A stretch of DNA of 64,000 nt from contig JAAZNF010000007.1 of assembly GCA_012798435.1 (NCBI GenBank), positions 1 through 64,000 of the forward strand, given 5' to 3'. Shown here piece by piece: positions 1-64,000 of this stretch. Source of the DNA: Myxococcales bacterium. GTDB lineage: Bacteria; Myxococcota; B64-G9. Numbering within the stretch: position 1 is the first letter of the stretch; every line of letters starts with the position of its first letter. The notes below the pieces were generated by a model. That model did not search any database. It was not told the DNA's origin and saw only the letters and a list, made by a program, of their open reading frames with translations. A program made the position numbers and the translations under genes.

Positions 1-34
1 AGCAAAAAAAGGTAAAAGATCTCGCAGGAGCTGC

Positions 35-73
35 GCGAGCGGGCGGCTTCAGACAAGAAAAGCGCCCGCTCGC
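35..73. other. 11-bp inverted repeat (hairpin)
   Basis: Bases 35-45 and 63-73 are perfect reverse complements (GCGAGCGGGCG / CGCCCGCTCGC) around a 17-base loop. It lies just past the 3' end of the minus-strand zinc-ribbon gene, and T-rich sequence follows on that strand only about 20 bases later, so it may or may not terminate transcription. The rest of 1-148 is A-rich non-coding sequence with a short GGGGCTGGCCCC palindrome at 126-137. Confidence 0.4.
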
Positions 74-148
74 TGGTCGGGCTTGGGGCGGCTTGGGAGA
101 ATTCAGCAGCAAAAACAAAACAAAAGGGGCTGGCCCCGATGGGTTCCC

Positions 149-496
149 TCAATCTTCTAGATCGTCATCCGCAAACAATTGAAGGCTCGCAAGCTCTCCC
201 CGGTCCAGAAAAACCGCCTCGCACCGGTCACACCACTCGAAACGAATCTCCCCCGCACCCGTGAGCATCATCATCTCGCGATTGCACTTCGGGCAGAAGG
301 CCGGCATACCGTCCATGTCGTGCAACGCCGCTGCTGAGGAAAACCCATCCGCGACGTTGCCGAGGTCTTTCTGAAGCAACCTCTCGAGTTCCCCGCGATC
401 GAGGTAGATTCCGCCACACACCGGACATCGATCGATGGTGATCCCCGCGTGCGTCTCTGACTTCATGTCCACCTTGCGGCACTTGGGACAGTTCAT
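149..496 (-). CDS. double zinc-ribbon (zf-TFIIB type) protein
   Basis: This 115-residue protein holds two copies of a small zinc ribbon. The first starts CPKC at residues 3-6 and closes with CPVCGG at 24-29 followed by IYLDRGEL. The second has CPKC near residue 68 and closes with CDRC followed by VFLDRGEL. This repeated C-x2-C plus LDRGEL pattern is the zf-TFIIB family, whose members bind zinc and have no settled function. It lies 67 bases downstream of the (p)ppGpp synthetase gene on the same strand and could be its last cistron. A purine-rich GGGGTGAAGAGAGC precedes the ATG. No enzyme motif is visible. Confidence 0.85.
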   Translation of the reverse strand: MNCPKCRKVDMKSETHAGITIDRCPVCGGIYLDRGELERLLQKDLGNVADGFSSAAALHDMDGMPAFCPKCNREMMMLTGAGEIRFEWCDRCEAVFLDRGELASLQLFADDDLED

Positions 497-563
497 GCTC
501 TCTTCACCCCTTCACGCCTCTCAGGACCGGAGTCACCAAAAGTCTCTCTCTCGAGGTTCCACG

Positions 564-2777
564 TCAGCCGTGCACCCGCTCGACCCGGTTCACGCCTTTG
601 ACCCGCTCAAGCTTCTGAATCATCTTCTGCAGCTGCTCGAGGCTCTCGACCGCGATTTTCAGGTTGACCACGGCGGTTCCCACGTCGATCACCTTCGCCG
701 CGACCTGGGTGATGTTCACGCCGGCATCGGACAAGACATTGGAGACATTGGCCAGCAATCCCTGTCGATCGTCGCAGACCACCCGCAGGGCCACCGAACG
801 CGCCACCGCGGATTCCATGTCCCAGCGCACGTCGATCCGCCGCTCTGGATCGGCGTCCGCGACCCTGCGACAAGTCCGCACGTGCACCGTGACCCCGCGG
901 CCGCGGGTGACCACGCCGATCAATTCGTCGCCCAGGATCGGGCTACAACACTTGGCGAAGTGAACCATCACGTCGTCCAGGCCCTGGACCAGGATGCCGG
1001 ACTTCGACTTCTTCCCCGGCTTACGAAAGGCCTCTTCCGGCAGGTCGATCTTGATCTCAGAAGCCAGCTCCCGCGGCGCCTCCTTCTTGGGCTCGGGAGC
1101 CAGCCGCTCGAGCACACGGGAGACCTGCACCCGCCCGTACCCCAGTGCGATCAGCAGTTCTTCTGCGTCCTTGTACCCGAGGTTCCGCGCCGCCTCCCCG
1201 ACCCCTCCCGCTTTCCAGGCGCGTTGCAGGTTGATACCGCGGCGCTTGGATTCCTTCTCCAGAAGCTCTCGACCGATTTCCTCTGACCGCTTGCGTTCCT
1301 CCGCGCGAATCACCGACCGGATCTTGTTGCGCGCCGAAGTGGTCTTGACGAAGGCCAACCAATCTTTGGAAGGCTTCTGGTCGGGCCGAGTCAGGATCTC
1401 CACCGTGTCGCCGTTCTTGAGCTTCTGGCGCAGCGGCGCGATCTTGCCGTTCACCTTGGCGCCTACGCAGTGGTGTCCGACCTGGGTATGGACCAGGTAG
1501 GCGAAGTCCAGCGCCGTCGCCCCGAAGGGCAGCGCCTTGACATCCCCCTGCGGAGTAAATACGAAGACCTCGTCGGAGAAGAGATCCACTTTGACGTTTT
1601 CGAGGAACTCCGCCGGATCTCGAACGTCCTTGTATTGCTCGATCAGCTCCCGCAGCCAGGTGAATTGCGACAGCGCTGGTCGCTGGTCGGTCTTTCCCTC
1701 CTTGTACGCCCAGTGCGCCGCCACGCCCAACTCGGCGACGCGGTGCATCTCGCGAGTACGTATCTGGATCTCCAACCGCTCTCCTCCCGGCCCCAACACC
1801 GTGGTGTGGAGGGACTGGTAGCGGTTGATCTTGGGCATCGCGATGTAGTCCTTGAACCGTCCTACCACGGGCTTCCACATGGCGTGCAGTAGCCCCAGAA
1901 CCCGGTAGCAGTCGTCCAAGGTCGTGGGTACGATGCGAAACGCGATGATGTCGTAGATCTGGTCGAAGTCGACATGCTTGAGCTGCATCTTGCGATAGAT
2001 GCTATAGGGGTGCTTGATGCGGCCGGAGACCTCGGCAGGGATGCCGTTCTCGGAGAGCATCTGCTTGAGGATTCCGACCACGTCCGCCATGTACTTCTCG
2101 CGCTCCACGCAGAAGTCGCTGAGCTTTTCGGCCACCTCGTCGAACTGGCGCGGGTGGAGCCAGTGAAAGGCCCAGTCCTCGAGCTCCGAGCGGATCCACT
2201 GGATGCCGAGGCGGTTGGCCAGCGGGGCGTAGATGTCCAGCGTCTCCTGGGAGATGGCCTCCCGCCGTGCCGGCTCCAGCGCGTCCAGGGTGCGCATGTT
2301 GTGGAGCCGGTCCGCCAGCTTCACGAAGATCACCCGAAGATCGTGCGCCATGGCCACCAGCATCTTGCGCACGTTCTCGGCCTGTCGCTCTCCGCCGGAG
2401 TGGAAGCTCACCCGGGCCAGCTTGGTCACCCCCTCTACCAAGAAACGCACCACCGGCCCGAACAACCGTTCCAGCTCCTCCGGCTGGGTGAGGCTGTCCT
2501 CGAGGGTATCGTGCAAGAGCGCAGTGATCACGGATATGTCGTCCAGGCTCATGCGGGCGATGAGCCAGGCGACGTTGAGCGGATGAAACAGGTACGGTTC
2601 TCCCGAGAGTCGCACCTGTTTGTGGTGGACCTTGGCCGAGAACACGTAGGCCTGCTTCACCAGGTCCACGTTGGCAGCGGGCTGGGAGCGGACCAGCAGA
2701 TCCAATACGTCCTGGAGCCGGACGTGGGTGTCCCGCTGAGAAAGGGTCACGCGTTCGGGTGTGTCTTCGGAGAACAT
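564..2777 (-). CDS. spoT: bifunctional (p)ppGpp synthetase/hydrolase (RelA/SpoT family)
   Basis: Long RelA-SpoT homologue that makes and degrades the stringent-response alarmone. Seen in order: an HD hydrolase domain with FHPLNVA and LHDTLED, so the hydrolase side looks intact; a synthetase domain with [19 protein letters not shown] (the RxKD-type loop of bifunctional enzymes) and IQIRT; a TGS domain; a conserved linker ending HFAKCCSP; and a C-terminal ACT domain. From the ATG at 2777 the protein is 737 residues, normal for the family. An in-frame ATG lies at 2867, but the candidate promoter at 2788-2817 sits downstream of it and family similarity begins after 2777, so I prefer 2777. No clear ribosome site precedes it. 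Divergent from groES. Confidence 0.95.
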
Positions 2778-2787
2778 CGGCCGGACG

Positions 2788-2817
2788 AGGATACGAAAGC
2801 GCCGGATCGGATGTCCA
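2788..2817 (-). promoter_or_regulatory. candidate promoter of the (p)ppGpp synthetase gene
   Basis: On the minus strand: TGGACA, 18 bases, TATCCT. The expected transcript start is 3-4 bases before the ATG at 2777, which would give an almost leaderless mRNA. Found by eye. Confidence 0.4.
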
Positions 2818-2847
2818 CTGTTTTTTGGATTTTTGGGCCCGGCACGC

Positions 2848-2876
2848 TTGACAACCTCGCGGGGCATGATTATTCG
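2848..2876 (+). promoter_or_regulatory. candidate groESL promoter
   Basis: A perfect TTGACA box at 2848-2853, then 17 bases and TATTCG at 2871-2876, about 45 bases before the groES ATG. No CIRCE inverted repeat (the HrcA operator) is visible between 2778 and 2921, so HrcA control is not supported. It is back to back with the divergent (p)ppGpp synthetase promoter. Confidence 0.5.
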
Positions 2877-2921
2877 TCAGCCCGGCCGAGTGAGCCTTTT
2901 ACAGTCAAGGAGGATATACGA

Positions 2922-4870
<1,949 letters not shown>

Positions 4871-4897
4871 GCCGCCGGAACGTCTCGGGTCTGACGA

Positions 4898-4930
4898 CCG
4901 GGAGGAGGCTCTCTCCTCCCGGTTTTTTTT
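4898..4930 (+). terminator. Rho-independent terminator after groEL
   Basis: A perfect 10-bp stem, CCGGGAGGAG (4898-4907) and CTCCTCCCGG (4913-4922), with a 5-base loop and eight T residues directly after. The best terminator in the window; it separates groESL from lon. Confidence 0.95.
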
Positions 4931-4954
4931 ACCTTCAGCGCACCCTCATTCCTC

Positions 4955-4984
4955 TTGCGCCGCGCCGGAAAGTGACGATATTGT
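4955..4984 (+). promoter_or_regulatory. candidate lon promoter
   Basis: TTGCGC, 18 bases, TATTGT, ending 30 bases before the lon ATG. A small inverted repeat TGTCG-TGG-CGACA (4982-4994) overlaps the expected transcription start and could be an operator. The -35 box is weak. Confidence 0.35.
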
Positions 4985-5014
4985 CGTGGCGACACGAACG
5001 TCGCGAGGTGCACA

Positions 5015-7444
<2,430 letters not shown>

Positions 7445-7543
7445 ACCCGCCAGGCTGACCCCGGACAATCCGCTCACCAGACAAGCAGAACACTCGGAAA
7501 AACCTGCTGACAAGGAACAGCGAGAACGCGGCAAGGGTGTTCC

Positions 7544-7556
7544 GGGGGCTGTCCCC
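7544..7556. repeat. short GGGG-CTGT-CCCC palindromic element
   Basis: GGGGGCTGTCCCC followed by A/T-rich sequence. A one-mismatch copy lies at 11642-11654, so the two bracket the Cys-repeat lipoprotein gene; a looser GGGGCTGGCCCC is at 126-137. They resemble REP-type intergenic palindromes. The rest of 7445-7733 has no gene that I can support. Confidence 0.4.
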
Positions 7557-7647
7557 AATATATTTCCTTTTATTGCAATGGGTTATGCAAATAACCTTTC
7601 ATGCAAGTCAGGAGCTGGCCTTGTTTGCTTTCCGCTCAAAAAAATGA

Positions 7648-7677
7648 TTGACGCGCCGTCGCGGGGTCGGCTAGGTT
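7648..7677 (+). promoter_or_regulatory. candidate promoter of the Cys-repeat lipoprotein gene
   Basis: TTGACG, 18 bases, TAGGTT, ending 56 bases before the ATG. The TAGGTT box recurs before malQ, and close variants occur before greB, the FHA gene and pgsB. Confidence 0.5.
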
Positions 7678-7733
7678 CCCCTGGCTGCCGGGAATATCCG
7701 GCGATTCGAAATCCCTTACCAGGAGGAGGCGGA

Positions 7734-10700
7734 ATGATGCGGCGCAATGCGATGTTTGCGGGAGTCGTGGCCATCCTGATCGTGGCCGCGGTCGGCTGTG
7801 GGGGAAGCTCGACCTGCGACAAGTACCCCAAGTGCAACGAACCCGGAGCAGTCATCTGCAGCACCGACAAGAAGGCGGTGCTCGAGTGCGGCAAGAACCA
7901 GGACGGCTGCCAGACCTGGGTCGAGCAGAGCACCTGCACCGGCGCCCAGACCTGCCAGGCCAATAACAACGGTGCCGCCTGCGTTTGCAACGACGCCTGC
8001 TCCACCGGCAGCAGCCGCTGCCAGGGCTCGGTGATCGAAACCTGCGCCACGGTACAGGGCTGCCTCGCCTGGGCCGCCGGCACCGACTGCTCCACCACCA
8101 ACCAGGCCTGTGCGGTGGTGAACGGCACAGCCCAGTGCACCGATGTGTGTCAGAGCGACTGCACCCGCGAGAATGCCACCCGCTGCCAGGGCGGCAAGGT
8201 CCAGACCTGCACGGTGAACGGCACCTGCCTCAACTGGCAGGACAGCCAGACCTGCGCCGGCCGCCAGCAGTGCGTCGAGGACGCGAACGGCGCCGCCTGC
8301 GTGTGCCAGGACGCCTGCGCCGACGGCAATTCCCAGTGCAGCGGGACCAAGGTTCAGACCTGTGGCAAGGACGCCGACAGCTGCCGGATCTGGGTCGATG
8401 GCGAGGACTGCGCCACATCTAGCAAGGTGTGCGCCATCGTCAACGGCGACGCGGTGTGCCAGGACACCTGCCAGAGCGATTGCACGACCCTCAACGCCAC
8501 CCAGTGCCACGCGAATGACATCCAGACCTGCCAGCAGAACGGTAGTTGCCTCAACTGGGCAGCCACCGGAAGCTGCACCGGCCGCCAGGTGTGCGACGAT
8601 GACGCTGGCACCGCCTCCTGCGTTTGCCAAGACGAGTGCGCCGCCAACCAGAGCGCCTGCAACGGAACCGTCATCCAGAACTGCGCCCAGGATAGCCAGG
8701 GTTGCGGCTACTACGTGGCGGGCACCGACTGCGCCGCGACGAGCCAGGTGTGCGAGGTGCAGGGCGATACCGCCCAGTGCGTGACCCCCTGCCAGAGCGA
8801 CTGCCCGAGCCTCAACGCGACGCGCTGCACGGGCAACGTCGTCCAGACCTGCCAGCAGAACGGCGCCTGTCTCAACTGGGCCGATACCACCACCTGCGCC
8901 GTTCACCAGAAGTGCGAGGAAGTTGGCGGCGTCGCCTCCTGCGTGTGCGACAACGTTTGCGATGCGAACGCCACCCGCTGCCAGGGAACCCTCATCCAGA
9001 CTTGCGCCGAGGACGGCAATTCCTGCCGCTTCTGGCAGGACGGCACCGACTGCGCCGCCAGCCAGCAGGCCTGCGTCGAGACCGGCGGGGCTCACTGTGA
9101 AACCGCCTGCACCAGCGACTGCAACACCCTGAATGCCACCCGGTGCGAGGGCAACACCGTCCAGACCTGCACCCAGAACGGCGCCTGCCTCAACTGGACG
9201 ACCACCGACACCTGCGGCACGCGAGAGGTGTGCAACGGGGCGGTGACGCCGGCCGTATGCGAGTGCCAGAACGACTGCACGGCGAACTCCGGCCGCTGCA
9301 GCGGTGAGGTCCCCGAGACCTGCACCGCCGACAGCGACGGCTGCCTCTACTGGTCGGCCGGAACCTCCTGCGCCGACGCCGGCCAGATCTGCATCGTGGG
9401 GAGCAACGGCCTGCCGTCCTGCGTGACGAACTGCGCCACCATCCTCCAGGACGGGAGCTTCGAGGCCGGAACCCCGCCCTGGACCCAAGTCTCGACCAAT
9501 TTCAACGATGTGGTGTTGTGCGACAGTTCCTGCGGCATTGACGGCGCGCTCACCGGCGTCCAGTACGTATGGATGGGCGGCGTGGGGACCACCGGGACGT
9601 TCCCGGAGATCACCTCCATCAGCCAGAGCGTTGCGATCCCCGCCGGAAAGCCCGCCACGCTGTTCTTCTTCCTGGCGCTGCTCCCAGGGAACCCCGAGGC
9701 GCCGACGGATGCCTTCGAGGTCAAGGTGGACGGCAACGTCGCCTGGTCGATCCAGATGCAGAACGCCGGGACCTACCTCAACCAGTACGGCCTGGTGACG
9801 GTGGATCTCTCGACCTATGCCGACGGCGCATCCCACGTCATCTCACTGGGCGGCACCATCACCGTGCCGTACGAGAGCTTCCTCATCGACGAGGCCAACC
9901 TCAAGATCGGTAACGCCTGCTGCGCCGACCTTTGCTTCACGAACGGCGATATGGGCTGCTCGGGCGACCAGATCCTCACCTGCGCCCCGGATGCGAACAA
10001 CGGCGGCTGCCTCGCCATTCAACTCGTCCAGGATTGCAGCACAAACAACCCGCCGCAGACCTGCGCCGATCCGGGAACGGGTCCTGTCTGCTCCGACATC
10101 GTGTACGGCATCAACTGCGACCGGCCATATTCACCGACGGCGACCATCCCGGCAGGACTCCCCATGAGCTTTGCCAACCAGACCACTTGCGGCATGGGCG
10201 CTGACTACGCCGACACCTGCCTGGGCTCCTACGACGGCGGTGAAGACATGATCTTCCGGTTCGAGGTCACCGAGGCGAGCGTGGTGAAGTTCACGCTCGA
10301 TCCCAAGGGAACCACCTACACCGGCATGGCGCTCTCTGCCACCTGCCCGCTGGGCACGAGCTGCCTGCTCACCCGGACCAGCACCGGCGGGACGGCCTTT
10401 GGCACTCCTTGCACGCAGCTCGCCGCCGGAACCTACTACCTCATGGTCGACGATTGGCCCACGCCGAACTGCATCCCGAGCTTCGACCTCACCGTCGAGG
10501 CCTGCGCCTGCACCCCGGGTCAGACCCAGTGCCTGGACGCAAGCACGCTCCAGACCTGCGACGCCAACGGCCAGTGGGTGGACTCCACCTGTACGAACGG
10601 CTGCCAGGTCATCGGCGGCGTGGCCCAGTGCGTGAACCCCGGCGACACCTGCCAGCAGGCCTTGCCCATGCCACCGTTCGTCGGCGGGCTCGCCTCTCTG

Positions 10701-11549
10701 CAGCTCGACAACACCGCAATGACCAACACCTATGCCAGCTACACCTCTTGCACCACCGGGCGGACCGGAAGCGACGTCTGGACCAGCTTCACCATCATCG
10801 AGCCGGCCCACGTGGTGATCGAGACCAGCGCACCGGGAACGGTCACCGACACCGTGCTGGGGCTCCTCGATGGTTGCGGCGGCCAGCAGCTCGCCTGCGA
10901 CGACGACATTGGCGGTGGCAGCACCTTGTCCCGAATCGAGACCGACCTCGCCCCTGGGACCTACTTCCTCGTATCGGAACCTTATACCACCTCCACCACC
11001 GGAACCTGGACCCTCAATGTCACCGTGATCTACAACCACACCGCGGTCCGCTGGACGTTCGAGGACGCGGCCGGTGTTGGAACCCTGACACCGGCCATCG
11101 GCAGCGGCACGGCACTGGCGGGAGCAGGCATCGTGGCCAACACCTTTACGACTGGTCACGGCGGCGGTCTGAGCAAGGCCTGGCACTCCAACAGCTGGAC
11201 CCCGGGCGCCACCGGGCCCACCGCGGATGACTACTTCGAGCTCTCGACCAGCCTCACCGGCTTCAGCTCGGCACCGAGCGTCGGGTTCTATGCCTACCGC
11301 TCCAGTACTGGTCCGAACGCCTTCGAGCTTCACTACAGCGTGGACGGCACGAACTTCCAACCGATCCCAAACTCGACGAGCAGCATCCCCGCCGCAAGCA
11401 CCTGGACCGGATTCACCTTCGATCTCAGCGGCCTTACTCCTGCGGTCGAGGGTGCGGCCACCGTCGTTTTCCGCATCATGGCTTATGGTGCGACCGGCGA
11501 TACAGGCACCCTGCGCATCGACGACTTCTACGTCCGCGGAAACCCGTAG
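7734..11549 (+). CDS. large Cys-repeat surface lipoprotein
   Basis: A predicted outer-surface lipoprotein of 1,271 residues. The start at 7734 follows AGGAGGAGGCGGA and gives a lipoprotein signal peptide ending AAVGC at Cys22; the upstream in-frame extension lacks both. Residues of about 25-570 hold ten tandem Cys-rich units of 50-54 residues in two alternating types, one with NATRC...QTC...CLNW and one with C...TC...C..W..G..C. Then comes a jelly-roll-like region (DGSFEAG), an isolated Cys unit, two segments resembling pre-peptidase C-terminal (PPC) domains (DMIFRFEVTE, GSDVWTSFTI), and a further beta-rich C-terminal domain with YFELS and LRIDDFYV. No catalytic motif is seen. Probably an adhesin or binding protein; the ligand is unknown. 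Confidence 0.8.
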   Translation: MMRRNAMFAGVVAILIVAAVGCGGSSTCDKYPKCNEPGAVICSTDKKAVLECGKNQDGCQTWVEQSTCTGAQTCQANNNGAACVCNDACSTGSSRCQGSVIETCATVQGCLAWAAGTDCSTTNQACAVVNGTAQCTDVCQSDCTRENATRCQGGKVQTCTVNGTCLNWQDSQTCAGRQQCVEDANGAACVCQDACADGNSQCSGTKVQTCGKDADSCRIWVDGEDCATSSKVCAIVNGDAVCQDTCQSDCTTLNATQCHANDIQTCQQNGSCLNWAATGSCTGRQVCDDDAGTASCVCQDECAANQSACNGTVIQNCAQDSQGCGYYVAGTDCAATSQVCEVQGDTAQCVTPCQSDCPSLNATRCTGNVVQTCQQNGACLNWADTTTCAVHQKCEEVGGVASCVCDNVCDANATRCQGTLIQTCAEDGNSCRFWQDGTDCAASQQACVETGGAHCETACTSDCNTLNATRCEGNTVQTCTQNGACLNWTTTDTCGTREVCNGAVTPAVCECQNDCTANSGRCSGEVPETCTADSDGCLYWSAGTSCADAGQICIVGSNGLPSCVTNCATILQDGSFEAGTPPWTQVSTNFNDVVLCDSSCGIDGALTGVQYVWMGGVGTTGTFPEITSISQSVAIPAGKPATLFFFLALLPGNPEAPTDAFEVKVDGNVAWSIQMQNAGTYLNQYGLVTVDLSTYADGASHVISLGGTITVPYESFLIDEANLKIGNACCADLCFTNGDMGCSGDQILTCAPDANNGGCLAIQLVQDCSTNNPPQTCADPGTGPVCSDIVYGINCDRPYSPTATIPAGLPMSFANQTTCGMGADYADTCLGSYDGGEDMIFRFEVTEASVVKFTLDPKGTTYTGMALSATCPLGTSCLLTRTSTGGTAFGTPCTQLAAGTYYLMVDDWPTPNCIPSFDLTVEACACTPGQTQCLDASTLQTCDANGQWVDSTCTNGCQVIGGVAQCVNPGDTCQQALPMPPFVGGLASLQLDNTAMTNTYASYTSCTTGRTGSDVWTSFTIIEPAHVVIETSAPGTVTDTVLGLLDGCGGQQLACDDDIGGGSTLSRIETDLAPGTYFLVSEPYTTSTTGTWTLNVTVIYNHTAVRWTFEDAAGVGTLTPAIGSGTALAGAGIVANTFTTGHGGGLSKAWHSNSWTPGATGPTADDYFELSTSLTGFSSAPSVGFYAYRSSTGPNAFELHYSVDGTNFQPIPNSTSSIPAASTWTGFTFDLSGLTPAVEGAATVVFRIMAYGATGDTGTLRIDDFYVRGNP
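7803..9440 (+). repeat. tandem coding repeat, ten Cys-rich units
   Basis: In-gene repeat of about 160-base units arranged as five pairs of about 320 bases. Pairs share CQSDC...LNATRC...QTC...CLNW at protein level, but third codon positions have drifted, so it is an old expansion rather than a fresh duplication. Confidence 0.8.
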
Positions 11550-11589
11550 CTCTCTGATCTACCTACTCTTTTAGCTCATTGCCTTCTCC

Positions 11590-11614
11590 GGGCGCCCTCT
11601 AAGCGAGGGCGCCC
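11590..11614 (+). terminator. hairpin after the Cys-repeat lipoprotein gene
   Basis: A 10-bp perfect stem, GGGCGCCCTC and GAGGGCGCCC, with a 5-base loop, 40 bases past the stop codon. Only a mixed T-containing tract (GTCTATCTTC) follows, so it is probable rather than certain. It may serve both convergent genes. Confidence 0.7.
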
Positions 11615-11641
11615 GTCTATCTTCAAAACCCTGGAAACCCT

Positions 11642-11654
11642 GGGGCCTGTCCCC
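11642..11654. repeat. second GGGG-CTGT-CCCC palindromic element
   Basis: GGGGCCTGTCCCC, one base different from the element at 7544-7556, again followed by CA and T-rich sequence. It lies between the convergent 3' ends of the Cys-repeat lipoprotein and TPR lipoprotein genes. Confidence 0.4.
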
Positions 11655-11739
11655 ACTGTTTCTTCATTGTTTTCAAGTGGTTCAAGGGGGTGGCAGCCCC
11701 CCTGCTGAAATCCCGCTCCCATACTCTCCCAGGTCTTTC

Positions 11740-12822
11740 CTAGGTCTTCTCGGACTCGACTTGAGCAGCTTCTACCGTCTTGCCTAGCGAACGAAGGATC
11801 TGGGCCAGCAGGGCGCGGGCGCGGCTGTTTTTCGAATCGAGCCGAATCGCCTCTGAAAGTTCACGGACCGCGACCCTCATGTCACCGTTGCGGAAGGCTG
11901 CTACCCCCAGGTGATACCGGGCCCGTCCGTCGCGCGGGTCACGCCGGGCCGCCTCTTCGAACGAGCGCCGCGCCGCCGTGGCTTCCCCGCTGTTCTGGTA
12001 CAGGATGCCCAGGTTGGTGGCCGGCGAGGCGAAGCGCTCGTCGAGCGCGAGCGCCTTGAGGTAGGCATCGATGGCCGCCTCGCGCATGTGCAGGCGGGCG
12101 AAGGCCACCCCCAGGTTGTTCCAGGCGCGGGCGAAGCTCGGCTTCACCAATGTCGCCAGGGTGAAGCTCTCGATGGCCGCCTCCCAGTCCACCGGCTCGC
12201 CGCGCCGGATGGCCCGGCGGATCATCTCGTAGCCGCGGTTGTTGAAGAAGTGCGCCGCCGCCTCGAGATCGTCGATCACCCGGTACTGAGCGTACGCCCA
12301 GAGCCGCCCCCCGAAGTCCAGGGCCGAGAGGCCGGTGTCGAGCTCGACCGCGGCGGTGATGTGCCCGCTCTTCACCAGCACCTGGTCCTCGTCCTCGGTG
12401 GAGGCGCCAGCGTCGGAGGCGTCCAGGTAGTAGGCCGAAAGCCCCACTGCGCGCGCCAGCCCCACGAAGGCCGAGGCAATGGACAGGCAGTTCCCGCGCC
12501 GCTCGCGCAACGTCTCGGCGGCCCCGGTGGTGAGCCCGATGGCGTAGCGGATGCCGAACCCCTCCTCGGTAAAGAGCGCGTTTTTAAGGATCTCGGCGCG
12601 CTCGGCGTGGTTGCTGGTCCGCCGCACGAGCTGCCGCGCCCGCTCGGCGTCGTCTGCTGATATCTCGAACGGCACGGTGAGCGAAGCCAGCTCGCGCCCG
12701 GGAAGCCTGCGCGCAAACTCGCCGCGCACCTCATCGGGGGTGTACGCCAGCCGGTGCGGCGCGCAACCACATAGTGCCGCCGCAAGCGATGCGAGCGCCG
12801 GGAGGATGCGGTATTGCTCCAC
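11740..12822 (-). CDS. lipoprotein with transglutaminase-like and TPR domains
   Basis: A 360-residue predicted lipoprotein: GTG start, short n-region, hydrophobic stretch and lipobox LCGC with Cys20. Residues of about 70-190 match a transglutaminase-like fold with the three expected catalytic positions, Cys in RGNCLS, His in GHITAAVEL and Asp in ALDFGG. About residues 210-345 are TPR repeats (SFARAWNNLGVAFARL, ERFASPATNLGILYQN, GRARYHLGVAAFRNGD). Such pairs are usually periplasmic proteins of uncertain role in assembly or peptide handling. No ribosome site precedes the GTG, and the candidate promoter would start transcription almost on it, so the mRNA may be leaderless. Divergent from the C69 peptidase gene. 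Confidence 0.8.
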   Translation of the reverse strand: MEQYRILPALASLAAALCGCAPHRLAYTPDEVRGEFARRLPGRELASLTVPFEISADDAERARQLVRRTSNHAERAEILKNALFTEEGFGIRYAIGLTTGAAETLRERRGNCLSIASAFVGLARAVGLSAYYLDASDAGASTEDEDQVLVKSGHITAAVELDTGLSALDFGGRLWAYAQYRVIDDLEAAAHFFNNRGYEMIRRAIRRGEPVDWEAAIESFTLATLVKPSFARAWNNLGVAFARLHMREAAIDAYLKALALDERFASPATNLGILYQNSGEATAARRSFEEAARRDPRDGRARYHLGVAAFRNGDMRVAVRELSEAIRLDSKNSRARALLAQILRSLGKTVEAAQVESEKT

Positions 12823-12828
12823 AGAAGC

Positions 12829-12857
12829 AATCTAGATCCCGCGGCCTCGGTTGTCCA
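12829..12857 (-). promoter_or_regulatory. candidate promoter, TPR lipoprotein gene
   Basis: Minus strand: TGGACA, 17 bases, TAGATT. Only six bases separate the -10 box from the GTG start, so the transcript would begin at or next to the start codon. Confidence 0.4.
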
Positions 12858-12929
12858 TCACGCCGTGTTGGATCTCTACCGCGTCCTGTGTTACCGATTC
12901 TATGCAGCCTCTTTCCAAGGAGACATCCG

Positions 12930-14852
12930 ATGAGAGTCCCCGGTCTTGCGACGCTTGCGCTGCTTGCGCTGACGCTCCCCCGCCCCGGCGCGGCTTGCAC
13001 CAACTATCTGGTGAGCCGGGGAGCATCCAGCGACGGCTCGACCTTCATCTCGTACTCGGCCGACTCGCACACCCTGTACGGCGAGCTGTACCACGTCCCG
13101 GCCCGCGACCATCTGCCCGGCGCCATGCTCGACATCTTCGAGTGGGACACCGGCACCTACGTCGGGAAGATAAAGCAAGTCGGCCACACCTACGCCACGG
13201 TCGGCAACATGAACGAGCACCAGGTGTCGATCGGCGAGACCACCTTCGGCGGCCGGCCCGAGCTGGTCGATCCCGTCGGCGGCATCGACTACGGCCAGCT
13301 CATGTACGTGGCCCTGCAACGCGCCCGCAGCGCGCGCGAGGCCATCCGGGTGATGACCTCGCTCGCCGAGGAGTACGGGTTCAAGAGCGAGGGCGAGAGC
13401 TTCTCGATCGCCGACCCTGACGAGGTGTGGATCCTGGAGATGGTGGGCCGCGGCCCCGGCAGCAAGGGAGCGCTGTGGGTGGCACGCCGCGTCCCCGACG
13501 GGTATGTCTCCGCCCACGCCAACCAGGCCCGCATCCGCACCTTCCCGCGCAACGACCCGCAGAATTGCATGTACGGCCGCGACGTGGTGTCGTTCGCCCG
13601 CGAGCGCGGCTGGTTCTCGGGCAAGGACGAGGACTTCTCCTTCGCCGACACCTACGCCCCGCTCACCTGCGAGGCGCTGCGTTTCTGCGAGGCGCGGGTG
13701 TGGGCGTTCTTTCGACGTGTGGCCCCGTCTCTCAAGCTCTCCTCGGACTACGTACGCTGCGTGGACGGGGCCAAGCCGCTCCCTCTGTGGATCAAGCCCG
13801 ACCGCAAGCTGTCCGTGCGCGACGTCATGGAGCTCATGCGCGACCACTTCGAGGGCACCGAGCTGGACCTCGGCAAGGGCCTCGGCGCCGGGCCGTACCG
13901 GCTGCCCTACCGCTGGCGGCCGCTCACCTGGGAGGTGGAAGGCGTGACCTACCTCAACGAGCGCGCCACCTCCACCCAGCAGACGGGGTTCTCCTTCGTG
14001 GCCCAGGCCCGCCGGGGCCTTCCGGATCCCATCGGCGGGGTGTTGTGGTTCGGGGTGGACGACACCTACAGCACGGTGTACGTGCCGATGTACTGCGGGA
14101 TCCTGGCGCCGCCGATAAACTACGCGGTGGGCACGGGGGACTTCCGGCACTTCACCTGGGACTCGGCTTTCTGGGTGTTCAACTGGGTGGCCAACTTCGC
14201 CTACGGCCGCTACAGCGAGATGATCGAGGACATCCGCCGTGTCCAGGCCAACCTGGAAGGCGACTTCCTCGCCCAGCAACCCACCGTGGAGGCCCAGGCG
14301 CAGAAGCTCCTGCGTGAGTCCGAGCGGGCGGCGCGGGAGTACCTCACGCAATACTCTGCCACCCAGGCCAGCCGGACGGTATCCCGCTGGCGCCGGCTGG
14401 GCGAGGAACTGTTGGTGAAATACCTCGACGGCAACCTCAAGGACGAACACGGCAACGTGCTGCACCCGGGATACCCGGAGGAGTGGTACCGCTTGATCGC
14501 GGCCGAGGCCAAGGACGCCCTCAAGCTCGGCAAGCTCAAGAACGAGGTCACGCCCGAGGAGACCCTGGGAGGAAGCGGCTTCTTCCACTCCCGCGACGAG
14601 CTCGGGGAAAAGGGGAAGAACGTCCCGGCGGACTTCCCCTTCGAGCGGGAGAAACTCCTGCTGGTCCCGGGCAAGGATCGCTGCAACCGGCCGCCCCAGT
14701 GCTGCCTCGCCCCCAAGGTCAGCGGCGACGCCAAGAAGCTCACCGTGGAGATCCCCAAGCCTCCCAAGGATCCCTGCGGCGCTCCCGACTGGCTGCTGCG
14801 CCTGCCCCGCGACGAGCGCCGCCCCGTCATCCGCGGCGCCGCTGGTCACTGA
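12930..14852 (+). CDS. secreted C69-family peptidase/dipeptidase
   Basis: A 640-residue N-terminal-nucleophile hydrolase of the dipeptidase A (C69) family. The start at 12930 follows CCAAGGAGACATCCG and gives a short signal peptide; cleavage after GAA would expose Cys23 in CTNYLVSRGAS, the nucleophile, and this Cys-Thr start is the family hallmark. Other conserved parts are the YSADSHTLYGELYH stretch, NEHQVSIGETTFGGR, and DPDEVWILE. The length matches secreted family members, which are longer than the roughly 470-residue cytoplasmic lactobacillus enzymes. It probably trims dipeptides outside the cytoplasm. A single gene; a Lys-rich C-terminus contains two Cys pairs. An upstream in-frame extension is rejected for lack of a ribosome site. 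Confidence 0.9.
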   Translation: MRVPGLATLALLALTLPRPGAACTNYLVSRGASSDGSTFISYSADSHTLYGELYHVPARDHLPGAMLDIFEWDTGTYVGKIKQVGHTYATVGNMNEHQVSIGETTFGGRPELVDPVGGIDYGQLMYVALQRARSAREAIRVMTSLAEEYGFKSEGESFSIADPDEVWILEMVGRGPGSKGALWVARRVPDGYVSAHANQARIRTFPRNDPQNCMYGRDVVSFARERGWFSGKDEDFSFADTYAPLTCEALRFCEARVWAFFRRVAPSLKLSSDYVRCVDGAKPLPLWIKPDRKLSVRDVMELMRDHFEGTELDLGKGLGAGPYRLPYRWRPLTWEVEGVTYLNERATSTQQTGFSFVAQARRGLPDPIGGVLWFGVDDTYSTVYVPMYCGILAPPINYAVGTGDFRHFTWDSAFWVFNWVANFAYGRYSEMIEDIRRVQANLEGDFLAQQPTVEAQAQKLLRESERAAREYLTQYSATQASRTVSRWRRLGEELLVKYLDGNLKDEHGNVLHPGYPEEWYRLIAAEAKDALKLGKLKNEVTPEETLGGSGFFHSRDELGEKGKNVPADFPFEREKLLLVPGKDRCNRPPQCCLAPKVSGDAKKLTVEIPKPPKDPCGAPDWLLRLPRDERRPVIRGAAGH

Positions 14853-15134
14853 TGACTTCCTGATCAGCAGGTATTCTCCGGGCCGCTCCGATAGCCTTCG
14901 CTCGGCTTGCGCATTCAAGGGCTCTGGGTCGCTGTGTTCGCCTTCACCCGACCCCTCCCTTGTCAGCAACTATTTCCTGCTCTTCTTCGGGTTTTTCTTA
15001 GTCAGCAGGTTTTCTCCGATTTTTTTCGGGACTTTCACTGAGTGGAAGGTTCTTCCGGAATTTGCTCGGAGTTATTTCCCGGGGGGCAAGGGGGCAAAGC
15101 CCCCTTGCGAAAGTTTTCTACCCTGAACCGGGCC
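14853..15134. other. gene-free spacer with degenerate direct repeats
   Basis: 282 bases between convergent genes, locally T-rich, with no ORF I can support. TCAGCAGGTATTCTCCG (14864-14880) recurs with one change at 15002-15018, and a looser relative with 12 of 17 matches is at 14963-14979. T-tracts are at 14989 and 15019. The spacer ends in the hairpin at 15086-15108. Confidence 0.45.
15086..15108. terminator. hairpin between the C69 and pgsB genes
   Basis: A 10-bp perfect stem (GCAAGGGGGC / GCCCCCTTGC) with a 3-base loop, 27 bases beyond the pgsB stop. It is strong but has no adjacent T-run on either strand. Confidence 0.45.
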
Positions 15135-16340
15135 CTAGGCGCGCGCGGTCTTGGCGGGATCGACCGCGCGTTTCTCGAAGTACTCCACCACCGCGTGGCC
15201 GACGCCGCCGATGTTGCCGATGCCGTACACCAGACCCCGGCCAGGGATCTGGGACAGGGTGCGCTCGAAGATGTCGTCGGCCCGAGCGTCTTCGAGAGTG
15301 ATGAGCCGCTCCACTGGCATGCCCCGCTGGAGCGCCGCCTCCACCGCGGGCCGGGTGCCGGTCCCGGTGACGATGGCCGTATCGAGCCCGGGCATACGCG
15401 GCAGGATCTCCCCGAGCTGCACGCTGCGATGGACCCGGTCGGCGCGGCAGTTGAGCAGCACCACCCGGCTGCGCTCCCCGGGAAAGCGCTCGGCGATGAG
15501 GTGCCAGATGGCCAAGGTGGAGTCGGGGTCGTTGGCGGCGAAGCCGTTGATGAAGTCCACCTTCTTGCCGAAGAAATCGAGGTGCACCACCCGCAACACG
15601 CCCACGTCGGGTTGGGCGGACCACATCCCGGCGATGGCTTTCTCCCTCGGGACGCCGAGCCGGGTGCACACCTCGAGCGCCAGGGCCACGTTGTCGGGAT
15701 GCTCGATGTAGGTAAAGCCGCCGAGGTCGGCGGCGCTGACCTTCTGCCCCTCGGGGGTGGCGCGGACACACGTGCTCCCCTGCCGCCGGGCGACGTCCGC
15801 CATCAGGGCAAGGTGCGCCTCGTCGCTCTCGGCGGTGGCGAGCAGGCCGTTGCGCGGCACCGTGCCGCACAGGGCCTTGGCCACATCGGCCACCGTCGGC
15901 CCCATCACGTCCAGGTGGTCGGCGCGGATGTTGGTGATGACACCCACGGTCGAGCGCACCAACACCTCCTCGCAGAAGGCCTGGTAGCGGGGGTTCAGCG
16001 CCATGCACTCCAGCACCAGGGCCCTGGCGTTGCGATGGGCGGCCACCGACAGGGCGCGCGCCTGTTCGATGATGTTGGCGCGGCCCTGGCGTTGGATGGG
16101 GTACTCGGCGCCGTCCTCCAGGATCATGCGCGGGGCCGAGCCGGTGGTCTTGGCGCAGGTGGCGATGCCGCCGGCGCGCAGCCCGGCGGCGATGAGGCGC
16201 GTCACTGACGACTTGCCGCGGGTGCCGTTGACGTGGATGCGGATGGGAACGCTGGCCAGGTTGCGCCGGTGGGCGCGGTACTCGAGCACGCCGAAGGCGA
16301 GCAACAAGCAGAGCAGCGTTCCCAGGGTGGCGTAGATCAC
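15135..16340 (-). CDS. pgsB: PgsB/CapB-like Mur-ligase family amide ligase
   Basis: A 401-residue membrane-anchored Mur-ligase relative like PgsB (CapB), the ATP-dependent ligase that polymerises glutamate in poly-gamma-glutamate synthesis. It has one N-terminal membrane segment (IYATLGTLLCLLLAFGVLEY), then RIHVNGTRGKSSVTRLI with the P-loop GTRGKS, and ITNIRADHLDVMG, which matches the Mur central-domain metal site. The GTG at 16340 has GGAGG six bases upstream; an in-frame GTG at 16355 lies too close to the candidate promoter. The usual partners pgsC, pgsA and pgsE are absent on both sides, so it may act alone or glutamylate another substrate. Confidence 0.85.
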   Translation of the reverse strand: MIYATLGTLLCLLLAFGVLEYRAHRRNLASVPIRIHVNGTRGKSSVTRLIAAGLRAGGIATCAKTTGSAPRMILEDGAEYPIQRQGRANIIEQARALSVAAHRNARALVLECMALNPRYQAFCEEVLVRSTVGVITNIRADHLDVMGPTVADVAKALCGTVPRNGLLATAESDEAHLALMADVARRQGSTCVRATPEGQKVSAADLGGFTYIEHPDNVALALEVCTRLGVPREKAIAGMWSAQPDVGVLRVVHLDFFGKKVDFINGFAANDPDSTLAIWHLIAERFPGERSRVVLLNCRADRVHRSVQLGEILPRMPGLDTAIVTGTGTRPAVEAALQRGMPVERLITLEDARADDIFERTLSQIPGRGLVYGIGNIGGVGHAVVEYFEKRAVDPAKTARA

Positions 16341-16358
16341 GTCCGGCCTCCGCACGGC

Positions 16359-16387
16359 ATCCTAGATCGAGGCGGGCATTTCGGCAA
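16359..16387 (-). promoter_or_regulatory. candidate pgsB promoter
   Basis: Minus strand: TTGCCG, 17 bases, TAGGAT. The expected transcript start near 16352 lies below the GTG at 16355 and above the GTG at 16340, which supports the latter. Confidence 0.45.
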
Positions 16388-16418
16388 ACCCAAACGGGCC
16401 ACGGACCCCGAAATCGCC

Positions 16419-16447
16419 TTGACCCCGGAGGCGGCAGCGGTGAGAAT
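16419..16447 (+). promoter_or_regulatory. candidate rseP promoter
   Basis: TTGACC, 17 bases, GAGAAT. An alternative in-frame ATG at 16446 overlaps the -10 box, so the ATG at 16485 is preferred as the rseP start. Confidence 0.35.
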
Positions 16448-16484
16448 GGCCCGACGCCGGCACGCGGGCCGGCCGCGGGTGACC

Positions 16485-18173
16485 ATGACCAACTTGTTGT
16501 GGTTCTTGATCCTGATCGGCGTGCTCATCTTCGCCCACGAGAGCGGGCACTTCTTGTTCGCCAAGCTCTTCCGGGTCAAGGTGCTCACCTTCTCGCTGGG
16601 GTTCGGCGGAGCCATCCGGCTGGGGCGCTTCCGCCTGGCCTTCACCCGCGGCGAAACCGAGTACCGCATCAGCTGGTTCCCCATCGGCGGCTTCGTGCGC
16701 ATGCTGGGAGAGGATCCCACCCAGGAGGTGGATCCCGCCGAGAGGCAGCGCTCGTTTTCCCACCAGGCGGCCTGGAAGCGCGCGCTGATCATCTTCGGCG
16801 GGCCGATGTTCTCCTTGCTGCTGGCGCCGCCCATCTACTTCGCCTACCACCTCACCCTGAGCCGCGCCGCCGCGCCGGTGGTAGGCCTGGTGATCGACGG
16901 CTCGCCGGCGGCGCAAGCCGGCATCCTGCCCGGCGACGCCGTCCTGCGCGTCGGCGGCACGCCCACCCGGACCTTCGAGGAGGTCGAGGACGCCATCAAC
17001 GACTCCGAGGGCCGACCGGTGGAGCTGGAGATCGAGCGCGGCGGCGAGAAGCGTGCGTTGCGCCTCGCGGCCCAGCCGGCCATCGACGAGACCGGCCTCG
17101 AGTTGCTGGGCCGCCAGTGGGATCTCGGCATCCGCCACGAGCGGCGCGGGACCATCCTGGGCCTGGTCTCCCCCGACTCGCCGGCGGCGCGCGCCGGCAT
17201 GAAGGGCTGGGACGAGCTGGCCGCGGTGAACGGCGTGCCGGTGCTGGACTTCGAGGAGGCGCGCCGCGAGCTGGAGAAGGCGAAGGACTCACCGCTGCGC
17301 CTTTCGCTGCGCCGCCGGGTGGAGATCCCGTGCGGCGCCGTCACCCTGAACGCCACCGCGGTGATCGACGTCGACCTCCAACCCCTGCCGGCGGAGCAGG
17401 CGCCGCTGGGGGCCTTCCGCACCGCGCACGCCTACTTCGGATTCGAGCCCATCGATCTATTCGTGCGCGAGGTCATTCCAGGCTACCCCGCCGAGCAGAA
17501 CGGCGTCGTCGCAGGCGACCGCATCCTGAGCGCCAACGGCGAGATCCTCACCTCCATCGAGCAGTTCCGCAACGTGCTGGCCCGGCACCCGCGGGACTCC
17601 ATCCGCATCCAGGTGCGGCACCAGGGCGAAGTGCGGGAGTTCTCCTTCGTCCCCGCTATCATCGAGGACAAGGACGAGCTGCGCCAGACCCAGCGCATCC
17701 GCGGCCTGGGCTTCAAGCCCGACGCCAACCGCGTGTCCGGCCTCACCATCCCCCGGCCCGATCGCCTCGCCTACGCCGGTCGCATGGCCTTCGTGGAGTT
17801 CGGCCGCACCGTGCGCATGAACGTCATGGGCTTCGTGCGCATCTTCCAGGGCCGGGTGGCGGCCAGCGAGGCGGTGGGCGGCCCCATCATGATCTTCCAC
17901 GTGGCGGGCAAGGTGGCCGAGAAGGGCCTCGGCGCCTTCCTGGCCATGATGGCCTTCATGAGCATCTTGCTCGGCCTGCTCAACCTGCTGCCCGTGCCGC
18001 TGCTCGACGGTGGTCACCTGGCGTTCATTCTGATCGAGGTGCTGCGCCGGCGGCCGCTCTCGCTCCAGGCACGGCTGATCGCGAGTTACGTGGGACTGGC
18101 GCTGCTGGCGGCTCTGATGATCTTCGCCTTCGGCAACGACCTGCGCCGCTACTGGTCGGACTTTTTCGGGTAG
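16485..18173 (+). CDS. rseP: RseP-type site-2 zinc metalloprotease with three PDZ domains
   Basis: An inner-membrane site-2 protease, 562 residues, of the RseP/RasP family that cuts anti-sigma factors within the membrane. The zinc site HESGH is at residues 18-22 in the first membrane segment, and the third ligand motif VPLLDGGH is near 505. Three PDZ modules lie between: GSPAAQAGILPGD, DSPAARAGMKGWDE and GYPAEQNGVVAGD. E. coli RseP has two, so this is an expanded periplasmic region. tsaB follows 3 bases after the stop, so they are probably cotranscribed. No sigma/anti-sigma pair lies nearby, and its substrate is unknown. Confidence 0.93.
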   Translation: MTNLLWFLILIGVLIFAHESGHFLFAKLFRVKVLTFSLGFGGAIRLGRFRLAFTRGETEYRISWFPIGGFVRMLGEDPTQEVDPAERQRSFSHQAAWKRALIIFGGPMFSLLLAPPIYFAYHLTLSRAAAPVVGLVIDGSPAAQAGILPGDAVLRVGGTPTRTFEEVEDAINDSEGRPVELEIERGGEKRALRLAAQPAIDETGLELLGRQWDLGIRHERRGTILGLVSPDSPAARAGMKGWDELAAVNGVPVLDFEEARRELEKAKDSPLRLSLRRRVEIPCGAVTLNATAVIDVDLQPLPAEQAPLGAFRTAHAYFGFEPIDLFVREVIPGYPAEQNGVVAGDRILSANGEILTSIEQFRNVLARHPRDSIRIQVRHQGEVREFSFVPAIIEDKDELRQTQRIRGLGFKPDANRVSGLTIPRPDRLAYAGRMAFVEFGRTVRMNVMGFVRIFQGRVAASEAVGGPIMIFHVAGKVAEKGLGAFLAMMAFMSILLGLLNLLPVPLLDGGHLAFILIEVLRRRPLSLQARLIASYVGLALLAALMIFAFGNDLRRYWSDFFG

Positions 18174-18176
18174 GCG

Positions 18177-18878
18177 ATGCTGCTCTTGGCCTTCGACACG
18201 GCGACGCCGTCCACCACGGTGGCGCTGCTCGATTCGGCGACGCCGATCGCCGAGATGCGACTGTCCGCCGCCTCCCACTCTCGATCGCTTCTGCCGGCGG
18301 TTTCAGAGATCCTCGCTCACGCGGGACACACGCCACGCTCGCTCCAGGCCATCGCGGTGGGGCGCGGGCCCGGCTCGTTCACCGGCGTGCGTATCGGCAT
18401 GACGCTGGCCAAGACGCTGGCCTACGCGCTCGACATCCCCCTGGCGGGCGTCTCCACCTTGCGCGCCCTGGCGCACAACGCCGCGGCCGGCCCGAACGAC
18501 CTCGTGTGCCCGGCGCTCGACGCCCTCAAGGGAGAGGTGTACGGCGCGGTCTTTCGAATGACCTCGAGCGGTGCTCAGACGGTGCGACACGAAGCCGCCT
18601 CAGAGCCGCGCGCCTTCGCCGAGAGCCTCAAGGCCGCCGGCGCGACCTGCATACTGCTCGGGAGCGGCGCCCTGCGTTACCGGGACGTCTTCGCCGAGGT
18701 GCTGGGCGATGCGTTGCGGCTACCCGACATGCCGGAGGATCACGAGCCGCGCGCCACCGTGATCGGGCGCCTGGGTTGGGAACGGTTGTCTCGAGAGGAA
18801 AGCGACGACCCCGCCCTGCTGGAGCCCGACTACTGCCGCCTTTCAGAAGCCGAGATCAAACGGCAAAAGACTTCCTGA
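18177..18878 (+). CDS. tsaB: tRNA threonylcarbamoyladenosine biosynthesis protein TsaB
   Basis: A 233-residue TsaB, the ASKHA-fold partner that pairs with TsaD in forming t6A37 in ANN-decoding tRNAs. Seen: MLLLAFDTATPSTTVALL at the N-terminus, SHSRSLLPAV, and the signature GRGPGSFTGVRIGMTLAK. A Lys-containing C-terminus follows a usual-size domain. It begins 3 bases after rseP and has no ribosome site of its own, suggesting translational coupling. Convergent with the PHP gene, whose stop is 2 bases beyond. Confidence 0.95.
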   Translation: MLLLAFDTATPSTTVALLDSATPIAEMRLSAASHSRSLLPAVSEILAHAGHTPRSLQAIAVGRGPGSFTGVRIGMTLAKTLAYALDIPLAGVSTLRALAHNAAAGPNDLVCPALDALKGEVYGAVFRMTSSGAQTVRHEAASEPRAFAESLKAAGATCILLGSGALRYRDVFAEVLGDALRLPDMPEDHEPRATVIGRLGWERLSREESDDPALLEPDYCRLSEAEIKRQKTS

Positions 18879-18880
18879 AG

Positions 18881-19795
18881 TCACTCGCCTGGCGCCGGCC
18901 CCTTGCGCCGGCCCCGGTGCCGTCCGCGCGGCCTCTTCTCCCCTTCGGAACCGGGCCGGGGGCCCTCGCCGCGCCGTCCTCCCCGGCCGCCGCGCCGCGG
19001 CCGGTCATCCGGCGCTCCGGCGCTGCGACGAGGCCTGCCCGGGCCGCTCCCTTCTCGTCCTCCTGTGCGGGACGCGCGCTCCCGCGCCGGCCGGCCCTCC
19101 GGGAATCTGGAGGCCGGCCGCTCCGGCTCGGGCGCCAAACGCCCCAGGGTGATCGGCCAGGAATCGAAGGCCCGGATGCGGGCGATGAGCTGGGCTTCGT
19201 TCTGCACCTCCCCACGAATCAGCGTGGCCACCGTGCCCATGACCTCGAGCGAATCCCGCACGTCGCTGCCGCCGACACCCGGCAAGCCGGCACCGGCCGC
19301 CGCCTCCTCGGCCAGGTCGTTCTGCAACGGGCGCCGGCGGGCGTTCAGCACCTCCACCGCGCCCACGCCGGCGAGGCGCGCCAGGCCGTCTCCCAACGCC
19401 CCTGGGATGTCGCGGTCGTAGGGATGGGCCGCGATCAGCAAGCCGTCGCGCGCCTCCACCGCCTGCCGCAGCGACTCGAACATGCACCGCCCCGAGTCGT
19501 CCCGCCGCAGCCAGGCCCCGATCTCGGGCAGCGAATACGGCGATGGCACCAGCACCAGAAAATGCCCACGATCGGTGAAGGCCTCCAGCCCGACCAGGAT
19601 GCGCAGCCCGGTGCGGGACTCCACCTCGCCCGCCTCCTTGAGGGCCGCGACCGTGTGGACGTCCGTGAGACAGAAGCCGTCCAGTCCCGCCTGGCGCGCC
19701 CGCTCGGCGAGCTGGGCCACGCTCCAGGGCACGCCGGGGGTGTAAAACGAGTGCACGTGTAGATCGAGAAGCAAGCCATCCTCCCGCGTTGTCAT
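18881..19795 (-). CDS. PHP-domain metal-dependent hydrolase with basic disordered tail
   Basis: A 304-residue PHP-fold protein. The N-terminal ~215 residues have the metal-binding pattern: LDLHVHSFYTPG, CLTDVH, a Glu in GLEAFT, AAHPYDRD and GSDVRD. These enzymes are phosphoesterases acting on nucleotides, histidinol phosphate or nucleic acid ends; the substrate cannot be read from sequence. The last ~85 residues are a low-complexity Arg/Gly/Pro/Glu tail (RPRRGGRGGRRGEGPRPG, RGRHRGRRKG) typical of RNA-binding disorder and not part of the fold. The ATG at 19795 is chosen because the candidate promoter excludes the in-frame start at 19822. Confidence 0.8.
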   Translation of the reverse strand: MTTREDGLLLDLHVHSFYTPGVPWSVAQLAERARQAGLDGFCLTDVHTVAALKEAGEVESRTGLRILVGLEAFTDRGHFLVLVPSPYSLPEIGAWLRRDDSGRCMFESLRQAVEARDGLLIAAHPYDRDIPGALGDGLARLAGVGAVEVLNARRRPLQNDLAEEAAAGAGLPGVGGSDVRDSLEVMGTVATLIRGEVQNEAQLIARIRAFDSWPITLGRLAPEPERPASRFPEGRPARERASRTGGREGSGPGRPRRSAGAPDDRPRRGGRGGRRGEGPRPGSEGEKRPRGRHRGRRKGPAPGE

Positions 19796-19812
19796 CCCCC
19801 CGCGGAGCCGGC

Positions 19813-19841
19813 ACGCTACCACAGCCCCCGTTCCGGCGCAA
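19813..19841 (-). promoter_or_regulatory. candidate promoter, PHP gene
   Basis: Minus strand: TTGCGC, 17 bases, TAGCGT; the expected start near 19806 is just before the ATG at 19795. Weak -35. The rest of 19842-19971 shows nothing but a short GCGGCG-CTT-CGCCGC hairpin. Confidence 0.3.
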
Positions 19842-19971
19842 ACCCGGCGCTTCCTGACCGCACCTCACAAATACTGCAATTCGATTGAACCATTGTGGTA
19901 CTTCCAGTGGCGCGGCGCGCAAGATCGAAAAAGAGTGAGGTACGGTCAGCGGCGCTTCGCCGCCAAGAGAC

Positions 19972-20901
19972 CTATCCAGCGCGCATCCGGCCCTGCCAGG
20001 TGTCGCGGCGCTCGAGTTCCGCACGGATCTTGTGGATCACGCGGCCCTTGTCGAGCGCCCACCGCGGCGCCAGCATCTGCCCGGCCGGGCCTTCACCGGT
20101 GAGCCGGTGCACCACGATCGCCGGGTCGAGGTACTCCAGGAAGCGCCCCGCCAGCGCCGCGTATTCGTCCATGGAGCTGAGCGGTATCTCTCCCCGCCGC
20201 CACATCGGTTCGAGCGGCGTGTCCTTCAGCACGTGCAGGTTGTGGACTTTCACGCCGGTCACGCCGAGCCGGTTGAGAAGCGCTGCGGTCTCCAAACGGT
20301 CGCCTTCGTCTTCCCCGGGGAAATCCAGGATGAGGTGGGCGATCACCTCCAACCCGCGCTCCCGCGCCCGCCGCGCCGCGTCGGCGAAGTCCGCCACGCT
20401 GTGGTTGCGGTTCATCCTGGCGAGCAGCGGGTCGCTCGCCACCTGCAGGCCGATCTCCAGCCATACGGGCTTTTCTTTCGAGAGCGCACTCAAGAGATCC
20501 AGGACATCGTCCGGGAGAAAGTCCGGCCGGGTGCCGATCGCGAGCAAGAGCACGCGAGGGTGGGCCAGCGCCTCCCGCAGCATCGGCTCCAGCCTCTCTC
20601 GGGGCGCCGCCGTCACCGTGCCGTCCTGGAAGTAGGCCAGGATGCCGCACTCCCTGGCGCGCCGTTCGGCGGCGGCGATTCCGCTCTCGAGCTGCGAGCA
20701 TATCGGGCCGAACGGATCTGGCGCGCGCGGAACCAGCGCAGACTCGCTGCAAAAGAGGCATCCCCCGTGTCCCTTGCGGCCGTCGCGGTTGGGACAGCCG
20801 AAGTTCCCGCGCAGGGTCACGGTGCGCACGGGTTTTCCGAAACGACGTCTGAGGCCGGTGGAGAGGCGGGAATACCGCTCGCCGTCGGGGAAAGGGTTCA
20901 C
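19972..20901 (-). CDS. TIGR01212-family radical SAM protein (YhcC-like)
   Basis: A 309-residue radical SAM enzyme of the YhcC type. The cluster motif is the long-spaced form CPNRDGRKGHGGCLFC seen in this family, preceded by RTVTLRGNFG. Later motifs fit the SAM barrel: IGTRPDFLP, EIGLQVASD and HLILDFPGED. Reaction and substrate of the family are not settled. The GTG start at 20901 overlaps the TGA of the kinase-WD40 gene (GTGA), so translation is probably coupled. Alternative upstream starts lie inside the kinase gene and are rejected. Confidence 0.85.
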   Translation of the reverse strand: MNPFPDGERYSRLSTGLRRRFGKPVRTVTLRGNFGCPNRDGRKGHGGCLFCSESALVPRAPDPFGPICSQLESGIAAAERRARECGILAYFQDGTVTAAPRERLEPMLREALAHPRVLLLAIGTRPDFLPDDVLDLLSALSKEKPVWLEIGLQVASDPLLARMNRNHSVADFADAARRARERGLEVIAHLILDFPGEDEGDRLETAALLNRLGVTGVKVHNLHVLKDTPLEPMWRRGEIPLSSMDEYAALAGRFLEYLDPAIVVHRLTGEGPAGQMLAPRWALDKGRVIHKIRAELERRDTWQGRMRAG

Positions 20902-23900
20902 GGCCGACCCGCCAGGCGGAACCCGTCCAGCCGCAGGCCCAGCGTCTCCTCGCCCTGGCGCAGCAACTCCCGCGGATCGCCGTCGAGGGCGGAGAAATCC
21001 AGCGGATACAGCCGCACCACCGTGCCGTCGCCTACTCCGAGCAGCTTCGAATCCTGCGAGAACTCGATGGCCACCACGCCCCCGCGGCAGGCGATGATCA
21101 GCAGCGGCCGCCCGTCCCGGGCCGACCATACCCGCACCGTGCCGTCATCGCTGCCGGTGGCGAGGAGCTTCCCGTCCGGCGAGAAGCGGACCGAGTTCAC
21201 CCACTGGGAATGCCCCGCAAGCGCGAACACCTGCTTGCCGCTCTCGATGTCCCAGACCAGCGCCTTGCCGTCTTTGCCGGAGGTGGCGATGCGCTTCCCA
21301 TCCGGCGAGAACACCACGTCCGAGATCCAGTCGCTGTGCCCGCCGAGCACCTTCACCTGCTCGCCGGTGCGGACGTCCCATAGCCGCGCGGTGAGATCGT
21401 TGGAGGCCGAGGCCAGGGTGCGCCCGTCGGGAGAGAACACCACCTTGTCCACCGCCTCCCGGTGCCCCTGGAACACCCGGCGCTCCCGCCCGGTGGCGAC
21501 CTCCCACAGCCGTACCGTGCGGTCGGTCCCGGAGGTGGCCAGGAGCGCGCCGTCAGGAGAGAAGGCGGCGCCGTACACCATGTCGCCGTGCCCGCGCAGC
21601 GTGCGCGCCAGCTTGCCGCTGTCTCCGTCCCACAACCGCACCAGCCGATCCCGGCAGGCGGTGGCGATCAGGATGCCGTCGGGGCTGAAGACCACCCGGT
21701 CCACCACCTCGCCGTGGCCGGCCAGGCGCAGCCGCGGCCGGCGCGTTTGCAGATCCCATACCACGGCGCTGCGATCCCAGCCCGAAGTGGCGAGGCGCTT
21801 TCCGTCGGGCGAGAAGGCCATGCCGTAGATTTCTCCGCTGTGCCCGTGCAGCGAGACGAGCGCGGTTTCGGGCGAGAACTCGAACAGGCGCACGCTGCGA
21901 TCGAACGAGGCCGAGGCCAGGTGCTTGCCATCCTGGGAGAAGGCGAGCCCCCACACGAAGTCCTGGTGCACCTCGTTCGCCAGCCACAGCTCGCCGGTGC
22001 CCACCTCCCACAGGCGGATGGACTTGTCATAGCCGGCGGAGGCCAGGAAGCGCCCGTCCCGCGAGAAGGCCAACGCCAGCACGCCGTCGGCGTGACCTTC
22101 CAGTGCCCGTTCCACCGCTCCGGTGTCCATGTCCCAGACGGTGATCTTCTTGCCGTTGTCCCCCGCCAGAAGGCGCCGGCCGTCTGGCGAGAACGCCAGG
22201 GAGAGAACCTCGGCTCCTCGGTCGGCAAGATCGCGCTCGGGCTTTCCGCTTTTCAGGGACCACACGCGCACCCGGCCATCCTCGCCTCCCGAGACGAGCC
22301 GCTGCCCGTCGTGAGAGAAGGCCACCGCGCTGGCCTTGCCCCGGTGAGCCAGGAGCCGGCGCTGGGCCTTGCCGTCGATGCGCCATAGACGCACGCTGCC
22401 ATCTCCCAGGGCGGCGCACACTTCGTCCCCGTTGGGGGAGAATCGCACCGCGTGCGCCGCCGGCCCGCCCGCGCTCAGGCGGCGTTCCTTGCGGGACGGC
22501 CAATCCCATACCGCCACGACGCCGTTGCGACCGCCCGCGGCGAGGTACTCTCCGTCCGGCGAGAACGCGACGGTGAGCACCTTTTCCAGGCCGGCCTCGA
22601 GTTCTCCCGCCGGCTCTCCGCCGGGAAGCCGCCACAAGCGGACGCGCCCGTCGTAACTGCCAGCGGCCAGGAGCGCCTCCTTCGGCGAGAAGTCCACGCC
22701 GGTGAACACCTCCGGCCCGCCGAGGGTCCGCTGCAAACGCAGCAACGAGTGCAGGCGGCCGCGGAACACCAGGGAGGCGGCCTGCACTCGAAGGTCGCGA
22801 CTCCCGGGATGGGAGTCGGCGAACGCCGGCTGGTGGTCGGGCGAACCCGGGTGGGCCGGGTTGTGGAGCAGAGAGGCCGCGGCGAACACCTCCGCCGCCA
22901 GGAAGCGCGAATCCTCCGCCAGCCGGCCGGCTTTCTCTGCGTAGGCCTGCGCCAGGTGATAGCCGGCGGTGAGCCGCTCGGCGTGCTCCTGTGCAAGCGC
23001 CGCCGCCTCGCGTTCGCGGGCCTGGCTCTCGCTCTTCCGGGCGTAAGATTCGTTGCGAAGCGCCAGCGACACCAGCACCAGCGCCACCACGATGGTGAGG
23101 ACGGCCGCCCCCGCGGCCACGATGGCGGCCTTGTTCTGCGCGGCGAAACGGCGGAGCAGCTCGAGGGAGCTATAGCGGTAGGCGCCCACCTTGCCGCCGG
23201 TCATGAAGGCGTTGATCTCGCTGGCGAACTCCCGGGCGCTCTGGTACCGCTCCGCGGGCTCGCGCTGCAAGGCCTTGTGGCAGATGGCCACCAGCTCACG
23301 CGGTGCCGCGGCGCATAGCTCGGTCACCGGCCGTACCGGATCCCGGCCCACGCGGACGATGATCTCCATGGCCACCGCGCCCGGGAAAGGCGGCTGGCCG
23401 GTGAGGATCTCGTACAGCACCGCGCCCAGGCCCCACACGTCCGAGCGCTCGTCGATGGCGTCGATCTGGCCGCGGGCCTGCTCCGGGCTCATGTAGGAGG
23501 GCGTGCCGATGGCCGTGCCGTCGGAGGTCTTGCCCCCGCCCTGGTGCATCAGACGCAGGTCCTTCTCCAGGTCGCGGGCGCGGATGTCCTTCTGTCCTTT
23601 CACCTTGGCGATGCCCCAGTCGAGCAGCACCGTCTCGCCGAACTCGCCCACCATGACGTTCTCGGGCTTGATGTCGCGGTGCACCACGCCGCGGCTGTGG
23701 GCGTAGGCGATGGCGTTGCACAGGTCCCAGAAAGCCCCGAGCAGCTTCAGCCGATCCGGCAGGCCCTGGCAGGCCTTGAGTTTCTTGGCCAGCGTCTCGC
23801 CGCGCACGAATCGCATGGTGTAGTACAGCGTGCCGTCGGCGCGCCGCCCCACCTCGTGGACCGGCACGATGTTGGGGTGCTCGAGCTGGGCGGTGACGCG

Positions 23901-24344
23901 CGCCTCGCGCAAAAAGCGCACCATGCCCGGTGTCGAGCGCATGCTGGAGGGGTAGGAGCCGCTCTCGTCGCGGGCCCCCTCCGTGAGCAGCTCCTTGATG
24001 GCCACGTCACGCCCGATGTGCTCGTCGAAGGCCAGCAGCACCCGCGCCTGCCCGCCGCGGCCGTGGACTCCCTTCACCGTGTAGCGGCCGGCCTGCTCCG
24101 GGCTGACCCGCTCGTCGTCGTCGGCCAGCCGCATCTCGGGCAGCCCCGGATCCACCGAGGTGGGCAGCGGCGGTGGTTCGGCCCCGGCGCCCGGCCAGCG
24201 GCGGGGCTGGCTCTCGCTCACCGTGGGCAGATCCAGGCGTTCCTTCACCCCGCGCGCGGTATTTTCCAGCGGGCCTGGGGTACCCGGCGCTCCCTCGGCC
24301 AGCGTGGGCGAATCCGATCCGGGTATTTTTCTACGTTCGCTCAA
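20898..24344 (-). CDS. Ser/Thr protein kinase fused to 14 WD40 repeats
   Basis: A eukaryote-like kinase of 1,148 residues with a sensor-like WD40 half. After a ~85-residue Pro-rich leader, the kinase domain shows GRGGQARVLLAF, Lys in DVAIKEL, catalytic HRDIKPENVM, DWG in place of DFG, and TPSYMSPEQ. One membrane segment lies near residue 405-430 (AAVLTIVVALVLVSLAL), then a helical region, then 14 WD40 repeats, enough for two seven-bladed propellers, probably periplasmic. The start codon is TTG at 24344 with GAGGCG upstream; the next in-frame ATG is near residue 71 and still before the kinase domain. It overlaps the radical SAM gene by 4 bases. Confidence 0.9.
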   Translation of the reverse strand: MSERRKIPGSDSPTLAEGAPGTPGPLENTARGVKERLDLPTVSESQPRRWPGAGAEPPPLPTSVDPGLPEMRLADDDERVSPEQAGRYTVKGVHGRGGQARVLLAFDEHIGRDVAIKELLTEGARDESGSYPSSMRSTPGMVRFLREARVTAQLEHPNIVPVHEVGRRADGTLYYTMRFVRGETLAKKLKACQGLPDRLKLLGAFWDLCNAIAYAHSRGVVHRDIKPENVMVGEFGETVLLDWGIAKVKGQKDIRARDLEKDLRLMHQGGGKTSDGTAIGTPSYMSPEQARGQIDAIDERSDVWGLGAVLYEILTGQPPFPGAVAMEIIVRVGRDPVRPVTELCAAAPRELVAICHKALQREPAERYQSAREFASEINAFMTGGKVGAYRYSSLELLRRFAAQNKAAIVAAGAAVLTIVVALVLVSLALRNESYARKSESQAREREAAALAQEHAERLTAGYHLAQAYAEKAGRLAEDSRFLAAEVFAAASLLHNPAHPGSPDHQPAFADSHPGSRDLRVQAASLVFRGRLHSLLRLQRTLGGPEVFTGVDFSPKEALLAAGSYDGRVRLWRLPGGEPAGELEAGLEKVLTVAFSPDGEYLAAGGRNGVVAVWDWPSRKERRLSAGGPAAHAVRFSPNGDEVCAALGDGSVRLWRIDGKAQRRLLAHRGKASAVAFSHDGQRLVSGGEDGRVRVWSLKSGKPERDLADRGAEVLSLAFSPDGRRLLAGDNGKKITVWDMDTGAVERALEGHADGVLALAFSRDGRFLASAGYDKSIRLWEVGTGELWLANEVHQDFVWGLAFSQDGKHLASASFDRSVRLFEFSPETALVSLHGHSGEIYGMAFSPDGKRLATSGWDRSAVVWDLQTRRPRLRLAGHGEVVDRVVFSPDGILIATACRDRLVRLWDGDSGKLARTLRGHGDMVYGAAFSPDGALLATSGTDRTVRLWEVATGRERRVFQGHREAVDKVVFSPDGRTLASASNDLTARLWDVRTGEQVKVLGGHSDWISDVVFSPDGKRIATSGKDGKALVWDIESGKQVFALAGHSQWVNSVRFSPDGKLLATGSDDGTVRVWSARDGRPLLIIACRGGVVAIEFSQDSKLLGVGDGTVVRLYPLDFSALDGDPRELLRQGEETLGLRLDGFRLAGRP

Positions 24345-24374
24345 CGGTGCGCCTCAAGGTCAAGCTAGCGCCGG

Positions 24375-25022
24375 TCAGGGATCCTGCGCCGTGGCCGCGC
24401 GGATGCGCACATCGTCGAAGAACAGCCGCGCCGCCCAGTCGTTGAAGGCGAAGCGATCGTGCCCCGTCCCTCGCAGCGGCTCGGAGTCGTAGTAGTCGAG
24501 CAGCAGCTTGTCGTCCACGTACCACTTGATGACCTTGTCCCGCCGCACGACCTTCATGCGGTAGCTGCGCCCCGGCTCCACCAGCCCCGGCCGGGCCAGC
24601 TCCTGCCGGTCGGCCCCGTGTTCGTCCAGGCGCGCGATGCAGGAGATGCTGTTCTTCCAGCCGCCGAAGATCAATATGTAGCCCGAGGCGTGATCCCGGC
24701 CGTTTGCGAAGATCTCGAACTTGATGTCCCCGTCCGGGCTCTCGCTGCGGGCGGTCATCTCGATCACCGCGTCGTCCGGCAGGGAGGCGCGCAGCCACAG
24801 CGGGCGGTTCTGGGCGCCGGCCACGGTGATCTCGCCGTCCTGGATGCGCCACACCGGATCGCCGCTCCAGCGCTCGCCCAGCTCGACGCGGTTGAAGTCG
24901 TCGAAGAACGGCATGGGTGCTAGATTCTCCTCCTTGCGCGAACAGCCTAAAAACAGCAATCCCACCAGGCAGACCTTGCCGATGGATGCACATCCTCTCG
25001 GACGCTTTTCCCTGACGGACAT
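24375..25022 (-). CDS. lipoprotein with LamG/DUF1080-like beta domain
   Basis: A 215-residue predicted lipoprotein. The ATG at 25022 has AAGGGGGG at good spacing; the signal peptide ends LLFLGC at Cys27. The mature part starts PFFDDFNRVELGERWSG and continues with the pattern of concanavalin-like sandwich domains (WRIQDGEITVAG, YRMKVVRRDKVIKWYVDDKLLLDYYD, FAFNDWAARLFFDDVRIR). Such domains usually bind sugars or scaffold proteins; no catalytic residues are evident. It begins 14 bases after the Cys-rich gene of the oxidoreductase operon and ends 30 bases before the kinase gene, so it may belong to either. Confidence 0.75.
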   Translation of the reverse strand: MSVREKRPRGCASIGKVCLVGLLFLGCSRKEENLAPMPFFDDFNRVELGERWSGDPVWRIQDGEITVAGAQNRPLWLRASLPDDAVIEMTARSESPDGDIKFEIFANGRDHASGYILIFGGWKNSISCIARLDEHGADRQELARPGLVEPGRSYRMKVVRRDKVIKWYVDDKLLLDYYDSEPLRGTGHDRFAFNDWAARLFFDDVRIRAATAQDP

Positions 25023-25036
25023 GCTGCAGCCCCCCT

Positions 25037-25471
25037 TCACATCTTGGGCCGGCGCTCCTCAGAGTAGAGCTGGGCGATCTGGGCGTCCAGGTCCACGATG
25101 GTGAGCTCGTGGTTGCGACAGCCCACCGTGGGGCAAGCGCGCACCTCGCCGCCGTTGGGAAGTTGGATGGCGAACATGGGCACCTGGCACATGCCGCACT
25201 GGGTCTCCACCGAGAGCGACACGTTGCAGTGCGGGCAGTAGGCGTCGACCACGTCGCCCTTCTTCAAGGGCAGGTCGCACTGGTACTCGAAGACGCCGTA
25301 CAGCGGGTTGAAGTGGATCAGCCCCATCTTGCCGCGCAAGCGCACCGCCGCGGTGATGGCCGCCTTGCCCGAGAACAGCTTGCGCCGGTTCATGAGCGAG
25401 CAGCCGTTGGGGCAACGCCCGTCGTGGATGCAGATGCGGCCGGGCGGGATCTTGACCTTGACTTCTTCCAT
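25037..25471 (-). CDS. Cys-rich protein of unknown function in the oxidoreductase operon
   Basis: A 144-residue protein I do not recognise. The N-terminal half has ICIHDGRCPNGCSL and a basic stretch; the C-terminal half has CPHCNVSLSVETQCGMC and ACPTVGCRNHEL, so three or four Cys pairs that look like zinc-ribbon or Fe-S ligands. It starts MEEVKVKIPPGR at an ATG sharing one base with the stop codon of the polyferredoxin gene (TGATG), which argues for coupled synthesis and a role in the same complex or in its maturation. The longer in-frame extension runs through the polyferredoxin gene and is rejected. Confidence 0.75.
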   Translation of the reverse strand: MEEVKVKIPPGRICIHDGRCPNGCSLMNRRKLFSGKAAITAAVRLRGKMGLIHFNPLYGVFEYQCDLPLKKGDVVDAYCPHCNVSLSVETQCGMCQVPMFAIQLPNGGEVRACPTVGCRNHELTIVDLDAQIAQLYSEERRPKM

Positions 25472-25884
25472 CAGCGGTACTCCAGCGCCTTGGCGGGGCA
25501 GAAGGCGGCGCAGGCCGGGTTGCCCCCGCACAGATCGCACTTCTCGGCACGCCGCGTCTCCCGGTCGAAGTGCATGTGGCCAAAGGGGCAGGCGGCCTCG
25601 CACAGGCCGCAGCCCACGCAGCGTTCCAGCGAGACCACCAGGGCCCGGGTGCGCTCGTCGCGAGCGATGGCCTGGACCGGGCACACCTTGGCGCAGGCGG
25701 CGTTCTCGCACTGCAGGCAGGTGATCTGCACGAAGCGCTTCTCGCCCGCCGGGTGGACCCGGATGCGCGCGCGCGCCATGCGCCCCGGGCCGCCATGGGC
25801 GAACGAACAGGCCAGCTCGCAGGTGCGGCAGCCGATGCAGCGCCGCGGCATCACCACCAGGGTGCGCTCGACCGCTCCCACCAC
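25471..25884 (-). CDS. HycB/CooF-like protein with four 4Fe-4S motifs
   Basis: A 137-residue electron-transfer protein. Four Cys motifs are seen: CIGCRTCELACS, CLQCENAACAKVCP, CVGCGLCEAACP and CDLCGGNPACAAFCP, the layout of HycB/HydN/CooF subunits carrying four 4Fe-4S clusters. It likely passes electrons between the oxidoreductase and diaphorase halves or to an outside acceptor. The start is uncertain: the GTG at 25884 fits the family N-terminus and lies 16 bases after the NuoG-like stop; a GTG at 25881 is equally possible. Confidence 0.85.
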   Translation of the reverse strand: MVGAVERTLVVMPRRCIGCRTCELACSFAHGGPGRMARARIRVHPAGEKRFVQITCLQCENAACAKVCPVQAIARDERTRALVVSLERCVGCGLCEAACPFGHMHFDRETRRAEKCDLCGGNPACAAFCPAKALEYR

Positions 25885-25900
25885 GAGCGGCGGCGCCTTC

Positions 25901-26653
25901 TCACCAGACCACGCTGGCGAAACGCTGGCTGGCCTGGGACTGCTTGCAGGGCTCGCACACATCGTAATAGTCCTCCGGCAGACCGCGCTTGGCGATGGCG
26001 AAGGCGCGGTGTTTTTCGGTGATCACCGGCTGCCCGCACACCTGGCAGCGGTGGAACTCGAAGCTCTGGCCCCAGATGGTGCGCGCGGCCGGGGTGTCCT
26101 TCATGACGATGCAGCGGGTGGGGCACACCGACAGACAGGCGCCGCACCCCACGCAGCCCTCCGCGGGCTTGCCGAAGGCCGGGCCGACCCGCTTCTTCTC
26201 GCCCCGGCCCACGGCGGCCAGGGCGTTGTGCCCCAGGGCCGCGCACACCCGCACGCACAGCTCGCACAGGATGCAGTTGGCGATCCCCGCGTCGGGCGGC
26301 GGCTGCAAGCGCGGCCGCACCCCCCAGCGCGCGGCCAGCTCGCGCAGCACCGGGCTCCCCGGGGCGCGCAGCAAGAGGAGCTCCAGGTTGGTGGCCCGGT
26401 CGCGGCGGATCTCGGGCGAGTCGGTGCTGATACGCAGGCCATCCTCGGCCTTCATGTTGCACGAGGTGGAGATCCCCGGCCGCGCGCCGGACCGCACCTC
26501 CACCAGGCACAGGCGGCAGGCGCCGATGCTCTCCACCGCCTCGTGGTAGCACAGGGCCGGGATGTCGAAGCCCGCGCGCCGCGCCACCATGAGCACGCTC
26601 TCGCCCGGCTCGGCCTTCACTTCCTGCTCGTCGATGAAAATGCGAATGGCCAT
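25901..26653 (-). CDS. truncated NuoG/HydA-like Fe-S adapter subunit
   Basis: A 250-residue protein like the N-terminus of NuoG or of the HydA subunit of bifurcating hydrogenases, without any catalytic domain. In order: a ferredoxin-type 2Fe-2S domain (ALCYHEAVESIGACRLC with later CNM); no HxxxC-type N5 motif in the linker; CILCELCVRVC and CVGCGACLSVC for two 4Fe-4S clusters; and a C-terminal zinc-ribbon-like CQVCG...CEPC. No H-cluster or molybdopterin motif follows. It should relay electrons from the NuoF subunit to another enzyme, here most simply the adjacent 2-oxoacid oxidoreductase. It starts 7 bases after nuoF, with GAGGCGG as ribosome site. Confidence 0.85.
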   Translation of the reverse strand: MAIRIFIDEQEVKAEPGESVLMVARRAGFDIPALCYHEAVESIGACRLCLVEVRSGARPGISTSCNMKAEDGLRISTDSPEIRRDRATNLELLLLRAPGSPVLRELAARWGVRPRLQPPPDAGIANCILCELCVRVCAALGHNALAAVGRGEKKRVGPAFGKPAEGCVGCGACLSVCPTRCIVMKDTPAARTIWGQSFEFHRCQVCGQPVITEKHRAFAIAKRGLPEDYYDVCEPCKQSQASQRFASVVW

Positions 26654-26660
26654 GGCCGCC

Positions 26661-28508
26661 TCACTCCACCCACACCGCGTCCTGCTTGCACACGTCCAGG
26701 CAGATGCCGCACTTGATACATTTTTTCTGGTCGATGACGTGCAGCTTCTTGACCGTGCCGGTGATGGCCTGCTGCGGGCAGCGCTTGGCGCACAGGGTGC
26801 AGCCGTTGCACTTGTCGTTGATGGTGTAGGTGATCAGCGCCTTGCACACCTTGGCCGGGCAGCGGCGATCACGCACGTGGGCCAGGATCTCCTCGCGGAA
26901 GTACTTGAGCGTCGACTCCACCGGGTTGACCGCGGTGGAGCCGAGCGCGCACAGCGAGGTAGCCTTCACCGTGCGCGCCAGCTCCTCGACGAGCTCGAGC
27001 GTGTGCTCCGAGCCGCGCCCCTCGGCGATGTCGGTGAACAGTCGGTGGAGCTGGTACAGCCCGTCGCGGCAACTGGTGCAGTTTCCGCAGGACTCGAACT
27101 TGAGGAAGTTGAGGAAGTAGCGCGCCACGTCCACCATGCAGGTGGACTCGTCCATCACGATCATGCCCCCCGAGCCCATCATGGCGCCCTCGCGCACCAG
27201 GGTGTCGAAGTCCACCGGGATGTCCAGCTTGGACGCGGGCAGGCAACCGCCGGAGGGGCCGCCGGTCTGCACCGCCTTGAACTTCTTCCCGCCCGGGATG
27301 CCCCCGCCGATGTCGAAGACGATCTGGCGCAGGGAGATGCCCATGGGGACTTCCACCAGGCCGGTGTTGTTCACCTTTCCCACCAGCGAGAAGATCTTGG
27401 TGCCGGTGGACTTCTCGGTGCCGATGGCGCGGTACCAGTCCGCCCCCCGATCGATGATCCAGGGCACGTTGGCCCAGGTCTCCACGTTGTTGATGTTGGT
27501 GGGCCGGCCCCACAACCCCGACTGCGCCGGGTAGGGCGGGCGCCGCCGCGGCACGCCGCGCCGCCCCTCGATGGAGGCGATCATGGCGCTCTCCTCGCCG
27601 CACACGAAGGCCCCGCCGCCGCGGTAGATGCGCAGATCGAAGGCGAAGCCGCTGCCCAGGATGTTCTCGCCGAGCAGCCCCGCCTCGCGCGCCGCGGCCA
27701 CCGCCCGGCCCAGGCGCTCCACCGCCAGCGGGTACTCCTGGCGGATGTACACGCAGCCGGTGCTCGCCCCGATGGCGAATGCCCCGATCAGCATGCCCTC
27801 CAGCACCGAGTGCGGGTTGCCTTCGATCACCGAGCGATCCATGAAGGCCCCGGGATCGCCCTCGTCGGCGTTGCAGATGATCACCTTGTCCGGGCCGGGG
27901 GCGGCCCGGCAGATCTCCCACTTGCGGCCGGTCCAGAACCCGGCCCCGCCGCGCCCGCGCAGGCCCGACTTCTTGACCTCCTCGAGCACCTTCTCGGGGC
28001 CCATGGCGAAGGCCTTGGCCAAGGCCCGGTAGCCGCCCAGGGCCAGGTAGTCGTCCAGGCTGGCGGGATCGAGCAGGCCGTTGTTCTTGAGCACCAGGCG
28101 CTGCTGGTGCATGTAGAAGGGGATGTCCTCTTCCTTCTCGTAGGCCTTGCCGCTCACCGGGTCGCGGTACAGCAGCCGCTCCACCACCCGGCCGCCGGCG
28201 AGATCCTCGCGCACGATCTCGGGCACGTCCTCGGGTTTCACCTTGGTGTACAGCCTTCCCGCGGGGAAGATCAGCACCAGCGGGCCGCGCTCGCAGAAAC
28301 CGTGACAGCCGGTGGCGCGGAGTTCGATCTTTCCCTTCAGGGAGGCCTTGGCGAGCTCGGCCTCGAACACCGGCAAGAGTTTCGCCGAGCCGAAGGCCTT
28401 GCAGCCAGTCCCGGCGCACACCGCCACCGCGCGCCGATCGGGGGCGCGCCCGGCGGCCACCTTGTGGCGGTAGGATTCCAGGTCCTTTTCGCTCGAAAAG
28501 CGCGGCAT
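26661..28508 (-). CDS. nuoF: NuoF/HydB-type NAD(H)- and FMN-binding diaphorase subunit
   Basis: A 615-residue diaphorase subunit of the extended HydB type found in electron-bifurcating enzymes, longer than the ~430-residue complex I NuoF. It has an N-terminal thioredoxin-like 2Fe-2S domain (Cys31, 36, 68 and 72), the FMN/NAD core (GLRGRGGAGFWTGRKW, GDPGAFMDRS), the N3-type 4Fe-4S motif ESCGNCTSCRDG, and a C-terminal 2[4Fe-4S] domain (CNGCTLCAKRCP, CIKCGICLDVCK). It oxidises NADH or reduces NAD+. The ATG shares one base with the nuoE stop (TGATG). Neighbours are a 2-oxoacid:ferredoxin oxidoreductase rather than a hydrogenase or complex I. Confidence 0.93.
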   Translation of the reverse strand: MPRFSSEKDLESYRHKVAAGRAPDRRAVAVCAGTGCKAFGSAKLLPVFEAELAKASLKGKIELRATGCHGFCERGPLVLIFPAGRLYTKVKPEDVPEIVREDLAGGRVVERLLYRDPVSGKAYEKEEDIPFYMHQQRLVLKNNGLLDPASLDDYLALGGYRALAKAFAMGPEKVLEEVKKSGLRGRGGAGFWTGRKWEICRAAPGPDKVIICNADEGDPGAFMDRSVIEGNPHSVLEGMLIGAFAIGASTGCVYIRQEYPLAVERLGRAVAAAREAGLLGENILGSGFAFDLRIYRGGGAFVCGEESAMIASIEGRRGVPRRRPPYPAQSGLWGRPTNINNVETWANVPWIIDRGADWYRAIGTEKSTGTKIFSLVGKVNNTGLVEVPMGISLRQIVFDIGGGIPGGKKFKAVQTGGPSGGCLPASKLDIPVDFDTLVREGAMMGSGGMIVMDESTCMVDVARYFLNFLKFESCGNCTSCRDGLYQLHRLFTDIAEGRGSEHTLELVEELARTVKATSLCALGSTAVNPVESTLKYFREEILAHVRDRRCPAKVCKALITYTINDKCNGCTLCAKRCPQQAITGTVKKLHVIDQKKCIKCGICLDVCKQDAVWVE

Positions 28509-29002
28509 CAGGATTTCCCTTCCTTGAGCACGGAGTCCACCAGCTTGGGCAGCCGGCCGGTGGTCATGTTGCCGTGGTATTCGCCGTCCACGATGAGCAG
28601 CGGCCCCAGCGCGCAGGCCCCCACGCAGTTCACCGTCTCCAAAGTCACCGAGAGGTCGGGCGTGGTGCCACCGGCGCGGACCTTCAGGTCGCGCTCGAGT
28701 TGGTCGAGGAGCTTGGGCGCGCCGCGCACGTGGCAGGCGGTGCCCATGCACACGGTGCACACGTGCTTGCCGCGCGGCTTGAGGTGGAAGCCCTCGTAGA
28801 AGGTGGCCACTCCGAACACCTGGGCCTGGGAGATCTGGAGGTGCTCCGCGGCGAGCTTCAGCGCCTCCTCGGGCAGGTAGCGGAACTCGGCCTGCAGGTC
28901 GTGCAGCACGTTCACCAGCGCGCCGGCGTCGCCGGCGGGGTGCCGCGACAGGATCTCCTTGACCTTGGCCGTGTCCACGGCCGGTGCGGCGGCGGGGGTC
29001 AT
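28508..29002 (-). CDS. nuoE: NuoE/HydC-like 2Fe-2S diaphorase subunit
   Basis: A 164-residue thioredoxin-like 2Fe-2S protein of the NuoE family, which docks on NuoF and completes the NADH-oxidising module. Cluster ligands are in CTVCMGTACHVRGA and VNCVGACALGP. The N-terminal helical bundle (LVNVLHDLQAEFRYLPEEAL, FGVATFYEGFHLKP) is typical. The ATG at 29002 overlaps the stop of the gamma subunit gene by ATGA, tying diaphorase and oxidoreductase translation together. The upstream in-frame extension runs through the gamma-subunit gene and is not used. Confidence 0.94.
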   Translation of the reverse strand: MTPAAAPAVDTAKVKEILSRHPAGDAGALVNVLHDLQAEFRYLPEEALKLAAEHLQISQAQVFGVATFYEGFHLKPRGKHVCTVCMGTACHVRGAPKLLDQLERDLKVRAGGTTPDLSVTLETVNCVGACALGPLLIVDGEYHGNMTTGRLPKLVDSVLKEGKS

Positions 29003-29548
29003 GATTTCGCTCCTCGGGCCTTGCGCCCTTCCTCGTACCCGGCCTTGAAGGCGGCCACGTTGGCCGGGATGAACTTGGCCTTCTCGGCGAACTCCTCCTC
29101 GATGGCGCGCACGGTGGACTCCAGGCTCACCACCTCGGACCAGCCCACGTACACCCCCAGCATCACCAGGTTGGCGGCCCGGCCGGTGCCGGCCTGCTGC
29201 GCCACCTGGTTGGCGGCCACGTACACCACCTGGCAGTCCTGCCGGTCGGACTTCACCGGCACCAGCGAGGAGTTCACCACGATCAGCCCGCCCGGCTTCA
29301 CCCGCGGGGCGAACTTCTCCAGGCTGGGTTGGTTCATCACCAAAAGCGCCCGCGGGTACACGATGTAGGGCGAGGCCACCGGTTTGTCGGAGATGCACAC
29401 CGTCACGTTGGCCGTGCCGCCGCGCATCTCCGGCCCGTAGCTCGGCAGCCACGAGACCTCCAGGCCCTTCTCCATGGCGGCGTGGGCCAGCAGCTTGCCC
29501 GAGAGCAGCATGCCCTGGCCGCCGAAGCCCGCCATCAGCACTTCGGTG

Positions 29549-29556
<8 letters not shown>
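28999..29556 (-). CDS. 2-oxoacid:ferredoxin oxidoreductase, gamma subunit
   Basis: A 185-residue gamma subunit of the PFOR superfamily. The family signature GFGGQGMLLSGKLLAHAA is near residue 10, then SYGPEMRGGTANVTV and a Rossmann-like core. It helps bind coenzyme A and stabilise the alpha-beta core. The start codon is GTG, overlapping the beta-subunit gene by 8 bases, and the stop overlaps nuoE by 4. The order of delta, alpha, beta, gamma is the one of VorDBAC/KorDABC clusters. Confidence 0.92.
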
Positions 29557-30309
<753 letters not shown>

Positions 30310-30313
<4 letters not shown>

Positions 30314-31434
30314 GCGCGTTCCTTGTCCTTACGCTTTTTTTGCGGCGCGGGCTTCGGGGAGGCGTTCTTCGCTGGCGCGCTCCCCAGCACCTCGCGGATC
30401 TTCTTGGCCACGTCCTCGGGAGACGGCACCACCCCGCCGGCGGTGCCGAGGAAGTCGATGCTCTTCGTCCCCTGGACCGCCAACTTCACGTCCTCCAGCA
30501 TCTGGCCCATGTTCATCTCCACGTCCAGGATGCGGCCGGCCCGGTCCGCGGCGGCGCGGCAGGCCTGGTAGGGGAACGGCGCCAGCGTGATGGGCCGAAA
30601 CAGGCCGACCTTGATCCCCTCGGCGCGCAGCTCGTCGGCGGCCGTCTTGCAGATGCGGTAGGTCATGCCGAAGGAGGTGAGCAGGATGTCGCAAGGCTCG
30701 TCGAGGTACACCGACTCGGAGCGCTGCTCGGCCTCGGTGATGCGCTGCCACTTGGCGGTGAGCTTGAAGTTGTGGCGGTTGCAGGCCTCGGGGTCGAGGT
30801 ACAGGGAGTTTACGATGCGGCGCGGCCGGTCCTTGCAGCCGGTCAGCGCCCAGTCGCCGGGGTCGAGGGGTTTTCCCACCGCCGGCTCGGGGAACTCCAC
30901 CGGCTCCATCATCTGGCCGATCATGCCGTCGCCGATCACCATCACCGGGTTGCGGTAGTTCTCGGCCAGCTCGAAGGCCCGCATGACCAGGTTCACCGCC
31001 TCCTGCACCGAGGAGGGAGCCAGCACGATCAAGTGGAAGTCGCCGTGGGCGGTACCCTTGGTCGCCTGGAGGTAATCCCCCTGGGCCGGCAAGATGCCGC
31101 CCAACCCCGGTCCGGCGCGCATCATGTTCACCAGGACCACGGGGAGTTCGCAGGCCGCGATGTAGGACAGCGCCTCGGCCATGAGCGAGATGCCGGGCGA
31201 GGATGAGGTGGTGAGCACCCGCACGCCCACCCCGGCAGCGCCGTAGATCATGTTGCTGGCGGCCACCTCGGACTCGGCCTGCACGAACACCCCGCCCACC
31301 TCCGGCAGCCGCCGCGCCAGGTACTCGGGCACCTCGCTCTGCGGCGTGATGGGGTAGCCGAAGAAGTGCAGGCAGCCGGCGCGGATGGCGGCCTCGCCGA
31401 CGGCCTCGTTGCCCTTCATCAGGATCTTGCTCAT
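30310..31434 (-). CDS. vorB: 2-oxoacid:ferredoxin oxidoreductase, alpha subunit (VorB-like)
   Basis: A 374-residue alpha subunit closest in my recognition to VorB, annotated as 3-methyl-2-oxobutanoate:ferredoxin oxidoreductase. Landmarks: MKGNEAVGEAAIRAGC, FGYPITPQSEVPEYLA, VQAESEVAASNM, TTSSSPGISLMAEA, GPGLGGILPAQGDYLQATKG and VEMNMGQMLEDV. It binds the pyrimidine side of TPP and the substrate. The ATG at 31434 follows AAGGGGCCGAGCC; a longer in-frame extension lies in the ferredoxin gene. The Lys/Pro/Ala-rich last 20 residues are unusual and probably disordered. Confidence 0.92.
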
Positions 31435-31450
31435 GGCTCGGCCCCTTGGC

Positions 31451-31684
31451 TCAGTAGGCGAAGAACTCGTACTGCGTGCCGTCGATGAACACCTCGATGG
31501 CCACGTCCGGGCAGGTGATGGCACACAGCCGGCACCCGATACAGCGGCTCTCGTCCTTGACCTTGGCGAAGGTGTAGCCCTTGGCGTTCATCTCCTTGCT
31601 CATGGCCAGGATCTTCTGGGGACAGGCGTCGTTGCAGCGCTCGCACCCTTTGCAGCGTTCGCGGTTGATGACGATCTTGGGCAT
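31451..31684 (-). CDS. 2-oxoacid:ferredoxin oxidoreductase, delta 2[4Fe-4S] subunit
   Basis: A 77-residue ferredoxin-like subunit with two 4Fe-4S motifs, CKGCERCNDACP and CIGCRLCAITCP. It is the electron exit of four-subunit 2-oxoacid oxidoreductases and here probably hands electrons to ferredoxin or to the NuoG-like adapter. It starts one base after the CooC-like gene stops and lies 16 bases before the alpha-subunit gene. Confidence 0.93.
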   Translation of the reverse strand: MPKIVINRERCKGCERCNDACPQKILAMSKEMNAKGYTFAKVKDESRCIGCRLCAITCPDVAIEVFIDGTQYEFFAY

Positions 31685-31685
31685 G

Positions 31686-32459
31686 TCAGGCTCCCGTGCG
31701 GCGGCCGAGCGGCACGGCCCGGCCGGCCGGTTGGGGTTGTGCGTCCGTACGTCGGATCCAGGGCGGCAACATGATACGCCTCATCACGAACAAGGGCACT
31801 TCCTCTCCCGCGAGCTGCGGGGAATCGGCGAACTCCTGCATGGCGGTGTAGAACACCAGCGGCAGGCCCGAGCGGCGGGAGACTTCCCGTCCCATCCGGA
31901 TGCCTTCCTGGATCACCTCCAGCGTGGTCTCGGTGACCAGGTGACTGTTGGCGATGAAACCGGTGACCTTGAGGCGCGAGGCCTCCTCGATGCCATCGCG
32001 CATGCGCAGGCAGCCCTCCACCGTGTCGGTGAAGGGCCGGCGCGAGTTGATGACCTGCCATAGCTGGTAGGGGGTGTCCCCGAGCGGCTCCACCAGGGAG
32101 GACAGCAGCTTGGCCCCCACCGGGTCGCCACCCACGTCGAACAGGCTGACCTCGTCCGGTGCGGGCCGCAACAAGGCGCGGATCTCGGGCAGCACGATGG
32201 GCAGCTCGGAGAAGCTCTGGGCGCCGGAGGGCACCACCACCCGCACCCCGGCCTCTTCCATGAGAACGCGGGCCTCGCGGCACCGGAAATAGGGGTTGAC
32301 CACATCCAGGTCGGCGATGCTCACCCGGCGGCCGGCGCGGGCCAGGGCCAGTGCGAGGTTCACCGCCACTTCGGTTTTCCCCGAACCGTAGTTCCCCACG
32401 ATCATATGAAGCTTCTGCGAGCAGATGGTTTCGGTGAGTTGTAAGCGCTTTGCCGTCAC
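31686..32459 (-). CDS. CooC/MinD-like P-loop ATPase at the head of the oxidoreductase operon
   Basis: A 257-residue MinD/CooC-type ATPase. Seen: GNYGSGKTEVAVNLA as a deviant Walker A near residue 20, IADLDVVNPYF as switch, and LFDVGGDPVG as Walker B. Relatives insert metals or fold Fe-S and nickel enzymes using ATP; a maturation or assembly role for the downstream enzyme is an inference from position. The start is uncertain: the candidate promoter places the transcript start near 32470, which excludes the ATG at 32495 and favours the GTG at 32459 (a later ATG at 32405 is possible). Confidence 0.8.
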   Translation of the reverse strand: MTAKRLQLTETICSQKLHMIVGNYGSGKTEVAVNLALALARAGRRVSIADLDVVNPYFRCREARVLMEEAGVRVVVPSGAQSFSELPIVLPEIRALLRPAPDEVSLFDVGGDPVGAKLLSSLVEPLGDTPYQLWQVINSRRPFTDTVEGCLRMRDGIEEASRLKVTGFIANSHLVTETTLEVIQEGIRMGREVSRRSGLPLVFYTAMQEFADSPQLAGEEVPLFVMRRIMLPPWIRRTDAQPQPAGRAVPLGRRTGA

Positions 32460-32476
32460 GGTCCGACCCGCTCCTA

Positions 32477-32505
32477 CCCCTAGCAAACCGCCCAACCCGA
32501 TTCAA
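32477..32505 (-). promoter_or_regulatory. candidate promoter of the oxidoreductase operon
   Basis: Minus strand: TTGAAT, 17 bases, TAGGGG, with an extended TGC directly before the -10. It is the only promoter-like site found upstream of the whole minus-strand run and lies back to back with the purA promoter. Confidence 0.45.
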
Positions 32506-32558
32506 GAGAAAAAGAGGCCAACCCCGGCCCACGCGGCGAAACGGGGTCAATATCCTGG

Positions 32559-32587
32559 TTGATTCTCTCCATGCCGCGTGGTATGGA
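32559..32587 (+). promoter_or_regulatory. candidate purA promoter
   Basis: TTGATT, 17 bases, TATGGA, about 60 bases before the purA ATG at 32648. Confidence 0.4.
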
Positions 32588-32647
32588 CCCGACCGACCGC
32601 GGTCGTGCGGACAGCCCGGTTGGATGGACCCGCGGATGGAGCATCCC

Positions 32648-33943
32648 ATGGCGAATGTCGTGGTCGTCGGCGTGCAGTGGGGCGACGAAGGCAAGGGGAA
32701 GATCGTCGACATCCTGGCGGAAAACGCCGACGTGGTAGTGCGCTTCCAGGGCGGCGGAAACGCCGGTCATACCCTGGTGGTGGACGGGCGCAAGGTGGTC
32801 CTGCACCTGGTCCCCTCCGGGGTGCTGCACGCCGGCAAGCGCTGCCTGATCGGCCCCGGCGTGGTGGTGGATCCCGAGGCGCTGCTCGAGGAGATCGCGG
32901 CGCTCAAGGCGCTGGGCGCGCTGGCGGACGACTCCATGCTGCTTTTGAGCCGAAGGGCCCACGTGGTCACGCCCTACCACAAGGCCATCGACGCCGCCCG
33001 CGAGGCCGGCCGGGGAGACAAGCGCATCGGCACTACCCTGCGCGGCATCGGGCCCTGCCTGGAAGACAAGGCCGCCCGCACGGGCCTGCGCATGGTGGAC
33101 CTCCTGGACCCGCAGTACCTGTCCGAGCGCCTGGCCGCGCGGCTGCCCGAGGTCAACGCGGTACTCGCGCACTACGGCAAACCGCCGCTCCAGGGTGCGG
33201 AGCTCGAGCGCCGCCTGGCCGAGCAGGGGCAGAAGCTGGCTCACTACATGGGCGACACCGGCGAGGTCGTGCGCCAGGAGATGGGCCGCGGGCGCAACGT
33301 GCTGTTCGAGGGCGCCCAGGGGGCTTTGCTGGACGTGGACCATGGCACCTACCCCTTCGTGACCGCCTCGAGCTGCGTGGCCGGCGCGGCCAGCTCGACC
33401 ATGGGGATCGGGCCGCAGCGCCTCGGCGGCATCGTGGGCGTGGCCAAGGCCTATTGCACACGGGTGGGCGGCGGCCCGTTCCCCACCGAGGTCTTCGGAG
33501 AGCTCGGCGAACGGCTGCGACAGGCCGGGGGAGAGTTCGGGGCCACCACCGGCCGGCCCCGGCGCTGCGGCTGGCTCGACTTGGTCGCCCTCAAGCAGGC
33601 GGTGGCCATGGATGGCTGCACCGGCCTGTGCCTCACCAAGCTGGACGTGCTCACCGGCATCGACCCGATCCAGGTGGCGGTGGGGTACAAGCTGGACGGA
33701 GTGAGCCTCGATGCCCTGCCGGACGACCCCCGCGCGGTCGGACGGCTCGAGCCGGTGTACGAGCCCTGCGAGGGATGGAAGGAGAACATCCGCGACGTGC
33801 GCGAGATCGAGGCGCTTCCCGCGACCACGCGCAAATTCATCCGGCGCATCGAGTCGTTCGTGAGCGTGCCGGTGGACATCGTCTCCGTCGGCTCCGCCCG
33901 CGCCGAGACCATCATGGTGAAAAACCCGTTCCGGGCCCACTGA
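32648..33943 (+). CDS. purA: adenylosuccinate synthetase
   Basis: A 431-residue PurA, which joins IMP and aspartate with GTP to make adenylosuccinate, the first step to AMP. Motifs: VVVVGVQWGDEGKGKIVD with the GTP-binding loop and catalytic Asp, FQGGGNAGHT, RGIGPCLEDKAARTGLR, TTTGRPRR-like GATTGRPRRCGWLD, and KLDVLTG. Length is normal. ATG 32648 has GGATGGAG six bases upstream; an ATG 12 bases earlier (32636) is possible but less well spaced. A monocistronic gene; it is followed by the promoter of the MshEN gene. Confidence 0.97.
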   Translation: MANVVVVGVQWGDEGKGKIVDILAENADVVVRFQGGGNAGHTLVVDGRKVVLHLVPSGVLHAGKRCLIGPGVVVDPEALLEEIAALKALGALADDSMLLLSRRAHVVTPYHKAIDAAREAGRGDKRIGTTLRGIGPCLEDKAARTGLRMVDLLDPQYLSERLAARLPEVNAVLAHYGKPPLQGAELERRLAEQGQKLAHYMGDTGEVVRQEMGRGRNVLFEGAQGALLDVDHGTYPFVTASSCVAGAASSTMGIGPQRLGGIVGVAKAYCTRVGGGPFPTEVFGELGERLRQAGGEFGATTGRPRRCGWLDLVALKQAVAMDGCTGLCLTKLDVLTGIDPIQVAVGYKLDGVSLDALPDDPRAVGRLEPVYEPCEGWKENIRDVREIEALPATTRKFIRRIESFVSVPVDIVSVGSARAETIMVKNPFRAH

Positions 33944-34047
33944 AGCGACCCCGAGATCGGGGGGACGTTCGAGTCCGCCGAGGGCCGCGGGGGCGCGTCG
34001 GCGGTTCCCGGCGAACACGTTCCGCTTCGTCGCCGCCGGTCGTTTCC

Positions 34048-34076
34048 TTGACCCGGTACAGGGGCTCTGCTACATT
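34048..34076 (+). promoter_or_regulatory. promoter of the MshEN-glnA operon
   Basis: TTGACC (34048-34053), 17 bases, TACATT (34071-34076) with an extended TGC before the -10. One of the best matches to a sigma-70 promoter in the window; the ATG is 35 bases downstream. No sigma-54 site is seen before glnA. Confidence 0.6.
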
Positions 34077-34110
34077 TTTTCCGGTTCGACGGGCGGTTAG
34101 CGAGGATGTG

Positions 34111-34962
34111 ATGCAAAAGAAGAAACTGGGCGAGATCCTGATCGAGCGCGGCGTGATCGACCAGGACCAGCTCAATTCCGCCCTGGCCTACCAGCGCCAG
34201 TGGGGCCACCGTCTGGGCGTGGCCCTGGTGGCCAAGGGCTTCATCACCGAGGGCATGCTGGCCAAGGTGCTGGGCGAGGTGATGAAGCTGCAGGTGGTGG
34301 ATCTGGCCCGGGTGACCTTCGACCCGGTGGCGCTGCGCATGGTGTCGGTCAACGTGTGCGAGAACAACGACCTCATCCCCATCGCCTACGAGAACGTCCG
34401 CAACTCGCGCACCCTCACCATCGCCATGGCCGACCCGCTCAACCTGGCCATCATCGACGAGATCGAGTTCACCAGCGGCTGCAAGGTGCGCCCGGTGCTG
34501 GCCACCATCTCGGCCATCAACAGCGCGGTGCGCAAGCACTACCGCGGCCAGAACACCGTCATCAAGCCGCTCTCCCTGGTCAAGGCCGAGCACACCGAGT
34601 CCGGCCGCATGCAGCTGGTGCGCCCCGGCGGCGCGGTCGAGACGGTGGACACCGGTACCCGGCCGGAGGACAGCCAGCGCAACTTGCGCCCCATCACCGC
34701 CGAGAAGGACCAGGCGGGAGCGCCGGAGAGCCCCCAGGAGCAGGTGGAGGCCATCAAGGCGCGGCGGGCCCGTCAGGTCGCGCGCGGCCGCTCCGGCCGC
34801 ATCTCCTCCGACGAGGCCCTGCAGGATTACCTGAACGAAGTGCAGCTCTCGGAGATCGAGACCTTGCACAAGCTGGAGAAGTATTTCTGGGCCCTGATGC
34901 GGGTCATGGCCAAGAAAGGGCTCATCAGCAAGGAAGAATTCATGCGCGAGATGAAGGAGTGA
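34111..34962 (+). CDS. stand-alone MshEN-domain protein
   Basis: A 283-residue protein with the MshEN fold found at the N-terminus of GspE/PilB-type ATPases, some of which bind c-di-GMP. KKLGEILIERGVIDQDQLNSAL and HRLGVALVAKGFITEGMLAKVL are two motif copies; the region continues through FDPVALRMVS and AMADPLNLAIIDEIEF. The usual ATPase domain is absent; instead there is a ~70-residue disordered segment and a C-terminal helical part (LSEIETLHKLEKYFWALMRV). Probably a c-di-GMP-responsive or secretion-related regulator; partner unknown. The ATG follows GAGGATGTG. glnA starts 3 bases after its stop. Confidence 0.85.
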   Translation: MQKKKLGEILIERGVIDQDQLNSALAYQRQWGHRLGVALVAKGFITEGMLAKVLGEVMKLQVVDLARVTFDPVALRMVSVNVCENNDLIPIAYENVRNSRTLTIAMADPLNLAIIDEIEFTSGCKVRPVLATISAINSAVRKHYRGQNTVIKPLSLVKAEHTESGRMQLVRPGGAVETVDTGTRPEDSQRNLRPITAEKDQAGAPESPQEQVEAIKARRARQVARGRSGRISSDEALQDYLNEVQLSEIETLHKLEKYFWALMRVMAKKGLISKEEFMREMKE

Positions 34963-34965
34963 ATC

Positions 34966-36402
34966 GTGGCGGACCCAACCCTCCAATCACTGCAAAAGCT
35001 GGCCCAGGACCACGGGATTCGCATGATCGACGTCCGCTACGCCGACCTGGCGGGCGCCTGGCATCATGTGACGCTGCCGGTCGCCAAGCTCGACGAGCGC
35101 CTGCTCGAGGAGGGCGTGGCCTTCGACAGCTCCAGCGTGGCGGGTTTCAAGCGCGTGGAGGGCGGCGACATGGTGGTCGTACCCGACCCGGCCACCGCCG
35201 CCATCGAGCCCTTTTTCTCCACCCCCACCCTGGCCATGATCGGCTCTCTGCGCGAGGCGGACACCCTGGCGCCCTACGCCCGTGATCCACGCACCATCGC
35301 GGCGCGGGCCGAGGCGCTGCTGCGCTCGTTCGGCCCCGCGGACCGCAGCCTGTGGAGCCCGGAGTTCGAGTTCTACGTCTTCGATCACATCACCTCCAGC
35401 AACACCAACAACCGGGCCGCCTACGAGATCGACAGCGACACCGGCCACTGGCGCACCGGCGACGAGCAGCCGCGCCACCTGGGCCTGCGCGTACCCTACC
35501 AGGGCGGCTATCACCTCATGCCGCCGCTGGATGACCTGCACGATCTCCGCTCCAGCATGTGCCTGGCCATCGAGGAGGCCGGCATCCCGGTGAAGTACCA
35601 CCACCACGAGGTGGGCGGGGCGGGCCAGTGCGAGATCGAGATCGGCTTCTTGCCGCTGCTCGCCGCCGGCGACGCGGTGATGACCATCAAGTACCTCATC
35701 CGCATGGTGGCCCGGAAGCACAACCGCATCGCCACCTTCATGCCCAAGCCGCTCATCAACGAGGCCGGCAGTGGCATGCACTTCCATCAGATGCTGTTCT
35801 CCGGCGCGAAACCGGCCTTCTTCGACGAGAAGGGCCACGCGATGCTCTCGGATCTCGCGCGCAGCTACATCGCCGGCCTGCTGCGGCACGCCCCGGCGCT
35901 GCTGGCCATCACCAACCCCTCCAGCAACAGCTACCGGCGCCTCACCACCGGCTTCGAAGCCCCCACAAGGCTTTTCTACGGGCTGGCCAACCGCTCCGCC
36001 GCGGTGCGCATCCCCAAGCAGGCGCGCCGCCCCGAGGAGAAGCGCATCGAGTTTCGCTGCCCGGACGGCACCTGCAACCCCTACCTGGCCCTGGCCGCCC
36101 AGCTCCTGGCCGGCCTGGACGGGATCCGGCACAAGCTCGATCCGGCGGCGCTGGGCTTCGGCCCGTACGACTTCAACGTGTTCAAGTTGCCCGAGGCGGA
36201 GCGCGAGAAGATCCGTTCCGCCCCCGGCAGCCTCGAGGAGGCGCTGCAGGCGCTCGAGGCCGACTGCGCGTTCTTGCTCCCGGGCCAGGTGTTCCCCGAG
36301 GACTTCGTCCCCACCTGGACGAAACTGCTGCGGGAGAAGGGCGTGGAACCCATGAAACGCCGCACCCATCCATACGAGATCGAGCTGTACTTCGACGTGT
36401 GA
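34966..36402 (+). CDS. glnA: glutamine synthetase, type I-like
   Basis: A 478-residue GlnA-type enzyme that makes glutamine from glutamate, ammonia and ATP. Seen: SPEFEFYVFD, the metal/ATP region HHHEVGGAGQCEIEI, AGSGMHFHQMLF, NPSSNSYRRL and RIEFRCPDGTCNPYL. GTG start with AAGGAG seven bases upstream. In E. coli GlnA the adenylylated Tyr is in NLYDLPPE; the matching segment here reads FNVFKLPE, so the Tyr is replaced by Phe and control by adenylylation looks impossible. It is coupled to the MshEN gene; the link to nitrogen regulation is not visible in sequence. Confidence 0.95.
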   Translation: MADPTLQSLQKLAQDHGIRMIDVRYADLAGAWHHVTLPVAKLDERLLEEGVAFDSSSVAGFKRVEGGDMVVVPDPATAAIEPFFSTPTLAMIGSLREADTLAPYARDPRTIAARAEALLRSFGPADRSLWSPEFEFYVFDHITSSNTNNRAAYEIDSDTGHWRTGDEQPRHLGLRVPYQGGYHLMPPLDDLHDLRSSMCLAIEEAGIPVKYHHHEVGGAGQCEIEIGFLPLLAAGDAVMTIKYLIRMVARKHNRIATFMPKPLINEAGSGMHFHQMLFSGAKPAFFDEKGHAMLSDLARSYIAGLLRHAPALLAITNPSSNSYRRLTTGFEAPTRLFYGLANRSAAVRIPKQARRPEEKRIEFRCPDGTCNPYLALAAQLLAGLDGIRHKLDPAALGFGPYDFNVFKLPEAEREKIRSAPGSLEEALQALEADCAFLLPGQVFPEDFVPTWTKLLREKGVEPMKRRTHPYEIELYFDV

Positions 36403-36435
36403 ACCGGGGGCGCAGAATTGAAAAGGAGGGAGAGC

Positions 36436-37560
36436 ATGCTGTCACGTCGTGTGGTTTTGCTCGTCGCCGGCATCGCAACGCAGCTTCTGTTCCTGTCCGG
36501 GTGCCGTGACGAGTACGAGAAGATGCAGAAGGCCAGCGATCGCGATCTGCAGACCCTGAGCGAGCGCTACAAGGCCCTGATCGCCGAGGCCAAGGGCCTG
36601 AAACCCGACGACGCGCTCCAGCTCCTGCACCACTTCAGCACCGCCTCGCTGTCCGCGATGCAGACCGAGGAGTTCAAGGCCAAGGCCAGCAAGTTCATCG
36701 CCGACGCCGCCGCGGGTAAGTTCGACAAATTGGAGATCCGTGGGGCGCGGGAGCCGGGGCGGCTGCGGCTGCTGCTGGTCACCGTGGACAAGGTCAAGGG
36801 CAACGTGCCCTTCGCCCCCAGCCCCGACGGCTGGAAGTTCGACGACGTGGACGTGGCTTTCGGAAATTTCGAGAAGAAGTTCAACATCAAGGGGTCCACC
36901 CCCGCCTACCCGCCGTCGTTGCTGTCCTCGGTGGCGGTGCTGCAGGACGCCCAGGCGACTGTCAAGGAGCGGGTGAACGCGGCCCTGCGTGTGGCCACTT
37001 CCAAAGACCGTGCCATCGCTGATCGTTTCGCCGGCCAGGAGAAGGATCCCTGGGTCAAGGCGGCGCTGCTCTACGCCGCCTGGAAATCGGACGGCCCCTG
37101 CGAGCCCTTCGCCGAGGCCTTCCCCATCGAGCGCGACCTGCAGACCCAGCTCTACGACGCCGACGTCGACGCCTACCAGGTCCTGGTCACCGGCCTGCAC
37201 GACTGCGCCACGGTCTCCGCCAAGCTCGCCCCGACCCTGCGCCTCTACAAGGGCTGCTACCAGGCCGACGAGAAGCCGCGCAGCGTGTACGTCCAGCCAC
37301 TGGTGAACATGGCCTCGGCCAAGCCGGAGTACATCCTCAAGGCCGCCAACCAGCTCGCCATCAAGTACGAGGAAGACCCCATCGCCAACATCCTGGTGGG
37401 CGCGCTGCACGGCGAGACCGGCAACCCGTTCTTCCAGTTCATCACCAAGCACGCCAAGGAGAAGGGCCCCACCGCCAAGGTGGCCAAGGCCTGGGTGGAG
37501 AAGATGACCGCGCGCGACGAGGAGGAGCCGGCCACTCCCCCCGCCACCCCCAATCCGTAG
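36436..37560 (+). CDS. lipoprotein of unknown function
   Basis: A 374-residue predicted lipoprotein I do not recognise. The start at 36436 has AAAAGGAGGGAGAGC and gives a signal peptide with lipobox LSGC at Cys23; the in-frame ATG 18 bases upstream is inside the ribosome site. The mature part starts RDEYEKMQKASDRDLQTL with helical character and continues as an alpha-helical protein with HEAT-like stretches (DPWVKAALLYAAWKSD, DPIANILVGALHGETG). The end is Ala/Pro-rich. It begins 33 bases after glnA and may be read from the same promoter. Confidence 0.75.
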   Translation: MLSRRVVLLVAGIATQLLFLSGCRDEYEKMQKASDRDLQTLSERYKALIAEAKGLKPDDALQLLHHFSTASLSAMQTEEFKAKASKFIADAAAGKFDKLEIRGAREPGRLRLLLVTVDKVKGNVPFAPSPDGWKFDDVDVAFGNFEKKFNIKGSTPAYPPSLLSSVAVLQDAQATVKERVNAALRVATSKDRAIADRFAGQEKDPWVKAALLYAAWKSDGPCEPFAEAFPIERDLQTQLYDADVDAYQVLVTGLHDCATVSAKLAPTLRLYKGCYQADEKPRSVYVQPLVNMASAKPEYILKAANQLAIKYEEDPIANILVGALHGETGNPFFQFITKHAKEKGPTAKVAKAWVEKMTARDEEEPATPPATPNP

Positions 37561-37566
37561 GCCCCC

Positions 37567-38157
37567 TCACCTCGCGCGGAACTCCTCCAGCATGCCGCGG
37601 TACCCCTCCAGCACCCTCCCGAGCCCTCGCATGGGCACCCGCTCGAGGATGCGCCGGGTCAGCTCGTGCACCCGCCGCTCCTCCTCCTGGCGCGGCCGCG
37701 GATCGAGGTAGAACGGCACCTCGTGCCGGCAGAAGCGGATCACGTGGACCAGCTCGTGGGTGAGGATGTAGAGGAGGAAGGGCGAAAAATCGATCCTGGG
37801 CCCCTCCGTCAGCGCGGCCAGGATATTGTGGTCTTGCAGGTTGATACGGTAGAGGTCTCGCTTGCGCTGGTAGTGCGTATCCCGGTACTCGTAGCGCACC
37901 ACGTCGGCAAGCACGCCCGCGGGCCGGATCTCCGAGCGCTCCAGCTGGCGTAGGGTGCGCACCTCGTAGGGCAGGCGACCGGCCGCCTCCGCGGTGAGCC
38001 GGTAGAAGTCCCCGGTGACCTCGCGCGCCAGGTCCAAGACCCGGCCCAGGCGGCCGAGCTGGCCTCGGTGAAAGCTGCGGCGCGGCCCGTCCGTCTCCCG
38101 CGGTGCGGCTTCCTCTCGACGCGACCTGCGGCCGCGATCTCCAATCGGCGCGCCCAC
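37567..38157 (-). CDS. HExxH metallopeptidase-like protein
   Basis: A 196-residue cytoplasmic protein with one HELVH motif at residues 134-138 (LLYILTHELVHVIRFCRHEV), the zincin-type metal site. There is no signal peptide or membrane segment, and an Arg-rich N-terminus. No close family is recognised; a peptidase role is only inferred from the motif. The GTG start at 38157 has GAGGCC six bases upstream and begins 8 bases after the CorA-like stop. It is the last gene of a four-gene minus-strand set and converges with the lipoprotein gene 6 bases away. Confidence 0.7.
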   Translation of the reverse strand: MGAPIGDRGRRSRREEAAPRETDGPRRSFHRGQLGRLGRVLDLAREVTGDFYRLTAEAAGRLPYEVRTLRQLERSEIRPAGVLADVVRYEYRDTHYQRKRDLYRINLQDHNILAALTEGPRIDFSPFLLYILTHELVHVIRFCRHEVPFYLDPRPRQEEERRVHELTRRILERVPMRGLGRVLEGYRGMLEEFRAR

Positions 38158-38165
38158 CCGCGGCC

Positions 38166-39089
38166 TCAATGCTTCTCGAAGCGTTTCACGATCCAATAGG
38201 TGAGCGTCCCGAGCCCGATCATGGAGAGCAGGAAGATCGGATAGGCGATGAACCACCGCTCTGGCCCGGTCATCATGGAGAACTCGCTCATGCCACCGAC
38301 GCCGGCGAAGAAGCTGGGGACCGCGATGGCGATGACGATGGCGTTGAGGTTCTTCATCATCACGTTGAGGTTGTTGCCCACCAGCGAGGCGCGCGCGTCC
38401 ATCAGCGAGGAGAGGATGTTGGAGTAGGTCTGGGCCAGGGTCAGGCACTGGGCGTTGTCGATGGCGATGTCGTCGAGCAACTCCACTTGCTCGCCGGAAT
38501 ACCCGATCTTGGCCGCGCTGTTCTTGAGCTTGGCCACCACCGTGCCGTTATCATTGAGCGCGTTGAGGAAGTACACCAGGCTCTTCTCCAACGTGAACAT
38601 GTTGAGCAGGTGCTTGTTCTCGGTGGAGTGGCTGACCTTGCTCTCCAACGCCTCGGAGAGCATGTTGATGACCTTGAGGTGGCCCATGAAGTGGTTGATG
38701 GTCACCCGCAGCAGCTTGAGCACCACGTCCGCAAGTGAATTGAGCCGGAAGGTGTGCTTGCCCTCGAACACCGCGATGTCCTTGGCCAGCACGATGACCA
38801 GGCGCTCGCGGAACAAGAATACTCCGGTAGACATGGTACGGAACAAGAAGTTGTCCGCCGAGGTGTAGTTGCAGGGTCGGCGCAGGATGACCACCAAGTG
38901 GTCCTCCTCGAACTCGACTCTCCCCTGCTCGTCCGGGTCCAGGGCGGACTGCAGGTTGTGGGGATCGATGCGCAAGGTCTCGGTGAGCTCGCGGCTCTCC
39001 GCCTCCGTGGGCGCGACGAACACCTGGATGGGGCCGCCCGCGGTCGCCTCGACGAGCTTTCCGTTCTCTATGGCATAGGTTCTGACCAT
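38166..39089 (-). CDS. corA: CorA-like divalent-cation transporter with GMS instead of GMN
   Basis: A 307-residue CorA-family protein: a large cytoplasmic N-terminal domain (residues 1-240) of alternating helices, the long stalk helix, and two C-terminal membrane segments, AIVIAIAVPSFFAGVGG and WFIAYPIFLLSMIGLGTLTYW. CorA proteins have a GMN motif at the pore mouth after the first segment that binds hydrated magnesium; here it reads GMS at 266-268 within GVGGMSEF. Transport selectivity may differ. The very basic end KRFEKH is typical. It lies 48 bases after the CDF transporter. Confidence 0.85.
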   Translation of the reverse strand: MVRTYAIENGKLVEATAGGPIQVFVAPTEAESRELTETLRIDPHNLQSALDPDEQGRVEFEEDHLVVILRRPCNYTSADNFLFRTMSTGVFLFRERLVIVLAKDIAVFEGKHTFRLNSLADVVLKLLRVTINHFMGHLKVINMLSEALESKVSHSTENKHLLNMFTLEKSLVYFLNALNDNGTVVAKLKNSAAKIGYSGEQVELLDDIAIDNAQCLTLAQTYSNILSSLMDARASLVGNNLNVMMKNLNAIVIAIAVPSFFAGVGGMSEFSMMTGPERWFIAYPIFLLSMIGLGTLTYWIVKRFEKH

Positions 39090-39137
39090 GGGCTTCGCGC
39101 CATATAAGCCATCCGCAGCGTGGACTCAACGGTTTTT

Positions 39138-40058
39138 TCAGGCCGGGCGGGGGTGGCCGGGATTGGCCTCGATGAAGATACGCCCCGCCTCGGGCACGAC
39201 CTCACGGATCCGGACCTCGAGCCGCTCGATGAGGGCCTCGACCTCACCGGCGCTCAGGGCATCTTCGAAATCGCAGTTGACGCCCACCAGGATGTTGTTC
39301 GCCCCCAGGTGCATGGTGAGCACGCGACCCACCGCGGCGACCCCCGGCTGCCCCGTCAGCGCCGCCCGGATCGCCTGCACCTTCTCGGCGCTGGCGGCCT
39401 CTCCGATGAGGAGCTCGCGCGTCTCGAAGGCCAACAGGAAGGCCACCGCCGCCAGCAGCAGGCCGATGGCGATGGAGGCCAACCCGTCGAAGAAGACCAG
39501 ACCGGTGAGCTGCGCCGTGGCCACACCCAACAGCGCCAGCGAGAGCCCCAGCAGAGCCGCGCTGTCCTCGAGCAGCACCACCGCCAGGCTGGCGTCCTTG
39601 GTCTGCCGGATGCTGGCCAGGATTCCCACACCCGGCGCCCGGCGCCGGTTGAACTCCCGCAGGGCCAGAGTGAACGACACCGTCTCGATGGCGATGGAGA
39701 CGCCCAGGATGAGGTAGACCAGCCATACCCTCTCGAGCGGGTGAGGCTCCAGGACCTTGCCCACGCCCTCGTAGATGGACACCACCGCTCCCACGAAGAA
39801 CAGCATCAACGCCACCACGAAGGCCCAGAAGTACTGCTCCTTGCCATAGCCGAAGGGGTGGGCCGCGTCGGCCGGTTTCCGGCTCAGCCGCAGGCCCAGC
39901 AGCAGCAGGAACTGGTTGCCGGTGTCGGCCAGGGAGTGAACGGCTTCGGCCAGCATGGCTGCCGAGAGGGTGAAGAAGGCCACCACGAACTTGATGGCCG
40001 CGATCGCCAGGTTGGCGATGAGCGCGGCCACGATCACGCTGCGCGAGCCGGTCTTCAT
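39138..40058 (-). CDS. cation diffusion facilitator family transporter
   Basis: A 306-residue CDF exporter, likely for zinc, cobalt or another divalent cation. Six membrane segments; the metal-site motifs are AEAVHSLADTGNQFLLLLG (H and D of the first site) and LLEDSAALLGL (D of the second). The N-terminal segment includes HPFGYGKEQYFWAF, typical of the CDF family. The C-terminal cytoplasmic domain begins near residue 215. The ATG at 40058 overlaps the stop of the hydrolase gene (ATGA). Followed 48 bases later by the CorA-like gene, so this is a divalent-cation operon. Confidence 0.93.
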   Translation of the reverse strand: MKTGSRSVIVAALIANLAIAAIKFVVAFFTLSAAMLAEAVHSLADTGNQFLLLLGLRLSRKPADAAHPFGYGKEQYFWAFVVALMLFFVGAVVSIYEGVGKVLEPHPLERVWLVYLILGVSIAIETVSFTLALREFNRRRAPGVGILASIRQTKDASLAVVLLEDSAALLGLSLALLGVATAQLTGLVFFDGLASIAIGLLLAAVAFLLAFETRELLIGEAASAEKVQAIRAALTGQPGVAAVGRVLTMHLGANNILVGVNCDFEDALSAGEVEALIERLEVRIREVVPEAGRIFIEANPGHPRPA

Positions 40059-40903
40059 GACGTTCGTCTCCGGCCGGCCCGCGGTGGGCGCGGCCGACCC
40101 CCGAGGTTCGAATCCAAAAACTCCGTCGCCAGTCGCAGGGCGCGGCGCCGATCGGACGCCGCGGTGAACTGGTGATCGGCTTCGGGCAGGATCTCGAGCC
40201 TGGCCCGCCCCGAGCTTGCGCGATGGAGCTCCTCGGCGTCCGAGACCGGCACCACAGCGTCTCTCGCCCCGTGCACGATCAGCCAGGGACATTTGACCCG
40301 GGCCGCCGCGGTCAGTAGATCCAGCCGTCGGGCGTCTTCGATGAGCGAGTAGCCGACCGGCTGGCCCTCGACGCACCGGACGCCGTCCCGGGCCCACCGC
40401 TCCATGCCTTCCGGGCCGGCCATGCCCTCGGCCAGGCGCTCGGCGCGTCCCACCGCTGCCCAGGTGACGAGCGCGTCCACGCCGCCTCCGGCCGCCAGGC
40501 GGATGGCCGCCGCACCGCCCAGGCTGCTCCCCTCCACCCCGAGCACCCGCGCCCCTCTCGCGCGCAAGAAAGCCAGGGCGGCCGCGGCCTCGCCGGCCTG
40601 GCGGCTGATGGAGAGCCCCAAGAAGTCGCCCCCGCTCTCTCCCCTCCCGGCGAAGTCGAAGCGCAGCACCAGGTGGCCTCGCCGCACCAGCCGTCCGGCC
40701 AGGGCCCGGTGCTTGTCCCCATCCTTGGAGGACATCATCCCGTGGCACAGCACTACCCCGGTGCCCCGCCAGCGCGCCGGGTGATGGCACACGCCGCACA
40801 AACGCGTGCCGTCCGGTGCCAGGAAGAAAACCTTTTCCATCCGGCCGTTTCCGAGGCGCCTCACCGGTCGGGGCTTGTTCTCCGTTCTGACGATCTTCCC
40901 CAT
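40055..40903 (-). CDS. alpha/beta hydrolase
   Basis: A 282-residue alpha/beta-fold hydrolase. Core motifs: the oxyanion region VVLCHGMMSS, the nucleophile elbow GSSLGG (GxSxG), the Asp in HGARDAVVP and His in ADHQFT, a complete Ser-Asp-His triad. Such proteins are often esterases or thioesterases; the substrate cannot be read. The start is unsure: ATG 40903 has no ribosome site but lies 9 bases after the candidate -10 box, so it may be near-leaderless; ATG 40840 (MEKVFFLAPDG) is the alternative and starts closer to the family N-terminus. Confidence 0.85.
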   Translation of the reverse strand: MGKIVRTENKPRPVRRLGNGRMEKVFFLAPDGTRLCGVCHHPARWRGTGVVLCHGMMSSKDGDKHRALAGRLVRRGHLVLRFDFAGRGESGGDFLGLSISRQAGEAAAALAFLRARGARVLGVEGSSLGGAAAIRLAAGGGVDALVTWAAVGRAERLAEGMAGPEGMERWARDGVRCVEGQPVGYSLIEDARRLDLLTAAARVKCPWLIVHGARDAVVPVSDAEELHRASSGRARLEILPEADHQFTAASDRRRALRLATEFLDSNLGGRPRPPRAGRRRTS

Positions 40904-40912
40904 GGCCGCCCT

Positions 40913-40942
40913 ACGGTAGCAAAGAGGCCGAGCGCGGTGCAA
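40913..40942 (-). promoter_or_regulatory. candidate promoter of the hydrolase/cation operon
   Basis: Minus strand: TTGCAC, 18 bases, TACCGT. The expected start is about 3 bases before the ATG at 40903. Confidence 0.4.
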
Positions 40943-40956
40943 GCCGGTATTTTCCT

Positions 40957-40985
40957 TTGACAGCGCACCGAGGTCCATGTATGGT
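40957..40985 (+). promoter_or_regulatory. promoter of the small membrane protein gene
   Basis: A perfect TTGACA (40957-40962), 17 bases, TATGGT (40980-40985), 63 bases before the ATG at 41049. Confidence 0.6.
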
Positions 40986-41048
40986 TCCGCCATCTCGAGC
41001 AGAGGCACCACGCTGAATTCCATCTCGCCGCTCGAGGGAGGAGCAATC

Positions 41049-41522
41049 ATGAAGTCGACGGCCCTGTTCCTTCTACTGGCAGTCGCCCTGAGCCCGTTCT
41101 CTTTCGCACGCGCCGAGGAAGCGCCCGCCGCCCCCGCGGCGTCCGCCCCCGAGGAAGCTACCAAGGTTTCCACCCTCCCGTACGAACGCAAGAGTCCCAT
41201 CCTGGCCGGGGCCCTCTCCCTGATCCCGGGGCTGGGGCAGATGTACAACGGGAGCTACTTCTTGGGCGGCATGCTGCTGGCCTCCGAGGCCGGTCTGTAC
41301 ACCGCTGCGCTCGCCTACCTGGGCGTCTTCGACCCCTCGCGCCGCATCCACATGGGCGTCGAGGCGGTGTTCTTCTTCGCCCTGGCAGGAGGGTTGCACC
41401 TCTTCTCGATCTTCGACGCCACCATGGAAGCCGTCCGCATCAACGAGAACCTCGACCGGTTCCAGGTCGCTTACAACCCGGATGGGCAGGCCTTCATGCT
41501 AGCCTATCGCGTCCGCTTCTGA
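41049..41522 (+). CDS. small signal-peptide membrane protein
   Basis: A 157-residue protein with a cleavable signal peptide (MKSTALFLLLAVALSPFSFARAEE), a short Ala/Pro linker, then a membrane part starting ILAGALSLIPGLGQMYNGSYFLGG, the pattern of DUF5683-like small membrane proteins found near envelope and motility genes. Two or three hydrophobic segments follow. Function unknown. The ATG at 41049 follows GGGAGGAGCAATC. It is 54 bases before the HD phosphodiesterase gene and shares its direction. Confidence 0.75.
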   Translation: MKSTALFLLLAVALSPFSFARAEEAPAAPAASAPEEATKVSTLPYERKSPILAGALSLIPGLGQMYNGSYFLGGMLLASEAGLYTAALAYLGVFDPSRRIHMGVEAVFFFALAGGLHLFSIFDATMEAVRINENLDRFQVAYNPDGQAFMLAYRVRF

Positions 41523-41576
41523 GCGCGGCCGCGCTGCCCGAACTCCGACCCCTCCGGCCCTCCGGGCCCGCCTGCC

Positions 41577-43406
41577 ATGAACGCCCGCCCTTCGAGGCCG
41601 TTTTACGAACGCACCTGGGCCGCCTGGCTCTCCAACGCCGTGCTGGCCTGCCTGCTATCCCTGACCGGGCAATTGGACACGCTGCTCTACCCCACCGCCG
41701 GCTGGATCGAAAACCAACCCGCGCCCATCTTCCACCGGGCGCCCGACGCCAATGGTGACGGTTTGGCGACGCCGCGCTTTCTGTCCCGGCGGGGAGAACC
41801 GCTCCCGGCGCCCGAACTGCGACGATTGCAGATGGTCTTCCCCGAGCACCGCCGCTTCGATCCGGCCGTGGCTGCCGGCGTGGCGCTGTTCCACTTCCTG
41901 GCGTTGGCCTTCTTCCGCCTGGTGCTGCTGGGCACGCGGAGCCACCTGTTCCTGCGTTTTCGCGCGGTGGGCAGTATCTTTCTGGCGCTGTTCGTCACGA
42001 CACTGGGCACGCGCCTGCTGCTGGACTTCACCCCCCTGTCCACGCTGGCCGCACCGACCCTGCTGCCGGTGCTGCTTTTCACCCCGTTGCTGGGGCGGAC
42101 CCCGGCGTTCGCGCTGCACCTGCTGACGGTGGCTATCGCGGCCTACCTCAGCCACTTCCCGCCGGCCACCTTCCTGGTGTTGCTGCTCGCGGGCTGGAGC
42201 GCCGCCGGCCTGCTGACCCGCGAGGCCAGCGGGGCGCGCACCCTGTTCGCCTCGGTGATAGCCACGGTTACCGGCGCGCTTTGTATGCTGTTTCTGGGCC
42301 GCTTCACCCCGCAGCCGTTGTCGTTTGCGCTGACGGTGGAGAGCGACTTCACCGGCCTGGCCCTGGGCAGTTTGGGGATGGGAGTGGCGGCGCTGCTACT
42401 ACGGCAGAGCACCATGATCCTGTTCGGGGCCACTCCCCGCTCCCGCCTGATCCGGCTGAACGACCTCGACCATCCCTTGATGCGGGAGCTGGCCCAGAAG
42501 GCACCAGGCACCTTCCAGCACTCCTTGGCGGTGGCCAACATGGCCGAGAAGGTGGCGCACGACATCCAGGCGGACGCGCTGCTGGCGCGAGTGGGCGCCT
42601 ACTACCACGACATCGGCAAGATGCAGCGGCCGGAGGCCTTCGTCGAGAACCAGAAGGACGAAAACCCCCACGATCAGCTCCCCCCCGAGGTCAGCGCGAC
42701 CATGGTGCGCAGCCACGTGGAGAACGGCGTGGCCATCGCCCAGGGGGCCAACCTGCCACGCCGGCTCATCGACTTCTTGGTCGAACACCACGGCCGCTCT
42801 ACGGTCGAGTTCTTCCTGGACAAGGCACTGCGCCAGGAGGGCCGCGTCGCCGATCCGGCCGCCTTCGAGTACCGCGGCCGCAACCCCACCAGCCGCGAGA
42901 CCGGCATCGTCATGATCGTGGACGCGGTGGAGGCCGCCTCGCGCACGCTCACCCAACCGGACCGGGAGGCCGTGGTGGGGCTGGTGCGTCAGATCTTGTT
43001 CGAGAAACTCATCCACGGCTACCTGGACGACTCCGGCCTGAGCCCGCGCGATCTCAAACAGATCGGCCAGAGCCTGATCCAGTTCCTCTCGGCCCAGTTC
43101 CACATGCGAGTGGAGTACCCCTGGCAACGCCGCTTCGACCGGCCCAGCATGCTGACCTCCCCCAACCTGGCGGCTTTCTCGCTGCAGCAGCTCCGCGTGG
43201 CCCAACCGGTCCCCCCGCTCCCCTCCCACCTCACGCCGCAGCCCATGCCGGCCATACCCGCGCCCGGCACGCCGGCGCCGGAGCCTGCTCCCGTGGCCAG
43301 GCCGGCATTGGATTCCACCGCAGGAAATGGCGACACAGGCGCGTCCGCCTCCTCGCCAGCTCCCGTTGCGTCGCCGAATCCAGCCCCCCCCAAGGAAGAC
43401 CAGTAG
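41577..43406 (+). CDS. membrane HDIG phosphodiesterase (PgpH-like)
   Basis: A 609-residue membrane protein with a multi-helix N-terminal half and an HD domain like PgpH, which hydrolyses c-di-AMP. Landmarks: PLMRELAQKAPGTFQHSLAV, the HD pair in RVGAYYHDIGKM, PEAFVENQ, and a second His in VEHHGRSTVEFF. Unlike full-length PgpH it lacks the large extracellular HDED-type domain; only ~60 residues lie between the first and second membrane segments. The last ~85 residues are Pro/Ala-rich and disordered. Substrate c-di-AMP is by family; it is not proven here. No ribosome site is obvious before the ATG. Confidence 0.85.
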   Translation: MNARPSRPFYERTWAAWLSNAVLACLLSLTGQLDTLLYPTAGWIENQPAPIFHRAPDANGDGLATPRFLSRRGEPLPAPELRRLQMVFPEHRRFDPAVAAGVALFHFLALAFFRLVLLGTRSHLFLRFRAVGSIFLALFVTTLGTRLLLDFTPLSTLAAPTLLPVLLFTPLLGRTPAFALHLLTVAIAAYLSHFPPATFLVLLLAGWSAAGLLTREASGARTLFASVIATVTGALCMLFLGRFTPQPLSFALTVESDFTGLALGSLGMGVAALLLRQSTMILFGATPRSRLIRLNDLDHPLMRELAQKAPGTFQHSLAVANMAEKVAHDIQADALLARVGAYYHDIGKMQRPEAFVENQKDENPHDQLPPEVSATMVRSHVENGVAIAQGANLPRRLIDFLVEHHGRSTVEFFLDKALRQEGRVADPAAFEYRGRNPTSRETGIVMIVDAVEAASRTLTQPDREAVVGLVRQILFEKLIHGYLDDSGLSPRDLKQIGQSLIQFLSAQFHMRVEYPWQRRFDRPSMLTSPNLAAFSLQQLRVAQPVPPLPSHLTPQPMPAIPAPGTPAPEPAPVARPALDSTAGNGDTGASASSPAPVASPNPAPPKEDQ

Positions 43407-43416
43407 ACTGGCGCCC

Positions 43417-43842
43417 CTAGCGTCGCGGCGCGCCCGGCAGGGTCGGCTCCTCATCCATGGTCGCGGGCTGGCTGCGCCGCAGCACGTCGAAGCGGAAGAT
43501 GCGCGCCACCATGGCGCGCACGGCGCCGGCGTCGGTGGCGTGGATGGCGGTGAACTGCACGCCCATACCGTTCTGGCGCGGGTCGGGGTCCTCCACCACG
43601 CGGACCACCACGCCCTCGATCTCCACCTGGAAACCGCCCATCTCGGTGGGCAGGCGGACGGTGAGCTCGAGCCGGGTTCCCACCGGCGGCGGCAAGAAGG
43701 TGCGTATGAAGATGCCGTTCTCCGACACGTCGGCCGCCAGGTTGCCGTATTCCTGGCCGTCCAGGCGATACGTCACCATGGCCTGAAACGGTAACCGTTC
43801 CACCGCGCGCTGGGTGGGCTCCGCGTTCTCGGATTCCTTCAT
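43417..43842 (-). CDS. PilZ-domain protein, TIGR02266-like
   Basis: A 141-residue single PilZ domain resembling the paralogous set of myxobacteria. Seen: RLPFQAMVTYRLDGQEYGNLAADVSENGIFIRT and GMGVQFTAIHATD. The usual c-di-GMP ligands RxxxR and D/NxSxxG are only partly present: DVSENG fits, while the first Arg motif is not clear. Position in the operon: last gene after the acyltransferase, 32 bases later. ATG 43842 is chosen; 43851 is possible. It ends 10 bases from the PgpH-like gene. Confidence 0.8.
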   Translation of the reverse strand: MKESENAEPTQRAVERLPFQAMVTYRLDGQEYGNLAADVSENGIFIRTFLPPPVGTRLELTVRLPTEMGGFQVEIEGVVVRVVEDPDPRQNGMGVQFTAIHATDAGAVRAMVARIFRFDVLRRSQPATMDEEPTLPGAPRR

Positions 43843-43874
43843 GGGCCGCATGCTACCAGGCGTCCGAGGATACG

Positions 43875-44741
43875 TCAAAGGGAATCCGGCAGCTTCCAAC
43901 GCCGGTGCAACCACAGCCAGTGATCGGGCCGCTCGCGGATCCGCTCCTCCAGCCAGGCGTTGAGCGCCCGGGTGACGCGCGCGATCTCGGCGCGGCGCTC
44001 GGCCTTCCGGTCCACCGCCAGGGGCGGATCGACGGTGGCCCGGAGCCGTCCCTGCGGCAGACGTTCGATCCGCACTGGCAACAACGCTGCGCCAGTGGCC
44101 AGCGCCAGGGCGGCCGGCAGCGGCGTGGTGGAGGCGGGCCGGCCGAAGAACTCCACCGGGATACCCCGGCCCGGCGGCATGTGCTGATCGATCACCAGGC
44201 CCAGGACCGCGCCCCTGCGCAGGCGCCGGTCGAGGCTCAAGATGCTCGCGTCGGGGGGTAGCCGCTCGAGGCCGCAGTTGTCCCGCAGCCAGCGCCAGAA
44301 GCGCTCGACACCGGCAACGCGCAGGCGCCGCGTCACTACCGCCAGCTGCACACCCCGCAGCGCCTCGGCGCAGGCCAGCAGATCGAAAGCGCCGAAGTGA
44401 GCGCAGGCGGCGATGACCCCCCGCCCGGCGCGCCGGGCCGCCTCGAGGTGCTCGAAACCGCGATGCTCGATCCACGCCTCGATCTCCGCCCGGTCGAGGG
44501 CCGGCAGGCGCAGCAGCTCCGCCGCGCCCCGCCCCAGCTCGAGGTAACAGGCCCGCACCACCCGCCGGCACTGCCGCCGGCTCCAGTGCGGAAAGGAGCG
44601 CCGCACGTTTTCCCGCGCCACGGCGCGGCGCACCGGGATCAGGGTGTGCCATATCCAACCCAGCGCCGCGCCCAGCCCCAGGGCGACACGCCGAGGGAGA
44701 AGACAGAAGAACCAGCTCAGCAGTCGCAGCAGAAAATACAC
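43875..44741 (-). CDS. LpxL/HtrB-family lysophospholipid acyltransferase
   Basis: A 288-residue acyltransferase of the LpxL/LpxM family that adds secondary acyl chains to lipid A. One N-terminal membrane segment (LLRLLSWFFCLLPRRVALGLG), the catalytic HxxxxD as HFGAFD near residue 110, and later AVLGLVIDQHMPPGRGIPVEFFGRPASTTPLPAALAL-type motifs in short form (DQHMPPG, FFGRPAST). Length is normal. GTG start, 6 bases after the thioredoxin-like gene, without a ribosome site, so translation may depend on coupling. It acts at the inner face of the inner membrane. Confidence 0.9.
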   Translation of the reverse strand: MYFLLRLLSWFFCLLPRRVALGLGAALGWIWHTLIPVRRAVARENVRRSFPHWSRRQCRRVVRACYLELGRGAAELLRLPALDRAEIEAWIEHRGFEHLEAARRAGRGVIAACAHFGAFDLLACAEALRGVQLAVVTRRLRVAGVERFWRWLRDNCGLERLPPDASILSLDRRLRRGAVLGLVIDQHMPPGRGIPVEFFGRPASTTPLPAALALATGAALLPVRIERLPQGRLRATVDPPLAVDRKAERRAEIARVTRALNAWLEERIRERPDHWLWLHRRWKLPDSL

Positions 44742-44747
44742 GCGAGG

Positions 44748-45326
44748 TCAGGGTGTCGTCGCAGGTTGCACCGGGGAGGGAAGAATCTTCTCCACCTGGA
44801 ACATCAAGTCCTTCTCCAGCCCCATCCACACTGCGCGGATCCGGCCAGACTTGCCGATGAGGAACAAGGCCGGCAGGGTGATGCTGTCTTGCGTCGCCAC
44901 GTATTTCCGGGCCGCGGTCTGGTAGGTGTCGACCAGCACCGGGAAGGGCACCGGGTGGTCCTTGAGGAAATCCTCCAGCTTGCGCTGGCCGTCTTCCGCC
45001 TCCGGGATGGCCACCAGCAGCACCTGGATGTCCTTACGCTTCTTGGACAGCTCTACGATCTGCGGCAGCTCTTCGCGGCAGGCCTTGCAATCGGTGGCGA
45101 AGAAGTCGAGTAGCAGCACCTGCTTCGGGCGCCGCGGCAGCTCCTTTCCAGGATAGGCCCGGTCGCTCAGGCGTAGCAGGTTCCCTTCCCGGTCGCGCAG
45201 GGAGAAGTCGGGGGCCCGGTCCCCCGCCTTGAATCGGCTCTTCGCCACCGGCTCGGCGGCCGAACCCGGAAAGCCATAGACCCACGCGAGGCACGCCAGG
45301 ACGCCGGCGATAAGCATACGATTCAT
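44748..45326 (-). CDS. TlpA/ResA-like thioredoxin-fold protein
   Basis: A 192-residue periplasmic thiol-disulfide or redoxin protein. Signal peptide MNRMLIAGVLACLAWVYGFPGSAA, then AGDRAPDFSLRDREGNLLRL and FFATDCKACREE with the CxxC CKAC, typical of the AhpC/TSA-TlpA family. Probably keeps a periplasmic Cys protein reduced. The ATG at 45326 is preferred for the signal peptide, but a GTG at 45335 overlaps the stop of the upstream lipoprotein gene (GTGA). Confidence 0.85.
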   Translation of the reverse strand: MNRMLIAGVLACLAWVYGFPGSAAEPVAKSRFKAGDRAPDFSLRDREGNLLRLSDRAYPGKELPRRPKQVLLLDFFATDCKACREELPQIVELSKKRKDIQVLLVAIPEAEDGQRKLEDFLKDHPVPFPVLVDTYQTAARKYVATQDSITLPALFLIGKSGRIRAVWMGLEKDLMFQVEKILPSPVQPATTP

Positions 45327-45331
45327 GTGTT

Positions 45332-46525
45332 TCACCGTCCTTGCGAAAGCCGGGCCAGCGCCTCGCCGACAGCCTTCTGCAGGGCTTCCTCCCGCAACTT
45401 CTCGAGCGCCTTGGTCACCGAGTCGGCCCGCTGCAGCGGGTGCACGAACTTCCGGGGCGGGAGATCCGCCGCCGCCACCTCGCGGCCGTCGGCACAACGC
45501 AAGAGGCGCAGCGCGCCCGAGGCGTAGGCCACGAACCCGATGTCCGCCTTCTCCTTGAAGTCCGACCGCAAGTCGACCGCCATGACCCAGCCCGCCCCAC
45601 GCTCGGCGCCGATGCGGGCGGCGAGATCCGGCCGGGCCGGGTCCACCAGTTGGGAAAGCTCCTCGAGCGACACCGCCCCGGGCAGGGTGCTCACACCCCG
45701 CTCCGTGAGCCAGCCCTTGATCCGGCTCTCCACCGCCTGGGCGGCGGGGGCGCCTCCTCCCGGCTGCCCGTCCAGCATCACGCGCACCGCCAGCAACACG
45801 GTGCGGGAGGTGTCGGTGCCGCGAGAGCGCACCTCGGCCAGGTCCGCGGCAAGCTGCTCGGCCAAGAGGGCGCTGTTCTCGCCGCCGGGCAGGCTCACCG
45901 GTTCCTTGAGCCCCTCGAGCAATTTGAGGGCGCGCTCGAAGGTGGTCTGGGCGGGGACGAACTTTCCCTGGCGCGCCTGCTCGCGGCCCTGGCCTTGCAG
46001 CTCCAGTGCCTTGAGCACCCGTCCCTGGGTGGCGTCCTGGGCGGCTTTGACCAGGAGCTCGTACTGCATCATCGGATAGGTGATCATGGCATAGCAGGAG
46101 TGGCGCGGGCCCTCAGGGCAACGGTACTCCTCGAACCAACGCTGGTCTTCCCACACCCCGCGCAGGGTCACGCCCTCGCTGTCGGCGCCGCGGATGCGAA
46201 AGCGGTACCCTCCGCTGGCGTCGGGCTCGATGGCCGCTTCGACCTTCTGGCCGATGTGGCGCCGCAGCTTGCCCAGGGCGTCGGCGTACGCCTCGGCGCA
46301 GGCTGGGCCCTGGGCCACCTGCCCGTGGGACTCCCCGCAGAAAACCAGCAAGTGCTCGCTGCGCCCCGGACACTGTTGGATCCACAGCGGCTCCACGCCC
46401 TCGCTGTGCGATTGCTGGACGCAGTCTCCACGTTGCTTGGCGCCCCCGGAACGGGACGCGCCCCCTTTCGGGCATCCCGCCACGACCGCCGTCGCCAGAA
46501 TGAGAAGCATCGTTCCAGTTCGCAC
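45332..46525 (-). CDS. envelope lipoprotein of unknown function
   Basis: A 397-residue predicted lipoprotein I do not recognise. The GTG start at 46525 has GGAGG six bases upstream and gives a lipoprotein signal peptide ending VAGC at Cys18; the in-frame ATG at 46552 lies inside the candidate promoter region and lacks a ribosome site. The mature part has four further Cys in the first 140 residues, a helical repeat-like middle (KALELQGQGREQARQGKFVPAQTTFERALKLLEGL region) and a C-terminal domain resembling a LPP20/FlgT-like fold. First gene of the lipoprotein-TlpA-LpxL-PilZ operon. Confidence 0.75.
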   Translation of the reverse strand: MRTGTMLLILATAVVAGCPKGGASRSGGAKQRGDCVQQSHSEGVEPLWIQQCPGRSEHLLVFCGESHGQVAQGPACAEAYADALGKLRRHIGQKVEAAIEPDASGGYRFRIRGADSEGVTLRGVWEDQRWFEEYRCPEGPRHSCYAMITYPMMQYELLVKAAQDATQGRVLKALELQGQGREQARQGKFVPAQTTFERALKLLEGLKEPVSLPGGENSALLAEQLAADLAEVRSRGTDTSRTVLLAVRVMLDGQPGGGAPAAQAVESRIKGWLTERGVSTLPGAVSLEELSQLVDPARPDLAARIGAERGAGWVMAVDLRSDFKEKADIGFVAYASGALRLLRCADGREVAAADLPPRKFVHPLQRADSVTKALEKLREEALQKAVGEALARLSQGR

Positions 46526-46552
46526 CGCTCGCCTCCGGTCTAAACCTGGCAT

Positions 46553-46581
46553 GTTTTAGCAGAGTTCGCCTGCCCTTTCAA
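46553..46581 (-). promoter_or_regulatory. candidate promoter, lipoprotein-TlpA-LpxL-PilZ operon
   Basis: Minus strand: TTGAAA, 17 bases, TAAAAC with an extended TGC. The expected start near 46546 supports the GTG at 46525 as the gene start. Confidence 0.5.
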
Positions 46582-46607
46582 CGAGACGGTGCAAGCTCAC
46601 AAAGCGG

Positions 46608-46636
46608 TTGAACCCGCGGCGCGCCTCGGGTAGGTT
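46608..46636 (+). promoter_or_regulatory. candidate malQ promoter
   Basis: TTGAAC, 17 bases, TAGGTT, 24 bases before the malQ ATG at 46661. The -10 is identical to that of the Cys-repeat lipoprotein gene. Confidence 0.5.
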
Positions 46637-46660
46637 GGGCGCGCCTTGGAGGTGGCGGAC

Positions 46661-48205
46661 ATGGAGCTTGCGAGAACCTTCGGCGTGTTGCTGCACCCGA
46701 CCAGCCTGGCCGGTCCCTGGGGTATGGGCGTGCTGGGCAAGGAGGCGCGCCGCTTCCTGGATTGGCTGGCCCGGGCCCGTGCGGGCTACTGGCAGGTGCT
46801 GCCGCTCGGCGCCACCGGCTATGGCGACTGCCCCTACCTGGGAGTATCCGCCTGGGCCGGCAACCCCTACCTCATCGACCCCGAGGATCTCTTCGCGCGC
46901 GGCTGGCTTCCCCGGGAGGACCCGCCCGTCTTTCCCATTCAGCAGGTGGATTTCCCCAGGGTGATGGATTGGAAGTGGGGCCTCTTGCGAAAAGCCTTCG
47001 CCGGCTTTGAAACACGAACTCGTCCCAGCGAGCAACGCGCACTGGAAGATTTCACGCAGCGCGAACGGAGTTGGCTCGGAGACTACGCGCTGTTCATGGC
47101 GCTGTTCTTCCGGCACCAGCAGCAAGCCTGGAACCGCTGGCCCGAGCCGCTGCGCCGGAGAGACGAGGCTGCCCTGGCCAACGCCCGCCGGGAGCTCGCC
47201 GCGGAGATCCGCTTCCACGAGTTCACCCAGTGGCTGTTCTTCTCTCAGTGGAGCGAGTTGCGCCGCTACGGCTCGGAGCGCGGCGTGCGAATCATCGGGG
47301 ACGTGCCCATCTTCATGTCCCTCAACTCGGCGGAGGTGTGGGCGAACCAGGATCTCTTCTTTCTCGACAGCCGGGGCCAGCCCACGGTGGTCGGCGGCGT
47401 GCCGCCAGACTATTTCAGCCCCGAGGGCCAGCGCTGGGGCAACCCGCTGTACCGTTGGGAGCGGATGGAAGAGCGCGGCTTCGACTTCTGGATCGACCGG
47501 GTACGCACCGTGCTGCGCACTTGCGATCTCATCCGTATCGACCACTTCCGGGCCTTCGAGTCCTACTGGGAGATCCCGGTGGCGGAGACGACGGCCAAGA
47601 ACGGCCGCTGGGTCAAGGCGCCCGGAGAGCGCTTCTTCGAACGGCTGCGCCAGGAGCTCGGCGAACTGCCCTTCATCGCCGAGGACCTCGGCATCATCAC
47701 CGATGAAGTCTACGCCCTGCGCGATCGCTTCCGCCTCCCCGGGATGAAGGTCCTGCAGTTCGCCTTCTCGAACGATCCCAAGAGCCCCTTCCTGCCGCAG
47801 AACTTCCCCGAGGACGGCCATTGCGTGGTGTACCCCGGCACCCATGACAACGACACCATCCTGGGCTGGTGGCGTACCCTGTCTGAGCCCGAACGGGCGC
47901 AGGCACAGGCGACGCTCCGCGCCCAGCGCATCCGGCTGCGCGGCGAGAACGATGTCCCCTGGGCCTTCATCCGGCTCGCCTTCCAGAGCCGCGCGCGGCT
48001 GGCCATCGTGACGCTGCAGGATGTGCTGGGGCTCGGCAGCGAATCCCGTATGAACAACCCCGCCACCTCGCGCGGCAACTGGGGCTTCCGCTATCTGGAG
48101 GACGCCTTGCAGCAAAAGCTCGCCACCCGGCTGGGCCGCCTGGCGGAGGAATGCCGGCGGGTGACTCCCTTCGCCTCCTCGGGCCACGCCGGGCGCGAAG
48201 CCTGA
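46661..48205 (+). CDS. malQ: 4-alpha-glucanotransferase (amylomaltase, GH77)
   Basis: A 514-residue GH77 enzyme that moves maltosyl and longer alpha-1,4-glucan segments in glycogen or maltodextrin metabolism. Motifs: LLHPTSLAGPWGMGVLG, YWQVLPLGATGYGDCPYLG, IGDVPIFMS, GGVPPDYFSPEGQRWGNPLY, the nucleophile region IRIDHFRAF and the acid/base region PFIAEDLG. Length is normal. ATG 46661 has TTGGAGGTG upstream; the in-frame TTG at 46646 lies in that ribosome site. Divergent from the lipoprotein operon. No other glycogen gene is in the window. Confidence 0.97.
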   Translation: MELARTFGVLLHPTSLAGPWGMGVLGKEARRFLDWLARARAGYWQVLPLGATGYGDCPYLGVSAWAGNPYLIDPEDLFARGWLPREDPPVFPIQQVDFPRVMDWKWGLLRKAFAGFETRTRPSEQRALEDFTQRERSWLGDYALFMALFFRHQQQAWNRWPEPLRRRDEAALANARRELAAEIRFHEFTQWLFFSQWSELRRYGSERGVRIIGDVPIFMSLNSAEVWANQDLFFLDSRGQPTVVGGVPPDYFSPEGQRWGNPLYRWERMEERGFDFWIDRVRTVLRTCDLIRIDHFRAFESYWEIPVAETTAKNGRWVKAPGERFFERLRQELGELPFIAEDLGIITDEVYALRDRFRLPGMKVLQFAFSNDPKSPFLPQNFPEDGHCVVYPGTHDNDTILGWWRTLSEPERAQAQATLRAQRIRLRGENDVPWAFIRLAFQSRARLAIVTLQDVLGLGSESRMNNPATSRGNWGFRYLEDALQQKLATRLGRLAEECRRVTPFASSGHAGREA

Positions 48206-48214
48206 CCGCCTCGA

Positions 48215-48244
48215 TTGACAGGCTTTGCCGCCATGGGCTAGGAA
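48215..48244 (+). promoter_or_regulatory. candidate greB promoter
   Basis: A perfect TTGACA at 48215-48220, 18 bases, TAGGAA at 48239-48244, 27 bases before the ATG. Confidence 0.5.
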
Positions 48245-48271
48245 GAGGGCAGCCAGGCAAGCGAGGCGCGC

Positions 48272-48817
48272 ATGTCGAAAGCCTTCATCCGAGAAGACGA
48301 GCTCACCGACGAGCCGGGCGACGCCGAGGCGTTGCCCTCCGGGTCCGGCCCGCGCCACATCACTCCAGAGGGCTTCCAGCGCCTGGAGCAGGAACTCGAC
48401 CGCCTCTGGCACACCGAGCGCCCCCGGGTGACCGCCATGGTGTCGGCGGCAGCGGCCGAGGGCGACCGCTCCGAGAACGCCGAGTACATCTACGGAAAGA
48501 AGCGCCTGCGGGAGATCGACGCGCGCATCCGCTACCTGTCCCGCCTGATCGAGCGGCTCACGGTGGTGCCACCGCGAAGCGACGGGGATCGGGTGTTCTT
48601 TGGCGCCTGGGTCACCATCCAGGACGAGGCCGGCGCGGAGGTCACCTATCGCATCGTGGGGCCCGACGAGTCCGACTTGCGCAGGCAGGCGATTTCCTGC
48701 GAGTCGCCCGTAGCCCGGGCACTGCTGGGGAAGCGTGTCGGCGATCGGGTCACGGTGCGACGACCGAAGGGGCCGGCGGACTTCCAGATCAAGAAAATCA
48801 GCTACACCTCTCCTTGA
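48272..48817 (+). CDS. greB: transcription elongation factor GreB-like
   Basis: A 181-residue Gre factor, which rescues backtracked RNA polymerase by stimulating cleavage of the 3' RNA end. It begins MSKAFIREDE as GreB does, has an N-terminal coiled-coil hairpin with acidic tip (AAAEGDRSENAEYIYGKKRL, conserved Asp and Glu present), and a C-terminal FKBP-like domain (YRIVGPDESDLRRQAISCESPVARALLGK). Length is ~20 residues more than E. coli GreB because of an acidic insert at residues 10-25. Its own promoter; ~100 bases before the FHA gene. Confidence 0.94.
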   Translation: MSKAFIREDELTDEPGDAEALPSGSGPRHITPEGFQRLEQELDRLWHTERPRVTAMVSAAAAEGDRSENAEYIYGKKRLREIDARIRYLSRLIERLTVVPPRSDGDRVFFGAWVTIQDEAGAEVTYRIVGPDESDLRRQAISCESPVARALLGKRVGDRVTVRRPKGPADFQIKKISYTSP

Positions 48818-48854
48818 GCGGATCCGCCCGGCGGAGCACCCGGCGGGAAACCTG

Positions 48855-48883
48855 TTGCCCCGCGGGCAGGCGTGCGTTAGGCT
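48855..48883 (+). promoter_or_regulatory. candidate promoter, FHA gene
   Basis: TTGCCC, 17 bases, TAGGCT, 31 bases before the ATG at 48915. The -35 box matches the consensus only in part. Confidence 0.4.
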
Positions 48884-48914
48884 CGGCGCGGCAGTATCGC
48901 CAAGGAGCGCGGGA

Positions 48915-49436
48915 ATGGATACGGTCCAGGAATACCTCGAGGCGTTGCAGCAGCAAGGCGAAGAAGCACTGCGGGGCCGGGTGCGCCACCCCGTTTTTAT
49001 CTACCCCGAGAAACACGGCGCGCGCGGCTTCTCCAGCTACCACACCCGCATGGCCGATCGCGGCGCAGGCTCGCGCATCGCCGGCGGGGGTCAAGAGATG
49101 CGGGCCTACCACGTGCTGGCCCCCCCGGAAGACCGCTCCCCGACCGTCAAGCTGCTGGTGGGCCGAGGCAGCGAGCGGGAGTACAACATCGATCACTCCA
49201 CCGTTTCCAAGCGTCACGCATTCATCCTGTACGACGAGCAGCGCAAGGCGTACCAACTCGGCGACGCCGGTTCCACCAACGGCACGCTGCTGAACGGCCA
49301 GGCGGTCGAGTCCGGCGAGCCGGTGTACCTGCGCGATGGCAACGTGGTGTCGTTCGGTGACTGCGACTACCTGTTCTTCACTCCCGACGGCTTCATGGAG
49401 TTGCTCAAGCGCCTGGCCGCGGAAGGCGGCCGCTAA
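48915..49436 (+). CDS. small FHA-domain protein
   Basis: A 173-residue protein with one FHA domain, a phosphothreonine-binding fold. The domain is at residues 75-155: VKLLVGRGSEREYNIDHSTVSKRHAF with the Arg and Ser of the ligand pocket, and LGDAGSTNGTLLNG with the Asn. The N-terminal ~70 residues (HPVFIYPEKHGARGFSSYHT) are not recognised. The likely partner is a Thr-phosphorylated protein of one of the Ser/Thr kinases in the genome. The ATG follows AAGGAGCGCGGGA. The stop codon overlaps that of the convergent YCF48-type gene. Confidence 0.88.
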   Translation: MDTVQEYLEALQQQGEEALRGRVRHPVFIYPEKHGARGFSSYHTRMADRGAGSRIAGGGQEMRAYHVLAPPEDRSPTVKLLVGRGSEREYNIDHSTVSKRHAFILYDEQRKAYQLGDAGSTNGTLLNGQAVESGEPVYLRDGNVVSFGDCDYLFFTPDGFMELLKRLAAEGGR

Positions 49437-52321
49437 CCCCGCCGCCCGAGCCCTGCGCGGCGCCGTAGAATTGCCAGCGCCGCGAGCAGGGCCGACAGGC
49501 CCAGCAAGCTCCCGGCCCATCCCCCGCCAGCGCAGCCGCACGATTCGGATTCGACACCGGCGTCCCCTCCCCCATCCCGCCCACCGTCGCCACCGTCGTC
49601 CCCGCCATCGAGGTCCGCGCCGTCGACCGAACCGTCAGGGCTTCCGTCCGCTCCGTCCCCGTCGGGGCCCCCGTCGCGCTGCTCCTCGGGCACCTCACAG
49701 AAGCCCGACCGGCAATCGCTCCCGGCCGGGCAGACCAGGATCCGGCACTCGTCCCACACGCACTCCCCGAGGCGGCAGACTCGACCCCTGTCGCACGCCA
49801 CGCCCTGACAGGGATCGGCCACGCACTCGCCGTCCACGCACACCTGGCCCGGAAGGCACGCCCGGTCGGCGCACCCGTCCCGCAGGCATTGGCCGTCTTG
49901 ACAAACCTCGTCGCGGCGGCAACTACCGCAGGCGGGCGGCCCGCACTCTCCTCGCCGGCAATACTCGCCCGCCGGGCACGACACCCCCGAACAGGGATCC
50001 GGCGTGCACTGGCCGAGCACACAGAGCTGGCCACTCGGGCACGCGTGCCCCGCCGAATCACAGTCCGGCTCGCGGCACACGCCCAGGCGGCACTCCTGCT
50101 CTGGCGGGCATTGTGGTGGGTCCACCTGGCAGGGATCGGCGCAGGAACCGTCGACACACACCTGGCCACCGGGACATGCCACCCCACAGCAGGGATCCAC
50201 GCAGAATCCCAGCCGGCACGCCTGGCTACCCTCGGCGCAGGCCCCGTCCACGCAAGGGGCGGCGCAGCGCCCGCACAGGCAGGGTCCGCCGCCGCCGCAC
50301 AAGTTCTCGCCGTCGTCGATGAGCCCGTTGCAGTCGTTGTCTTGCCCATCGCAAATCTCGGCGAACAAGCTGGGGAGTGGGCAAGTCTCCCGTCCGTTTT
50401 CACAACTTCCGGCGGCGGTGCAGGAGAGCGCGCCGCAAGAATGGACGACGGGGTCTTCATCCACGCTGTCGTCGCAGTCGTCGTCACCACCGTTGCAGGG
50501 ATCGGCAGCCGCGCAGCCGCCGCTTTCGGTGCGCAGGATGGCCCCCCGGGCCCCGACCAATACACCGGTGCCGGCCTCCAGCCACGCCATCCCGCTCCAG
50601 TCCAGGCCGGCCGGGGAGACGAGCTTGCGCCAAGTGCCACCGCCGTCTCGGGTCGCGAGCAACGTCCCCTGGGTGCCCGCGGCGTAGCCTTCCTCCTCTC
50701 CGAGGAAGCGCACCACCTGGAGGTCGCGATCCACCCCGGAGGCGACCATCTGCCAACTCTCTCCGCCGTTCGTGGTGCCGAGCAACACCCCTCGCGCGCC
50801 CGCAGCGCAACCACGGCCCGCGGGGGTGAAGCTCACCGACAACAGATCCTCGCTGGTACCGGTCGAGAGTCGCTGGAAGCTGCCGCCCCCGTCGCGCGTG
50901 AGCAGCAACGTCCCTCCGTTCCCCACGATGACAAACCGCTGCGCCTCGACAAACGCCACGTCGCGCAACGCTTGCGAGGTCCCCGACTCGACCGGGCGCC
51001 AACTCTGTCCTCCGTCCGAAGTCGCGAGCACATAGCCGGCGTATCCCACAGCCCAGCCATTGCGATCGTCGGCGAAACGGACCCCGGAGAGGCTGTACGG
51101 CGCATCCAGCACCACCGCTTGCCAGGTCCGGCCTCCGTCCCCGGTGCGCAGGATGCGCCCCCCGCCCGCCTCGGAAGCGCCCACCGCCACGGCGACACCG
51201 TTTTTCAGCGCGGCCACCGAAGAGAGCCGGGCCGAGGTGGGTGCCGCCTGCGCCTCCCAGGTCCGCCCGCCGTCCCGGCTGGAAAGGATCTGACCGGAAT
51301 CTCCCACGGCGAAACCCGATTCGGTATCGGCAAAGGAGACCGAGCGCAGCCAGGCCCAGGCCTGGCCGGAGCGACGTTGCCAGGTCTCACCGCCGTCCGC
51401 GGTCGAGAGGACGACACCCGACCGGCCGCATACCCAAGCCTTTTCGGAATCGCTGGCCTGGATGGCCATGAGATCCTCGGACGCTCCGCTCGTCTGGAGG
51501 ACCCAGGTATGCCCGCCGTCGGTGGTGCGTAGGATGGTGCCTTGATCGCCCACCGCCCATCCCTGCAGCCCGTCCGGGAGATCCAGCGCGTTGAGGTTGC
51601 GGATGGTGCCCACCGTGTCGAGCCGCGTGAAGGTGTTGCCATCCTCGGTGAGGATCACGGTTCCGTTGTCTCCCACCGCCACCATGCGCGCCTCGTCCAG
51701 CACCCGCACGCCGCGCAGGGTGTAGTAGGTGCCCCCACTCTTCACCGCCCAGGTCCGGCCGCCATCGACGGTGGTCAACACCGTGCCCCCCTCGCCCACC
51801 ACCGCACCGATCATGGCATCGCGAAAAAAAACATTCTTGAAGTTGCGCACGTACGGCACCGCTTGCTGGCGGAAGCTCTTGCCGCCGTCCGTGGTGTGCA
51901 GGATCACCCCCTCGTCGCCCACCACCCACCCCGCGCGGGGATGAACAAAGAACAGCGCTGTGAGAGAGGTGGCGACCGGCACCGATTCGGCGTGCCAGGT
52001 CCGGCCACCGTCGTCGGAGGAGAGCGCGGTCCCAGCGCGGCCCACCGAAAGCAGCCGATCATCGGAGACGTACTGCACCGCGCGCAGGTCGAAGGACGTC
52101 GGGACATCGGCGACGAACCAGTTCTCGCCCGCATCCGCGCTCCAGGCGGCGGCCCCTTGTTGGCCCACCACGACCCGCATCCCGGCGCGCATGGCCACGC
52201 CGTACAGGTCATGGCCGTGAGGCACGGGGTGCCGCCAGGCCCATGCGCCGGCGCGTGCCGGGCACGGTATGCTGCTCAGCAACCATAGCCATAGCAGAGG
52301 AGCTGGATACACCCGCTTCAT
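49433..52321 (-). CDS. surface protein: 14 YCF48/BNR-like repeats, MopE-like Cys motifs, MYXO-CTERM-like tail
   Basis: A 962-residue exported protein. Signal peptide MKRVYPAPLLWLWLLSSIPCPARA, then 14 repeats of about 41 residues of the form GWAVGDQGTILRTTDGGHTW, enough for two seven-bladed propellers. Next are Asp/Asn/Cys motifs (CNGGDDDCDDSVDED, ICDGQDNDCNGLIDDG) like the MopE-type putative metal-binding motif, then ~200 residues of EGF-like Cys repeats (GQVCVDGSC, GQLCVLGQC), an Asp/Gly-rich spacer, and the tail ESCGCAGGG + membrane segment + RRRAGLGRR, the layout of MYXO-CTERM sorting signals. Surface anchoring by a myxosortase is inferred. Last gene of the kinase operon. Confidence 0.88.
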   Translation of the reverse strand: MKRVYPAPLLWLWLLSSIPCPARAGAWAWRHPVPHGHDLYGVAMRAGMRVVVGQQGAAAWSADAGENWFVADVPTSFDLRAVQYVSDDRLLSVGRAGTALSSDDGGRTWHAESVPVATSLTALFFVHPRAGWVVGDEGVILHTTDGGKSFRQQAVPYVRNFKNVFFRDAMIGAVVGEGGTVLTTVDGGRTWAVKSGGTYYTLRGVRVLDEARMVAVGDNGTVILTEDGNTFTRLDTVGTIRNLNALDLPDGLQGWAVGDQGTILRTTDGGHTWVLQTSGASEDLMAIQASDSEKAWVCGRSGVVLSTADGGETWQRRSGQAWAWLRSVSFADTESGFAVGDSGQILSSRDGGRTWEAQAAPTSARLSSVAALKNGVAVAVGASEAGGGRILRTGDGGRTWQAVVLDAPYSLSGVRFADDRNGWAVGYAGYVLATSDGGQSWRPVESGTSQALRDVAFVEAQRFVIVGNGGTLLLTRDGGGSFQRLSTGTSEDLLSVSFTPAGRGCAAGARGVLLGTTNGGESWQMVASGVDRDLQVVRFLGEEEGYAAGTQGTLLATRDGGGTWRKLVSPAGLDWSGMAWLEAGTGVLVGARGAILRTESGGCAAADPCNGGDDDCDDSVDEDPVVHSCGALSCTAAGSCENGRETCPLPSLFAEICDGQDNDCNGLIDDGENLCGGGGPCLCGRCAAPCVDGACAEGSQACRLGFCVDPCCGVACPGGQVCVDGSCADPCQVDPPQCPPEQECRLGVCREPDCDSAGHACPSGQLCVLGQCTPDPCSGVSCPAGEYCRRGECGPPACGSCRRDEVCQDGQCLRDGCADRACLPGQVCVDGECVADPCQGVACDRGRVCRLGECVWDECRILVCPAGSDCRSGFCEVPEEQRDGGPDGDGADGSPDGSVDGADLDGGDDGGDGGRDGGGDAGVESESCGCAGGGWAGSLLGLSALLAALAILRRRAGLGRRG

Positions 52322-52391
52322 GCGTGCCACCCGCTTCCCGCGCGACCGGCCGCGAGATCGGCCACGGCAACGCCGACCGACGCCCGGCGGC

Positions 52392-52727
52392 TCACTCCCG
52401 CCGCCCCAGGTACCGATCGACCACCCAGCGAATGAGCTCGCGCGCCGCGTCGCTGATGTCGGTGAAGCGGACCGCGAATCCCGAAGGCTCCTGGCGCTGG
52501 ACCCAGGCCACTTCACCCGAGGCGCGGACTGGAGATTTCACCAGGGGCAGGAACATCTCGACGTCGACCCTGGTCTCGGCCTCCAGAGGCTGCTCGGCCA
52601 AAAGAAACACCCCGCCCGGGCTGATGTTCTTCGAATAATAGTGACGCCCCTGGCCTCCGCTCTCCACCCGTACGATGACCGCGACCGGGGCGCGGGAGTA
52701 TTGGCGTCTTTCGGCTCCGTCCGCCAT
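52392..52727 (-). CDS. PilZ-domain protein
   Basis: A 111-residue stand-alone PilZ domain. It begins MADGAERRQYSRAPVAVIVRVE with RRQYSR matching the RxxxR c-di-GMP motif, then SKNISPGGVFLLAE matching the NxSxxG part, and GFAVRFTDISD near the end. Both ligand motifs are present, so c-di-GMP binding is likely, in contrast to the PilZ protein at 43417. It lies between the FecR-like gene and the YCF48-type gene in the kinase operon. Confidence 0.9.
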   Translation of the reverse strand: MADGAERRQYSRAPVAVIVRVESGGQGRHYYSKNISPGGVFLLAEQPLEAETRVDVEMFLPLVKSPVRASGEVAWVQRQEPSGFAVRFTDISDAARELIRWVVDRYLGRRE

Positions 52728-52780
52728 GCGCGCAGTCTATGCTGCCCGCGGAGTGCTGTCAACGCGGCGCGTAGAGTTGT

Positions 52781-53770
52781 TTACGGAGAGTCCGGCCGCT
52801 GGGCAGGGTCTTTATCCTTCTTGCGCCACATTCCCGGATCGGTGTGGATCTGGAAGGCCTCGGGCCGGGTGTCCACCTGGAACACGGGGGACTCGGAGAT
52901 CTGACGGTTCCCACCCACGTCCCAGGACTCCACTCGGATCCGGTTCCGTCCCTCCTTGAGGGACAGGACGTGGGTGAAGCGCCCCCGATCGTCCACCTCC
53001 ACGCGCTGGCCCTCGATACGCACCCGCGCGGCAGGATCGGTCTGGCCCACAACGGTCATGCGGGCCATGGCCAGATCGCGCTCCCTGGGCCAGCGCACGC
53101 GCAGCAAGAGCTTGCGCGGGATGCGGATGGGGTCCTCGGGGGGCTTGCCCTTCTCGACCCGCGCCTGGTAGCCGGCGTCTACCTGAACCACCTTGCCCTC
53201 GGCCGCCAACTCCACCGAACCGCGCGAGGCGCCCAGAGCCACCAACCCACGCGGGTTCACGGCCAGGCGAAAGTCCCCGCCCCGGCTCCGGGCGGTAGCC
53301 GAGGAGGCGCTCACTTCGAAAAGGGCCCGCGGGTTATCCACCACGCTGGCCGAGACCATGCCGTCCTCCAGCCGAAAGCGGGAGATGTGCTCGGCGAGCG
53401 CCTTGACGGTGAAGTTCGAATCCGACTCGAGCGCCACCGAGAAGGAGCCTGGGATGGAGAGCAACGCGCTGCCCTCGGTCCCGGTGCGCACCCGGTCTTC
53501 GGCTTCCAGCACCATGCCCTCTTCGGCTGGCTGCCAGACACCCTCGCCACGCCGCACCTCGACCGGACCGGTCACCTGGATGAGCGAGAGGGCCAACGCG
53601 GGCACGGTTTCGCTCGGCTCGACCGCAAGGCGCAACCGGGAGGGCGGCAGCGGCTTCCCGGCGGTGACTCTGCTTACCGAGAGGTTATACTCGAACAGCA
53701 GGTAGTAGAGCACCGGCACGGCCGCCACCAGGAGGAGCAGGATGAGCAAGAACAGGATGCGACCCCTCAT
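52781..53770 (-). CDS. FecR-domain membrane protein
   Basis: A 329-residue protein with one N-terminal membrane segment (ILFLLILLLLVAAVPVLYYLLF), a FecR-like domain at about 60-215 (VRRGEGVWQPAEEGMVLEAEDRVRTG, GSALLSIPGSFSVAL, GDFRLAVNPRG) and an Ig-like C-terminal domain (VVGQTDPAARVRIEGQRVEVDDRGRFTHVLSLKEGRN). FecR domains usually serve as anti-sigma sensors, but no sigma factor is next to it; here it follows a histidine kinase with which it overlaps by ATGA. It may be the periplasmic ligand sensor for those kinases. Confidence 0.85.
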   Translation of the reverse strand: MRGRILFLLILLLLVAAVPVLYYLLFEYNLSVSRVTAGKPLPPSRLRLAVEPSETVPALALSLIQVTGPVEVRRGEGVWQPAEEGMVLEAEDRVRTGTEGSALLSIPGSFSVALESDSNFTVKALAEHISRFRLEDGMVSASVVDNPRALFEVSASSATARSRGGDFRLAVNPRGLVALGASRGSVELAAEGKVVQVDAGYQARVEKGKPPEDPIRIPRKLLLRVRWPRERDLAMARMTVVGQTDPAARVRIEGQRVEVDDRGRFTHVLSLKEGRNRIRVESWDVGGNRQISESPVFQVDTRPEAFQIHTDPGMWRKKDKDPAQRPDSP

Positions 53771-55617
53771 GGCGCGGCCTCCGCTGCCGGCAGCACCACC
53801 CGAAACAGGCTGCCGCGTCCCGGCTGACTCTCCACCTCCAGCCGACCGCCGTGATCCGATACGATGCGATAGGCCACCGATAGCCCCAGACCCGTGTTCG
53901 TCCACTCGTCCTTGGTGGTGAAGAACGGCTCGAAGATGCGGCTCAGGTGCTCGGGCGCGATACCCTTGCCAGTGTCGCGCACCTGCACCTCGATTCCGCC
54001 ATCCGCTCGTCGCTCGATCGAGACGTACAGACTTCCGCCTTTTTCCATGGCGGTCTTGGCGTTGGCGAACAGGTTGAAGAACACCTGCATCAGCTGGCGG
54101 TGGTCACCCAGGATCGGGGGGACATTCTCGCTCAAATTCCACTCGGTGGCGATTCCCGCGGCCAGCAAGCGTTGCTCGATCAAGCTATGGGCGTCGTACA
54201 GCACCTTCTTGATGTCGCACGGGACGTGCTCGGGATCGGGCTCCGCCTCGGAGAAGTGCTGCAGGTTGACGATGACCTCGCGGCAGCGCCGGGCCGCGGC
54301 CTCAATCTTGCGCAAGGTGTCCACCAGCGGCTCCGGCAGATTCGGCTTCAGCAGCAAAAGCTGAACGTTGCCCAGGATCCCCACCAGCGGGTTATTGATC
54401 TCGTGGGCCACGCCCGCTCCCAGCTGGCCGATGGCGGCCAACTTGCTCGTCTCCAACAGCCGCTGGTGGGCCAGCTCGAGCTCCCGGGTCCGCTCCTCCA
54501 CCCGCTGCGCAAGCTCCCGGTTCCAGGCCTCGATCTCTGCCCGGGAGGCCTGCAGGTCTTCACCCATGCGGTTGAAGGACTGCGCCAGCACGGCCAGTTC
54601 GTCGGAGCTTGCCACCGTCACCCGCGCTCCGAGGTTGCCCCGGGAGATCTCGCGCGCGCCCCACAGCAGGCGCTTCAGGTTGTTGCTGATGCGTCGGGTG
54701 AACAAGCCGCCGAGCACCACCAGTCCCAGGATGGTGGCCGCGGTCCAGGCCAGGGTGACCCCGCGAGTGGCCCGAACCTCGGCCAGCGCCCGGTCTGCGC
54801 TCTCGCGCAGCGCCACTCCCCACCCCAGGAGGGACAGGCGGCTGAAAGCCCACATCGAGTCGGCCTCGAAGAAGGCCCCGCGTTCGGTGGTCGCGAGGTG
54901 GTGCAAGACCGGCCAGCCGGCCGGTCGGGACAGGGGCGTCAGGGACATATCGCTGCCCGCCAGGAGGCGGCCCTCCTCGTCAAACAAGGCCGTCACGAAA
55001 CCGCGCGTGTCGCCCAGATCGGCCGCCAGACGGTGGAGCCGCCGCAGGGAGAGATCCACGCCCAACGACCAGCGCTTGGGCGGTTCGCCTACGTCCAGCG
55101 GAAGCACGAAGGCCAATCCCACCTCGGCGTTCGAGAGCCGGCGGGCCACCCCCAGCACCAGGCTGCCCGGCGGCGCCTCGCGTGCGCGACGCCACGGCAA
55201 GCGCTCCAGGAACTCGCGGTGCTCCTCGGCGCGTACCGCCAGCCGCCCGCGGTATTCGGGGAAACGCTCCGGGGCCTCCAGGAAGACACCGGGGGCCAGT
55301 TCACGCCCGTCCTCGTCGAGCAGGCACACCTGCGCGATGTCCTCGCTCTGCTTGTAGACGATCCCCAGCAATCCCCCCAGTTCGTCGCTCGACATGCCCT
55401 CCAGGGATACGTACTCGCTGGAGCGCTGCACTCGATCGAACACCTCGCGCAGCTCCCGACCCAGCGCCTCGGCCAGCCGCGCAGCGGACTCCTGGTGCTC
55501 GGCGAGCAAGCGCCGCTCGAGCGCACTCTCGTTGTGGCGCAGGATCCAGAACCCCACCACCAGGGGGATGACGGTGGCCACGGCCACGAACAGCAGGAGC
55601 TGCTGGTAGAGCCTCAT
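53767..55617 (-). CDS. membrane sensor histidine kinase
   Basis: A 616-residue histidine kinase. First membrane segment at 6-27 (LLLFVAVATVIPLVVGFWIL), a ~250-residue periplasmic sensor region resembling Cache domains, second segment at about 285-305, HAMP, a coiled coil, then the phospho-acceptor His in GAGVAHEINNPLVGILGN near 400 and an ATPase domain with NLFANAKTAMEKGG (N box), VRDTGKGIAPEHL and GLGLSVAYRIV. No receiver of its own. The ATG at 55617 overlaps the stop of the hybrid kinase gene (ATGA), so the two kinases are made together. Confidence 0.95.
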   Translation of the reverse strand: MRLYQQLLLFVAVATVIPLVVGFWILRHNESALERRLLAEHQESAARLAEALGRELREVFDRVQRSSEYVSLEGMSSDELGGLLGIVYKQSEDIAQVCLLDEDGRELAPGVFLEAPERFPEYRGRLAVRAEEHREFLERLPWRRAREAPPGSLVLGVARRLSNAEVGLAFVLPLDVGEPPKRWSLGVDLSLRRLHRLAADLGDTRGFVTALFDEEGRLLAGSDMSLTPLSRPAGWPVLHHLATTERGAFFEADSMWAFSRLSLLGWGVALRESADRALAEVRATRGVTLAWTAATILGLVVLGGLFTRRISNNLKRLLWGAREISRGNLGARVTVASSDELAVLAQSFNRMGEDLQASRAEIEAWNRELAQRVEERTRELELAHQRLLETSKLAAIGQLGAGVAHEINNPLVGILGNVQLLLLKPNLPEPLVDTLRKIEAAARRCREVIVNLQHFSEAEPDPEHVPCDIKKVLYDAHSLIEQRLLAAGIATEWNLSENVPPILGDHRQLMQVFFNLFANAKTAMEKGGSLYVSIERRADGGIEVQVRDTGKGIAPEHLSRIFEPFFTTKDEWTNTGLGLSVAYRIVSDHGGRLEVESQPGRGSLFRVVLPAAEAAP

Positions 55618-58600
55618 CGGATGACGGTTTCTCCTCGCTCGTCTCCCACCACCAGCACGCTGCCGGGGATGCTCTTGGCCCGTTTCTTGAGCTCGGCGGC
55701 ACGCGTCGAGACCTCGGCGTGCGAGCGGAAGGCACCATGCCTCACCCTCACCGCCGCCAGCGATATGCTCATCAAGGGAAACTTGCGCCGCTCGCCGAAG
55801 CGGTCCTCGGTCTCGATGTATCCTCGCTCGCGGTCGCTTTCGGTGTAGTACATGGGGATGAGGCGGTCGAAAGTGGCGATCACCTCCTCGGCGATGGCCC
55901 GCAACTGCGGCTCCTGCGTGACCACCACGAAGTCATCGCCGGCGATGTGGCTCACCAGGTCGCTCCCATCCCCGTGGCGCTCCACTGCCTTGCGGATGAT
56001 GTCCCCGGTCTGTTGGATGACGCCGTCGGCCTTGGCATAGCCGTAGTAGTCGTTGAAGGCCTTCAGGTTGTCGAGGTCCAAGTAGCACAGCACGAAAGAC
56101 TGCCCCGCCTGCAAGCGGCGCTCGCACTCCCGCTCCAGCACCGGGCTCCCCGGTAGCCGGGTGGTCGGGCTGGCCTCGATCTCGCGCTCCTTGCGCTTGA
56201 GCACCGACTCCACCCGCGCGCCGAGCTCCATGGCGTCGAAGGGCTTGACCAGGTAGTCGTCGCCGCCCAGGCGCAGGGCACGCACCTTGTCTCCGGTCCG
56301 GCCGCGGGCGCTGATGATGATGATGGGAAGCTGCTCGGTGGCGCGCTCCTCGCGCAGGCGTTCGATCACCTGGAAACCGTCGATGTCCGGCAACATCACG
56401 TCGAGCAGCACCACGTCGGGCTTCTCGCGAACGGCCATGTCCAGCGCCTGGGTGCCGTCCGCCGCCTCGATGACCGAGAATCCCTGGCCCTCCAGCACCT
56501 CGCGGCACACCGAGCGGATCACCGGGTCGTCATCCACGATGAGGACCGAGTACAGCGATCGCTCCATGTGCCGCTGGCGCAGGGCCCGCTCCGCCGCCTG
56601 CCGCAGCGCCTCGGCCGAGAACGGCTTGGCCAGAAATTCCGCGGCGCCCGCCCGCAATGCTTCCTCTCGCGCCTGTGGCGCCGACATGGCCAGCACCGCC
56701 ACCTGCCGGGTGTCGGGATCGTGCCGCAAGATGTCCGCGATCTGCAGGCCGTCGAGCCCCGGCATGCGCACGTCCAACAGCACCAGATCCGGGCGCCGTT
56801 CCCGCGACAGGCGCAAGGCGTCCTGTCCGCTGGTGGCCACACTGACGCCGTAGCCCATGGACAGCAGCAGCCCCTTGACGACCAGGACGGTGTTGAGGTC
56901 ATCGTCCGCGACCAGCACCTGCGGCGGGTTCTTGAACCGCGGTCGGTTCCCGGCGGCCACCGTCACCTCCTGAACCACCTGTCCCACCTCGGGATCCTGG
57001 ATCAACGGCAGGGTGAAGATGAAGCGCGTGCCCGCCCCCTGCCCGCTCTCGACCCAGATGCGCCCCTCGTGGGCTTCGATGATGTTCTTCGAAATGCTGA
57101 GACCGAGGCCCGAGCCGGTCACCTTGCCCGTGCGTGTGCGTCGGGTCTGCTCGTACTGGTCGAAGATGCGCTCGTGATCCGCCTCCTCGATCTCCTCGCC
57201 GTTGTTGAACACGCTGGCACCGACCAGCCCCGGCGAGGCGGTCGAGCAGAAGACCTCGGCCCGCACCTCGCCGCCGGCGGGGGTGAACTTCAGGGCGTTC
57301 GACAACAGGTTGTTGAGCACCTGATGGAGCCGGTTCCGGTCGCCATGCACCCACAGCGGGCCAGCATCGCCATCGACCCGCAGCCGCACTTGCTTCTCCT
57401 GCGCCGCGGCCTGGTAGTTCTCCACCGCCTCGCGCACCAGCGCCGGCAGATCGAGCCGCGCCATCTGCAGGCGCATCTTGCCTTTTTCGAAGCGGGAGAG
57501 ATCGAGGAGTTCGTCGATGATGAGGTTGAGCTTGTCGCAACTGCCCTTGGCCAGTTGCAGGTAGCGCTCCTGCTTCTCGTTGATCTCCCCGGGGAACCGG
57601 TGGAGCAGGAGGTCCAGCGCGCCCCCGATGCTGGTCAGCGGCGTGCGCAGCTCGTGGCTCACGACGGACAAGAAGTCCTGCTTGCGGTGCTCGAGGGTCT
57701 TCTCTTCGGTGATGTCCCGCAACACCACCGCCACCCCCAGCAGCTTGTCGGCCCAGTGGACCGGGGAGACCAGGGAGTGCAGGATGCGATCGCCCAGGCG
57801 CACCTCCTCGCGCACCATGGTGCCATCCCGGCCCGAGAACCCGCGCACCAGGTCGAAGGGGTAGAATCCCAGCGCTTCCTTGAGGTAGCGGGCGTCCACC
57901 GAGACTTCCGCCGTCAAGTTGAGCAGGCGCCGCGCCGCCGGATTGATCACCACTACCTCATCGTGCAAGTCCACCATGAGCACGCCGTCGGGGAGGCTCT
58001 CGATCATGAGTTCGAGCCTGTGCCGCTCCGCCGAGAGTTTCTCGCGCAGGTTGCGGATGGTCTCGGCGGTCTGGTTGGCCAGGATGTCCACCAGCTCGCG
58101 GGTATCATGGCGAAACGCCCCCGCTTCCCGGGCGTACAAGCGGATGAGCCCGGTCGGTTCCCCCTGGACCTTGATGGGGACCGTGAGCTCCGAGGCAAAG
58201 GGCTCCTCTCGCTCCGGCCGGGAGAGGTCCCCGGTGACGGACATCTGGACCCGCGCCTCGGCCACCCCCCGGCCGGCCAGCTCACGGAAGCCGGCCAACG
58301 CCTCCCGGCGCATGTTCTGGAGGATCTGCTCGCCCACCGGCCGGCGCAGGTGGATGGTGAGCTGCGCCCGGTGGGGCCGCTCCTGCTCGAAGAAGAACAC
58401 GCAGGCGTCGAAGTCCACGATGAAGGGCAGGTAGCGGGCCAGCGCGGCGTTCACCTCATCGGTGGAGCGCGCCAGCGCCGACTCCCGGCTGAGGTCCAGG
58501 AAGGCCGTCATGGCGTTGAGCCGGAGCTCGAGATCGCGCAGCATCCGCTCCCGGTCCCGGCGCAGGTCGTAGGCCTCCAGGCCGTTCTTGACCGTGAACA

Positions 58601-58940
58601 GAAGCTCGGTGAGGTCGAAGGGTTTGGTCAGGTAGCGGTACACCTCGCCGCGGTTGATGGCGTCGACCATGTCGCGGGGCTCGGTGTAGCCGGTCAGGAT
58701 GATGCGCACCATCTGGGGCCGCAACCGGCGTGCCTCCTCCATGAGCTGGACGCCGCTCATTCCCGGCATGCGCTGGTCGGTGATGAGCAGATCGATGTCC
58801 TCTCGTCTGAGGATGTCGAGCGCCTGCGCTCCGCTCTGGGCGGTGAAGACCTGGTGCTGCTCCTCCAGGGCGCGGCGCAACACGTCCAGTACGTCCGGTT
58901 CGTCATCCACCGCCAGGATGCGGTGCCTATGCTCGCTCAT
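55614..58940 (-). CDS. hybrid kinase: REC-GAF-PAS-HisKA-HATPase-REC-REC-degenerate GGDEF
   Basis: A 1,108-residue soluble signalling protein. In order: receiver 1 (DLLITDQRMPG near 55), GAF-like domain, PAS domain (VLMVDLHDEVVVINPAARRLL), kinase core with the His in FLSVVSHELRTPLTS near 445 and SGLGLSISKNII, receiver 2 (DLVLLDVRMPG), receiver 3 (DVVLLDVMLPD), and a GGDEF-like domain with AGDDF in place of GGDEF plus DLDNLKAFNDYYG. The altered motif suggests loss of, or weak, c-di-GMP synthesis; a GTP-binding role remains possible. The ATG at 58940 follows GGAGTGGCGAGGG. First gene of the operon. Confidence 0.93.
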   Translation of the reverse strand: MSEHRHRILAVDDEPDVLDVLRRALEEQHQVFTAQSGAQALDILRREDIDLLITDQRMPGMSGVQLMEEARRLRPQMVRIILTGYTEPRDMVDAINRGEVYRYLTKPFDLTELLFTVKNGLEAYDLRRDRERMLRDLELRLNAMTAFLDLSRESALARSTDEVNAALARYLPFIVDFDACVFFFEQERPHRAQLTIHLRRPVGEQILQNMRREALAGFRELAGRGVAEARVQMSVTGDLSRPEREEPFASELTVPIKVQGEPTGLIRLYAREAGAFRHDTRELVDILANQTAETIRNLREKLSAERHRLELMIESLPDGVLMVDLHDEVVVINPAARRLLNLTAEVSVDARYLKEALGFYPFDLVRGFSGRDGTMVREEVRLGDRILHSLVSPVHWADKLLGVAVVLRDITEEKTLEHRKQDFLSVVSHELRTPLTSIGGALDLLLHRFPGEINEKQERYLQLAKGSCDKLNLIIDELLDLSRFEKGKMRLQMARLDLPALVREAVENYQAAAQEKQVRLRVDGDAGPLWVHGDRNRLHQVLNNLLSNALKFTPAGGEVRAEVFCSTASPGLVGASVFNNGEEIEEADHERIFDQYEQTRRTRTGKVTGSGLGLSISKNIIEAHEGRIWVESGQGAGTRFIFTLPLIQDPEVGQVVQEVTVAAGNRPRFKNPPQVLVADDDLNTVLVVKGLLLSMGYGVSVATSGQDALRLSRERRPDLVLLDVRMPGLDGLQIADILRHDPDTRQVAVLAMSAPQAREEALRAGAAEFLAKPFSAEALRQAAERALRQRHMERSLYSVLIVDDDPVIRSVCREVLEGQGFSVIEAADGTQALDMAVREKPDVVLLDVMLPDIDGFQVIERLREERATEQLPIIIISARGRTGDKVRALRLGGDDYLVKPFDAMELGARVESVLKRKEREIEASPTTRLPGSPVLERECERRLQAGQSFVLCYLDLDNLKAFNDYYGYAKADGVIQQTGDIIRKAVERHGDGSDLVSHIAGDDFVVVTQEPQLRAIAEEVIATFDRLIPMYYTESDRERGYIETEDRFGERRKFPLMSISLAAVRVRHGAFRSHAEVSTRAAELKKRAKSIPGSVLVVGDERGETVIR

Positions 58941-58971
58941 CCCTCGCCACTCCTCCACCCCTCGGCGGGGC

Positions 58972-59000
58972 ATGGTATCACAGCGGGGCGATGGCCACAA
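58972..59000 (-). promoter_or_regulatory. candidate promoter of the kinase-YCF48 operon
   Basis: Minus strand: TTGTGG, 17 bases, TACCAT. The expected start near 58965 supports the ATG at 58940 and excludes the in-frame ATG at 59000. Confidence 0.4.
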
Positions 59001-59053
59001 AGCGCGCGGCCGAGGACATCACTTGACCCTTGCCAAGCGAGGCCGGAACCGCC

Positions 59054-59881
59054 ATGATGCCTTCCATGGGAACGAGCGACATCACCCTACGCTATGCCCG
59101 CTGGTCCTCGCTCGAGCGGGATGTGCGGACCCAGCTCTCGCTGGGGGGGATGCTGCTGCGCTTTCAGGTACCGCTCGCCCAGTTCTCGCAGGTGCGCCTG
59201 CACCTGCTCCTCCCCTCGGGAAAAGCCATCCAGCTCTCCGCCGAGGTGGTCCAGGTGATCCCCGGGCAAGGGGTGGCGATCCAGATTCCGGCAGCGGAGC
59301 TGAAGACCACCATCGCGACGCTCGAGGGCGAGATCCGGGCGGCGCCGTTCGACGGCGAGCCCGACGCGGCCGATCCGCGAGCGGCAACCGGCCTGCCCGT
59401 CACAACGGACGCCGCACCGGCGGCCCCACCGTCCCCCGACGAGAAACCCGACCTCGACGCCAAACCGGCGGACAACGCCGATCTTCCGCTCATCCAGCAG
59501 ATCGAGGCCATGAGCGTGGACGAGAAGCGCCGCGCCGCCCTGCACGGCCGGCGCGAGATGCGGCTTCTGCTCATCCGCGACAGCAACAAGACCGTCCATC
59601 CCTTCGTGATCAAGAACCCGGCCATCACGCTCGACGAGATCGAGCAGATCGCCAAGATGCCCGGGGTCAACCCCGATGCCCTGCGCATGATCGGGATGAA
59701 CCTGGAGTGGACACGCTCCGCCACCGTGTGCCGCAACCTGGTGCACAACCCCAAGACACCGCTACCGCTCGCGGTACAGATGCTTTCCCGGCTCCCCCCG
59801 GGCGACGTGCGTACCCTGGCCAAGAGCCCTCACGTGCGGACCGCGATTCAGCAGGCGGCCCGCAAGATGCTCAAATTGTAG
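59054..59881 (+). CDS. PilZ-like domain protein with helical-repeat C-terminus
   Basis: A 275-residue cytoplasmic protein. Residues 5-85 look like a PilZ-related barrel (LRYARWSSLERDVRTQLSLGG, SAEVVQVIPGQGVAIQI) that lacks the RxxxR motif, so c-di-GMP binding is doubtful. A Pro/Ala/Asp-rich linker follows (about 90-150), then a helical part with HEAT-like repeats (HPFVIKNPAITLDEIEQIAK, VCRNLVHNPKTPLPLAVQML, VRTLAKSPHVRTAIQQAA). Such two-part proteins occur in myxobacteria without known function. The start is one of the adjacent ATGs at 59054 or 59057. Followed 26 bases later by the 71-residue gene. Confidence 0.75.
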   Translation: MMPSMGTSDITLRYARWSSLERDVRTQLSLGGMLLRFQVPLAQFSQVRLHLLLPSGKAIQLSAEVVQVIPGQGVAIQIPAAELKTTIATLEGEIRAAPFDGEPDAADPRAATGLPVTTDAAPAAPPSPDEKPDLDAKPADNADLPLIQQIEAMSVDEKRRAALHGRREMRLLLIRDSNKTVHPFVIKNPAITLDEIEQIAKMPGVNPDALRMIGMNLEWTRSATVCRNLVHNPKTPLPLAVQMLSRLPPGDVRTLAKSPHVRTAIQQAARKMLKL

Positions 59882-59907
59882 AGTACCCAACGCCATCAGG
59901 AGGAATC

Positions 59908-60123
59908 ATGTTGGATTCGCTCAAGAAGGCCGCCATGCAGCACGCCATGAAGCTCCTGTCCCACCCGTGGGTCGGCCGCATCCTGTCCGATCCGCGCACC
60001 GGCCGGCTCATGAGCAAGGCCTTCGAGTGCCAGGCCCGGCTGCAGGAGCATATCAAGCCGCTTCTGAGCCTGGTCGAAGCCTTCCTGCCCGGCAAAAGGC
60101 AAAAGGATTCCAGCGGAACGTAG
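59908..60123 (+). CDS. small 71-residue helical protein
   Basis: A short protein, MLDSLKKAAMQHAMKLLSHP at the start, Lys-rich at the end (LPGKRQKDSSGT). Support comes from the excellent ribosome site CAGGAGGAATC before the ATG and from its place 26 bases after the PilZ-like gene. It is amphipathic-helical with WVGRILSDPRTGRLMSKAF in the middle; no membrane segment. Function unknown. Confidence 0.7.
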   Translation: MLDSLKKAAMQHAMKLLSHPWVGRILSDPRTGRLMSKAFECQARLQEHIKPLLSLVEAFLPGKRQKDSSGT

Positions 60124-60264
60124 CCATTCTCTCCCGGTCAGCGCGCGACCCTTGCCCCCATCCCCATCGCGCCGCCGACCTCGCCGACGCTGATGAACCG
60201 GCGCTCGGTCCCACTACAAGGAATTTCGGTACCCGAGACTGGTCATACCGCGAGGCGCGAGACT

Positions 60265-60289
60265 CCTCCGAGTTCTGACACCTCGGAGG
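60265..60289. terminator. weak hairpin between convergent genes
   Basis: An 8-bp stem, CCTCCGAG and CTCGGAGG, with a 9-base loop and no T-run. It lies between the 71-residue gene and the CglE-like gene, which converge. The remaining sequence of 60124-60355 shows no gene or RNA that I can support. Confidence 0.3.
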
Positions 60290-60355
60290 TAAAACTCGCA
60301 AAGACTCCCTCTCCACCTGTCCCCTGACCCTGTCTCGATTCTGTCCGAGCGCAGC

Positions 60356-61069
60356 TCAGAAGTTGTACACCACCGACGCCGAACCGGAGAAGGCCGGAAT
60401 GCCAGCAGCAAAGACGTAGTAGAAATCGAACTCCGCGCCCACGGTGAAGTGTTTGAGCAGGGTGTAATACTCAAAGCGCACCCCGGCGAAGGCATTGCCG
60501 TCCACCGGCGGCTGATCGGGCTTGGCCGAGGGCTGGATGATCACGATGCCGCCGCCCAGCCGAGCCTCCAGCGCCCAACGCTCACCGGCCCACATGTCGA
60601 GATCGGCCGACAGGTTGACGAAGGTGAGCGAGAAATCCATGTGGTAGTCGTTGCAGCTCGCGTCCGTGGAGGGATTGCAATAATTGGAGCAGTCGCCCAT
60701 GCTCGGGTCGCACACGCCCACGTACTTGAGCGGGTTCGCCGCCTGGTAACCCGAGGCGTAGGAGAGTTGCATGGATAGAGCCTCGGTGAGGTCATACCCG
60801 ACCTCGAAGCCGAAGAAGGGCTGGGCGTTGGACCAGCCCCGGGCCCCGGCGACGGTGAAGAAGGTCCCCACCCGTCCTTCCAGGTAGAAACCCATCAGCC
60901 GTTCGAAGACGATCTGCTCCGACTCGTCCGCCGCCGTCTTGGCGGGTGGGGTCACCGCGCTCGCGGCCGGAGGCGCTCCGGCCGGAGGTGGGGCCTCCTG
61001 CGCCCCGGCGATCCCGACCCACGCCACCATCGCCAACGCAAACACCGCCCCCTGTGTCCATCGCCGCAT
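60356..61069 (-). CDS. outer-membrane beta-barrel protein, CglE/OMP_myx-like
   Basis: A 237-residue predicted outer-membrane protein. The ATG at 61069 follows AGGAGGCATTCAC and starts a signal peptide (MRRWTQGAVFALAMVAWVGIAGAQ). A Pro/Ala-rich linker is followed by alternating beta strands (MGFYLEGRVGTFFTVAGARG, FGFEVGYDLTEALSMQLSYA) and the aromatic C-terminus ASVVYNF needed for barrel assembly. A loop has four Cys (CDPSMGDCSNYCNPSTDASC). It resembles the myxobacterial OMP family that includes the gliding protein CglE. It sits beside the FHA-AgmX gene, the same pairing as in myxobacterial motility clusters. Confidence 0.85.
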   Translation of the reverse strand: MRRWTQGAVFALAMVAWVGIAGAQEAPPPAGAPPAASAVTPPAKTAADESEQIVFERLMGFYLEGRVGTFFTVAGARGWSNAQPFFGFEVGYDLTEALSMQLSYASGYQAANPLKYVGVCDPSMGDCSNYCNPSTDASCNDYHMDFSLTFVNLSADLDMWAGERWALEARLGGGIVIIQPSAKPDQPPVDGNAFAGVRFEYYTLLKHFTVGAEFDFYYVFAAGIPAFSGSASVVYNF

Positions 61070-61257
61070 GTGAATGCCTCCTCTGGCGCGGCCTCGGGCC
61101 GCAACGTAGGGTGCGCCTGGTCGCGCACGATGGTCGTGCCTCGCGGTCGATCGCGCAAAACGAACACTCGTTCGAGGCAGGTCTCTCATGGGAAAACGAT
61201 AGCGCTCATGCACCCGGTTGACATCTCGACCGCCACGCCAAGACGCTCCCGATGCGA

Positions 61258-63186
61258 TCAGCCGCCAGCCAGCTGGAACAGGAACGGATAGGTGACGATG
61301 ACCTGGCCGCCGCCCTTGGGCTGCGGGAAGATGATGCGCCGGATCACGCGCAGGATGCACTCCTCCACGTTGGCGTTGTTCATGGTGGTCTGCATCACCT
61401 GGGCCTCGCTGATGCGCCCGTTGCCGCCGATGGTGAAAGTGATGGTCACCTTGCCGTACAGGTTGGGGTTCTTGGTGAGCTCGCGCTCGTAGCAGAACTT
61501 GATCTGGGCCCAGTAGCGCTTGATGTACTGGCCCACCACCTCCTGCGACAGGCCGCCGATGACCTTGGTGTTCTGGTGGACCACCTGGATGTCGCTGCGC
61601 CCGCGGTGACCCAGGGCCACGCTGCCGTAGCCGGCTCCGGCGCCGCGGCCGTAGCCCGCCGTGCCCAACCCGCCCAGACCGAGGCCACCACCGCCGCCGC
61701 CCGGGCCGCCGCCGCGGGTTCCCATGCCACCGAAGCCGCTGGAGTCGCCCATACCGGTGCTGTTCATGCTCGCCAGCGCCTGGTCGATGTTGGTCAGCGC
61801 CGAGCCGCCGAACACCGAGGAGGCGTTGTCGCCGCTGCCGCCGCCCTTCTTGGCCAGCAGGCCCAGGATGCCGGCGTTGGTGGCCACCTTGCGGTCGATC
61901 TCCCTCTTGACCTCGCGGGGGATGTCCTTGGTGTTGGCCTTCTCCTTGGCGGTGACCTTCTTCCACTTGTCGCTGTCGTCCACCAGCTTCTTCTCTTCCT
62001 GCTTCTTCTTGATCTCCTCGAAGGACTTTTTCTTTTCCTCACGCTGGGTGGGCATGATGAGCTGAGCGAAGCGGGCCGGGTTCTTGAGGTAGTCGGAGAC
62101 CTCGGCCTCGGCCTTGGGCGTGGCCTCGATGGCCAGCCACATGCCCACCGCCACGATCAGCACCAACGCGAACCAACGCACCACCCGGTCGTCGAAGGAG
62201 TACGCCAGCGGGCTGCGCAGCGGCTGCACCGGCGAGACGTACTGGATGATGAAGGCCAGCTGCCCCATGCTCACCCGAACGCGGTCGGAAAGGCCCAGGG
62301 CGTAGGTGCGCACCGCCCCCTGGGACGGCAACTCGTCGACCGGCTGCGGTTTGCCGTCGCGCATGACATCGATCTCCATGCCCGAGGCGACCTGGACCAC
62401 GTAGCCGTGGGGGCCGCCGGGGGAGACCAGGGTGAACACCTCGCCCGGGGTGCGATCGGCCGACAGCCGGAAGCTGGCGTTGGGGGCATCGCCCACGGTG
62501 ACCATCTCACCAGCGGAGAACTGGCGGGCATCCAGCACCACCCGCCCCCACATGGCCTTCACCTCGAGGAGCTTCAGGCCATCCCGCGGGCGCTCCATCG
62601 GCGAAAGCTCGCGCCGGAAGAATGTCTCGCCGCTCTTGCCACCCGCCCCGCCATCGCGGGGGATCTCACGCCGCCGCACCACCTGCGTCCCGGGTTTGGG
62701 CTCGGACGGTGCAGGCTTCTTCTCCTCGCGGCGGGGAGGCGGCCGGGGCGGGGTGGCCGCGGGTTTCGCCCCGCTTTCCTTGGGCTTGTCGGGCTTCTCC
62801 TCCGGGACCTCGCGCACCGCGGGGCGCTGCGGCGGCCGCTCGGTCTTGGTTTCGACCGCGTCGGAGCCGACCCCGATCACGAAGATCTCCACCTGGCCGA
62901 CCCGGATCTGGTCTCCGCGCTTCACGCTGGCCTCGCGCCGGATCTCGGCCTCGTTCACCTGAGTGCCCTCCTCGCTGCCGAGGTCGGAGAGCAGCGCGCT
63001 GGCCTCGTCCTCGCCCGCCTTGAGGATGGCGTGGATGCTGGACACCGACGGATGAGCGATGCGCAGGTTGGCCGAAGGCCCACTGCCGATGATCACGCTC
63101 TTCTGTGTGAACTCGTGCCGCCCGCCACCCTCGCCCTCGAGGCTGACGTCCAGGATGATGGAGAGAGTCGCTTCTTTCTTTTCCAT
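61258..63186 (-). CDS. FHA-domain protein with AgmX/PglI-type TonB-like C-terminus
   Basis: A 642-residue inner-membrane protein. N-terminal FHA domain at about 8-105 (SVIIGSGPSANLRIAHPSVSSIHA, DLGSEEGTQVNE), a Pro/Lys linker, a second beta-rich domain, one membrane segment near 355 (FALVLIVAVGMWLAIEA), a periplasmic coiled coil (KKKSFEEIKKKQEEKKLVDD), a long Gly-rich stretch (GGGPGGGGGGLGLGGLG) and a C-terminal TonB-like domain of the AgmX/PglI type (IKRYWAQIKFCYERELTKNP, GKVTITFTIGGNGRISEAQV). It probably carries energy or signal from the inner to the outer membrane; the CglE-like barrel encoded 188 bases downstream is a natural partner. Confidence 0.9.
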   Translation of the reverse strand: MEKKEATLSIILDVSLEGEGGGRHEFTQKSVIIGSGPSANLRIAHPSVSSIHAILKAGEDEASALLSDLGSEEGTQVNEAEIRREASVKRGDQIRVGQVEIFVIGVGSDAVETKTERPPQRPAVREVPEEKPDKPKESGAKPAATPPRPPPRREEKKPAPSEPKPGTQVVRRREIPRDGGAGGKSGETFFRRELSPMERPRDGLKLLEVKAMWGRVVLDARQFSAGEMVTVGDAPNASFRLSADRTPGEVFTLVSPGGPHGYVVQVASGMEIDVMRDGKPQPVDELPSQGAVRTYALGLSDRVRVSMGQLAFIIQYVSPVQPLRSPLAYSFDDRVVRWFALVLIVAVGMWLAIEATPKAEAEVSDYLKNPARFAQLIMPTQREEKKKSFEEIKKKQEEKKLVDDSDKWKKVTAKEKANTKDIPREVKREIDRKVATNAGILGLLAKKGGGSGDNASSVFGGSALTNIDQALASMNSTGMGDSSGFGGMGTRGGGPGGGGGGLGLGGLGTAGYGRGAGAGYGSVALGHRGRSDIQVVHQNTKVIGGLSQEVVGQYIKRYWAQIKFCYERELTKNPNLYGKVTITFTIGGNGRISEAQVMQTTMNNANVEECILRVIRRIIFPQPKGGGQVIVTYPFLFQLAGG

Positions 63187-63218
63187 GGCAAGTCTCCCGC
63201 GCCGGCCGTCGCCGCCGG

Positions 63219-63509
63219 TTACAGGTTGTCCACCGTCTTCAGCATCTCAGGCAAGAAGTTGTCGCGCACGTTGATGAGCAGGTTGAAGGTCGCCTTCTTC
63301 TTGTTCATGAGGTACGACCCCTCGGGCTTGGTGAGCTCGCCGGTGATGGTCACGTCCGAGAAGTCGATGATGGTGGTCTTTTTGTAGATCACGGAATCAT
63401 CCGTCGAACCGGCACCGGGTTCGGCGGTGGTCTCCTGGGCTTGCGCCAGCAAGGGATAGACGAACAGCAACGAGAGCACCAACAACGCCCAAAACCGGTT
63501 CTTCTTCAT
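63219..63509 (-). CDS. small secreted protein of the AgmX locus
   Basis: A 96-residue exported protein with signal peptide MKKNRFWALLVLSLLFVYPLLAQAQ and a mature core KKTTIIDFSDVTITGELTKP followed by GSYLMNKKKATFNLLINVRDNFL. I recall similar short proteins next to AgmX-type genes in myxobacteria but cannot name a function. The ATG follows AGGAGGTAGCGACAC. It is 32 bases upstream of the FHA-AgmX gene and likely heads that operon. Confidence 0.8.
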   Translation of the reverse strand: MKKNRFWALLVLSLLFVYPLLAQAQETTAEPGAGSTDDSVIYKKTTIIDFSDVTITGELTKPEGSYLMNKKKATFNLLINVRDNFLPEMLKTVDNL

Positions 63510-63548
63510 GTGTCGCTACCTCCTGGGACTACGGTCTGACCACCGAGT

Positions 63549-63577
63549 ACGGTACCGGAAAACCCTTCGTGTGACAA
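63549..63577 (-). promoter_or_regulatory. candidate promoter of the AgmX operon
   Basis: Minus strand: TTGTCA, 17 bases, TACCGT, about 40 bases before the ATG at 63509. Confidence 0.4.
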
Positions 63578-63596
63578 TCCGCTACCGTGAAAGTTC

Positions 63597-64000
63597 CTAG
63601 GGGTTCGCCGGCGGCGCCTCCCCCTTGGGCGGCGCCTTGTCCGCCTCGGCCTTGTCGGGCTCCTTCTTGGTGTCGTCCTTCGACGCCGGCGCCTCGGCGG
63701 GCGCCTTCTCCGGCTCCTTGGCGCCGTCCTTGGCCGCGGGTTCCGTTTTGCCCGAGCCTTCCGGCTTGGCCTCTCCCGATCCCTCCGGCTTGGCCTCGCC
63801 TGAGCCCTCTGGCTTGTTCTCGCCCGGCGTTCCCGCCGTTCCCTCCTCCGGCGCGCCCTTGAGCAGCTCCTTGATCTTCTCCTCGCTCTGGCCTGACCCC
63901 TGGGCTTTGGACTCCTCCAAAGCCTTGCGCTTCTGCTCTTCTTCCTTGCGCGCCTTCTCCTCCTCCTCCTTCTGCTGGGCCACCATCTGCATGCGGGCCT
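63597..64000 (-). CDS. Lys/Glu/Pro-rich protein, 5' end outside the window
   Basis: The C-terminal 134 residues of a gene that continues past the window edge; the frame is open to base 64000. It begins as a coiled coil (QQKEEEEKARKEEEQKRKALEE), then KEEK-poor low-complexity sequence with three 8-residue repeats KPEGSGEA, and a Lys/Asp/Pro/Ala-rich tail ending GEAPPANP. The repeat also shows at DNA level. No domain is recognisable in this part. It could be the tail of a TonB-like, TolA-like or gliding-motor protein; that is a guess from position. Confidence 0.6.
   Translation of the reverse strand, partial: ARMQMVAQQKEEEEKARKEEEQKRKALEESKAQGSGQSEEKIKELLKGAPEEGTAGTPGENKPEGSGEAKPEGSGEAKPEGSGKTEPAAKDGAKEPEKAPAEAPASKDDTKKEPDKAEADKAPPKGEAPPANP
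63751..63822 (-). repeat. three tandem 24-base repeats
   Basis: Three copies of a 24-base unit at 63751-63774, 63775-63798 and 63799-63822, encoding KPEGSGEA, KPEGSGEA and NKPEGSGEA-type residues on the minus strand. Copy 3 has more differences than the first two. Confidence 0.75.

Follow-up and report, generated by a model that had tools for sequence, protein, structure and literature searches.

The gene at positions 25901 to 26653 of the DNA analysed here (the window, 64,000 nucleotides) encodes BfuA, an intact and ordinary full-length Type 2 adapter of the Bfu family of electron-bifurcating enzymes, a class that is already known. Its genetic context suggests, with a probability of roughly three in four, that this BfuA serves a Bfu complex with a 2-oxoacid oxidoreductase (OFOR) of the Kor/Oor/Vor type as the catalytic end, and that electrons are split between NAD+ and ferredoxin. 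The features of the locus are as follows; a paralogous operon that the genome also carries is listed last.

25037..25471, minus strand: Znp, Cys-rich, 144 aa, ten Cys; no family match, domain fused to BfuC elsewhere
25471..25884, minus strand: HycB/WorS/AorA-like polyferredoxin with four [4Fe-4S] motifs; start uncertain (GTG at 25884 or 25881, or ATG at 25962)
25901..26653, minus strand: BfuA, Type 2 adapter, 250 aa (ORF, Pfam, 9mqx_A sequence match, homolog alignment, fold match)
25946..26047, minus strand: BfuA C-terminal ribbon, CxxC-x26-CxxC, C203/C206/C233/C236 (counterpart in 9mqx_A and HycF)
26123..26275, minus strand: BfuA two [4Fe-4S] motifs, C127-C137 and C167-C177 (Pfam, homolog alignment, Cys positions)
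26459..26551, minus strand: BfuA N-terminal [2Fe-2S] site, C35/C46/C49/C65 (Pfam, homolog alignment, Cys positions)
26661..28508, minus strand: BfuB, NuoF-like FMN/NADH subunit, 615 aa; N-terminal [2Fe-2S], two C-terminal [4Fe-4S]
28508..29002, minus strand: BfuC, NuoE-like [2Fe-2S] subunit, 164 aa (Pfam/NCBIfam, 9mqx_C match)
28999..29556, minus strand: VorC/KorC, OFOR gamma (Pfam, NCBIfam)
29549..30313, minus strand: VorA/KorB, OFOR beta, TPP-binding (Pfam, NCBIfam, solved relatives)
30310..31434, minus strand: VorB/KorA, OFOR alpha (Pfam, NCBIfam, solved relatives)
31451..31684, minus strand: VorD/OorD-like, OFOR delta, 77 aa, two [4Fe-4S] (sequence comparison, Cys positions)
31686..32459, minus strand: CbiA/ParA-type P-loop NTPase, first gene of the block; start codon uncertain (Pfam/NCBIfam, conserved order)
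L030:1429-6873, contig C120: paralogous operon in the same genome

The BfuA adapter and its C-terminal ribbon

The bfuA reading frame is intact, with an ATG start and 250 codons on the minus strand, and the plus-strand reading of 25901-26653 is meaningless. As eight further genomes encode, at the corresponding place in the operon, homologs of equal length and 59-63% identity, the frame is not a chance feature. The sequence-only reading of this DNA had described a 250-residue subunit that combines a [2Fe-2S] domain with two 4Fe-4S motifs, and the ligand sets of all three were located, both of the latter having the form CxxCxxCxxxC. By analogy, the [2Fe-2S] site would be cluster A1, and the two [4Fe-4S] motifs would be A2/A4. 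The three sites and the ribbon, which had likewise been recognised as zinc-ribbon-like, account for every Cys in the protein except C181. Residues 66-126, where NuoG has the HxxxC ligands of N5, include no Cys or His, hence the N5 set is missing from BfuA as had been stated, and the Pfam search identified Fer2_4 and Fer4 domains only, in agreement with the further statement that there is no H-cluster or molybdopterin domain.

BfuA was found to match 9mqx_A (247 aa) from end to end, the ribbon included (E 5.9e-43; residues 5-245 aligned), and the same chain was the best fold match, over the full length, of an AlphaFold (AF2) model of BfuA built on 16 homologs (pLDDT 89.7; TM 0.83/0.84). The Foldseek title of 9MQX is electron-bifurcating tungstopyranopterin aldehyde oxidoreductase, and the proteins encoded by the neighbouring genes also match its chains (BfuB, 9mqx_B; BfuC, 9mqx_C; the HycB-like protein, 9mqx_E). 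Taking the titles together with PMC13328260, we read 9MQX as the Acetomicrobium mobile Wor-Bfu enzyme and chain E as its WorS. In PMC9304861, the Type 2 BfuA class is defined by the absence of A3 (HxxxC) and A5, and extra subunits that feed electrons to BfuA handle the third substrate; the window BfuA, with [2Fe-2S] and [4Fe-4S] domains only, neither A3 nor A5, and OFOR genes adjacent, conforms to this description. The models for NuoG of complex I (TIGR01973; 86.9 against a cut-off of 470 bits; no N5 motif), [FeFe] hydrogenase HydA (NF040763; 111 against 765 bits; N-terminal and ferredoxin parts only, no H-cluster domain) and HoxU (PRK07569; 95.2 against a cut-off of 333 bits) each match only in part and fall far below their cut-offs, and membership of these families was rejected. 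As the stand-alone adapter 9mqx_A matches end to end and is of identical architecture, BfuA is an ordinary member of a known subunit family and not, as had been proposed, a stripped one. The related proposal of a connector purpose-built for another enzyme holds to the extent that BfuA stands alone as an adapter, carries no catalytic site and has its gene between those of an NADH module and of a further oxidoreductase, but such an adapter is not unusual.

The four ribbon Cys are invariant in all 16 homologous adapters compared (BfuA and 15 others at 38-63% identity to it), of which nine occur with VOR/KOR, five with POR, one with CODH/ACS (L048) and one on a short contig (L047). The ribbon is also present in the adapter of 9MQX, a tungsten aldehyde oxidoreductase, and HycF, from the formate hydrogenlyase of E. 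coli, was retrieved with a profile of the adapters' C-terminal half (7z0s_F, E 1.1e-13). In HycF, a single metal, provisionally iron, is held by the Cys quartet within an extension which touches HycB near FdhF (PMC9474812), and in the window a HycB-family gene directly follows that for BfuA. The ribbon is missing from the BfuA-like adapter of the paralogous OFOR operon that lacks BfuBC (L030 type), in which the C-terminus differs. The suggestion that the ribbon had been gained for docking the Vor delta subunit is thus contradicted both by its occurrence with several catalytic modules, HycF included, and by its absence from the L030-type OFOR adapter, and the distribution over VOR/KOR, POR, CODH/ACS and aldehyde oxidase adapters likewise rules out an OFOR-specific docking device. 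A strict tie to HycB was also rejected, as two local Por-Bfu loci (L031 and L043) keep the ribbon with no HycB match and the L030-type adapter has HycB but no ribbon. The ribbon tracks BfuBC best, the exception being L049-type adapters, which have BfuBC but no ribbon.

The ribbon is most likely a structural, possibly redox-sensing, site for a presumed metal at a presumed BfuA-HycB interface, and neither an electron relay nor specific to VorD. A rubredoxin-like iron site that senses redox state and thereby governs whether the catalytic module is attached has been proposed for HycF, but appears rather unlikely for BfuA; HycF shares the ribbon, with its tentative iron near HycB and FdhF, but even there the sensing role is a suggestion, and the identity of the metal is tentative in both proteins.

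The ten-gene operon and its catalytic end

The ten genes lie in a row in the order P-loop NTPase (ATPase)-VorD-VorB-VorA-VorC-BfuC-BfuB-BfuA-HycB-like-Znp, several with overlapping start and stop codons; no sigma-70 promoter was found in a promoter scan. This order is kept in nine genomes from nine genera; the family contributes eight of these, out of nine members searched, and another family of the phylum one, with the short VorD of L036 located by a separate search. One of the relatives carrying the operon is a groundwater 'Deltaproteobacteria' MAG, placed in Myxococcota by NCBI. A contig scan with a single protein returned two loci only, and the distribution given here is that within the phylum. 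The CbiA/ParA-like P-loop NTPase, which opens the block in all nine operons, likely has an accessory or maturation role, perhaps in cluster insertion or assembly. Downstream of the operon, a 1148 aa ORF (20898-24344, minus strand) resembles a protein kinase followed by WD40 repeats.

As in Por-Bfu, four OFOR subunit genes accompany BfuABC. However, the alpha subunit scored above the cut-off of the VorB model (NF005507) and only 109 vs 550 with the PorA model, the beta, gamma and delta subunits are nearest to 2-oxoacid enzymes of the Kor/Oor type, and 2-oxoglutarate enzymes are among the nearest solved relatives of alpha and beta. A second Bfu cluster of this genome (L031) and one from another family (L043) have OFORs of the PorA/PorB pyruvate type, only about 30% identical, indicating that the two kinds of Bfu cluster use different OFOR subfamilies. 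Because the window OFOR is not of the PorA/PorB type, the locus is called here an OFOR-linked Bfu variant; that PorA/PorB defines Por-Bfu is our own reading. From these matches, the catalytic end is most likely a 2-oxoacid oxidoreductase of the Kor/Oor/Vor type, with 2-oxoacids as the predicted substrate class, and a physical OFOR-Bfu complex would be formed. The combination of parts may be new, as it departs from Por-Bfu as described in the text of the survey and no joint description was found, though some of the loci may appear in its supplementary gene lists.

The HycB-like protein has 16 Cys in four [4Fe-4S] motifs, as expected of a WorS/AorA polyferredoxin, and its best matches are WorS (9mqx_E) and AorA (8c0z_C). 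It also matches the N-terminal part of PadI, the remainder of which matches OFOR beta subunits. The C-terminal helix of AorA drives polymerization (PMC10413684), and this filament-forming helix is absent from the HycB-like protein, the match stopping at residue 167 of 192 of 8c0z_C. As the protein ends at its last cluster, a single wire and no filament is predicted. The nearest HycB paralogs in relatives adjoin tungsten WorL genes, and no WorL gene is found beside the one in the window.

No match to Znp was found in Pfam (above cut-off), NCBIfam, PHROGs, PDB sequences or PDB folds (model pLDDT 80), and a phylum-wide search of 195 genomes returned full-length matches only in the nine that carry the operon. 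In five further Bfu loci (L049 and L064-L067), BfuC carries a Znp domain fused at its C-terminal end. These fusions tie Znp to the Bfu core, and Znp is therefore a candidate Bfu subunit that would sit on the BfuC side of the complex. Distant stand-alone homologs are encoded at L068:9140-9625, L069:8090-8704 and L070:7377-7913 with no Bfu genes found nearby; the L068 homolog has no Pfam match.

Electron bifurcation and the alternatives

BfuB aligned with 7t2r_B over 587 residues (E 9e-241) and has the FMN/NADH domain, SLBB, N3-type [4Fe-4S] and C-terminal 4Fe-4S dicluster of Bfu enzymes, PF01512, PF10589 and Fer4 scoring over their cut-offs and SLBB (E 1.5e-4) below its own. BfuC has the thioredoxin-like [2Fe-2S] domain (PF01257, E 3.5e-46). 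The FMN site, B1 and B3-B5 are kept in BfuB, together with the His and three of the four Cys of B2 (C438, H525, C531 and C536 in the numbering of A. mobile NiFe-Bfu BfuB). The remaining position, C476, is Ala in the window BfuB, which counts against the preferred reading, and A, T, C or V in the orthologs; a published analysis of BfuB reported Thr at this position in about two thirds of sequences. With such variation among orthologs, C476 looks doubtful as an obligatory B2 ligand. A non-Bfu NuoF homolog from the same genome (L032), used as a negative control, lacks C438, the B2 His, C531 and C536.

In a maximum-likelihood tree of BfuB, the operon forms one group together with Por-Bfu and Wor-Bfu (support 100/100), from which the NiFe type is separate; branch order within the group is partly unresolved, and the BfuB of L037 and L038 are placed away from those of the other seven operons. 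No OFOR-linked (Por-Bfu type) member is known to have been characterized biochemically, a point against the preferred reading, and bifurcation is therefore extrapolated from the hydrogenase, formate, NADP and aldehyde members. Judged from the conserved residues, the window enzyme would bifurcate with NAD+ and ferredoxin. A 2-oxoacid and CoA would be oxidized at the TPP site of VorA/B, and electrons would pass from the two [4Fe-4S] clusters of VorD through the four of the HycB-like protein and the two of BfuA to the BfuA [2Fe-2S] cluster, and then to the FMN of BfuB, from which BfuBC would split them between NAD+ and ferredoxin; both the order and the direction are proposals. Delivery of part of the electrons to NAD+ could pull oxidation of the 2-oxoacid forward when ferredoxin is already reduced, and a parallel argument has been published for the bifurcating aldehyde enzyme (PMC13328260).

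The Ala at C476 would also suit an NAD+-linked OFOR that does not bifurcate, in which BfuABC passes both electron pairs to NAD+, as PadH does in phenylglyoxylate dehydrogenase, and ferredoxin is no substrate. NAD+-linked OFORs do exist by family annotation (PadEFGHI), and in the paralogous operon, which this genome also carries, a GltD-like flavoprotein stands beside an OFOR in place of BfuBC. However, all nine orthologs retain the ferredoxin-side features (the B2 His and three Cys and the motifs of B3 and B4), while non-bifurcating homologs lack B2-B5 according to a published survey, which makes this arrangement distinctly unlikely. The enzyme might instead run in reverse, NADH and reduced ferredoxin being confurcated for the reductive carboxylation of an acyl-CoA to a 2-oxoacid. 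Such a direction was proposed for Por-Bfu in gluconeogenesis (PMC9304861). Also in keeping with it, one member genome of the family has a CODH/ACS-Bfu locus that includes carbon-fixation genes. On general thermodynamic grounds, a mixture of NADH and ferredoxin has a higher mean electron potential than ferredoxin alone, which is unfavourable for carboxylation, and we consider the reverse direction unlikely.

The OFOR and BfuABC could also be two co-transcribed enzymes, a 2-oxoacid:ferredoxin oxidoreductase and a BfuABC-HycB-Znp dehydrogenase with an unspecified third substrate, a possibility that counts against the preferred reading. The link between the two is by gene order only, the nearest HycB paralogs adjoin WorL tungsten subunits, and the genome has four AFOR_N matches which a WorS-like wire could serve. 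However, the block is intact in nine genomes, the paralogous operon again joins OFOR, BfuA-like and HycB-like genes with BfuBC replaced, and the genome already has a separate HycB-like gene adjacent to WorL; two separate enzymes are thus quite improbable. More speculatively, and with the odds against it, the complex with an OFOR end could be the first bifurcating OFOR of the Kor/Vor type, with the HycB wire and ribbon-bearing BfuA as a swappable plug and Znp as an undescribed Bfu subunit which has no counterpart in solved structures and might, for instance, hold or gate the mobile BfuC domain on which it acts.

Related loci and known systems

The paralogous operon was found in four genomes (L030, L079, L082 and L083) with the order VorB-VorA-VorC-GltD-like-BfuA-like-HycB-like and no BfuBC, the downstream HycB-like gene being a weak match in all four. 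It apparently encodes an OFOR whose electrical connection is to one NAD(P)H flavoprotein. The Bfu clusters at L049:10443-17200 and L064-L067 encode a BfuC-Znp fusion and a short BfuA with no ribbon; in L049, BfuB and a GltD-like flavoprotein form one fused chain, and a glutamate-synthase-like protein adjoins. This type is possibly a bifurcating glutamate synthase. Wood-Ljungdahl genes are present at L048:137-10929, where BfuC-BfuB-BfuA, with the ribbon, immediately precede the genes for CODH and acetyl-CoA synthase, making this locus a candidate CODH/ACS-Bfu outside Firmicutes.

BfuA itself is thus ordinary, which corrects the impression of a one-off connector, and the operon matters more. Within a single bacterial family, the same BfuA plug is combined with several different catalytic modules and, in the paralogous operon, with an alternative NAD(P) module, while Znp adds a candidate Bfu subunit linked to BfuC by gene fusion. 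If bifurcation is confirmed, 2-oxoacid oxidation would join the Bfu reactions that can be tested by experiment.

Among known systems, HycF resembles BfuA in its two [4Fe-4S] clusters followed by a CxxC...CxxC ribbon and in its partner HycB, but it has no N-terminal [2Fe-2S] domain and is part of a membrane hydrogenase. HoxU of NAD-reducing hydrogenase is, like BfuA, a stand-alone NuoG-type adapter with no catalytic domain, although the HoxU-type chain 5xf9_B aligned only partially (TM 0.54, 176 columns). PadEFGHI and AorABC share with the window a HycB-type wire joined to an OFOR beta subunit (PadI) or an aldehyde oxidase (AorA). They differ from it on the NAD side. In phenylglyoxylate dehydrogenase this side is formed by one flavoprotein, PadH, in place of BfuBC. 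In AorABC it is likewise one flavoprotein, AorC (PMC10413684).

Por-Bfu, as described in the text of Schut et al. 2022 (PMC9304861), likewise has four OFOR subunits and BfuABC with a Type 2 BfuA; relative to that description, the window has an OFOR of the Kor/Oor/Vor type, a HycB/WorS wire of four clusters that lacks a neighbouring tungsten subunit, and Znp. Local Por-Bfu loci, such as L031, differ in having the PorA/PorB pyruvate enzyme. The A. mobile Wor-Bfu (9MQX) resembles the window in the length, clusters and ribbon of BfuA and in the partners BfuB, BfuC and a HycB/WorS-type polyferredoxin. However, its catalytic end is a tungsten aldehyde oxidase, whereas the window has a TPP OFOR with no adjacent WorL, a HycB with no C-terminal filament tail and the additional Znp gene.
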